Shown in pieces: positions 1 through 39,357 of a stretch of DNA of 39,357 bases. Origin of the DNA: Deltaproteobacteria bacterium (GTDB lineage Bacteria > Myxococcota_A > Bradymonadia > REDH01). A program made the position numbers and the translations under genes. The first letter of the stretch is position 1. Each line of letters begins with the position of its first letter. The stretch lies in NCBI GenBank assembly GCA_007693585.1, contig REDH01000209.1, forward strand, positions 1-39,357, given 5' to 3'. Under the pieces are notes generated by a model. The model had not been told where the DNA came from. It saw nothing but the letters and a program-made list of their open reading frames with translations, and ran no database searches.

Positions 1-1
1 A

Positions 2-877
2 CCCCAGCATGTTTATCAAAAGATCAAGCAGCAGCTGCAACCACCGCAGCAGGGACAGCCGCAGTTCCAGCAGCAGGCGCAACCACCGCAGCAGGGACAG
101 CCGCAGTTCCAGCAACAGGGACAGCCGGATCCGAACGCGGGAGGCTCTGCGCCTCCGGCGGCCGGAGGGGGTTCGGGGCGCATGTGGCTCTTCGGCTGCC
201 TCGGGCTCGTCCTGGTGCTCGCGGTCGGGGCCCTTGTGGGCACCTGGATCGTCGTGAACCGGGTCAAGAGCGCCGTGGAGCAGGAGATCGGAGCCGACGG
301 GGTCGCCGCGTTCCGGGAGGGAGCGGGGGCGGTGCGCGACGCGCAACGGCAGGCCGAGCGAAGCCGTCAGACGGCGCGCGAGCGGAACCGTCATGAGTTC
401 ACGCCACCGGCGGACGGGGCGCTCACGGCCGCTCAGCTGGACAGGTTCCTGCGCATCCAGGACCGGATCATGGCGGAGATGGGCGACGACTTCGAGGCGT
501 TCGAGCAGCGCTGGCGGGAGGTCATCTATGGGGACGAGGCCAACCGGGACGGGGGCACGTTTGCCCGGTTCATCATGGAGCGTGGGCGGATGGAGGTGCG
601 CCGCCAGGGGATTCGCGAGGAGGCCCAGGTCACGGTGGAGATGAGCGACCGGGAGTATTCGTGGATCCAGGAACGGGTGGTGCGGGGCTACGCCGCGGCG
701 TACGTGCAGCAGACCGAGGGCCGTGAGCTGACGGAGCGCGAGCAGGCCCTCGCGGTGGTCTTCACACCGATCGGCATGCAGGCCACGGACAACGAGATCG
801 CGCTTGTGGAGCCGCACATGGATCGGTTGCGGCTGATGCCGCGCCAGCTGTTCATGCTGGACATGCTCGGCCAGTAG
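2..877 (+). CDS. Gln/Pro-rich single-pass membrane protein, 5' end outside window
   Basis: The frame is open from the left edge to the TAG at 875-877, giving 291 visible residues and no start. The first 60 visible residues are a Gln/Pro/Gly-rich segment with a 14-residue unit repeated twice. A hydrophobic helix follows at about visible residues 62-84, then a charged, probably helical soluble region without cysteines. An internal ATG at 182 lies directly before the membrane helix, but the repeat reads in the same frame upstream of it, so the true start is probably outside the window. The layout suggests a cytoplasmic low-complexity tail, one membrane anchor and an exported C-terminal domain. 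I recognise no family and assign no function. Confidence 0.7.
   Translation, partial: PQHVYQKIKQQLQPPQQGQPQFQQQAQPPQQGQPQFQQQGQPDPNAGGSAPPAAGGGSGRMWLFGCLGLVLVLAVGALVGTWIVVNRVKSAVEQEIGADGVAAFREGAGAVRDAQRQAERSRQTARERNRHEFTPPADGALTAAQLDRFLRIQDRIMAEMGDDFEAFEQRWREVIYGDEANRDGGTFARFIMERGRMEVRRQGIREEAQVTVEMSDREYSWIQERVVRGYAAAYVQQTEGRELTEREQALAVVFTPIGMQATDNEIALVEPHMDRLRLMPRQLFMLDMLGQ
38..121 (+). repeat. 42-bp tandem repeat, two units, coding
   Basis: Units at 38-79 and 80-121 are nearly identical; they differ only at the end (CAGCAGGCG versus CAACAGGGA). Each encodes 14 residues starting QPPQQGQPQF in the Gln/Pro-rich tail of the first gene. The array may extend beyond the left edge in degenerate form. 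Confidence 0.85.
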
Positions 878-1021
878 GCGGTCCGCCTCTCGCGCTCCCT
901 CGCGGCTGAGCGCGTCAGCGGTTCGGCGGGGCCTGGATGGACGCCGAGAAGGTCTGCCAACGTGGCGGTCCCGTGCGGATGCTCGCGTCAGCGGCGCACG
1001 AGAAGTGCCGGTCTTCGGGGC

Positions 1022-3541
1022 TCAGGCGTCGGCCGGCGAGCCATCGGGCTCTGGCATCTCCTCGCCACGTCGTCGTGGGGCGAAGAGCGTGATGAGTGCG
1101 GGAAGAACGACGAGGGTACCGATGAGCACGCCGACGACGGTGACGGCGATCAGCTCCCCGAAGCGTCGGACGGGCACGAATGCGCTGAGGAGCATGACCC
1201 CGAAGCCGAGGACGAGGCTGACGCAGGTGAGGACGATCGCCCGTCCGGTGCCGCGGGAGGCCCGCACGAGGGCGTCTTCGACACCGTGTCCGCGCCTGCG
1301 CTCTTCCTGGAAGCGGACGAGCATGTGGATGGTGCCGTCGACGGCGAGTCCGATGCTGATGGAGAAGATGATGGCGGTGGCGGTGTTGAGCGGGATGTCG
1401 CGCACGACCATCCATGCGAGGGTCAGGGCGAGGGGCAGGACGTTGGGGAGGATGGAGAGGAGTCCGAGGCGCAGGCTTCGCAGGAGCACGCCGAGGAAGC
1501 CGAAGATGATGAGGAAGGCGAGGAGCAGGGAGCCCATGAGGTCGCGGATGACGACATCGAGCCCTCGGCTGCCGGTGAAAGCGTCTCCGGCGAGCTGATG
1601 GGTGACTCCGTCGAAGGTGGCGAGCTGTTCGTTGAGCTGCGCGTCGAGGCGTTCGGCGAGCCGGATGGTGGCCTGAGCGCCCATGTCCTCGACCCGGAGC
1701 TGGATCCGCATGGTGGTTCCGTCGGCGGACAGGTAGCCGGCGAGGGGCCCTTGGCCGGAGGAGCGCACGAGGTCGAGCAGGGTGGCGAGCTCGTCGCTGG
1801 ACACCGGTCCGGTCCGGGCGCGGGGATCCCTCCGGGTCATGACGCGTGCCTCGCGGAGGAGGCCGGCGTATGCGGAGGCCGAGAGGATGCCGTGTTCGTG
1901 GCGGGCAGCCTGGAGGAAGTCCTCGACCCAGGAGACGAAGCGTGCGTCGGTGACGAGCTCCGGGTGGTCGAGTCGGAGGAGGACGTCGAGGGGGCGGATG
2001 CCGCCGAGTTCGCGTTCGACGAGGCGGGTGGTCTGGTGGATCTGGTCTTCGGGATCGAACTGGTCGAGCACGGCGCTGTCGACGCGCACGAGGGCCATGG
2101 AGCCGAGGCAGGCGAGGAAGGTGGCGGCGGCGAGGGTGGCGATGAGGGGGGCGCGCCGTGCGGTGAGCTGGGCGAGGTGGCTGACGGCCTGTTCGAGGAG
2201 TCCTTCCCGGGCGACGAGGGAGCGGTTGCCGGGTTTTCGGACGAGGGTGAGGCTGGCGGGGAGGACGAGGAGGGTGCTGACGTAGACGAGCATGACACCG
2301 GCGGCGGCGGTGAGTCCGAAGCGGCCGAGGATCTCGGTGCGCGCGATGGCGAGGCTGGCGAAGCCGACGGCGGTGGTGAAGGACGTGAGGAAGCAGGCGA
2401 CGGCCATGGCGATCATGGCGCGTGCGGCGGCGGAGCGGCGGGGATGTCCCTGCCGGCACTCTTCGCCGTATCGGCTGAGCAGGTGGATGGCGTTGGAGAT
2501 CCCGATGATGATGACCATCATGGGGACGATGTTGTTGATGATGTTGAAGGGTTCCCGTGCGATGGCCATGCCCCCGACGAGCCAGACGGCGCCGGCGCCG
2601 ACGGAGGCCATGGGGAGCACGAGGGCGGGCCACCATCGGAAGGCGACGAGGAGGATGAGGAGGCAGACGGCGATCGCCGTGGGCATGAGGACGCTCTGAT
2701 CCCGCTGCATGCGCTCGACGACCATGTGTCGGACGTAGGGGAGTCCACTGAGGAGGATGCGGGTGCCGTCCGGCGGCTCGTGCCGGTCGACGGTGTGGAG
2801 CACGGCGTCCACGAGGGCGGCGATGTCGGCGTTGCGGGTGATCGATCGGTCCATGGTGACGGCGACGACGGCGAGGCGCCCGTCGTGGCTGACGATGCGT
2901 CCGCGGAGCAGCGGAGCGTCCTCGATGGCGCTTCGGAGTTGTTCGGCTTCGTCGGCGGTGACGGTGGTCCCATGGACGATGGGTCCGGTCGCGGGCTGGA
3001 GGGGGTTGTCGGGAGGGGTGATCGGGCCTTCGTGGGCGGACTCGGGCGCGGATCTGTCGGGGGCGTCCGGTGCCTCGTTCCGGCCGATCCCGGCCTCGCG
3101 GAGCAGGGCGCGGAGTTGGGGGACGGGGGGCAGGAGCGCGAGTGCGGCAGGGCCGTCCGCGGCGTCTCCGGAGGCCGGGACGAGGCGGGGGACGGGCGAG
3201 ACCGTGAGACCGTCCACGCGCTCGACCCCGGGGAGCTGCCGGAGCTGGAGGGCGAGGTCGTGTTGCAACTGGAGGGTGGGGAGGGCGAAGGCTCCGTCGG
3301 GCTGATCGGACTGGACGAGCACGAGGACCACATTGTCGACGGCGCCGAAGGTCTGCCGCACTTCGTCCTCGAGCGCCTGCTGGCCTTCGAAGGAGGCGAA
3401 GAGATCGGAGGGGGTGAAGTCGGCGGTGACTTTCGGGATCTGCGCGGCGAGGGCGAGGGTGAGCACGGCCAGGGCGCCGAGGACGGCGAGGCGGTGTTCG
3501 ATCGCGGTGTGTGCGATGCGGTCGAGGAGGGAGTGGAGCAT
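1022..3541 (-). CDS. RND/MMPL-family exporter
   Basis: 839 residues with the two-fold RND layout. A first membrane helix (about 18-36) is followed by a large periplasmic loop, then a cluster of helices (about 283-435) containing the motif GISNAIHLLSRY at 347-358. A second helix (about 464-484), a second loop and a C-terminal helix bundle carry the matching motif LAVDGTIHMLVRFQEE. These paired motifs are typical of the RND superfamily transporters grouped as MMPL, which export lipids or other hydrophobic compounds using proton motive force. It is divergent from a sulfotransferase (158 bp between starts), so a sulfated lipid is a possible substrate; that is inference. No clear ribosome binding site precedes the ATG at 3541, and no earlier in-frame start is evident. 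Confidence 0.88.
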   Translation of the reverse strand: MLHSLLDRIAHTAIEHRLAVLGALAVLTLALAAQIPKVTADFTPSDLFASFEGQQALEDEVRQTFGAVDNVVLVLVQSDQPDGAFALPTLQLQHDLALQLRQLPGVERVDGLTVSPVPRLVPASGDAADGPAALALLPPVPQLRALLREAGIGRNEAPDAPDRSAPESAHEGPITPPDNPLQPATGPIVHGTTVTADEAEQLRSAIEDAPLLRGRIVSHDGRLAVVAVTMDRSITRNADIAALVDAVLHTVDRHEPPDGTRILLSGLPYVRHMVVERMQRDQSVLMPTAIAVCLLILLVAFRWWPALVLPMASVGAGAVWLVGGMAIAREPFNIINNIVPMMVIIIGISNAIHLLSRYGEECRQGHPRRSAAARAMIAMAVACFLTSFTTAVGFASLAIARTEILGRFGLTAAAGVMLVYVSTLLVLPASLTLVRKPGNRSLVAREGLLEQAVSHLAQLTARRAPLIATLAAATFLACLGSMALVRVDSAVLDQFDPEDQIHQTTRLVERELGGIRPLDVLLRLDHPELVTDARFVSWVEDFLQAARHEHGILSASAYAGLLREARVMTRRDPRARTGPVSSDELATLLDLVRSSGQGPLAGYLSADGTTMRIQLRVEDMGAQATIRLAERLDAQLNEQLATFDGVTHQLAGDAFTGSRGLDVVIRDLMGSLLLAFLIIFGFLGVLLRSLRLGLLSILPNVLPLALTLAWMVVRDIPLNTATAIIFSISIGLAVDGTIHMLVRFQEERRRGHGVEDALVRASRGTGRAIVLTCVSLVLGFGVMLLSAFVPVRRFGELIAVTVVGVLIGTLVVLPALITLFAPRRRGEEMPEPDGSPADA

Positions 3542-3699
3542 GGGCCGGGGGCCGGGAGGTGCGTGGGCGGCGGCGGTTGTGTCCGGCGCGTGGGACGCGT
3601 ATTAGCGGCGCCCGGAGTCGCGCGGAAGCCCCGTGCGCGCGCGCCGCGGTCGCGCGGCGCTCGGCGGGGCGGCGGGGCGGCCGGCGAGGGGTTTCGTGG

Positions 3700-4860
3700 A
3701 TGGCCATCGGGAGAGGACACGTGATCGATCGACATCCGCTGCGACGGGCGGCGCGGGCGGTGAGGGGGGCGGGGGTTCGTCCTGCGGTGCCGGGCCAGTT
3801 CGGGGTGCTGCTCGGGGTTCACGAGCTGATGCGGGGGCTGGCGCGGGCGGGGTCTTTCCTGGATGATCGGTTCCACCCGGGCTGGCGGAATGCGGAGCTG
3901 GGTTCTCCGTTGTTCATCATCGCGTGTCCGCGGAGCGGGACGACGCTGCTGCACCGGCTGATGAGCCTGGACGAGGACCGGTTCACGAGCCTGAAGCTGT
4001 ACCAGACGTTGCTGCCCGGGGTGACCTGGACGCGGATCTTCGAGGCGTTCCGTGCGGTGGATCGGGCGGTGGGCTCACCGTTGACGCGTTCGGTGGGTGC
4101 GATGGAGGAGGGGCTGTTCGGGACGTGGGATCACATTCACCGGGTGTCGTTCGGCGATGCGGAGGAGGACGAGTGGCTGTGGATGAACGAGCGTCACAGC
4201 CCGGGCTGGCTGCTTTTCTATCCGCAGCCATCTGCGCTTCGGGAGCAGACGTTCGTCGACGGGCTGGACGAGGCGACGCGCTCGCATCTGCGGGATCGGT
4301 ATGCGGACACCCTTCGGCGCCACATGCATGCCGAGGGCAGGGGGCGCACATTGCTGTTGAAGAACGCGCTGGTGGGGGGTCGGCTGGACGTGGTGGACGA
4401 GGTGGCGCCGACGGCCCGCTACATCCAGCTCGTCCGGGATCCGTATCGTTCGGTGTCGTCATTCGTGAGCATGTTCATGAACGTGATTCGTGTGCTGACG
4501 CCGGGGGTGCCGCTCTCCGGACAGGTGAGTCGCGAGCTGTGTGCGCTCGGTTGTGCGTACTATGCGCGGATGGACGAATTCGTGGGCTCGCTTCCGCCGG
4601 AGCGTGCGCTGACGGTGCGGTACGACGATCTGGTGGCGTCCCCTCGGGATGCGGTGGAGGGCGTTTACGCCCATTTCGGGATTCCGTTGACCGGGTCGTT
4701 CCGGGCGCGACTGGATCAGGCGACGCGAGCGCAACGGCGGCATGTTTCCGGTCATTCGTATTCGCTGAAGATGTTCGGTCTGGAGCCGGCGATGATCCAC
4801 GGTCCGCTGGAGGAGGTGTTCGAGCGGCACGGCTTCGAGCGGATGGACGCAACGCCTTGA
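3700..4860 (+). CDS. PAPS-dependent sulfotransferase
   Basis: 386 residues. The 5'-phosphosulfate loop CPRSGTT is at residues 76-82 and the 3'-phosphate motif VRDPYRSVSSF at about 245-255, both diagnostic of sulfotransferases that move sulfate from PAPS to a hydroxyl or amine. The ATG at 3700 is chosen because GAGGGG lies 8 bases upstream; the GTG at 3721 has a purine-rich stretch only 3-4 bases away, which is too close. Third codon positions are strongly G-biased, unlike the C-biased exporter gene opposite it. The acceptor cannot be read from sequence. Its stop codon overlaps a TTGACA sequence that may serve the ribosomal protein genes downstream. Confidence 0.9.
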   Translation: MAIGRGHVIDRHPLRRAARAVRGAGVRPAVPGQFGVLLGVHELMRGLARAGSFLDDRFHPGWRNAELGSPLFIIACPRSGTTLLHRLMSLDEDRFTSLKLYQTLLPGVTWTRIFEAFRAVDRAVGSPLTRSVGAMEEGLFGTWDHIHRVSFGDAEEDEWLWMNERHSPGWLLFYPQPSALREQTFVDGLDEATRSHLRDRYADTLRRHMHAEGRGRTLLLKNALVGGRLDVVDEVAPTARYIQLVRDPYRSVSSFVSMFMNVIRVLTPGVPLSGQVSRELCALGCAYYARMDEFVGSLPPERALTVRYDDLVASPRDAVEGVYAHFGIPLTGSFRARLDQATRAQRRHVSGHSYSLKMFGLEPAMIHGPLEEVFERHGFERMDATP

Positions 4861-4885
4861 CAGGTGTGCCGGTTTCGCCTAGTCC
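4857..4885 (+). promoter_or_regulatory. possible promoter for rplU-rpmA
   Basis: A perfect TTGACA at 4857-4862 overlaps the TGA of the sulfotransferase. A 17-base spacer leads to TAGTCC, a poor -10 match. The call rests on the -35 sequence and on position, 118 bases before the rplU start. Confidence 0.3.
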
Positions 4886-5002
4886 CTCCGCTCCCCGTCC
4901 CGCGCCGTTCGTGCGGGAGTGCAGGGGAACCCGCGACGCGCGCCCCCCGGTCGAAGTGGACAGTCGTCCCACCGGTCCGTGCAGAACCGAGAAGAGGTGT
5001 TC

Positions 5003-5314
5003 ATGTACGCAGTCGTACGCATTGGTGGTCGCCAGTACCGTGTTCAGAAGGGCTCGATCTTCAACATCGAGCGTATCGAAGGCGAGAAGGGCAGCAGCCT
5101 GACGGTGGACGACGTTCTCGCGGTGGGCGAGGGCGAGAGCCTGAAGGTCGGCGAGCCCACGGTAGCGGGCGCGAACGTCGGCCTGGAGATCCTGGAGCAG
5201 GGCCGGGCGAAGAAGATTCTCGTGCTGAAGTTCAAGCGTCGGAAGAACTACAAGCGGCTCAAGGGCCACCGTCAGTACTTCACGCGCGTTCGGGTCACCT
5301 CCATCGACGCCTGA
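5003..5314 (+). CDS. rplU: 50S ribosomal protein L21
   Basis: 103 residues starting MYAVVRIGGRQYRV, the standard L21 N-terminus, and ending in the conserved basic segment (KFKRRKNYKRLKGHRQ) that binds 23S rRNA. The ATG at 5003 is preceded by AGAAGAGG with a 5-base gap; an earlier in-frame ATG at 4919 would add 28 non-conserved residues and is rejected. It lies 35 bp before rpmA, the conserved L21-L27 pairing, which with obgE is a common bacterial order. Confidence 0.97.
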   Translation: MYAVVRIGGRQYRVQKGSIFNIERIEGEKGSSLTVDDVLAVGEGESLKVGEPTVAGANVGLEILEQGRAKKILVLKFKRRKNYKRLKGHRQYFTRVRVTSIDA

Positions 5315-5349
5315 GCGCGTCGACCATCCACTGACACGGGAGAGCAGCC

Positions 5350-5622
5350 ATGGCTCACAAGAAAGGACAGGGATCGACCAAGAACGGTCGCGACAGCGCC
5401 GGACAACGGCGTGGGGTGAAGAAGTTCGGTGGCGAGGCGGTGCGCGCGGGCAACATCATCGTGCGCCAGCTCGGCACGAAGTTCCATCCCGGACGCAACG
5501 TCGGCCTTGGGCGGGACTACACGATCTATGCGCTGGTGGACGGCCACGTGAAGTTCGAGTCCGGCACAAACGGCCGCAAGCGCATCAGCGTGGAGCCGCT
5601 CGCGGCGGACGCTGCCGAGTAG
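5350..5622 (+). CDS. rpmA: 50S ribosomal protein L27
   Basis: 90 residues. It starts [16 protein letters not shown], the conserved N-terminal arm that reaches toward the peptidyl-transferase centre, and continues with the usual core ([23 protein letters not shown]). The N-terminus is the mature form without the cleaved extension seen in Firmicutes. GGGAGAGCAGCC precedes the ATG as the ribosome binding site. A hairpin follows within 50 bases, before obgE. Confidence 0.97.
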
Positions 5623-5668
5623 CGATATCTCCGGGCGCGGCTGCGTGCTCGCGGGCTATCGCCGGACA

Positions 5669-5706
5669 GGGCGCCGCGCCATCGCGCAGGCGCCCTTCTC
5701 TTTTCC
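5669..5706 (+). terminator. hairpin terminator or attenuator between rpmA and obgE
   Basis: GGGCGCC at 5669-5675 pairs perfectly with GGCGCCC at 5689-5695, followed at once by TTCTCTTTT. The 13-base loop can form a few extra pairs. Its place between rpmA and obgE fits partial termination that lets less message reach the GTPase gene. Confidence 0.7.
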
Positions 5707-5729
5707 GCTCCCCAGCGAGGTCCTTCGCC

Positions 5730-6887
5730 ATGCGCTTCGTCGACGCCGTCACCCTCACCTGCTTCGCCGGCCACGGCGGTCCGGGCGCCGTGGCGTTCCG
5801 TCGGGAGAAGTACGTGGACAAGGGGGGTCCGTCCGGCGGCAACGGTGGCCGCGGGGGCGACGTCATCCTGCTGGCCGACCGGAACGTGGGGACCCTCCTT
5901 GATCTCCGGTACCGCCACGAGGTGAAGGCGGAGGACGGCCGTCCGGGGCAGCCCCGTCTCATGGACGGCAAGGATGCCGAGGACATCACGGTCCGCGTCC
6001 CGGTGGGCACCCTGGTTCGCGATGCGCGGGACGGGGAGCTTCTGGCGGATCTCGCCGAGGACGGGGAGCGATTCGTGGTGGCGCAGGGCGGACGGGGTGG
6101 TCTGGGGAACGCTCGCTTTCGCAGCAGCGTGCGTCAGGTGCCCCGCTTCGCCCAGCCGGGCGAGCCCGGCACCCACCGGCCGATCACCCTGGAGCTGAAG
6201 CTCCTTGCGGACCTGGGCATCATCGGCTTCCCCTCCGTGGGGAAGAGCACACTCATCAGCGTGATCTCCAACGCCAGGCCGAAGATCGCCGACTACCCGT
6301 TCACGACCCTGACCCCGAACCTCGGCCTGGTGCGCTGGCGCGACGAGCGCTCCTTCGTGGTCGCCGACATCCCCGGCCTCATCGAGGGAGCGCACCGGGG
6401 CGAGGGGCTCGGCTTCCAGTTCCTGCGCCACGTGGAGCGATGTCGGGCGCTGCTTCACGTCATCGAGGTGACGCCGCAGATGGAGGGTGTCCCCGACGGG
6501 CGCGAGCCGCTGGCCGATCACGACGCCATCCAGCGGGAGCTGCAGCTGTTCAGCCCGTCTCTGGCCGAGCGGCCCCAGATCGTGGGGCTGGGGAAGATGG
6601 ACCTTCCTTTCGTCCGCGAGCGGGAGCCCGAGCTTCGCGCTCACTTCGAGGGGCTCGGGCTGACGTTCGTCGCATTCTCGGCGGCGACGCGCGACGGGCT
6701 CCAGCCGCTGCTCGACGCCATCGGCACCCTCGTGCAGAACACGCCCCCGCCGGACGTCGCTCACTTCACGGCGGTCGAGGCCGATCCTCGGCGGATCATC
6801 GATCCGGACGACGACCTGGACGACGATCCGCACCCGGACGACCTCGTGGACGACGAGACATCGGTCTACGTCCGGGACGAGGACTGA
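5730..6887 (+). CDS. obgE: GTPase ObgE/CgtA
   Basis: 385 residues. The glycine-rich Obg fold spans about 1-158 and the GTPase domain about 160-335. It has G1 GFPSVGKST at 166-174, a switch segment with FTTLTPNLG, G3 DIPG at 213-216 and an SA(A) G5 near 318. The ends are an unusually acidic tail (DDDLDDDPHPDD). The family binds the 50S subunit and links ribosome assembly to stress and growth control. The G4 motif reads GKMD at 288-291, with Gly in place of the usual Asn of NKxD. AGCGAGG ends 9 bases before the ATG. It ends the rplU-rpmA-obgE cluster. Confidence 0.96.
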   Translation: MRFVDAVTLTCFAGHGGPGAVAFRREKYVDKGGPSGGNGGRGGDVILLADRNVGTLLDLRYRHEVKAEDGRPGQPRLMDGKDAEDITVRVPVGTLVRDARDGELLADLAEDGERFVVAQGGRGGLGNARFRSSVRQVPRFAQPGEPGTHRPITLELKLLADLGIIGFPSVGKSTLISVISNARPKIADYPFTTLTPNLGLVRWRDERSFVVADIPGLIEGAHRGEGLGFQFLRHVERCRALLHVIEVTPQMEGVPDGREPLADHDAIQRELQLFSPSLAERPQIVGLGKMDLPFVREREPELRAHFEGLGLTFVAFSAATRDGLQPLLDAIGTLVQNTPPPDVAHFTAVEADPRRIIDPDDDLDDDPHPDDLVDDETSVYVRDED

Positions 6888-6914
6888 CCAGGGCACGCGC
6901 TCGATGCCCTGGTC
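6886..6914 (+). terminator. terminator after obgE
   Basis: A 10-bp perfect stem (GACCAGGGCA at 6886-6895 with TGCCCTGGTC at 6905-6914) around a 9-base loop begins inside the obgE stop codon. Only a short T-containing stretch (CGTTGCTTTC) follows, so termination may be imperfect or Rho-assisted. Confidence 0.65.
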
Positions 6915-7029
6915 CGTTGCTTTCCCGCCGCGAGCGCTGATGGATGGGCGGAAAACGACGCCCCTCGGCCCGCAATGCACCGAACGCGCTGCGGCGAACG
7001 GGACAGGTGTGCGCCGCAGGGCGGTCGGC

Positions 7030-7035
7030 TATAGT
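7030..7035 (+). promoter_or_regulatory. possible -10 element for the ceramidase-like gene
   Basis: TATAGT (5 of 6 with TATAAT) stands out in a GC-rich leader, 69 bases before the ATG at 7105. No convincing -35 is placed 16-18 bases upstream. Confidence 0.35.
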
Positions 7036-7104
7036 GCCTCCCCCAGCCACGGGTCGCGCGACGGGAGGACGCGCGGCCATCGCCCGAATGGAGCCCGCAC
7101 CGTG

Positions 7105-9615
7105 ATGACCACGCACCGTTTCCTGTCCCTCGCCCTCCTGATGCTCGGCCTCGTGCTGTCGGGCTGCGGGAGCGACGACCAGCCCTCTCCCACGTCCACC
7201 TCCGGGGACGGGACGCAGCCGTCCACGGCCGTCGAGCCGTCCGTTCCGTCGACGGATGACGTGGGCGGGACGTCGACCGACGCATCCGACGACGTGTCGG
7301 ACCCCATCCTCACGGATCCCTTCCCCGGCGAAGCCACCCGCACCGCGCTTCGCGAGGACGACGAGCGTGCGCTGGACGAGCCGTTCGATCCCGCGCTGCG
7401 GGTGGGATACGGGCACCGCGACCTCGCCTGGAGGGCCGGGGCGAAGCCGGGCCAGATCGGGACGGCCGCTCTCCCGGCCCGCGACGCGCTCCTCGCCCGG
7501 GCCGTGGGCGAGATCCTGCCGGTGCTCACCCGGCGGGACCGTCAGCGCGTCGTCCAGGAGGTGTCCGCGTGGATTCTCGAGCGCATGGAGCAGACCAACG
7601 CGGATCTGGAGCACGGTCGATACAGCATCCTCTTCGAGCCGGGCCGTGGGGTGGAGCAACCGCCAGCGGTCAACGCATTCGTGATCAGTCAGGGGGACAC
7701 CCACGTGGCGATCGTGAGCGCGGATCTCTACCTTCCGCACGAGCAGCTTCATCGTCGCGTCGCCCACCTCGTGTCGGATCGGACCGGCATTCAACGAGAC
7801 CGGCTCTTCCTGGCGGCCACCCACAACCACTCGGCGCCCCACGCGGTGAGCCCCGCGTTCGGCATCTGGACCTTTGGGGACCAGTTCGACGCGCGCCACT
7901 GGTCCTACATGACCCACGAGATTGCCGACGCGATCGTGGAGGCGTGGGAAGCGCGGGTCCCGGCCACCGTTCGCACCGGACGGACCTCCTTCACCCGGGT
8001 CCAGCGCAACATCATCGGCGCCTCGGTCGCCGAAGTTCGTCCGACCCCGGACGCGGACCGCGAGCTGGTGGACGTCGGCTACCCCCCGGAGTACTTCGAG
8101 GACGATCTGGTGGTGCTTCGGTTCGACCATGCCGACGAGAGTGGCCCACTTGGCCAGATCTTCGTTCTCGGGATGCATCCGGAGACCCTTCGGGACAACC
8201 ACGGCATCACCTCGGGTGAGTTTCCTCGGCACGCCGAGCGCAAGATCGCCGCCCGTACGGGTGCGCCGGCGCTGTGGCTCTCGGGAGCGCTGGGTGACGT
8301 GGAGCCCGATCGCGAACGCGTGACGCCGGGTGCGGACTACTGGCGTCGGGGCTTCGCGGCGATGGATCGCATGACGGACGAGATCGCGGACGCGGTCGTG
8401 GCGCTGCACGACAGCCTCGGGTCCAGCCCCGCCGAGCCGGATCCGGTGCTGCTCAACCTGGCGCGCGACCTGCCGGGACCGGAGGACTTCGCCATCCCGG
8501 ACTCGTCCTACCTCGGGCCGCGCCTGCCGATGCTGAGGCTCATCCATGACTCGATGCGGATCCGCATGCACCTGGTGCGCATCCACGACGTTCTGCTCGT
8601 TGGGACCCCGGGGGAGATGCCTACGGATCAGTCCCTCAACCTGAAGTCGCGGCTGGAGACCGGGGCCGACTCGAACCTTGTCTTCCAGGGCTACGTGTTC
8701 CCCGACGCGCCACAGTGGGTCGTCGAGCGAATCGAGCGCAACTTCTCGACCTCGGTCGCCCCGCCTGAAGCCCAGGTCCCGATCGTCGCGGCGATCAGCC
8801 TCGTGAACACCTACATGGGGTACATCGTGACCGCGTGGGAGTACGAGAATCGGGAGCACTACCGGGAGAGCCTGACGGGTTTCGGTGCGGGCACGGCAGA
8901 CCATGTCAACACCCTGGCCCTGGAGCTTGCGGTGGAGATGCACGGAGGATCGCGAGCGGATCGCGCGTTCGACCCGCTCATCGAGGACGACCTCGCCGGG
9001 TTCGACGCGCTGACGCTGTGGCTGCGAGGCCGCGACGCGCAGGTAGCGGCTTTCTCACGTGCGATCCCGGCCTCGGATCCGACCGGAGTGGCAGTACCGC
9101 TGGGGGAGCCGGCCTTCCTCGATGCGGACCCGGAAGACGAGGATGGCTTCCCGGAGCGCGTGGAGTTCTCGTTCCGCGGTGGGACGAACGACGTTGATCT
9201 GCCCCAGCTTCGCATCGAGCGATGGTCGGACGACGATGACGCCTGGCTGACGCACGCCGAGGGGCCGTCGCTGGAGCTCTTCCTGCTTTTCGAGGGTCCG
9301 GATCAGTGGACCGCGTCGTGGCGCGCGCCGATCGCCGGCGCCACCGTCCGCGTGGTCGCGGACGGTGTGTATCGCGGCGAGCAGGACAATGCGACCGCAC
9401 CGCATCCGCTCTGGGATCCGGATGGCCGGAACGTGGCCTACACGTTCGTGAGCGAACCCTTCGTTGTGCCCGGGACGGATCCGGCTCCCACGGAGCCTGC
9501 GCCGACGGAGCCCTCATCGTCCGCCCCCTCGGAGCCCGAACCAGCACCGACGGAGCCCTCTCCGTCCGCCCCTTCGGAACCCGGACCGGAGCCCTCGTCC
9601 GCGACGCCCGGCTGA
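7105..9615 (+). CDS. neutral/alkaline ceramidase-like lipoprotein
   Basis: 836 residues. A signal peptide ends in the lipobox LSGC (lipidated Cys 21), followed by an Asp/Ser/Thr-rich linker to about 75. The central region matches the neutral/alkaline non-lysosomal ceramidase fold: IVSADLYLP near 203-211 (usual SVD), THNHSAPH at 239-246 (the Zn-binding THTHSGP motif), a His-Pro at 358-359 and ALGDVEPD near 395-402 (usual NVGDVSPN). The family cleaves the amide of ceramide; lipid amide hydrolysis at the cell surface is the likely activity, substrate unproven. The last 45 residues are a Pro/Glu/Ser/Thr repeat tail. ATG 7105 is used; GTG 7102 is one codon earlier and better spaced from GGAG. Confidence 0.8.
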   Translation: MTTHRFLSLALLMLGLVLSGCGSDDQPSPTSTSGDGTQPSTAVEPSVPSTDDVGGTSTDASDDVSDPILTDPFPGEATRTALREDDERALDEPFDPALRVGYGHRDLAWRAGAKPGQIGTAALPARDALLARAVGEILPVLTRRDRQRVVQEVSAWILERMEQTNADLEHGRYSILFEPGRGVEQPPAVNAFVISQGDTHVAIVSADLYLPHEQLHRRVAHLVSDRTGIQRDRLFLAATHNHSAPHAVSPAFGIWTFGDQFDARHWSYMTHEIADAIVEAWEARVPATVRTGRTSFTRVQRNIIGASVAEVRPTPDADRELVDVGYPPEYFEDDLVVLRFDHADESGPLGQIFVLGMHPETLRDNHGITSGEFPRHAERKIAARTGAPALWLSGALGDVEPDRERVTPGADYWRRGFAAMDRMTDEIADAVVALHDSLGSSPAEPDPVLLNLARDLPGPEDFAIPDSSYLGPRLPMLRLIHDSMRIRMHLVRIHDVLLVGTPGEMPTDQSLNLKSRLETGADSNLVFQGYVFPDAPQWVVERIERNFSTSVAPPEAQVPIVAAISLVNTYMGYIVTAWEYENREHYRESLTGFGAGTADHVNTLALELAVEMHGGSRADRAFDPLIEDDLAGFDALTLWLRGRDAQVAAFSRAIPASDPTGVAVPLGEPAFLDADPEDEDGFPERVEFSFRGGTNDVDLPQLRIERWSDDDDAWLTHAEGPSLELFLLFEGPDQWTASWRAPIAGATVRVVADGVYRGEQDNATAPHPLWDPDGRNVAYTFVSEPFVVPGTDPAPTEPAPTEPSSSAPSEPEPAPTEPSPSAPSEPGPEPSSATPG

Positions 9616-9637
9616 GCGGCACCGGTGTTCAGCCGGG
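9607..9637. terminator. shared hairpin of two convergent stop codons
   Basis: CCCGGCTGA at 9607-9615 pairs perfectly over 9 bp with TCAGCCGGG at 9629-9637. The left arm contains the TGA of the ceramidase-like gene and the right arm the TGA of the minus-strand 69-residue gene. There is no T-run on either strand, so a bidirectional or Rho-assisted terminator is inferred. Confidence 0.6.
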
Positions 9638-9838
9638 GCGGCTCAGGGGCGAGGCGGCGCTCTCTTCCGCGGTCCGCGCGGCCTCCTCGCGAAGACGCTT
9701 CTGGCGTTCGTCGCGCTCTCGTTGTCTGCGCTGCTCCGCGAGCAGAGTTTCCCTGGCCTGCTGTCCCCCCCACCATATCCCGGCGAGCAGCCCGACGACG
9801 AAAATGACGGGGATGTAGAACGCGTGGGCCGCGGTCAT
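9629..9838 (-). CDS. small membrane protein at the end of the ccm operon
   Basis: 69 residues: a short N-terminus, one membrane helix at about 8-28 (IPVIFVVGLLAGIWWGG), then a highly charged, probably coiled-coil tail rich in Arg, Glu and Gln. Its ATG overlaps the ccmD stop in an ATGA, so it is translationally coupled to ccmD and is very probably a real gene. I do not recognise the family. The position suggests an accessory to the heme export complex, perhaps a second CcmD-like protein. Confidence 0.6.
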   Translation of the reverse strand: MTAAHAFYIPVIFVVGLLAGIWWGGQQARETLLAEQRRQRERDERQKRLREEAARTAEESAASPLSRPG

Positions 9839-10260
9839 CCACCGGACTCCTCGCGCACGAGCAGGCGGTCCTCGACCTCCTCGATGCGTCGCTGCAGGCC
9901 CTGGAGGTCGGTGGCGACGGCGCGCTGTCGTCGGACGAGCATGAGGACGTAGAGCAGGAGCAGGGTGAAGAACACGAGGTAGGCGGCGAAGAGGAGGGGT
10001 CCGCCGGGGACGAGGTCTCCCTCGCGGACCTCGGAGGCGGCGACGAACCCGTCCCGTTCGAGCGCGGCGCGCGTGTAGGCGCCGTCGTCAGTGGAGTCCT
10101 GCTGAGCGGCCGGGGGATCGGGGTCGACCGCGGGGGTGTCATCCGGAGCGGCGGCCGGGGAGTCGCCGCCTGCGGCGGGGGCGGAGGCGCCCTGGGCGTG
10201 GGCGATGCTGTAGGGGAGCAGCGCGAGGGCGAGGAGGAAGGCGGGGAGCGTACGGATCAT
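9835..10260 (-). CDS. ccmD: CcmD-like heme exporter subunit with signal peptide
   Basis: 141 residues, longer than a typical CcmD (about 50-70). A signal peptide (about 1-22, ending AHA) is followed by an Ala/Pro/Asp-rich linker. A C-terminal membrane helix at about 88-109 continues into a basic, coiled-coil cytoplasmic tail (RRQRAVATDLQGLQRRIEE), the pattern of the CcmD family. CcmD releases heme-loaded CcmE from the CcmABC complex. The gene sits directly after ccmC with a 4-bp ATGA overlap, as expected for ccmD. The exported N-terminal extension is unusual. The assignment rests on pattern and position, not on strong sequence identity. Confidence 0.65.
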   Translation of the reverse strand: MIRTLPAFLLALALLPYSIAHAQGASAPAAGGDSPAAAPDDTPAVDPDPPAAQQDSTDDGAYTRAALERDGFVAASEVREGDLVPGGPLLFAAYLVFFTLLLLYVLMLVRRQRAVATDLQGLQRRIEEVEDRLLVREESGG

Positions 10261-10997
10261 GGGTGGCTCCGGTCCAGGAGGTCCTCCGCGCGGAGGTCGG
10301 CGGTCTCGACGGCTCGCCAGGCAGCGTCGGCCTGCTCCTCGGCGAGGCCGATGCGAACGCGTAGCGCCAGGAGGGTGACGAAGAGCAGCGCGAAAGTGAT
10401 GAAGGACGTGGTGAGGACGAGCTGCATCTCGGGGGTGATGCCAGCGCCTTCGCCGGTGATGACCTGGGGATGGCTTCCGCGCCAGCGTTCGACGCTGTAG
10501 CGGATGAGCGGGATGTCGGCCACGCCGAGGATGGCGAGGACGGCGCAGATCTTTCGGGTGAGGTCGCTGCGTCCGCCGAACTGCCGGACGAGGATGTAGG
10601 CGACGAAGATGAGGAGGAGGACGAGGGTGAGCAGGAGGCGGGGTTCCCCGGTCCACCAGGTGCCCCAGGCCTTTCGGGCCCAGATGGGTCCGGTGAGGAG
10701 GACACCGAGGCAGAAGAGGACGCCGACCTCCGCGGCTGCTCGCGCGACGACATCGGCGCGGACGTCTCCCCGGAGCAGGTACCAGACGGACGCTGCGCAG
10801 CAGAGGATGAAGCCGAGGTAGCCGGCGATGGCGGAAGGCACATGGATGTAGAAGATCTTCTGGACCACGCCCATGGTGGCCTCGGTCGGGGCGTAGAAGA
10901 AGATGAGCCCCATCAGGAGAGCGCCGGCCAGCATCGTGATGGCGGCGAGAGCGACAAGCCAGTCCGCTCGCCGGGGAGTCAGGGCGGGTGTGGTCAT
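10257..10997 (-). CDS. ccmC: heme export protein CcmC
   Basis: 246 residues with six membrane helices. The conserved periplasmic histidines are present at His52 (FYIHVPSA) and His176 (WRGSHPQV). The tryptophan-rich heme-handling motif reads WGTWWTGEPRL at 111-121, where most CcmC proteins have WWxWDPRL. CcmC presents heme to CcmE in the periplasm. The start at 10997 gives a normal length; the in-frame 28-residue extension upstream is not CcmC-like. It follows ccmB after 123 bp, the widest gap in the operon, and that gap holds a promoter-like sequence. Confidence 0.93.
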   Translation of the reverse strand: MTTPALTPRRADWLVALAAITMLAGALLMGLIFFYAPTEATMGVVQKIFYIHVPSAIAGYLGFILCCAASVWYLLRGDVRADVVARAAAEVGVLFCLGVLLTGPIWARKAWGTWWTGEPRLLLTLVLLLIFVAYILVRQFGGRSDLTRKICAVLAILGVADIPLIRYSVERWRGSHPQVITGEGAGITPEMQLVLTTSFITFALLFVTLLALRVRIGLAEEQADAAWRAVETADLRAEDLLDRSHP

Positions 10998-11052
10998 GGT
11001 GCGGGTTGTGCGTCGGAGAGGAGGATCGAGGGGCGGGATTCCGCGGCAGCGG

Positions 11053-11081
11053 GGTATAGGCAGGGGCGTGAGGCGGGACAA
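11053..11081 (-). promoter_or_regulatory. possible internal promoter for ccmC-ccmD
   Basis: On the minus strand TTGTCC (11076-11081), a 17-base spacer and TATACC (11053-11058) match 4 of 6 positions each to a sigma-70 promoter. It lies 55 bases before the ccmC start, in the only sizeable gap downstream of ccmF. Confidence 0.4.
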
Positions 11082-11120
11082 GCGGTGGTCGACGGGCGCG
11101 GGGTACGGATTCGCGGGGAT

Positions 11121-11822
11121 TCAGGCATCGACGGCTTCGCCGAAGAGCCAGCGTCCGAGGACGAGGAAGAGGGCATCGAAGGCGATCATGAGCGAGAGCC
11201 AGTCGCCGTGGCCGGCGTGGGCGAGGGGGTCGAAGAGCGTGGCGGAGCCCTTCACGCCGGCGATGAGGAGGGGGATGGCGAGGGGGTAGAGCAGCAACGG
11301 GAGGAGGACTTCGCGCATGCGGACGGCGGCGAGGGCGGCGGAGAGGACGGTTCCGAGCGCGCAGAGTCCGAGGGTGCCGGCGAGGAGGAGCGCGACGAGG
11401 GGCAGGATGGGCGGCTGGACCGGCAGCGGAAAGACGAGGAGGAGGGTGGGGACGAGCAGGGCCTGGAGGGTGAGGAGCAGAAGGAGGTTGGTGAGCAGCT
11501 TGCTGGTGTAGAGCGCGTCGAGGATGCCGGGGACGAGGAGGAGCCCGTCCATGGCGCGGTTCTCGCGTTCGCGCTGGAAGGTGCGGGTGAAGACGAGGGC
11601 CCCGAGGAAGGCGATGGCGACCCAGAGGACTCCGGGGGCGGTGGTGGCGGCGAGCTCGCGGTCGGCAAACCCGGCGAAGGAGAAGAGGGTCATCAGCACG
11701 AGAGCGAAGAGTCCGGCGGTGTGGAGGACCTCGCGGGTGCGCAGCTCGACGGTGATGTCCTTGCGGAGGAGGAGGAGGAGCAGGCGCCAGAAGCCGGGGC
11801 GCGGAGCGGTGACGTTCGTCAT
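11121..11822 (-). CDS. ccmB: heme exporter permease CcmB
   Basis: 233 residues, mostly membrane-spanning with about six helices. It contains the family's early FTRTFQRERENRAMDGLLLVP segment near 77-97, the cytoplasmic region that contacts the CcmA ATPase. With CcmA and CcmC it forms the ABC-type complex that drives release of holo-CcmE. Its ATG overlaps the ccmA stop by 4 bp, indicating translational coupling. Confidence 0.93.
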   Translation of the reverse strand: MTNVTAPRPGFWRLLLLLLRKDITVELRTREVLHTAGLFALVLMTLFSFAGFADRELAATTAPGVLWVAIAFLGALVFTRTFQRERENRAMDGLLLVPGILDALYTSKLLTNLLLLLTLQALLVPTLLLVFPLPVQPPILPLVALLLAGTLGLCALGTVLSAALAAVRMREVLLPLLLYPLAIPLLIAGVKGSATLFDPLAHAGHGDWLSLMIAFDALFLVLGRWLFGEAVDA

Positions 11823-12568
11823 CGGTTGCCTCCGGTTGCCCTGGCGTACACGTCGGCGAGGGTTCCGGTGGCGGGTGCGTCGTGGCGCAGTCGCCCTCGG
11901 GCGATGGTGAGCACCCGAGAGAACTGCTCGGCGGAGGTCTCGAGGTGGTGGGTGACGAGGAGGACGAGGACCTGCTTCGCCTGCAGCTCGTCGAGGAGTT
12001 CCCAGAGGAATGCCTGTCCCTGTCGGTCGAGCCCGGTGAGGGGTTCGTCGAGGAGGACGAGGTCGGGCTCATGGACGAGGGCGCGGGCGAGGGCGAGGCG
12101 CTGCTTCATTCCGCGGGAGAACCCGCCGACCGCCCGGTGGGCGGCGGATGCGAGGCCCACCCGGTCGAGCCAGTGGTCAACGGCCTCCGGTCCGCGGCCA
12201 TGGAGGCCTGCGTAGAGTTCGAGATTCTCGCGGGCGGTCAGCTCGGCATAGACGAGCACATCGTGGGCGACGAGGCCGATGCGCCCGCGGAGCGTGTGGC
12301 GGTGGGCCCTGCCATCGAGTGCGCCGTCGTGGGTGATCCGTCCATCCTGGGGGGTGAGGAGGGTGGCGAGGCAGGCGAGCAGGGTGCTCTTCCCGGCGCC
12401 ATTGGGGCCGATGACGGCGAGTCTCTCGGCGCGTCGCGCCTCGAAGGAGACCCCGTGCAGTGCGATCGTGCGCCCGAAGTGCACGCCCAGTCGGTGCACG
12501 GCGATGCGGGGCCCGTGCGGCGTGGCATGGTTCCGCGGACCTGTCGGTGCCGTGGTTGCGAGGGTCAT
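11819..12568 (-). CDS. ccmA: heme exporter ATP-binding protein CcmA
   Basis: 249 residues, a single ABC ATPase domain. Walker A GPNGAGKST is at 54-62, signature FSRGMKQRLALARAL at 150-164, Walker B LVLLDEP at 170-176 and the switch histidine at 207 (VTHH). The first 20 residues are a non-conserved Thr/Pro-rich extension. ATP hydrolysis by CcmA releases holo-CcmE from CcmC. The ATG at 12568 overlaps the stop of the upstream 547-residue gene, and the end overlaps ccmB. Confidence 0.94.
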   Translation of the reverse strand: MTLATTAPTGPRNHATPHGPRIAVHRLGVHFGRTIALHGVSFEARRAERLAVIGPNGAGKSTLLACLATLLTPQDGRITHDGALDGRAHRHTLRGRIGLVAHDVLVYAELTARENLELYAGLHGRGPEAVDHWLDRVGLASAAHRAVGGFSRGMKQRLALARALVHEPDLVLLDEPLTGLDRQGQAFLWELLDELQAKQVLVLLVTHHLETSAEQFSRVLTIARGRLRHDAPATGTLADVYARATGGNR

Positions 12569-14208
12569 CCCGGTTCCTGCGCGCCCGTGGCTGCGGGGTC
12601 CGGCTCGCCGCTGCGGGAGTCCTGTTCGTCGAGGGCGCGCAGTTCGCGCAGGCGGCGAAGGAGGATGGCGAGTTCCTCGCGGAGTTGCTCCCGGGCCAGC
12701 CGAATCTCGGCCTCGAGCAGTTCCCCCTCTCCCCATGCGGCTTCGATGTGGGCGGCCTCCTCGAGGAGCGCGTCGCGCTGGGCGAGGAGTGCGTCCACCT
12801 GCCAGCGTCGCGCCGCGCGTCCCCCTCGGCCGAGCCCGCGCACGCGAAACAGGGCGACGAGTCCCAGCAGGAGCCCGAGGATTCCGGCGATGATCGCGGC
12901 GGTTCGTTCCCACCTGCTGGCGGAAGGCCAGCCGTGGGTCTCGAGGGAGAGGATGTCTCCGGCCGAAGCGGTGAGTCCGCTCAGTCCCCGGACGGGCACG
13001 CCGTCGCGCAGGAGCCCTTCCGGGTCGTGGGTGATTCGGCGTTCGAAGCAGGGCGTTGCGTCGCCGGTGCACAGGGGGGCGTCGACCCGGACGTCGATGA
13101 TCGGGTGGCGGGAGAAGGTGGTGGTCATGGGGAGGAGGACGGAACCCGAGTGGACGTCCATGGAGACGGGCTGTTCGAGGTGGAAGGAGGGCGCGTTTCG
13201 GGTCTGCACGCTGAAGCGCAGGACGACTCGGGTCATGAGCCGCGGGTCGGACGCGCCGGGCAGGACCGGGCCGCGGTAGAGGAGGAAGCCGTCGCGACGC
13301 TCGATTCCGTCCTCCGGGTCGAGAACCTGAAGCGAGGTGGCGCCGTGCATGAAGGGGATCCGCACGGCGGAGCGGGGGTCGTTGTCCGCGGGTCGGAACA
13401 CGCGACCGTCCGTGGTGGCGAGGGTCCACACCTGGGTCACGGCGAGGTGTCCTTCCCACGGTTCGATGATCGTGGTGAGGTTTCGGACGACCACGGTGGA
13501 GAGGTCTGCCGCCGGGAGATCGACGCGAATGCGGGTTTCGAAGGGGCCGTCTCCGTCGAGCGGGACAGGCACCTCGCTGAAGAAGGAGCGATCGCCCGGC
13601 ACCTGGGCGAAGGCCTGAAGCCCTTCACCGGTCGGCACGTCCAGCACGAGCTCGCCGGCGGTGTCGGTGGTTCCCTGCCAGCTCGCGACGAGGTCGTGCG
13701 GCGGGCGGAGCACATGCACGAGCACCTCCGCTCGGGCGTGGGGCACGGTCCCCTCGGGTCCCTCGGTCTCGAGGATGACGCGCAGGGGGACCATGTTGGT
13801 GTCGGGTGCGAGCTCGTCGGGGAGCGGTTGCAGGATTCGGCTTTCGCCGGGTTCCGGGGGAGCGTCGCGTGAATCCCCGGGCTCGGGAGGTACTGCCGCC
13901 GAGTTGTTCTCGGCCTCGTCCTGCACGGGCCGGGTTGCGGTGGGCTCCGAGGAATCCGCAGGGTCCCGAGCGTACCGCGAGGGGTACGCTTCCGCTTCGG
14001 GTGCGGCATCGGGAGCGGCGGAGGGGGGCGCCTCCGGGCTGCCGGAAGCCTCCAGCGCATCCCCTGCATTTCCGGGCGCGTACCCCAGGGAGTCGGGCAG
14101 TCCCGTCTCCCAGCCGATGGGGGACTCCTGGGCCCCGGCCGCTGCGGCGACGGCGAGGAGGTGCGCGCCGAGAAGGACGGCGACCGTTCGGTGCTTCGGC
14201 ATGTTCAT
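12565..14208 (-). CDS. unknown membrane-anchored periplasmic protein in the ccm operon
   Basis: 547 residues. A signal peptide (about 1-26, AAAGAQ) leads to a Pro/Glu/Ala-rich linker (about 40-135). A beta-rich region (about 140-235) has the look of a carboxypeptidase-regulatory or Ig-like fold, and a second beta-rich domain (about 240-425) contains two nearby cysteines (380 and 387). One membrane helix spans about 436-456, with a cytoplasmic Arg/Glu/Leu coiled coil at about 468-530. It overlaps by 4 bp both the gene before it and ccmA after it, so it is made with the Ccm proteins. I do not recognise it as a classical Ccm subunit. Its position suggests a scaffold linking periplasmic heme or apocytochrome handling to the CcmA side. 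Confidence 0.75.
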   Translation of the reverse strand: MNMPKHRTVAVLLGAHLLAVAAAAGAQESPIGWETGLPDSLGYAPGNAGDALEASGSPEAPPSAAPDAAPEAEAYPSRYARDPADSSEPTATRPVQDEAENNSAAVPPEPGDSRDAPPEPGESRILQPLPDELAPDTNMVPLRVILETEGPEGTVPHARAEVLVHVLRPPHDLVASWQGTTDTAGELVLDVPTGEGLQAFAQVPGDRSFFSEVPVPLDGDGPFETRIRVDLPAADLSTVVVRNLTTIIEPWEGHLAVTQVWTLATTDGRVFRPADNDPRSAVRIPFMHGATSLQVLDPEDGIERRDGFLLYRGPVLPGASDPRLMTRVVLRFSVQTRNAPSFHLEQPVSMDVHSGSVLLPMTTTFSRHPIIDVRVDAPLCTGDATPCFERRITHDPEGLLRDGVPVRGLSGLTASAGDILSLETHGWPSASRWERTAAIIAGILGLLLGLVALFRVRGLGRGGRAARRWQVDALLAQRDALLEEAAHIEAAWGEGELLEAEIRLAREQLREELAILLRRLRELRALDEQDSRSGEPDPAATGAQEPG

Positions 14209-14716
14209 GCGGACTCGCTGGCCGTGGGGAGACCGGAGGCGTTGTGGGCGTGTTGCGCGGCGGGCGATGCGTCATCGCTCGCGGTCTTCGCCGGGGCCAC
14301 GCCACCGTGGCGGCGGAGTGCGGCGGCGGACCATCGTCCCTCGCCGTCGGCGGATTCTCGCGCCACCCGGGACCGGACATCCTCGAGGGCGGCGTCCGCG
14401 GCCGCGAGATCATCTTCCTCGCCGCGCAGCTCCTCGATCGCCCGCATCACGCCGAGCGCCTCGCGCTCGAGGCTTCGCCGGGTGCGCCGGTAGTCTGCCT
14501 CGATGATCTTCTCGGATGCGAAGTCGTCTTCCGTGGTGCGGAGGAGCTCCACGAGCACGGCCTTTCGTTCGGTCAGCTCGCGCAATCGAAGGCGGGCATC
14601 GTCGACCTCGACGGTGGTGTCGAGGGCGCGATCTCCAGCCAGGACGCGGATGACACCACCCACCGTGGCAGCGATGAGGGCGATCCAGAGCACGAGCAGC
14701 GCGAGGGCGATGGAGG

Positions 14717-14720
<4 letters not shown>
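14205..14720 (-). CDS. small coiled-coil membrane protein in the ccm operon, CcmI-like in outline
   Basis: 171 residues: an N-terminal membrane helix (about 3-28), a long charged coiled coil (about 38-118, with LRLRELTERKAVLVELL) and a disordered Ala/Ser-rich tail. It overlaps by 4 bp with the CcmF-CcmH fusion gene before it and the 547-residue gene after it. CcmI proteins also begin with a membrane helix and a cytoplasmic leucine-zipper-like loop, so this may be a reduced CcmI without the TPR domain that binds apocytochrome. That parallel is structural inference only. Confidence 0.65.
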
Positions 14721-17347
<2,627 letters not shown>

Positions 17348-17411
17348 GTCTTTCCCTTCCGGGAATGGGGGGACCTGATTCCGGGCGATTCGAGGCTCGC
17401 CCGGCCGGCGT

Positions 17412-17930
17412 TCAGTAGGTGGAGGCCCCGGGAGATCCGGGAGGAGGCGTGGCGCCGGGAGCGATGAAGGGCGAGCCCGCGGCGCCACCCGTCCCCGGGG
17501 GAACGCCGTCGTATCGGGACGCGCACTTGGCCATGACCTCGACCGCCTCGAAGAGCTCGGGGCCGTTCATCCTGCCGAGGGCGATCACTTCGGCTTCGTC
17601 GCTGAAGGTGTCGGGGAGGATTCCGCGGAAGTGGACATCGATGGCGTACTCCCCGTCGATGATTCGGAAGAGGTGTTCGTCGAGGGTGCCCTCCCGCACC
17701 ATGTGTGAGCCGGGGACGACGTCTCCCTTGATCCGGAACTCGCGTTCGACGAGCTCTTCGTGCATCTCGATCGCTTCCCCGACGGTGTAGTAGAACACCT
17801 GTTCCTCGAAGGAGGTGAAGGCGAGCCACGCCACGGCGGCCGCGATGAGTACGGCACCCAGCAGGAAGCGCAGGTTGCCGTTGCCCTGGGGGGGAGGGAC
17901 ACTCTGGGCGGAGGTGGGCTGAGAGGTCAT
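17412..17930 (-). CDS. ccmE: heme chaperone CcmE, CxxxY type
   Basis: 172 residues: a short cytoplasmic N-terminus, one membrane helix at about 21-39, and the OB-fold periplasmic domain with GILPDTF at 103-109. The heme-binding site reads AKCASRY at 134-140, so Cys136 stands where classical CcmE has His (AKHDENY) and Tyr140 is retained. This CxxxY form is known from archaeal and some deltaproteobacterial systems (System I*). The tail is Gly/Pro-rich. It is the first gene of the ccm operon, 64 bp before the ccmF-ccmH fusion; the 259-bp gap upstream presumably holds the promoter, but I see no good match. Confidence 0.93.
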   Translation of the reverse strand: MTSQPTSAQSVPPPQGNGNLRFLLGAVLIAAAVAWLAFTSFEEQVFYYTVGEAIEMHEELVEREFRIKGDVVPGSHMVREGTLDEHLFRIIDGEYAIDVHFRGILPDTFSDEAEVIALGRMNGPELFEAVEVMAKCASRYDGVPPGTGGAAGSPFIAPGATPPPGSPGASTY

Positions 17931-18189
17931 GGCGAACGCCCTGCGTCGGGGACTGGACTCGGTGCGGGCCCCCCATCAGGGGCGGGGGCGGGTCTGCCGG
18001 GGCTTCGCGGGCAACGCGTGAGCGGTGGCCAGACCGGCCCCGGACCCGCGCAGAGGCTAATCACCGGGTCCGTGGTGCCGCAAGGACAATCGGGTGCGAC
18101 ACGTCGCAGCCGGCGCGCTTTCGGTCTGGTCGCGGCTCCGGTCTCGCTGCCGCGGTGTCCTCTCCCGAGCCGGGGGACCAAGCCGCCGT

Positions 18190-18897
18190 TCAGGGCTGCC
18201 CGTCCCCGCGGGCGACGCCGGCATCGCGCAGCAGCGCTTCGTAGAAGGCGCGGACGATGCGGGTTCTCCGTTCGCCTTCGGCCCGGCCGAAGGGCGTGAC
18301 CATCTGCTCGGCCAGGCGGAACAGCTTCGCAGGGAAGTGGTCCATGATGTAGGCGTGGTCATCGAGGTCGCGCTTCTCGGCGTAGGGATCGTCCTCGCAG
18401 TAGAGCTCCGGGGTGGCCATGGAGGAGCCCATGAGGAGCGCGCGGGCGACGCCGATGGCGCCGAGCGCGTCGAGCCGATCGGCGTCCTGAAGGATCCTTG
18501 CTTCGGCGGTGGAAGCCTCCCGGTCGGCGGACCAGGAGTGGCTGAGGATCGCCTCGCAGACGGGCCAGACGAGGTCGCCGAGTCCGTGGTGGCGCAGCAT
18601 GTCCTCGGCGATGGCGGCGGAGGTGACCTCGCTGCGTTCACCGTCCTGCTCCTGCCCGCGTCCGATGTCGTGGAGGGCGACTGCAGCCTCGAGCACGTCC
18701 AGATCGATGGTCCATCCTTCGTCTTCGGCTGCGCGAGCCGCGAGCAGGCTGGCGTTGTTCCACACCCGGCGCAGGTGCGGCAGGTCGTGAGCGAGGTCGG
18801 CCCCCTGCCTGGCGGTGCGCTGGCTCACCTGAGCCCAGAGGTCTGCAAGCCCCTGTCGGTGTCGTTCGTCCCGCTTCAACCGTCCGGCCGTGCTCAT
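18190..18897 (-). CDS. HD-domain phosphohydrolase, YedJ-like
   Basis: 235 residues. The HD metal-binding set is present: His37 (AHDLPHLRRV), the His-Asp pair in LHDIGRG (76-77), His120 (LSHSW) and the late DADRLDALGAIGVARA at about 138-153. The last motif is characteristic of the YedJ/YpgQ branch of HD hydrolases, whose members act on nucleotides or phosphoesters in the cytosol. ATG 18897 is preferred, with AGGACGG upstream; an in-frame TTG at 18918 is possible. The gene is monocistronic, with about 260 bp before ccmE and a repeat-containing gap before it. Confidence 0.85.
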   Translation of the reverse strand: MSTAGRLKRDERHRQGLADLWAQVSQRTARQGADLAHDLPHLRRVWNNASLLAARAAEDEGWTIDLDVLEAAVALHDIGRGQEQDGERSEVTSAAIAEDMLRHHGLGDLVWPVCEAILSHSWSADREASTAEARILQDADRLDALGAIGVARALLMGSSMATPELYCEDDPYAEKRDLDDHAYIMDHFPAKLFRLAEQMVTPFGRAEGERRTRIVRAFYEALLRDAGVARGDGQP

Positions 18898-18981
18898 GGG
18901 GTCTACCGTCCTGTTCAATCACGCCGCGGCCGCACCCGGACGCCCGGGACGTTCGCCACACCCACGGTCGCAAGCATGCCG

Positions 18982-19012
18982 CAATCCCTTCGCAGACGCC
19001 AGAAACCGGCAG
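18982..19012. repeat. 31-bp direct repeat, copy 1
   Basis: Identical over 31 bp to 19055-19085, with a 42-bp unrelated spacer. It starts CAATCCCTTCGCAGAC. It lies in the gap upstream of the HD gene, outside any likely gene. Confidence 0.85.
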
Positions 19013-19054
19013 CGTCGTCGCGATGCCATCGGCCCGGTCGACGTTTCGGGGCCA

Positions 19055-19091
19055 CAATCCCTTCGCAGACGCCAGAAACCGGCAGGGATTG
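19055..19091. repeat. 31-bp direct repeat, copy 2, with inverted ends
   Basis: The second copy runs 19055-19085 and is extended so that CAATCCC (19055-19061) and GGGATTG (19085-19091) form a 7-bp inverted repeat at its borders. Inside, GCCAG and CCGGC make an imperfect inner stem. This looks like a palindromic intergenic repeat of REP or small-MITE type; copy 1 lacks the right inverted end. Confidence 0.75.
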
Positions 19092-19127
19092 CTGCGGAGG
19101 TCGGGGGTCGACGGCGCCCGGAGTGTG

Positions 19128-19982
19128 CTACCGGGAGTAGTGGTCGGCCACCCCCTCGAGCACGAGGGCGGCTCGGGCCTCGTCGAGACCGAGCGCGGCG
19201 CGGAGGCTCGACAGGAAGTGCCGCTCGCGATCGTCGACGTCGCCATCGGCCACCACCATCGCGGCAGCGAGACCGTACGCGGTCTCCCGCTGGACGGGCA
19301 ACGGGAGATCGTCGGCGATGGTCTGGAGGCGCCCTTCGATGCCGCCGCGCGAGTAGGCGCGCAGGCTGATGCGGATGTATTCGTTGAGCTGATCGGGGTC
19401 GACGCCGTCGAACTCCGGCCTGCTGAGGATGAAGGCGATGAGGGTGGCCCGTTCCTCGTCGGCGAGCACGTGGTTGGACGCCGCCGCCATGAGGAGGCAG
19501 TCCAGGAAGGCGTCGAGGGGCTCGACCTCGTCGGGGATGATGGACGCCTGATCGTCTCGCCCCTGCTCGAAGGCCCGCTCGACCTCCGCATCGGACAGCA
19601 GGAAGGCGCGCTGCATCTCCCGCAGCATGGACAGTTCGTCCGGGTGCAGCTCCCCGTCCGCCATGGCGACGCGCACGGCACACCGGAACGCGAGGGCGCG
19701 GTGCGCGTACCTGGGCAGGGACGCCGCGAGTGCGTGCAGCCGAACGTGGAAGCCCTCGTCCACGAGGGCCTCGAAGGCGCGGGACAGGGACAGGGTCGCC
19801 AGCTCCCCGTCGATGCCGGCGAACTCGGCCTGCTCGCGGATGACGTCGAGCATGGCGGCGGACTCCCGGGGGTCCAGCCGACCATCGGCCGCGGCTCCGA
19901 GGATCATCGCCTCGATGAGCCGCCGCTGCAGCTCGGCCGGATCGGCGTCGTGCTGCGCCGCAAACCGCTCCAGGTCACGCAT
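19128..19982 (-). CDS. TerB-like domain protein
   Basis: 284 residues, all helical and without signal or membrane segments. Repeated TerB-type motifs of the form ADGxxxxxE are seen: AAADGRLDPRE near 30-40, AMADGELHPDE near 115 and VVADGDVDDRE near 255, plus a degenerate ASNHVLADEE. This implies two TerB-like domains in tandem. TerB-like domains bind metal through acidic residues and occur in tellurite-resistance and membrane-associated stress complexes; the role here is unknown and no other ter gene is present. The ATG at 19982 follows GGAGGAA, a strong ribosome binding site. Confidence 0.8.
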   Translation of the reverse strand: MRDLERFAAQHDADPAELQRRLIEAMILGAAADGRLDPRESAAMLDVIREQAEFAGIDGELATLSLSRAFEALVDEGFHVRLHALAASLPRYAHRALAFRCAVRVAMADGELHPDELSMLREMQRAFLLSDAEVERAFEQGRDDQASIIPDEVEPLDAFLDCLLMAAASNHVLADEERATLIAFILSRPEFDGVDPDQLNEYIRISLRAYSRGGIEGRLQTIADDLPLPVQRETAYGLAAAMVVADGDVDDRERHFLSSLRAALGLDEARAALVLEGVADHYSR

Positions 19983-20040
19983 TGTGCTTCCTCCATCATC
20001 ACGGCTGTTCGCCGGTGCCCTCCCCCTGCCATCCTCGAGA

Positions 20041-20078
20041 GTGCAACCGGGGGGGTGCTCCTGCAACCCCGATTGCAC
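20041..20078. promoter_or_regulatory. nested inverted repeat in a divergent promoter region
   Basis: GTGCAA at 20041-20046 pairs with TTGCAC at 20073-20078, and between them GGGGTGC and GCAACCCC nearly pair around TCCT. It lies in the 189-bp gap between the TerB-like and Cys-rich genes. It could be an operator or a leader hairpin. Confidence 0.35.
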
Positions 20079-20109
20079 ATCCGTTCTTCCCCCGTCGTCG
20101 TCATCCGCC

Positions 20110-20115
20110 TACAAT
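20110..20115 (+). promoter_or_regulatory. possible -10 element for the Cys-rich lipoprotein
   Basis: TACAAT (5 of 6 with TATAAT) lies 56 bases before the ATG at 20172. No clear -35 was found. Confidence 0.3.
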
Positions 20116-20171
20116 GCCGGGGCACCGCTCCGCCCCGGGCGCGAGCGCTCCTCCCATGCGCCCCGACTGCC

Positions 20172-21497
20172 ATGATCGCTTCCTCCCTGCGCGTCCTTCT
20201 CCTGATCGTTCCGGGTCTGCTGCTGGTGGCCTGCGCCACCGCCGATCCGCCCCCGGAGGGCAACGATGACCGCCGCCCCCCCCTGGACCGGGACGTCACC
20301 CCCGGCACGGACGGGGACGACGTTCTCCCGTCGTCCGAAGAGCCGGGTTCGCGTCCCGGCGCGGATGCGACGGCGCCTTCCGACCCGTGCGCGGCCTGCC
20401 CGGAGGGCGAGTTCTGTATCGACGACCGATGCCAGCCGGCGGTGTGCGAACCGGAGAGCCGGCGATGCCGGGGTGCGCGCGTGTTCGAGGAGTGTCTGCC
20501 CGACGGTTCGGCCTGGGGCGCCCCGGTGGACTGCCGCCGGACGGAGGAGTGCGATGGCATCGAGTGCCGGTGCATCGCCGGGGACTGCGTGCCGGTCGAG
20601 CCCTGCCAGCCGGGGACCACACGGTGCCGCGGGGAGAACGTGCAACGCTGCGACTCGTCCGGCGAGTTCTACGCCTTCGACCGGGCCTGCGATACGGACC
20701 GCGGACTCCTGTGCAGTGAGGGAGAGTGCAGCTGTGAGGGTGGCGACGAGACCCTGTGCGGCGACCGCTGCGTGGACACGCGCGCCAGCCGCACGCACTG
20801 CGGCGCGTGCGACAGTGCGTGTCCGGAGCCGCGGAACTGCGTCAACGGCACCTGCCGTTGCCCGTCGGGACAGACGTTCTGCGGTGGCGAGTGCGTGGAC
20901 GTGCAGTCCAGCACGGTGCACTGCGGCCGATGCGACAACGCCTGTCCTGCGGGCCAGTCGTGCAACGCAGGGAGCTGCACCTGCCCCACCGGCCTGGAGT
21001 CGTGCGACGGAGGGTGCGTGGACCTGGAGAACGACCGCAACAACTGCGGCGCATGCGGGCGGGCCTGCGAGGCGGACGAGCGCTGCATCTCCGGCTCGTG
21101 CTTCTGCCGGGACAACCTGCAGCGCTGCCCGATGGGTTCCGGGGACTGCGTGGACATCAATGTGAACCCCCAGCACTGTGGCGGATGCGACATCGGCTGC
21201 TCCCCTCCGCGATCGTGCGTCAGCGGCATCTGCAGCTGTCCCGTGGGACAGACCTTCTGCGATGGGACCTGTGTCGACACGTCCACAAGCCGCACGCACT
21301 GTGGCGGATGCAACCGCAGCTGCCGAGGCGAGTGCGTCGGTGGCGCGTGCATCCTCGGCTGCAACTGTCCGCTCGCCACGTCCTACTGCCGGCCCGGGCA
21401 GGGCATCTGTCCCAGCTCCTCCAACGGGTGTTGCGGCCTGTTCGGACAGTGTGTGGCGCTCGACACGGACGAGAACGGCGTGCCGATCTGTCCCTGA
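20172..21497 (+). CDS. Cys-rich modular lipoprotein
   Basis: 441 residues. A signal peptide ends in the lipobox LVAC, followed by an acidic Pro/Asp linker and then almost entirely Cys-rich sequence. About five copies of a roughly 40-residue module repeat, with the pattern C-CPxGxxxCxGxCVDxxxxxxHCGxCxxxC (for example TFCGGECVD, ESCDGGCVD, TFCDGTCVD). Such modules are common in surface lipoproteins of Myxococcota and relatives and are often mislabelled in databases. Disulfide-stabilised rods on the outer surface are likely; the ligand is unknown. No good ribosome binding site precedes the ATG. Confidence 0.85.
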   Translation: MIASSLRVLLLIVPGLLLVACATADPPPEGNDDRRPPLDRDVTPGTDGDDVLPSSEEPGSRPGADATAPSDPCAACPEGEFCIDDRCQPAVCEPESRRCRGARVFEECLPDGSAWGAPVDCRRTEECDGIECRCIAGDCVPVEPCQPGTTRCRGENVQRCDSSGEFYAFDRACDTDRGLLCSEGECSCEGGDETLCGDRCVDTRASRTHCGACDSACPEPRNCVNGTCRCPSGQTFCGGECVDVQSSTVHCGRCDNACPAGQSCNAGSCTCPTGLESCDGGCVDLENDRNNCGACGRACEADERCISGSCFCRDNLQRCPMGSGDCVDINVNPQHCGGCDIGCSPPRSCVSGICSCPVGQTFCDGTCVDTSTSRTHCGGCNRSCRGECVGGACILGCNCPLATSYCRPGQGICPSSSNGCCGLFGQCVALDTDENGVPICP

Positions 21498-21608
21498 GGG
21501 CCCGCGCGCCCGAACGCTGGTGCGACGGGAGGCTGGAGAGTGGAAGGACCGTGCTGCGACGTGCTCCGTCGTGCGCGAAGCGCTGCGACCCGCGGAGGGG
21601 AAACGAGC

Positions 21609-21640
21609 GAGGGCGTCGCGGACCCTGTCGCGACGCCCTC
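21609..21640. terminator. strong hairpin between convergent genes
   Basis: GAGGGCGTCGCG at 21609-21620 pairs perfectly over 12 bp with CGCGACGCCCTC at 21629-21640 around an 8-base loop. It is placed between the Cys-rich gene and the end of the acyl-CoA dehydrogenase gene, so it can serve both. No T-run follows. Confidence 0.65.
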
Positions 21641-21684
21641 CGTGATGCGCACTTCGGAGGTCGGGGCGATGGCCCCGCCGGGGC

Positions 21685-23511
21685 TCAGAAGACGATGTCG
21701 AGGGCCGCGGTGGCGCCGCTCATCATCGCGCGGGCCTTGGCTCCGGAGAGGGTGAGCACCTCTGCGGCGAAGAACCGAGCGCTGTCGATCTTCCCGGTGT
21801 AGAAGGCGATCTCGGAGTCGTTCTCCCGCTCCTCGGTGGAGAAGCTGGTCTTGCCGTACTTCTCCTGGAGGGCTGCGGCGCTGATGATCGCCTGCTCGGC
21901 GAGCAGCCGGCCGACCATGAGGTCGCCCATGATCTCGAGGAAGGGTGTGGCCTGCAGCATGCCGAGCCGGATGTCCTGCTTGGCGGTGCTGCTGATCCAG
22001 AAGGCGACCTCGCCGACCTTGCCCTGGGTGTTGGCGACGGCCTTGACGACGTCCCCGGCGATCTCGTGGTCCTTGTGTGCCTCGACCCACTCGCCGGTGT
22101 CCATGATGTAGGTCATGAAGAGCGCGCCGCCCTTCTGGCGCATCTTCCGGCCGAGGAGGTCGAGGGCCTGGATGCCGTTGGTGCCTTCGTAGATCGAGGA
22201 GATCTTGATGTCCCGCATGTACTGTTCGACGGGGTAGTCCTGGCAGTAGCCGGAGCCACCGAACACCTGAATGCCGAGCTCGGTGACCTTGAACCCCTTG
22301 TCGGTGGAGTAGGCCTTGGCGATGGGGGTCACCAGGTCGATCATGTCCTGTGCCTTGGTCCGCTCGGCGTCGTCGGTGGCGTGCAGCGCGAGATCGCCCC
22401 AGTAGGCGGCGTGGGCGAGGAGGGCGCGGGTCCCTTCGGAGTAGGCCTTCATGAACAGGAGGTTTCGCCGGACATCCGGGTGCTGGATGATCTCGACGGA
22501 GGGCCCGTCCATGTTCTTCTTCGCGATGTCGGGTCCCTGCTTGCGGTCCTTCGCGAACGCCAGCGCCTGCTGGAAGGAGGCGTTGGCGAGGGAGGCGCCC
22601 TGGAGACCGCAGGCGATGCGCGCCTCGTTCATCATCTGGAACATGTAGCGAATGCCCTGGCAGCGCTCGCCGACGATCCATCCGCGGGTGGGTCCGGCGT
22701 CGCCGAAGACCATGGCGCAGGTCGCGGAGCCGTTGATGCCCATCTTGTGTTCGATGCCGCCGACCTCGACGTTGTTGTACTCGCCGAGGCTGCCGTCGTC
22801 GTTCACGAGGATGCGCGGGACCACGAAGAGGCTGATGCCCTTCGTGCCTTCGGGGTCTCCCTTCACGCGGGCGAGGACGAGGTGAATCACGTTGCCGTAG
22901 AAGTCGGCGTCGCCGCCGGAGATCCAGATCTTGTTGCCCTCGATGAGGAACGTGCCGTCGTCCTGCGGGGTGGCGGAGGTGCGGAGGTCACCGACGGCGG
23001 TCCCGGCGTGCGGCTCGGTCAGGCACATGGTGCCGCCGAAGGTGCCGTTGTACATCTTCTCGACGTACTTGGCCTTCATCTCGTCGGATCCGAAGGTCTC
23101 GACGAGGTGTCCGGCGGCGTGGGTCAGTCCACCGTACATGAAGAAGGCCTGGCACGCGGCGTTCATGGCCTCCATGTAGGCGGTGCTGACGCTGAGCGGC
23201 ACGCCCATTCCGCCGAACTCGGGGGAGTGGGTGGCGGCGAGCCAGCCGTTGTCGGCGAGTTCTCGGAAGACCTGGGCGAAGCCTTCGGGGGTCTGGACGC
23301 GCCCGTCGACGAGCTTCACCCCGACCCGATCGCTGATCTCGTTGAGCGGCGCGATCTTCTCTTCGGCGAAGCGAATCCCCTCCTCGACGATCGAGTCGAG
23401 GGTCTCGCGATCGAATTCGGAGTAGGCCGGGAGGTCGAGCAGCCGCTCGACGCCGATGTGCTCGTGCAGGAGAAACGTCCAGTCGCGGCGATCTACAGTC
23501 AGGTGACTCAT
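21685..23511 (-). CDS. acyl-CoA dehydrogenase, long form
   Basis: 608 residues, longer than the usual 380-400. The FAD-contacting segment TMCLTEPHAGTAVGDLR is at 161-177, GNKIWISGGD at 192-201, and the catalytic Glu in YEGTNGIQ at 441-448. The C-terminal extra domain (about 460-608) is that of the 3-methylmercaptopropionyl-CoA dehydrogenase (DmdC)-like branch, which also includes general long-chain enzymes. It introduces the alpha-beta double bond in acyl-CoA using FAD and passes electrons to ETF. GAGGAGGG lies 9 bases before the ATG at 23511. The promoter carries a FadR-type operator, which supports a fatty-acid role. Confidence 0.93.
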   Translation of the reverse strand: MSHLTVDRRDWTFLLHEHIGVERLLDLPAYSEFDRETLDSIVEEGIRFAEEKIAPLNEISDRVGVKLVDGRVQTPEGFAQVFRELADNGWLAATHSPEFGGMGVPLSVSTAYMEAMNAACQAFFMYGGLTHAAGHLVETFGSDEMKAKYVEKMYNGTFGGTMCLTEPHAGTAVGDLRTSATPQDDGTFLIEGNKIWISGGDADFYGNVIHLVLARVKGDPEGTKGISLFVVPRILVNDDGSLGEYNNVEVGGIEHKMGINGSATCAMVFGDAGPTRGWIVGERCQGIRYMFQMMNEARIACGLQGASLANASFQQALAFAKDRKQGPDIAKKNMDGPSVEIIQHPDVRRNLLFMKAYSEGTRALLAHAAYWGDLALHATDDAERTKAQDMIDLVTPIAKAYSTDKGFKVTELGIQVFGGSGYCQDYPVEQYMRDIKISSIYEGTNGIQALDLLGRKMRQKGGALFMTYIMDTGEWVEAHKDHEIAGDVVKAVANTQGKVGEVAFWISSTAKQDIRLGMLQATPFLEIMGDLMVGRLLAEQAIISAAALQEKYGKTSFSTEERENDSEIAFYTGKIDSARFFAAEVLTLSGAKARAMMSGATAALDIVF

Positions 23512-23558
23512 CGGTTGTTCCCTCCTCGTGGGTCCGGTCCTCGGTCGGTACGGCTTCG

Positions 23559-23578
23559 GTGAATGAACGCTCATTCAC
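23559..23578. promoter_or_regulatory. FadR-type operator upstream of the acyl-CoA dehydrogenase
   Basis: A perfect inverted repeat GTGAATGA-N4-TCATTCAC. The core TGAATGA-N4-TCATTCA agrees with the half-sites and spacing reported for the TetR-family FadR box of Bacillus. It begins 6 bases downstream of the predicted -10, so it covers the likely transcription start. Confidence 0.75.
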
Positions 23579-23584
23579 ACCTTC

Positions 23585-23614
23585 AGTGTAGGATCTCCCC
23601 CCAAGGGAGCGCAA
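23585..23614 (-). promoter_or_regulatory. promoter of the acyl-CoA dehydrogenase gene
   Basis: On the minus strand TTGCGC (23609-23614), an 18-base spacer and TACACT (23585-23590). The boxes are moderate matches, but their placement just upstream of the FadR-type palindrome and 74 bases from the start codon is coherent. Confidence 0.5.
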
Positions 23615-23820
23615 GGGCAAAGTCGCTGGATTCAAGGGAGGTTCACCCGGTGGCGAGGGTGTGCCGCGCTGCGGGGGTGCGTCATGCCGAAGATGCCGTA
23701 ACGCGGTGCGAAATCCCGGAAACTTGCGGCACACACGGTCCGATGGAACAGGGGACGTGGCCCGAACATTGCCGCTGTCCCGCGGCCTGGTTCCCTCGCT
23801 CGACCCATCCTGGAGGATCC

Positions 23821-24783
23821 ATGCTCCGCATGCCTTTCCGTTCGCTGCTTCCTCTCGTCGCCACCGTGTTCATTCTCGCCCCGCAGGTGGCCGTCGCCAC
23901 CCCCACCGACGAAACGGAGAGCCTCGCCGAGGCGGCGGATGAGGAGGCGCGGGAGTTGCCCTGCACGGGCCGTGGCCTCGAGTACTGCAACACGACCATC
24001 GTCGCCCTGCGAGGCACCCCGCTCGGCCTCAACCTGATCAGTGACTTCGGGTTCCGCTACCACCTCGCGCCGGACACCGACAGCGACCTCTTCCGGGGCA
24101 CCTATGTGGAGGCGGGGCCCTCGATCGGCATCAGCCCGGCGTACATCTGGGCCGGTGGCTACGTGCAGGCCCTGCCGCTGGCCATCCTCCAGCTCCGCGC
24201 ATCGGCCCAGTACGTGAACTACTGGGGCTACCAGGGGTACAATGTCCCGATCGAGGATCCGGAGCAGGGCTGGTCCCTCTCGGACCTCTCCAACGCCGAG
24301 CAGCGCGACCGGATCACGACCGACGGCGTGATGCTGCGCGGGACCGCCACGCCGCGGTACCGTTCCGGACGAATCGTGGTCACCCTGGAGACGGACTTCA
24401 TCCACATCCGGATGAACGAACTGGAGCGCGACCGCAACGCGTCCCCCGATGCGTTCGTTCCCGAGCTCTACCACGAGCCCTATTTCGACATCGTCCTCGA
24501 GCCCGAGGACTCGATCCTCTGGTTCAAGCCGACCCTCGGCTACCTGATCGGCAGCGACCTCTCCAACGCCTACCTCCTCCTCGCCGCCCGGTGGGACCGG
24601 ATGCAGACCTCCGGCAGCGACATCTCGCGTGACATCGCCGGGCTCGTCTACCTGTGGCAGCTCCCGCGCTCCTGGAACATCACCGGCGACCCCCAGCTCT
24701 CCGGGTTCGTCGGCGCGTTCCTGGACCATCCCTCCCGCGACATCGCGCCCTACTTCGGCACGCAGTACACCATGCGGTTCTGA
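23821..24783 (+). CDS. outer-membrane beta-barrel-like protein
   Basis: 320 residues with a signal peptide (about 1-26, ending VAVA). The mature protein has a Cys pair near the N-terminus (PCTGRGLEYC), then alternating hydrophobic and polar strands rich in Tyr, Trp and Gly, and it ends in Phe (TMRF), the usual last residue of outer-membrane barrels. Function is unknown. GGAGG lies 5 bases before the ATG; the 309-bp gap upstream is shared with the divergent acyl-CoA dehydrogenase. The last codons and stop are part of a 22-bp tandem duplication. Confidence 0.7.
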   Translation: MLRMPFRSLLPLVATVFILAPQVAVATPTDETESLAEAADEEARELPCTGRGLEYCNTTIVALRGTPLGLNLISDFGFRYHLAPDTDSDLFRGTYVEAGPSIGISPAYIWAGGYVQALPLAILQLRASAQYVNYWGYQGYNVPIEDPEQGWSLSDLSNAEQRDRITTDGVMLRGTATPRYRSGRIVVTLETDFIHIRMNELERDRNASPDAFVPELYHEPYFDIVLEPEDSILWFKPTLGYLIGSDLSNAYLLLAARWDRMQTSGSDISRDIAGLVYLWQLPRSWNITGDPQLSGFVGAFLDHPSRDIAPYFGTQYTMRF

Positions 24784-24814
24784 GTCGCGCGCCATGCGGG
24801 TCCGAGTCGCGCGC
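24771..24814 (+). repeat. 22-bp tandem duplication across a stop codon
   Basis: Units 24771-24792 and 24793-24814 match at 20 of 22 positions. The first contains the final codons and TGA of the barrel gene; in the second the TGA position has become CGA, so it is no longer a stop. Confidence 0.75.
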
Positions 24815-24925
24815 CACGGCGGGCATCAGCCCGGGACGCGCGCGGCGATCCCGGCTCACCCCCTGCATCTGCGAGCCGCGCTCCGCCCCGGGGATGCAGC
24901 CGGCCTGCACAGGCATCCGGCTCCG

Positions 24926-25351
24926 TCAGTCGCAGGTCGCGCACCGGCCGTGCAGGACCACGCGATGGGCGTCCACCCGATACCCGTCCGGAAGGCTCAC
25001 CGGCGCCACGGGCGGAACATCGCCCTCGATGCAGGTGACGGTCCCGCAGCCATCACACACGAAGTGCGCGTGCTCATGGTCGCTCTCCCCGGCGTCCAGC
25101 ACCTCGAAGCGACGTCGACGCTCGGTGGTGTCCACGCGCCGCACCACGCCGCTGTCCGCCAGACGGTTGAGGTTGCGATAGACCGTCACTTCGCTCAGCC
25201 GCATGGATGCGACATCGTCGATGAGATCCGAAGCCGCCACGGGATGCTGACGCCGCAACATCGCCGTCAGCACCGCCACCCTCGGCCCCGTCACCCGCAG
25301 GTGTGCCGAGCGCAGCATTTCGACCGCGCGCTCCTCGACCGGATCACTCAT
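24926..25351 (-). CDS. Fur-family metalloregulator
   Basis: 141 residues. The N-terminal winged helix has SEVTVYRNLNRLADSGVV at 53-70 as recognition helix. The metal-binding and dimerisation domain follows with HEHAHFVCDGC at 92-102 and a C-terminal CATC at 137-140, giving the two CxxC pairs of a structural zinc site. The HxHxH cluster fits Fur, Zur or PerR; the sequence alone does not decide which metal or peroxide it senses. The ATG at 25351 follows GGGAGGAG. No metal-transport gene is nearby, and no Fur or Zur box was recognised in its leader. Confidence 0.9.
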   Translation of the reverse strand: MSDPVEERAVEMLRSAHLRVTGPRVAVLTAMLRRQHPVAASDLIDDVASMRLSEVTVYRNLNRLADSGVVRRVDTTERRRRFEVLDAGESDHEHAHFVCDGCGTVTCIEGDVPPVAPVSLPDGYRVDAHRVVLHGRCATCD

Positions 25352-25418
25352 GCCACTCCTCCCATGTGCTGCACGCACCCTCCCTCGAGGACTGCACTGT
25401 GGGACGATCGCCGTGTCG

Positions 25419-25449
25419 CTGCAACCCCTCTCTCGAAAGCCGCTTGCAG
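25419..25449. promoter_or_regulatory. inverted repeat upstream of the Fur-family gene
   Basis: CTGCAA (25419-25424) and TTGCAG (25444-25449) are inverted around 19 bases, in the 144-bp gap before the regulator gene. The minus-strand TTGCAG could also be a -35. An autoregulatory site is possible but weakly supported. Confidence 0.25.
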
Positions 25450-25495
25450 ATACCCTCCGCGTCGGGATTCGTGTACCGGCCCGCCCGCCGTGCCG

Positions 25496-26752
25496 TCAGG
25501 GGCCGTTGCCGTGCAACCTCACCTGCCAGACCCAGTAGGGTGGCGTCGTTCGGTCCTCGCCTCCGTGCAGCAGGGGCATGTCCTGAAGCTGATTGGAGGT
25601 GAAGAAGAGCGTCCGCTCGTCCACCACGTGGATGGCGACGGGAAACACGAACCACGCCGGTGACCGAACGAGCACATGCGGTTGGCCGTCCGCGTTCATG
25701 GCCACCAGGGAGGCATGTTCGACGTCCGTCAGGACCGGCCTCCCATCCGCGAGCACGTCCATGCCGTCGCTCATCGGCTTGTCGAACGCGACCTCGACGG
25801 CCGCTTCGAGCTCCTCCGGCGGGACGGACGGATCGCGGAGCAGGCGCGTCTCCACGCGAAAGAGCTGCCGGTGGGTCATCGCGCCGAACAGGAGGAACTC
25901 GCCGTCCGCGGCGAGCGCGACGGGATTGGCCCCCACGCGCCACGGGTGGCGCTCCCCGTCCCGCAGGATCGTCGCGACCTGCCCGTCGATCACCATCTCG
26001 AGCCCCGGCTCCGGAGACAGCGCCCCATGACCCTCGAGGACCCGCCGGGAGCGGTCCGCCGCGATCTCGAGGACGACCAGCGCGGCGGCCCCTCCCATCC
26101 CCGTCTCGGTGAAGTAGACGAACCCCCGATCGAGGTCGAGGGCGAGGTCGTTCATGAAGCTCGTCGACGGGGCCACTTCCGGCGGAAAGACATGCCGGAA
26201 CAGCTCCTCTCCCGACCCGACATCATAGACCACGACCTTGGGCACCCCCTCGTCCGGCGGGCCGAGGTTCACTCGGCCGTTGTCGAGCACCCAGAGGCGC
26301 CCCCGGTCATCGACGCGAAGCCCGTTGACCGAGTGCAGCCGATCGCTTCCGGCGAGCGCATCGTTGGCCGCCGCGCTCGGCCAGGGGACCAGCCCGCCGT
26401 CCCGCCACTCATGCAGGGTCGAGTCACCCCCATCCCACCTCGGGATGGCGACGAACATCCGGTCCTCCCACACGGCCACCCCGGACGGCATCCGCTCGAG
26501 TCGTGCAGCGACGGTGACCTCGATGACCTCCTCGGCCCACTCCGCGCCGGGCGGAACACCGGAGCCGTCCCACGTCACCCCGACCCCGGTCCGAGTCTCC
26601 ATGACCGCTCCGGAACCGGTCCGCACATCCACGTCGCTCCGGACTGGGGTTCCCCCACACGCGGCGCTCGCGAGCATCAGGCCCACGGCGAGCCCGAGGG
26701 CATGGCCATCGCACCTGACCCACTTCCACCATTGTCCCTGCTCTCCACTCAC
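25496..26752 (-). CDS. royal-jelly/yellow-family lipoprotein
   Basis: 418 residues from a GTG at 26752 preceded by GGAGG. A hydrophobic signal ends near Cys32 (ASAACGG), a likely lipobox. The rest is a beta-propeller of the major royal jelly protein/yellow family: SVNGLRVDDRGRLWVLDNG, FMNDLALDLDRGFVYFTE, GANPVALAADGEFLLFGAM and SDGMDVLADGRPVLTDVEH appear in the family order. Bacterial members are secreted propellers related to SMP-30 lactonases; the substrate is unknown. It is divergent from a heme-binding lipoprotein (127 bp between starts). A longer upstream in-frame stretch is low-complexity and not used. Confidence 0.85.
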   Translation of the reverse strand: MSGEQGQWWKWVRCDGHALGLAVGLMLASAACGGTPVRSDVDVRTGSGAVMETRTGVGVTWDGSGVPPGAEWAEEVIEVTVAARLERMPSGVAVWEDRMFVAIPRWDGGDSTLHEWRDGGLVPWPSAAANDALAGSDRLHSVNGLRVDDRGRLWVLDNGRVNLGPPDEGVPKVVVYDVGSGEELFRHVFPPEVAPSTSFMNDLALDLDRGFVYFTETGMGGAAALVVLEIAADRSRRVLEGHGALSPEPGLEMVIDGQVATILRDGERHPWRVGANPVALAADGEFLLFGAMTHRQLFRVETRLLRDPSVPPEELEAAVEVAFDKPMSDGMDVLADGRPVLTDVEHASLVAMNADGQPHVLVRSPAWFVFPVAIHVVDERTLFFTSNQLQDMPLLHGGEDRTTPPYWVWQVRLHGNGP

Positions 26753-26879
26753 CCTGACCTCCACGGATTCCTGCTGCCCTCCACCGGCACGCAGCTTCGC
26801 CCCTTCCGTCGTGCGTGCCAACCCCCTACACTGCACTCTCCGCGGTCGTGTCGACCGTGCTCCCTGCCCTGGCACATCC

Positions 26880-27455
26880 GTGAGTCGCTTTCGTTCCACC
26901 ATCCGCAGTCTCTGCGCGCGGTCCTCGCTTGCCCTGATGGCCATCGCCGCCCTCTCGGGATGCCCTGACATCCCGGACCGCGATGCCCCGGAGCGACCGT
27001 CCCGGGACGCCCTGCCAGGTCCCGACGATCCGAACGACGTGACCCTTCCGTCGGCATCGGACGACCCGGGCTCGAGCGTTCCCGACGCTCCCTCCCGCGT
27101 TCCGCCGGACCCGCGGCCGCCCAGCCTCGCCGAGGTCCACGCCCAGGTCCTTCGCCCCGACTGCGGCGCGTGCCACATCGATCGTTCGCCTCCGGCCGGC
27201 AACCTCTTCCTCCGGCAGGACGCGCAGCTTGCCGACCGGCTCCTCGCTCCGAGCACGCAGGCCCCCCACCTGTCGCTCGTCCAGCCGGGAGATCCGCTGG
27301 CCTCCTACCTGTTCCTCAAGGTCGACGGGACCCATGTGGACGCCGGAGGGCGCGGCGAGCGCTGTCCCGTGGGCGGAGACGCCCTGCCGCCGACGTCGAG
27401 GGACCTGCTGTGGGACTGGATCGACAGCCAGTCGGACCCTGACCGACTCCGCTGA
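26880..27455 (+). CDS. lipoprotein with a single c-type heme motif
   Basis: 191 residues from a GTG. The signal peptide ends in the lipobox ALSGC (Cys28), followed by a Pro/Asp-rich linker to about 80. VLRPDCGACH follows with CGACH at 95-99, then NLFLRQDAQ, LVQPGDPLASYLFLKVDGTH and a final LLWDWIDSQ. This resembles the single-heme cytochrome domains found in Planctomycetes and Myxococcota (PSCyt1-like). It is a plausible client of the Ccm proteins encoded at 9.6-18 kb. No axial Met is obvious. RlmI-like methyltransferase follows after 32 bp. The start lacks a clear ribosome binding site; the ATG at 26937 would cut the signal peptide short. Confidence 0.78.
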   Translation: MSRFRSTIRSLCARSSLALMAIAALSGCPDIPDRDAPERPSRDALPGPDDPNDVTLPSASDDPGSSVPDAPSRVPPDPRPPSLAEVHAQVLRPDCGACHIDRSPPAGNLFLRQDAQLADRLLAPSTQAPHLSLVQPGDPLASYLFLKVDGTHVDAGGRGERCPVGGDALPPTSRDLLWDWIDSQSDPDRLR

Positions 27456-27487
27456 ATCTTCCCCTCCCCCCCTCCCGTGAGAGCTTC

Positions 27488-28789
27488 GTGGCCAAGCGCT
27501 CCACCCCCGGCAAGAGCCGACGTCGACCGGCACCATCCCGCAGCCCCGGGAGGCGGACGGAACCCCCTCGCCCATCGTCCAGCGAGGATCGGACTTCACG
27601 GCCGATTCCTCCACGCACCGTCCCTCCGGGAGAGGTGCACCTGACCCGCGACATCGGGGCGAGCCTCCGCGCCGGTCACCCGTGGGTGTTCTCCGATGTC
27701 GTGCGCATGCCACGGGGGATGCAGGCCGGTGACGTGGCGACCCTCCACGCGCCGGACGGCCGATTCCTGGCGCGAGGGCTCGTCGATCCCGAAAGCGATC
27801 TGGCGTTCCGCGTGTTCACGCTGCGTCGCGACGAGGGCGTGGACGGCGATCTGCTCACCCGGCGCCTGGAGGCCGCCCTCGATCTGCGAACGTCCATCGT
27901 GTCTCCGGATATCTCCGGCCTCCGACTGGTCCACGGAGAGAACGATCATCTGCCGGGCTTCCAGGTGGACCGCTACGGCAGTGTGCTGTCCATCCGGTCC
28001 GACGGGAGGATGGGACTCGCCTGGGAGGATCGCGTCATCGACCGGCTATGCGCCCTGCTCCCGTCCAGCTCGGCGGTGGTGGCCCGCAACCCCCACGCGA
28101 CGGAGGGCCGCGCGCGCCTCGTGCGGGGCGCCCTCGACGGGCCCGTGACGATCGTCGAGGAGGGCCGTCGCTTTCTCGTCGACGTGATGACGGGCCAGAA
28201 GACCGGGTTCTTCCTCGATCAGCGCGACAACCGCAGCCGTGTGGCACGACTTGCACCGGACCGGCGCGTGCTGAACCTCTTCGCCTACACCGGCGGGTTT
28301 TCGGTGGCTGCAGCGCTCGCGGGGGCGCGGCAGGTCCACACGGTGGACATCTCTCCCGCAGCGGTCGAGCTTGCGCGGGAGAACTTCCGCCTCAACGGAG
28401 TGAACCCGGCCGATCACGCCTTCACCACGGCGGATGCGTTCGACGTGCTCGAAGAGGCCGCGAGCCGTCCGGGGGAGTGGGACGTGATCGTGGTCGACCC
28501 GCCGTCGTTCGCCTCCAGCCGCCGGACGCGCACCCGGGCGCTCGGCGCCTATCGGCGCCTGAACCGTCTGGCGATGCAGGCCCTCGCTCCCGGAGGCTGG
28601 CTGGCGACGGCGACCTGTTCGAGCCATGTTTCCGAGAGCGATTTCCTGACGGTTCTCGGCGAGGCGGCTGGAGAGGCGGGCCGCCAGATGACGCTCGCGG
28701 GCGTGCACGGGGCAGGTGCCGATCATCCCGTGCGGCTGGGTTTTCCGGAGGGGCGCTACCTGACGTTCGTGCTGGGCCGGCTGCACTGA
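27488..28789 (+). CDS. rlmI: RlmI-like 23S rRNA cytosine methyltransferase
   Basis: 433 residues from a GTG. A basic, disordered extension (1-46) precedes a PUA RNA-binding domain (about 48-115). A middle domain with GQKTGFFLDQRDNR at 236-249 leads to the Rossmann methyltransferase with NLFAYTGGFS at 263-272, DPPSFA at 337-342 and TCSSH near 379-383. This is the architecture of RlmI, which methylates a cytosine of 23S rRNA with S-adenosylmethionine. The family includes several relatives, so the exact target base is assumed. The N-terminal extension is unusual and the start uncertain. It is 32 bp after the cytochrome lipoprotein gene and may share its transcript. Confidence 0.88.
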   Translation: MAKRSTPGKSRRRPAPSRSPGRRTEPPRPSSSEDRTSRPIPPRTVPPGEVHLTRDIGASLRAGHPWVFSDVVRMPRGMQAGDVATLHAPDGRFLARGLVDPESDLAFRVFTLRRDEGVDGDLLTRRLEAALDLRTSIVSPDISGLRLVHGENDHLPGFQVDRYGSVLSIRSDGRMGLAWEDRVIDRLCALLPSSSAVVARNPHATEGRARLVRGALDGPVTIVEEGRRFLVDVMTGQKTGFFLDQRDNRSRVARLAPDRRVLNLFAYTGGFSVAAALAGARQVHTVDISPAAVELARENFRLNGVNPADHAFTTADAFDVLEEAASRPGEWDVIVVDPPSFASSRRTRTRALGAYRRLNRLAMQALAPGGWLATATCSSHVSESDFLTVLGEAAGEAGRQMTLAGVHGAGADHPVRLGFPEGRYLTFVLGRLH

Positions 28790-28904
28790 GCGGTGCGGCC
28801 CTGTTCGTCCGGGCTCCTTCGTCGGCTGGAACGGGGCTGCGCAGCGCCCTCGCGTTCCGAACTGCGCCTCGAGCACCCGCGGTTGGGGAAGCGCGACGGT
28901 CGGG

Positions 28905-28942
28905 GAAAAATGCGAAACGCGCACCGGCGGACCGGTGCGCGT
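28905..28942 (-). terminator. intrinsic terminator of the barrel/lipoprotein unit
   Basis: An 11-bp stem (28917-28927 with 32-42 of the same hundred, 28932-28942) closes a 4-base loop. On the minus strand it is followed by a T-rich tail (TTTCGCATTTTT). This is the clearest Rho-independent terminator in the window, 30 bases past the lipoprotein stop. Confidence 0.85.
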
Positions 28943-28971
28943 CGTTCATCGACGTCGGGGAGGCGGCCTCG

Positions 28972-29775
28972 TCAGAAACCGAATCCGAAGTCGTCGGAGT
29001 CCCAGGAACTCCAGTCCGAGCTGTCTCCCCAGTCACCGTCGTCATCGAACTCGATGAAGATGTCGAAGCCTTCGGCGTCGATTCCGCACACCCGCTCCGC
29101 GCCTTCGAAGCCGGCGGAGAGGATGCAGGTGAGCAATCGGAGGAACAGGCAGACGAACGCTTCGATCTCCGGGGGAATCGAGGCACTGGCGAGCTCGCGC
29201 CGGCACTCTGCGGCGGCGGCGCGGACTTCCGAGCACGCCTGTGCGTCGCCGATGGAGCAGACGAGGTCGGCGAGGAAGTCGCAGAACCCGGCGAGGTCAC
29301 AGGTGTATCCGGATCCGAGGCTGGCGCGGAACCCGACGCTGGCGCCGGAGCTGGCCCCGAAGCGTGTGGACGCTCCGGAGTTGGCGCCGAAGCCGGAGCG
29401 CGCCCCGGAACGGCTGCTGAAGCGGACCGAACCGCCGGATCCGCCCTCGAAGCTCTTGTCGACGTTCACGCCGTGGAGGGCGAGGAACTCGAAGGAGACC
29501 TCGGCGGTGAACTCGGCGAGCTCGGCGGGGGCCGGGTCGACGGTCCGGTCGTGGTCGCGCATCGACACGTTCCAGCCGAGGTCGGCATTGCGGGTGATGA
29601 GGAGCACGGACCCGGGCATCTCGGGCGAGTAGATCCGCGCCACCTCGAATTCCGTGAGGGCGTGGTCGCGGACCTCGTGCTCGGCGGGCTCGGGGGTCGT
29701 GCTCTCGGCACAGCCCGAGGCCGCGAGCAGGAGTGCTGCGGCGGCGAACGGAACGAGGGTTCGTTGAAGGCGCAT
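28972..29775 (-). CDS. lipoprotein with SGA repeats and acidic C-terminus
   Basis: 267 residues. The signal peptide ends in the lipobox AASGC (Cys22). A globular N-terminal part follows, then a Ser/Gly/Ala/Phe/Arg repeat (near 115-150, of the form SGASxxFGA), a Cys-rich helical segment (CDLAGFCDFLADLVC, CRRELASA, CLFLRLLTC) and an acidic, aromatic tail DDDGDWGDSSDWSSWDSDD. I recognise no family. It starts 35 bp after the barrel gene and ends at the strong terminator, so the two form one unit. Surface display is inferred. Confidence 0.7.
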   Translation of the reverse strand: MRLQRTLVPFAAAALLLAASGCAESTTPEPAEHEVRDHALTEFEVARIYSPEMPGSVLLITRNADLGWNVSMRDHDRTVDPAPAELAEFTAEVSFEFLALHGVNVDKSFEGGSGGSVRFSSRSGARSGFGANSGASTRFGASSGASVGFRASLGSGYTCDLAGFCDFLADLVCSIGDAQACSEVRAAAAECRRELASASIPPEIEAFVCLFLRLLTCILSAGFEGAERVCGIDAEGFDIFIEFDDDGDWGDSSDWSSWDSDDFGFGF

Positions 29776-29810
29776 CGGGAATCCCTGTGCGTGAGGAAGG
29801 GGTCGGGCGA

Positions 29811-30377
29811 TCACTTGAAGTAGATCTGTGCGGTGAGCCCGGAAGTCAAGGTCCCCATCCGGAAGTTGGTGTCGCCCGGGTCGACGAGGTCGATGCCGAG
29901 GCCGACGTGGCCGGCGATGGAGAAGACCGGGACGGGGAACCACTCGACGCCGAGGCCACCGGCGAGCGAGAGGGCGATGTCGGTCTCGCTCTCGGAGCCC
30001 TCGATCGAGGTCGACGAGCTGTCGATCAGGAAGTTGAGCTGTCCGTAGATGTACGGCGCCACCGGCATGTTGGTGTAGAGGTAGTTCTTGATCGCCGGGG
30101 CGATCAGCACGCCGATGTTGGTGGCGGACTCATCGTTGCCGATGTCGGTGCTCTGGACGCCGAAGCCGAGGTTCACCCCGAGGTTGAGGCCGCTCATGTT
30201 GTACCACAGGCCGAAGGCGCCGGGGGCGTAGGCGTTGCCGCCGCTCGGAACGCCGAAGGACAGGGAGAAGATGTCCTCGTCGAGGCGGTTCGGGCCCACG
30301 CCGTCCTGGGCCACGGCCGCGGAGGCACCGAACAGAAGGCTCGCCACGAGAACAGCAGGGAAGATCAGCTTTCGCAT
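29811..30377 (-). CDS. small outer-membrane beta-barrel protein
   Basis: 188 residues with a signal peptide (about 1-23, AAVAQ). The mature part is Gly/Asn/Tyr-rich with alternating strands (LWYNMSGLNLGVNLGFGV, YIYGQLNFLIDSS, AQIYFK), the look of an 8-stranded barrel similar to OmpA/OmpX-size proteins. GAAGGAG lies 8 bases before the ATG. It is the first gene of a two-gene unit with the downstream lipoprotein. Function is unknown. Confidence 0.7.
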   Translation of the reverse strand: MRKLIFPAVLVASLLFGASAAVAQDGVGPNRLDEDIFSLSFGVPSGGNAYAPGAFGLWYNMSGLNLGVNLGFGVQSTDIGNDESATNIGVLIAPAIKNYLYTNMPVAPYIYGQLNFLIDSSSTSIEGSESETDIALSLAGGLGVEWFPVPVFSIAGHVGLGIDLVDPGDTNFRMGTLTSGLTAQIYFK

Positions 30378-30782
30378 CGGATGAACTCCTTCAGGGGAGA
30401 CATGAAGTGGCCCGCGGACCATCCGCGGCGCCGGGGAACGAATCGGCTGCCCGCGTTGCTGCCGTCGCGATCCTCGATTGTCAATGACCGAATTTCGGTT
30501 CGATCAGGTTGAACGACGGTTCAGCGCATACCGACCGGCCGGAAGGGGGTACCCCCGGGATTCCGCGAAGCGAATGCACCTCCTCCAGTTCATTTCTTTC
30601 CGCCACTTGCAGCGCGTCCACCGTCTCCCCGACACGCTGCGTCAGGCGCGGGATGCTCGTCTCCCGCTGCAACATGGCGCGTCACGCGCGCCGCTTGTCT
30701 TTCGCATCCGGACAACCCAACCTGCGCGACCAGTCGACGCGCCGGAACGCGCCCGACACCCCTGCGTCCCCTTCAGCCCACC
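30378..30782. other. 405-bp divergent intergenic region with palindromes
   Basis: It lies between the barrel gene (minus) and the acylase gene (plus). It holds a perfect minus-strand TTGACA at 30479-30484 without a good -10, an inverted repeat ACCGAA-T-TTCGGT at 30487-30499 just upstream of it, TGAAC-N4-GTTCA near 30510-30523, and the 12-bp palindrome GGGGGTACCCCC at 30545-30556. The rest shows no convincing gene. Confidence 0.45.
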
Positions 30783-33233
30783 GTGTCCATGCATCCTTCA
30801 CTCCGCTCCCTGCTCGCGCTCCTCGCGCTCGGCCTGCTCGCCCCGACCCTCCCCGCGTGCAGCGAGGACGACGACGGCGGCGACCCCGACTGGAACCGCG
30901 ACGTGGACACCTGGCAGGTCACCGTCGTGCGCGACGGCGACGGCATCCCGCACATCCGCGCCAGCGACATCGGCTCCCTCGGATTCGGCCAGGGCTACGC
31001 GTTCGCGCAGGATCACCTGTGCACCCTCGCCGACCAGGTGCTCAAGGTGCGTTCGGAGCGCGCCCGCTTTCACGGCCCGGGCCCCGGAAACGCGAACATC
31101 GACAGCGACTTCGCCTGGGCGCATCTCGGCGTCCTGCAGGACGCCGAGGAGGGCCTCGCCCTGCAGCCACCGGAGATCCGGCGCCTGCTGCGCGGCTACG
31201 TCGCCGGGTTCAACCACCGGCTCGCCGAGCTCACGCCGGACCAGTACCCCGCCGTCTGCCGCGGCGCCGAGTGGGTCCGACCCATCACCGAGACCGAGCT
31301 CATGGCCTACTACCTCGCCCTGGCTCTCGTCGGCTCATCCGGTCAGCTCCTCCCGTTCATCGCCAACGCACAGCCTCCGGGGAGCACCAAGGGCGCCGCC
31401 CCCACCGACCTCCCGCCCCTGCCCGACTTCCGCAACCTCGGCATCGGGTCCAACGGCTGGGGCCTCGGCGCCGAGCGCACCGCCACCGGCCGCGGCATGG
31501 TCGTCGGCAATCCCCACTTCCCCTGGGAGGGCGAGCTGCGCCTGTGGGAGAGCCACCTCACCCTCGACGGCGTCATCGACGTCTACGGCGCCTCCCTCCT
31601 CGGCGTCGTCGGCGTCCTCATCGGCTTCAACCCCCACGTGGCCTGGACCCACACCTTCTCCGCCGCCGACCGCTTCACCTTCTATCGCCTTCCCCTCGTC
31701 GACGATCCCTTCACCTACCGCTACGGCGACGAGACGCGCTCCATCACCGGCACCGACTACACCATCGGCGTCCTGCAGGAAGACGGCTCCGTCGAGGACC
31801 TGTCGCGCACCCTCTACCGCAGCCACTACGGGCCGATCCTCGCCCTCGACGCCCCCTTCCAGTGGACCGCGAGCACCGCCATCAGCGTGCGGGACGCCAA
31901 CGCGGGCAACGTCCGCCTCATCGAACAGTGGTGGCGCATGAACACCGCCACCAGCCTCGACGAATTCGTCGAAGCCCACCGCGACGTACAGGGCATCCCG
32001 TGGGTCAACACAATGGCCGCCTCCGCCGAAGGCGAGGCCTGGTACGCCGACGCCTCCGCCGCCCCCCTCCTCTCCGACGCCACATGGGCGCGCTGGCTCG
32101 CCAACCGCGACGGCGGCGAGAACTTCACCACCCTCCTGTGGAGCTTCGCCGGCCTCATCCTCCTCCAGGGGGACGACCCCGACGACGAGTGGGTCGTCGA
32201 TCCCGAAGCCCGCACCCCCGGCAACGTCCCCTTCCACCGCGTCGCCCAGCTCCGCAACGACACCTACATCTTCAACGCCAACGACAGCCCCTGGCTCACC
32301 AACGTCGAGACCCCCATCACCGGATACCCCCCCATCTACGGCCCGGAGGCCACCCGCCGAAGCCTCCGCACCCGCATGAACGCCGTCCTCCTCACCGAAA
32401 CCGGGCCCGACGCCCCCTCCGGAACCGACGGCCGCTTCACCCTCGACGGCCTCACCGACATGGTCTTCGCCAACCGCACCCTCGCCGCCGAGCTCTGGAC
32501 CGACGAACTCATCCTCCAGTGCGACTCCTGGGACTCCGTCTCCGTCGGCGACGACGTCCGCGATCCGCTCCCCCTGTGCGACGCCCTCCGCGGCTGGGAC
32601 CGACGCGCCAACCTCGACAGCCGCGGCGCCCTCCTCTTCCGCGAGTGGTTCACCAATCTCTCCCCCGAGGCCCGCAACCGCACCCTCTTCGAAGTCCCCT
32701 TCGACCCCGAGGACCCCGTGCACACCCCCCGCGGTCTCGCCCAGCCCACCAACGACCCCGCACGCACCGCCATGGGGACCGCCTGGGCCAACCTCGAGCG
32801 CGCCGGCATCGCTCCCGACGCCCCCCTCGGCGACCACCAGCGCACCTACCGCCTCGACCAGTCCTTCCCCGTCCACGGCGCCATCGACGCCGAGGGCCCC
32901 TTCCACATGATCGGCTGGTCCACCCTCAACAGCACCCTCCTCCCCCGCATGGCCCGCGACGCCGTCGTCAACGGCTTCAGCTCGCTCACCACCTCCGGCT
33001 ACGTCTACAACTACGGCTCCTCCTTCATCCTCGCCGTCGCCTACACCGACGACGGACCCGACGCCCGCACCCTCCTCACCTACGGCCTCACCGACGACGA
33101 GTCCCTCGACCGCGCCTACGCCGACACAGGCCTCTTCTCCAACCGCGAGTGGCGCACCGTCCGCTTCACCGCCGGCGACCTCGCCGCCGACCCGAACACC
33201 GAGACCCTCTCCCTCAGCGTGCCCGCAGACTGA
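30783..33233 (+). CDS. penicillin/acyl-homoserine-lactone acylase-family lipoprotein
   Basis: 816 residues from GTG 30783 (ATG 30789 is an alternative). The signal ends at a likely lipidated Cys26 (LPAC). The N-terminal block VRDGDGIPHIRA leads to GYAFAQDHLC. The autocleavage site is GSNGW with Ser223 as the new N-terminal nucleophile, followed by GRGMVVGNPHFPW and later WTHTFSAADR. These mark an Ntn-hydrolase acylase of the penicillin G/PvdQ type, which cleaves amide bonds of acylated small molecules after self-processing into two chains. The mature alpha chain would be about 196 residues. Substrate (AHL, cyclic lipopeptide or other) is not readable. An aldehyde dehydrogenase follows after 91 bp. 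Confidence 0.9.
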   Translation: MSMHPSLRSLLALLALGLLAPTLPACSEDDDGGDPDWNRDVDTWQVTVVRDGDGIPHIRASDIGSLGFGQGYAFAQDHLCTLADQVLKVRSERARFHGPGPGNANIDSDFAWAHLGVLQDAEEGLALQPPEIRRLLRGYVAGFNHRLAELTPDQYPAVCRGAEWVRPITETELMAYYLALALVGSSGQLLPFIANAQPPGSTKGAAPTDLPPLPDFRNLGIGSNGWGLGAERTATGRGMVVGNPHFPWEGELRLWESHLTLDGVIDVYGASLLGVVGVLIGFNPHVAWTHTFSAADRFTFYRLPLVDDPFTYRYGDETRSITGTDYTIGVLQEDGSVEDLSRTLYRSHYGPILALDAPFQWTASTAISVRDANAGNVRLIEQWWRMNTATSLDEFVEAHRDVQGIPWVNTMAASAEGEAWYADASAAPLLSDATWARWLANRDGGENFTTLLWSFAGLILLQGDDPDDEWVVDPEARTPGNVPFHRVAQLRNDTYIFNANDSPWLTNVETPITGYPPIYGPEATRRSLRTRMNAVLLTETGPDAPSGTDGRFTLDGLTDMVFANRTLAAELWTDELILQCDSWDSVSVGDDVRDPLPLCDALRGWDRRANLDSRGALLFREWFTNLSPEARNRTLFEVPFDPEDPVHTPRGLAQPTNDPARTAMGTAWANLERAGIAPDAPLGDHQRTYRLDQSFPVHGAIDAEGPFHMIGWSTLNSTLLPRMARDAVVNGFSSLTTSGYVYNYGSSFILAVAYTDDGPDARTLLTYGLTDDESLDRAYADTGLFSNREWRTVRFTAGDLAADPNTETLSLSVPAD

Positions 33234-33324
33234 ACCCTCCCCACAGGGGGACCTCCGCACACCCCGCCGCTCTCCCGGAATACCCTCCACGACCTCGACT
33301 CACCCACCGCACCCGCAGAACGCC

Positions 33325-34857
33325 ATGGCCACCCACACCACCAAGACCTGCCCCGTCACCGGCGACCCCCTCGGCGACTGGCCCGTCACCGCAGCCGAGG
33401 ACGTCCGCGCCGCCGTGGAACGCGCCCGCGCCGCCCAGCCCGCCTGGAACGACCTCGGGCTCGAGCGACGCCTCGAGCGACTCGACAGGCTCTCGACCGC
33501 CCTGCGCGACCGCCTCGACGACTTCGCCGAGCGCATCAGCCGCGACACCGGAAAGCCCCCCGTCGAGGCCCTCGCCACAGAGCTCCTCAGCGTACCGCTC
33601 TTCCTCGACCACTATCGGAGAACCGCTCCGGACGTCCTCGCGCGAAAGCCGGTCCCCAACCCCATCCCCCTCCCCGGAAAGCGCGCCTGGGCCGGATGGT
33701 TCCCCATGGGTGTCATCGGCATCATCAGCCCCTGGAACTTCCCCTTCCAGCTCTCCATCATCCCCGCCATCTCCGCCCTCATCGGCGGCAACACCGTCGT
33801 CCTCAAGCCCTCCGAGGTCACCCCGCTCACCACAGAGGTCCTCCAGGAGCTCGTCGACGCCGCCGCCCTCCCCGACCACGTCTTCCAGATCATCCCCGGA
33901 GACGGATCCACCGGCGCCGCGCTCGTCGAAGCCAACATCGACAAGATCTTCTTCACCGGAAGCCTCGCCACCGGCCGCAAGGTCATGCGCGCCGCCGCCG
34001 AGCGTCCCATCCCCGTCGAGCTCGAACTCGGCGGCAAGGACGCCTTCATCGTCTGCGAGGACGCCCCCCTGCGCCGCGCCGCCCGCGGCGCCGTCTGGGG
34101 AGGCCTCCTCAACGCCGGACAGATGTGCATCTCCGTCGAGCGAATCCTCGTCGTCGACGCCGTCTACGACCGCTTCGTCTCCATGCTCGAGGACGAGGTC
34201 TCCCAGGTCCGCGTCGGCCCCCCGGACGAGTCCCCCGACATGGGGGCCATGACCTTCCCCCCCCAGCTCGACACCGTGGACCGCCACGTGAAGGACGCCG
34301 TCGAGCGCGGCGCACGCCTCCTCGCCGGCGGACGCCGCCTCCGCGACCGCGGCCTCTTCTATGCCCCCACCCTCGTCGCGGACGTCACCCCCGAGATGGC
34401 CATCTGGCGCGAGGAAACCTTCGGCCCCGTGCTGCCCGTCATCCGCGTCCGCGACGAAGCCGAGGCCATCGCCCGCGCCAACGATCACGAGTTCGGGCTC
34501 ACCGCGTCCGTCTGGACCCGCGATCAGGAGCGTGGCCTCCGCATCGCCGAGTCGCTCCACTGCGGCCAGGTCATGATCAACGACGTCGTGCTCGGCGTCG
34601 GCAACCCCGCCCTCCCCTTCGGTGGCGTGAAGGGCAGCGGCATCGGACGGTACCACGGCCCCGAAGGCCTCACCTCCTTCATGCACCGGCGCGCCATCAT
34701 GGCCGACCGCGGCCTCCTCTCGGCCGACCCCACATGGTACCCCTACGCGGGCAAGTACGAGGCCCTCCGCGCGATCATCGAGGCCTTCATCGACCGCAGC
34801 CCCCTGCCCCTCTTCAAGGCCGGCACCGACGCCATCCGCAGCCGACTCGGCGGCTGA
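33325..34857 (+). CDS. aldehyde dehydrogenase
   Basis: 510 residues, full length. SPWNFPF at 135-141 gives the oxyanion Asn138, KPSEVTPLT at 161-169 and FTGSLATGR near 210-218 bind NAD(P), and ELGGKDA carries the general base Glu234 just before it. NAGQMC gives the catalytic Cys268, and EETFGPVLPV follows near 365-374. The C-terminal 45 residues go past the usual end of the fold. It oxidises aldehydes to acids. It follows the acylase in the same direction; shared function is possible but not shown. Codons are strikingly C-ending, as in the acylase gene. Confidence 0.93.
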   Translation: MATHTTKTCPVTGDPLGDWPVTAAEDVRAAVERARAAQPAWNDLGLERRLERLDRLSTALRDRLDDFAERISRDTGKPPVEALATELLSVPLFLDHYRRTAPDVLARKPVPNPIPLPGKRAWAGWFPMGVIGIISPWNFPFQLSIIPAISALIGGNTVVLKPSEVTPLTTEVLQELVDAAALPDHVFQIIPGDGSTGAALVEANIDKIFFTGSLATGRKVMRAAAERPIPVELELGGKDAFIVCEDAPLRRAARGAVWGGLLNAGQMCISVERILVVDAVYDRFVSMLEDEVSQVRVGPPDESPDMGAMTFPPQLDTVDRHVKDAVERGARLLAGGRRLRDRGLFYAPTLVADVTPEMAIWREETFGPVLPVIRVRDEAEAIARANDHEFGLTASVWTRDQERGLRIAESLHCGQVMINDVVLGVGNPALPFGGVKGSGIGRYHGPEGLTSFMHRRAIMADRGLLSADPTWYPYAGKYEALRAIIEAFIDRSPLPLFKAGTDAIRSRLGG

Positions 34858-34990
34858 GCCGCAGGGCACCTCGCGCGCCGTCGCGGCGCTCGACTCAGCC
34901 CCGGTTGCCCGCAGGAACGGCCGACTCCCCCGGACTCACCCGCAGACAGCGGGACGGGCGCACAGGACACCACCGGACCGCCTACCGTTC

Positions 34991-35039
34991 GCCATGCGAA
35001 CACTCTCCTCGCGAGGATCTGCGCACCGTGCGGCATGGC
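34991..35039. terminator. nested hairpin between convergent genes
   Basis: GCCATGC (34991-34997) pairs with GCATGGC (35033-35039) and encloses the 12-bp palindrome TCCTCGCGAGGA (35006-35017). It lies between the aldehyde dehydrogenase and ferritin-like genes and could end either transcript. No T-run is seen. Confidence 0.4.
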
Positions 35040-35059
35040 CGGGCGCCCGAGGGCAGCGC

Positions 35060-35488
35060 TCAGTCGAGGAGCTGCTCCATCTCCGTCACCGACCGCAGCT
35101 CCGCGAAGTAGATCTGCTGCATGTCGTCGTAGAGATCGCTGTCATCGTCGAGGCCCTTGAGAATCTCCGCGTAGCCCTCGGCGGCGCGCTTCTCGGTCTT
35201 CAGGCTCTCCTGGAGCATCACGCGGTAGTCCGTGGTGTGCTCGATGGGGGTCTCGTCCCGCGCGGTCACCGCCACGCCGCCGAGGACCGAGATGGCCGCC
35301 CGGACGGTCCGCGCGTGGTCGAAGGACTCGGTGGCCTCGCCCTCGAAGAAGGTCTTGAGGTGGAGCCGCTGGATGCCGCTCACGTACTCGGCGAAGTGGG
35401 CGTAGAGGAGCATCGCGCGCAGCTCCCAGGCGAGTGCCCGGTTGAGGTGCTCGACAAGGGCTTCGTTGGGGATCTTGTGCTTGATCAT
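35060..35488 (-). CDS. ferritin-like four-helix protein
   Basis: 142 residues, helical, with the bacterioferritin-like pattern ALVEHLNRALAWELRAMLLYAH (Glu22) in helix 1 and ESFDHA in helix 2 (Glu54, His58). Helix 3 has MLQESLKTEKRAAEGY and helix 4 YFAELRSVTEMEQLL. The usual ExxH of the last helix is not evident (a Ser occupies the expected His place), so the metal site may be incomplete. The start at 35488 gives a normal length; the in-frame extension upstream is not ferritin-like. Ribosome binding site is weak. Confidence 0.75.
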   Translation of the reverse strand: MIKHKIPNEALVEHLNRALAWELRAMLLYAHFAEYVSGIQRLHLKTFFEGEATESFDHARTVRAAISVLGGVAVTARDETPIEHTTDYRVMLQESLKTEKRAAEGYAEILKGLDDDSDLYDDMQQIYFAELRSVTEMEQLLD

Positions 35489-35657
35489 GCGGTTCCGGCG
35501 ATCGAGGTGGGAGAAGAGGAGGAGAGCGCCCACGACGCTCCCGACGCACCGGGGATGGGCGTGGGCGAGGCGTTCGTCAACTGCGCGGGCGACACGGACT
35601 GGCCGAATGGTCGCCCCCGGGTGGCGCGAGGCCGCCCGGCGGGCCGTCACCCGGGCT

Positions 35658-38429
35658 TCAGTCGTCCTGCTCGGGACGGCACTCGTAGAGCTCGGCGCAG
35701 TCGTCCCCGGCCACGTCGATGCAGGCGCGGAGCCGCGCCCCGATGGAGGGGTCGTTCACGGAGTCGATGCAGAGCAGGCTGACGCAGCTCTGCAGGAGCC
35801 CGTCCACGCAGATGTCGGTTTCGAGCGCTCGACCGTGGCGATCCTTGCCGGGGACGCAGCGGGCGTTGCTGCCGGCTGCGCACTGGTCATCGCTCTCGCA
35901 CGGGGTGTAGCAGCCGTTGCCGGCGCAGACCTGATCCGGCCCGCACTCGGTGTCGAAGTTGCACTGGCGCGCATTGCCGCTGCACGCGAGGTTGCCCGCG
36001 GCATCGGCGTCGGGGGTTCCGGTGCAGGTGTCGTCGAAGCCGTTGCACTCCTCGGTGTCGGCGCAGTCGGTGCAGCGACCGAAGGGAGGAATGCAGGCAC
36101 CCTCGGTGCACGTCTCGTCGGTGCCGCAGTCGGTGTCGTCGCTGCAGGCCGCGAGGCAGAAGGGCCGTGCCTCGTTGGGCGGCCGGACGCAGAGTGCGTC
36201 GGCGCCGCACTCGGCGTCCGCGATGCAGGGCTCGCACGCGCCGAGCACGGGGCATCCGGCGTCGGGCCCGTCGGCGCTGCAGGTGTCGCTGACGCCGGTG
36301 CACTCCTCCTCCTCGGCGGGAATGCACTCCCCGGCGCGGTCGAGGGCGGTCCAGACGGCGCGGTAGGCGTTGATGAGCCCGAAGCCGAAGGCATCGGAGC
36401 GTCCGTCCTCGTCGTAGAGGGCGTTGAGGCGATCGAGGGGCTCACTGGTCTCGTGGAGGATGGTCCGGACCTCCTCGGCGGTGAGGTCGGGGTTGGCGCT
36501 GAGCATGAGGCCGATGAGGCCGGTGACGACAGGCGCCGCGGAGGAGGTGCCCCCGAAGTCGTTGGTGTAGTCGCCGGCGTCTCCGCTGGCGCGGTTGTAT
36601 CCGCGGCTGCCGCGGATGTCGGTGGTGGTGATGCCGTGGCGACCGCCCTGGGAGGGAGCGAGGACGTCGAGGACGGGGCTCCAGGAGGAGTAGGTGGCCT
36701 TGCGTCCCTGGTCGTCGCTGGCGCCGACGGAGATCGTGTGCGGGTGGTGGTTGAAGTAGTCGGAGAGCGAGTTGTCGTTTCCGGACGCGAAGACGATCAC
36801 CATGCCGCGTCCGTCGCGGGCCTCGGTGGCGGCGGTGGTGATGGCGCTGTTGACGACGCTGGGGATGCCGAGGGGCCCGCCGGAGTACTGGCGTTCGGTG
36901 ACGAAGTCGATGCTGCCCGTGGAGAGGCCCCAGGAGTTGTTCTGGACGGCGGCCCCGGCGTTGGCGGCGTCGGTGAAGGAGTTGGCGACGTCGGAGTCGC
37001 TGGAGTTGAAGCCGATGATGTTGGCGTACATGGGCATGATGGAGCACCCGGGGCAGACACCCCGTCCGCCGATGTCGTTGGCTCCGGCCGCGGCGACGCC
37101 CGCGACGGCGGTGCCGTGGGAGCAGCACTGGTTGAGGGCGGCGTCGAGGTTGGCCGGCTCGTAGAGCCCCTCGACGATTCGCCCTTCGAAATCGGGGTGC
37201 AGGCTGTCGACGCCGTCGTCGTTGATGGCGATGACGATGGAGGGGTCCCCGAGGGTGAGGCGCCAGGCGCGGACGGCGTCGATGCCGCTGTGGGGCTGGA
37301 CGCCGGGCCGTCCGGTGCCGGTGAGGTGCCACTGCATCTCGAAGAGGGGGTCCTCGATGGTGTCGTGGGCGACGTAGCTGCGGAGGAAGTCGGGTTCGGC
37401 GAAGTCGACGCCCTTGACCTCGCCGAGGCGCAGGAGCCTGCGGAGGAATCCTTGCTGATCCGACGTGTTGCGAACGACCCAGCCGTCCCCGCCGATGCGC
37501 AGGGGCTCGACGATCTCGAGCTCGTGCTCGCCGAGCAGCTTCTCGATGCCGTCCTCGGGGCGCTCGGTGAAGCGGACGACGGCGCGGTCGGTCACGACGA
37601 CGCGGAGGTGGTTGGGGGTGAAGTAGGTGGGGTACTCGGCGAGGAGGCCGGCGTGGGTGCGGAGGGCGTCGAGGAGGCCGCCGTGGACGTGGCCGTCGAG
37701 GGTGACGATGTGGCGGTCGGGGGTCTCCCAGGTGGTGAAGGTGCGGGGGAAGAGCGCGACGATCTCGAGGACCTCGCGGTAGGCTTCCGGGGTGAAGCGG
37801 AACGCGTGGCTGAGGTCGGCGGGCTCGAGGGTGTGGAGGCCGTCGGCGGCGCGGACCTGCTCGAGCTGGATGGGGGGTCCGCACTCGTCGAGCTTCGCGT
37901 CGAGCTCGCGGCAGGCGCGGACGCATTCCTGGTCGAGCTCGGGGATGAAGCCGAAGGTGTCGCAGGCGCGTGCGTTCTCGCAGTTGGTGGCCTGGGTGAG
38001 GCACGTCTGGATCTCGGTGCCGTCGATGCCGATGAACTGGCCGAAGACGGGGAGGCCCTGGCAGAGCTGCATGCAGTCGAAGGACTGGCCGGGGGGCAGT
38101 CCGCCGCCGCCGCCGAAGCCGGCGCCGAGGTCGAGGTAGCCGCACTCCTCGAGGAGGTCGCAGGCGTAGGTGCAGCGCTGGGCGATGGGGGCGTCGAGTG
38201 GCGGGGGGACGCGGCTGCCATCCGGGGGGATGGGGGTGCTCGTCTCGTCGGAGGAGACGTCCGCGGAGCCGGAGCCGCTGACGTCGGACTCCGGCGCGGT
38301 CGGCTCCGCGTCGGAGGAGATGCTGTCGGTATCGCCTCCTGCGGACCCGCCGCTCTCGCTGCTTCCGCAGGCGACGAGGGTGAGGCCGAGCAGGGCGACG
38401 GGCAGGGAGCGCAGGAGGAGCGAGTGCAT
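35658..38429 (-). CDS. S8 subtilase lipoprotein with Cys-rich flanks
   Basis: 923 residues. The signal ends in the lipobox LVAC (Cys21), followed by a Ser/Asp linker, then a Cys-rich segment (about 85-185), a propeptide-like region (about 270-350) and the peptidase domain (about 355-695). The catalytic triad is Asp404 (INDDGVD), His438 (CSHGTAVAG) and Ser629 (GGTSSAAP), with the oxyanion Asn551 (ASGND). Residues 700-923 are a second Cys-rich region with modules such as CTDCADTEECNGFDDTC, resembling MopE-type and related surface repeats. An outer-surface endopeptidase is likely. The ATG at 38429 is preceded by GGAG at about 10 bases. A promoter and repeats lie upstream. Confidence 0.92.
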   Translation of the reverse strand: MHSLLLRSLPVALLGLTLVACGSSESGGSAGGDTDSISSDAEPTAPESDVSGSGSADVSSDETSTPIPPDGSRVPPPLDAPIAQRCTYACDLLEECGYLDLGAGFGGGGGLPPGQSFDCMQLCQGLPVFGQFIGIDGTEIQTCLTQATNCENARACDTFGFIPELDQECVRACRELDAKLDECGPPIQLEQVRAADGLHTLEPADLSHAFRFTPEAYREVLEIVALFPRTFTTWETPDRHIVTLDGHVHGGLLDALRTHAGLLAEYPTYFTPNHLRVVVTDRAVVRFTERPEDGIEKLLGEHELEIVEPLRIGGDGWVVRNTSDQQGFLRRLLRLGEVKGVDFAEPDFLRSYVAHDTIEDPLFEMQWHLTGTGRPGVQPHSGIDAVRAWRLTLGDPSIVIAINDDGVDSLHPDFEGRIVEGLYEPANLDAALNQCCSHGTAVAGVAAAGANDIGGRGVCPGCSIMPMYANIIGFNSSDSDVANSFTDAANAGAAVQNNSWGLSTGSIDFVTERQYSGGPLGIPSVVNSAITTAATEARDGRGMVIVFASGNDNSLSDYFNHHPHTISVGASDDQGRKATYSSWSPVLDVLAPSQGGRHGITTTDIRGSRGYNRASGDAGDYTNDFGGTSSAAPVVTGLIGLMLSANPDLTAEEVRTILHETSEPLDRLNALYDEDGRSDAFGFGLINAYRAVWTALDRAGECIPAEEEECTGVSDTCSADGPDAGCPVLGACEPCIADAECGADALCVRPPNEARPFCLAACSDDTDCGTDETCTEGACIPPFGRCTDCADTEECNGFDDTCTGTPDADAAGNLACSGNARQCNFDTECGPDQVCAGNGCYTPCESDDQCAAGSNARCVPGKDRHGRALETDICVDGLLQSCVSLLCIDSVNDPSIGARLRACIDVAGDDCAELYECRPEQDD

Positions 38430-38483
38430 CACGGGGGATCTCCGGTCGGTGGGGTGGCGGCGGCCGGACGCCGGGCCGCCGGC

Positions 38484-38512
38484 ATGAAACAGGGTCGGCG
38501 GATGTGAGTCAA
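38484..38512 (-). promoter_or_regulatory. promoter of the subtilase gene
   Basis: On the minus strand TTGACT (38507-38512, 5 of 6), a 17-base spacer and TTTCAT (38484-38489, 4 of 6). It places the transcript start about 50 bases before the ATG at 38429 and is the best sigma-70-like promoter in the window. Confidence 0.6.
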
Positions 38513-38521
38513 TACCCACAT

Positions 38522-38550
38522 CGGAAACACTGCGGGGTCGGGTGTTTCCG
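38522..38550. promoter_or_regulatory. 9-bp inverted repeat just upstream of the subtilase promoter
   Basis: CGGAAACAC (38522-38530) and GTGTTTCCG (38542-38550) are perfect inverted repeats separated by 11 bases. The site begins 10 bases upstream of the -35, a usual position for an activator. As RNA it could also form a hairpin. Confidence 0.55.
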
Positions 38551-38570
38551 AAGGGTTCGTGGGCGGGCGA

Positions 38571-38680
38571 GCGGCGGGTGCCGGTACGCGACCGGGCGGC
38601 GGGTTCGGACATGCGGCGGGTGCCGGTACGCGATCGAGTGGCGGGTGCGGGTGAGCGGCGGGTGCCGGTGCGGGCGGGGC
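38571..38680. repeat. 42-bp tandem repeats upstream of the subtilase
   Basis: Units at 38571-38612 and 38613-38654 and a partial third from 38655 share the start GCGGCGGGTGCCGGT, with a period of 42 bp and some divergence in the second half. They lie in a 380-bp gap between the subtilase and the next plus-strand gene, which otherwise shows nothing I recognise beyond the promoter and palindrome. Confidence 0.7.
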
Positions 38681-38809
38681 GTGTGGTCGTGGGCGGAGCG
38701 GGGGAGACTCGCGTGGCTTCGGGTGGGTTGTGCATGGCACTTGAGTGCGGGGGAGCATTCGACGTACGGCTTGGCCGGGAGGGTGGAGCGGTGAGGCGCA
38801 GGAGGCTCG

Positions 38810-39268
38810 ATGGGACGGAGAGACGGATCGGTCCGGGAGGCGAAGGGGCGGGTGAGGCCGGGAGGTCTGGCGGTGTGGGCGTTGCGGCGGCTGGATCGTC
38901 GGTCGACGTCGCGGGGTCGGGAGCCGTTCGACGCGCTGGAGGTGGGGGTGTTGCGGGCGCTGGTTCCGGTGCTGTTGCCGGTCTCTCGCGAGGTGACGGC
39001 GGTTCGCGAGGCGGCGGGGGAGGTGGAGGAGGCGCTGCAGGGTCTGGACGACACGACGCTGGCGGAGGTGCGTGCGACGCTGGTGTGGCTGGACATCGCG
39101 CCCTGGCGTCTGGGGCCGCGGCGTGCACGTCTGACGGCGTTGTCGGCGGTGGAGGTGGAGCAGTTCGTGCAGGCGTGGAGCGTGAGTCGGGTGCCCGACG
39201 AGCGGGCGCGGTGGGAGGTGTTTCGGGGGATCGTGCTGCATGTGGGCTGGCCGCGGGAGGAGGGCTGA
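38810..39268 (+). CDS. probable small subunit of a membrane or GMC-type dehydrogenase
   Basis: 152 residues, helical and basic at the N-terminus. The region ALEVGVLRALVPVLLP and the ending WEVFRGIVLHVGW recall the small companion subunits (gluconate 2-dehydrogenase subunit 3-like) that pair with FAD-dependent GMC oxidoreductases. AGGAGG lies 4-5 bases before the ATG. The stop shares a base with the start of the next gene, which begins like a FAD enzyme; this strengthens the call. Codons are strongly G-ending. Similarity is faint, so the assignment is tentative. Confidence 0.5.
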   Translation: MGRRDGSVREAKGRVRPGGLAVWALRRLDRRSTSRGREPFDALEVGVLRALVPVLLPVSREVTAVREAAGEVEEALQGLDDTTLAEVRATLVWLDIAPWRLGPRRARLTALSAVEVEQFVQAWSVSRVPDERARWEVFRGIVLHVGWPREEG

Positions 39269-39357
39269 TGCGATCGGGCGAGGTGCATCTGGGCCGGGAT
39301 CTGGGTCCGACATGGACGGCGTCGGTGGACGCGGTGGTGGTGGGGGTGGGGGCGGCG
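39268..39357 (+). CDS. start of a FAD-dependent oxidoreductase, cut by the window edge
   Basis: Thirty codons are visible from an ATG that overlaps the previous stop (TGATG). The last residues, VDAVVVGVGAA, are the beginning of a Rossmann dinucleotide-binding loop (GxGxxG). A GMC-family oxidoreductase is inferred from the small-subunit-like gene before it; the sequence is too short to decide. Confidence 0.55.
   Translation, partial: MRSGEVHLGRDLGPTWTASVDAVVVGVGAA

Follow-up and report, generated by a model that had tools for sequence, protein, structure and literature searches.

Organization of the operon

The window, here the whole 39,357-nucleotide stretch of contig REDH01000209.1 (GTDB lineage Myxococcota_A; Bradymonadia; REDH01), carries a cytochrome c maturation (Ccm) operon whose genes all lie on the minus strand, in the order ccmE, ccmF-ccmH, P171, P547, ccmA, ccmB, ccmC and a ccmD-like gene. 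Four-base overlaps of the ATGA type join ccmF to P171, P171 to P547, P547 to ccmA, ccmA to ccmB, and ccmC to the ccmD-like gene, so translation across these junctions is probably coupled. The first gene, ccmE (17412..17930), encodes a 172-residue Cys-type heme chaperone of the family PF03100. It is followed by a CcmF-CcmH fusion of 876 residues, counted from the likely ATG start (14717..17347), in which PF01578, PF16327 and PF03918 are found in a single frame. The CcmF part matches CcmF of T. thermophilus (6zmq) at 304 bits and retains both the WXWD motif, as WAWD, and the aligned His residues. The CcmH domain at its C-terminus (14837..15097; PF03918, E 9.1e-10) has the CxxC motif CEGC and is the only CcmH in the genome. 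The preliminary description of this DNA had placed ccmE with a CcmF-CcmH fusion and with further coupled proteins; both points are confirmed, and the further proteins are P171 and P547, which sit between CcmF and CcmA with ATGA-type overlaps.

The remaining genes encode CcmA, an ABC ATPase of about 249 residues from an inferred start (11819..12568; PF00005; TIGR01189 ccmA, E 3e-35, with a score just below the cut-off), CcmB (11121..11822; PF03379, E 2.3e-26), CcmC (10257..10997; PF01578, E 2.9e-26; TIGR01191 ccmC, E 2.6e-35, below the cut-off) and a small membrane protein of 141 residues (9835..10260), which overlaps the end of CcmC by 4 nt and is called CcmD-like from its position and topology, with a signal peptide and one C-terminal membrane helix. 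A search of the genome with TIGR00385 (CcmG) returns thioredoxin-like matches below the threshold, the best at 61 bits against 123. Because the genome encodes several cytochrome c domains, has a sole CcmE and lacks the System II protein ResB, the operon is likely its route of cytochrome c maturation, as judged from gene content.

The cysteine site of CcmE and its distribution

The match of the 172-residue frame to PF03100 (E 1.9e-23; 83.1 bits against a Pfam cut-off of 24.6) is accompanied by alignment with the E. coli CcmE structures in the PDB, and the D. vulgaris CcmE structure 2KCT is also retrieved by a profile built from Cys-type relatives. In the alignment, Cys136 (codon TGC, 17523..17525, minus strand) takes the position of E. 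coli His130, and Tyr140 follows four residues later in the sequence KCASRY, which completes the CxxxY site. Both the replacement of the heme-binding His by Cys and the assignment to the CxxxY type of System I*, as originally described, therefore stand. A second CcmE of the His type, which had been named as the finding that would speak against this assignment, is absent from the genome (97.7% complete), where the window CcmE is the only one.

A sequencing error at Cys136 can be rejected because the Cys is present in all 33 loci read from the class, the window included, and for the same reason the residue is not unique to the window. CcmE matches are found in 45 of the 57 genomes of the class, and every readable CcmE among the surveyed genomes is of the Cys type, with KCPSRY or KCPSKY in all class loci read (n=33) except for the KCASRY of the window. 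The Ala after the Cys is found only here, since the rest of the roughly 80 Cys-type CcmE of the phylum have Pro; three further rows without Pro arose because the search expression matched by chance, and the true motifs of those loci were tabulated separately. Within the wider phylum, certain families are of the His type and others of the Cys type. When genome contigs were scanned for DNA coding for KCPSKYE, Cys-type CcmE appeared, among the matches listed, in Acidobacteriota, Myxococcota, Ignavibacteriota, Bacteroidota, Actinomycetota, Bacillota, Chloroflexota, Gemmatimonadota, archaea and others, so the rarity implied for a CcmE with Cys does not hold. CPSKY is the commonest form of the Cys-type site according to a 2011 review (PMC3601427). 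The window CcmE is of the published System I* type, and the best reading of the protein itself is an ordinary Cys-type heme chaperone, a known version that is normal for its lineage.

A variant site, CPSKF, in which Phe replaces the heme-ligand Tyr, occurs in the Cys-type CcmE of seven loci (L112, L117, L276, L291, L292, L295 and L298) and characterizes whole families of the phylum.

P171 and P547

The two proteins encoded between CcmF and CcmA give no Pfam or NCBIfam match above the cut-off. P171 (14205..14720, minus strand), 171 residues long, consists of a membrane helix and a CcmI-type coil with the pattern RK..L...LRDLEFD..T.KI...DY; most of its relatives also have a C-terminal zinc ribbon, which is lost in the family of the window. 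P547 (12565..14208, minus strand), with 547 residues, starts with a signal peptide; its predicted periplasmic part forms two beta-sandwich domains, and these are followed by a membrane helix and a CcmI-type coil. Its AlphaFold2 model (pLDDT 79.6) is of good confidence except for the N-terminal 115 residues and comprises two beta-sandwich domains, with the division into two being a reading of the strand order, followed by the membrane helix and a coil hairpin. The best fold matches of this model, at low TM-score, are ribophorin I-type oligosaccharyltransferase subunits and M1 aminopeptidases; the ribophorin I match (TM about 0.24) was set aside as too weak a clue to function.

The resemblance of both proteins to CcmI, the TPR-containing apocytochrome chaperone also known as CycH, lies in the N-terminal membrane helix and coil of CcmI, which resemble P171 and the C-terminus of P547. 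A search with the P171 model retrieves the N-termini of TPR CcmI/CycH proteins encoded in His-type operons, and profile comparison by hhalign, together with HMM matches, connects the coils of P171, P547 and CcmI, a comparison that is partly circular because the CcmI sequences in it had been retrieved with the P171 model. Such coil likeness can also be convergent. Unlike CcmI, neither protein has a TPR domain in Pfam scans, and P547 is modeled with its two beta-sandwich domains instead. Both proteins are conserved between CcmF and CcmA in the Cys-type operons of many Myxococcota families and also of Acidobacteriota.

Two operon types within one phylum

Classification of 120 operon regions from the phylum separates Cys-type operons, arranged as E-F-(H)-P171-P547-A-B-C, from His-type operons, arranged as ABC-E-F-H-I with a TPR CcmI. 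Gene order splits the two types perfectly, with CcmABC downstream of E-F in 53/53 Cys-type loci (those having a CcmF and a placed CcmB) and upstream in 39/39 His-type loci. CcmH is fused to CcmF in 10 of the 53 Cys-type loci, and 35 of the 39 His-type loci have a separate CcmH nearby. A strong P547 match is present in 47/53 Cys-type loci and in 0/39 His-type loci, which give weak matches to the shared coil only; some of the surveyed loci had served to train the P547 model, and the later 60 loci split identically.

Whole-genome searches in 40 genomes of the phylum (28 Cys-type and 12 His-type) detect CcmH in 22/28 of the former versus 12/12 of the latter. Most Cys-type genomes without the fusion encode CcmH away from the ccm operon, and the idea that these relatives are missing CcmH was rejected on this ground. 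Full-length P547 is found in none of the His-type genomes searched, and among the Cys-type genomes searched it is not universal, or not always recognized.

In the CcmF tree, the His-type sequences sampled from the phylum all form one clade, and the window groups among Cys-type Myxococcota and Acidobacteriota; named Myxococcota CcmF sequences (L172, L184) adjoin a genome of the same phylum as the window (L108), on which ground the phylum is taken to be Myxococcota. The tree holds a single change between His and Cys. Several families of Myxococcota, and Acidobacteriota too, have the CcmF-CcmH fusion, and other Cys-type genomes have a separate CcmH. The fusion and the coupled proteins around a Cys-type CcmE are thus real but not unique to the window. 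In Ignavibacteriota, Bacteroidota and Bacillota, Cys-type systems mostly have the arrangement ABC-E-F, and P547 was not seen in those sampled, so P171 and P547 mark one Cys-type lineage and not all of them. Judged from the survey and the tree, the co-occurrence of Cys-type CcmE, gene order and partner proteins is a trait of the lineage, with His and Cys exchanged once on the tree, and not an isolated novelty.

The CxxC of CcmH reads CEGC or CSGC in the family of the window. In three loci of another family of the class (f3; L074, L076 and L077), the fused CcmH has no CxxC and reads CPSSG or CPASG.

The heme motif of CcmC

The WXWD motif is the heme-handling motif of CcmC (review PMC12285233), and W114, D126 and R128 are among its most conserved residues (PMC12077264). 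The alignment with E. coli CcmC, together with PF01578, covers the whole of the window CcmC, in which the motif reads WTGE (10644..10655, minus strand), corresponding to W125G and D126E in E. coli numbering. WTGE is common to the CcmC of the window's family, and sister families have WXWE or R128Q. Among the Cys-type CcmC of the phylum (n=50), D126 is replaced by Glu in 21/50 and R128 by Gln in 14/50, and W125 is changed in 9/50; the corresponding counts for D126, R128 and W125 in the His-type CcmC (n=38) are 2/38, 0/38 and 0/38. In Cys-type CcmC of other phyla, the three residues are mostly kept. The data are suggestive of CcmC residue changes going with Cys-type CcmE in the phylum, and no more than suggestive because the CcmF tree holds a single His/Cys change. 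They do not establish statistical covariation of the two, as there is one evolutionary contrast and other phyla mostly keep the motif. The WTGE form could weaken heme handling by CcmC.

Relation to known Ccm systems

System I* of archaea and Desulfovibrio (Allen et al. 2006; Goddard et al. 2010) shares with the window the Cys of the CxxxY site and the set CcmABCEF. The window differs from it by the presence of CcmH, fused to CcmF, of the CcmD-like protein and of two extra proteins, and by the gene order E-F-H-P171-P547-A-B-C-D. System I* was first defined in 2006 by a CcmE with Cys and the absence of CcmH, and the 2011 review no longer regards the latter as characteristic, since CcmH accompanies the Cys-type CcmE in about one-third of System I* bacteria (PMC3601427). 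By the original definition, the fused CcmH domain sets the window apart. With the classical System I, which has a His-type CcmE and is found in E. coli and in other families of the phylum, the operon shares CcmABC, E, F, H and the OB-fold of CcmE, whereas it has Cys for His, CcmABC downstream instead of upstream, neither a separate ccmH gene nor a TPR CcmI in the operon, and an altered CcmC motif.

The operon is best read as a variant of System I that is specific to this lineage, has components without annotation and departs from the usual CcmC motif. What is new here are P171 and P547, which lie outside curated families and carry membrane-proximal coils of the CcmI type, and the WTGE motif of CcmC in the window's family.

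Proposed heme route and alternative explanations

In the most likely route, CcmC, with CcmABD, would give heme to CcmE in the periplasm, where Cys136 would bond the heme, probably by a thioether linkage to one of its vinyl groups, with Tyr140 as ligand of the heme iron. Holo-CcmE would then deliver its heme to the fused CcmF-CcmH protein, and this protein would attach the heme to apocytochrome c at the CXXCH motif, with the fused CcmH domain carrying out the thiol chemistry. P171 and P547 would act in place of the TPR protein CcmI: their coils would dock on the synthase, and P547 would use its two beta domains to hold apocytochrome or CcmE in the periplasm. We put the probability of a functional Cys-type CcmE within a System I*-type Ccm machine, this heme route and the help of P171 and P547 included, at about 80%. 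That P171 and P547 jointly replace CcmI is, as a claim of its own, tentative and held at slightly less than even odds. A broader proposal, in which the whole lineage has a Cys-type Ccm system with CcmI replaced by P171 and P547 and with a CcmC remodeled (WTGE in the family of the window, D126E or R128Q in sister families) and tuned for heme loading onto Cys, is possible but doubtful.

A covalent link from Cys136 to heme that differs from the His-vinyl bond, put too firmly in the preliminary description, is expected by analogy with two organisms: a covalent Cys-heme bond on CcmE is reported for D. desulfuricans, and holo-CcmE of M. acetivorans, detected by heme staining, is described as requiring Cys120 (PMC9084895, PMC3601427). 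The CcmE of D. vulgaris (structure 2KCT, matched here), on the other hand, is described as binding ferric heme non-covalently via its Cys (PMC3884852), and by this precedent Cys136 could act as a thiolate ligand of the heme iron only and form no covalent link with the porphyrin. This alternative is unlikely in view of the D. desulfuricans and M. acetivorans reports, and the D. vulgaris result may come from the use of an isolated domain in vitro without CcmC.

Far less credible is a degenerate, non-functional Cys in a cell that makes its cytochromes by another maturation route. The departure of KCASRY from the Cys-type consensus, with a Pro to Ala change seen only in the window within the phylum, and the WTGE motif of CcmC would agree with such decay, but the operon is intact, the genome encodes neither a second CcmE nor ResB, and the Cys is kept throughout the class. 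P171 and P547 might likewise be unrelated neighbors held in place by operon structure and not parts of the Ccm machine, as their position outside annotated families would allow; their 4-nt overlaps with ccmF and ccmA, the fact that many families of the phylum, and Acidobacteriota as well, keep them between CcmF and CcmA, and the coil in common with CcmI make this improbable.

The literature on System I* asks how a Cys-type CcmE forms, and then releases, a normally stable thioether (PMC3601427). A phylum that holds both His- and Cys-type Ccm operons with different partners offers a natural comparison, in which one can list the partner proteins and CcmC residues that accompany either chemistry. 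For cytochrome c maturation, P171 and P547 would be new candidate components, including in the environmentally common Myxococcota and Acidobacteriota.

Other features of the window

Apart from the operon, the window encodes a neutral ceramidase-like protein (6904-9615, plus strand) and a large subtilase-domain protein (35658-39128, minus strand). A 35-base direct repeat, with two copies (18978-19012 and 19051-19085) that are 97% identical and 73 bases apart, lies upstream of an HD-domain gene and has no other copy in the genome.
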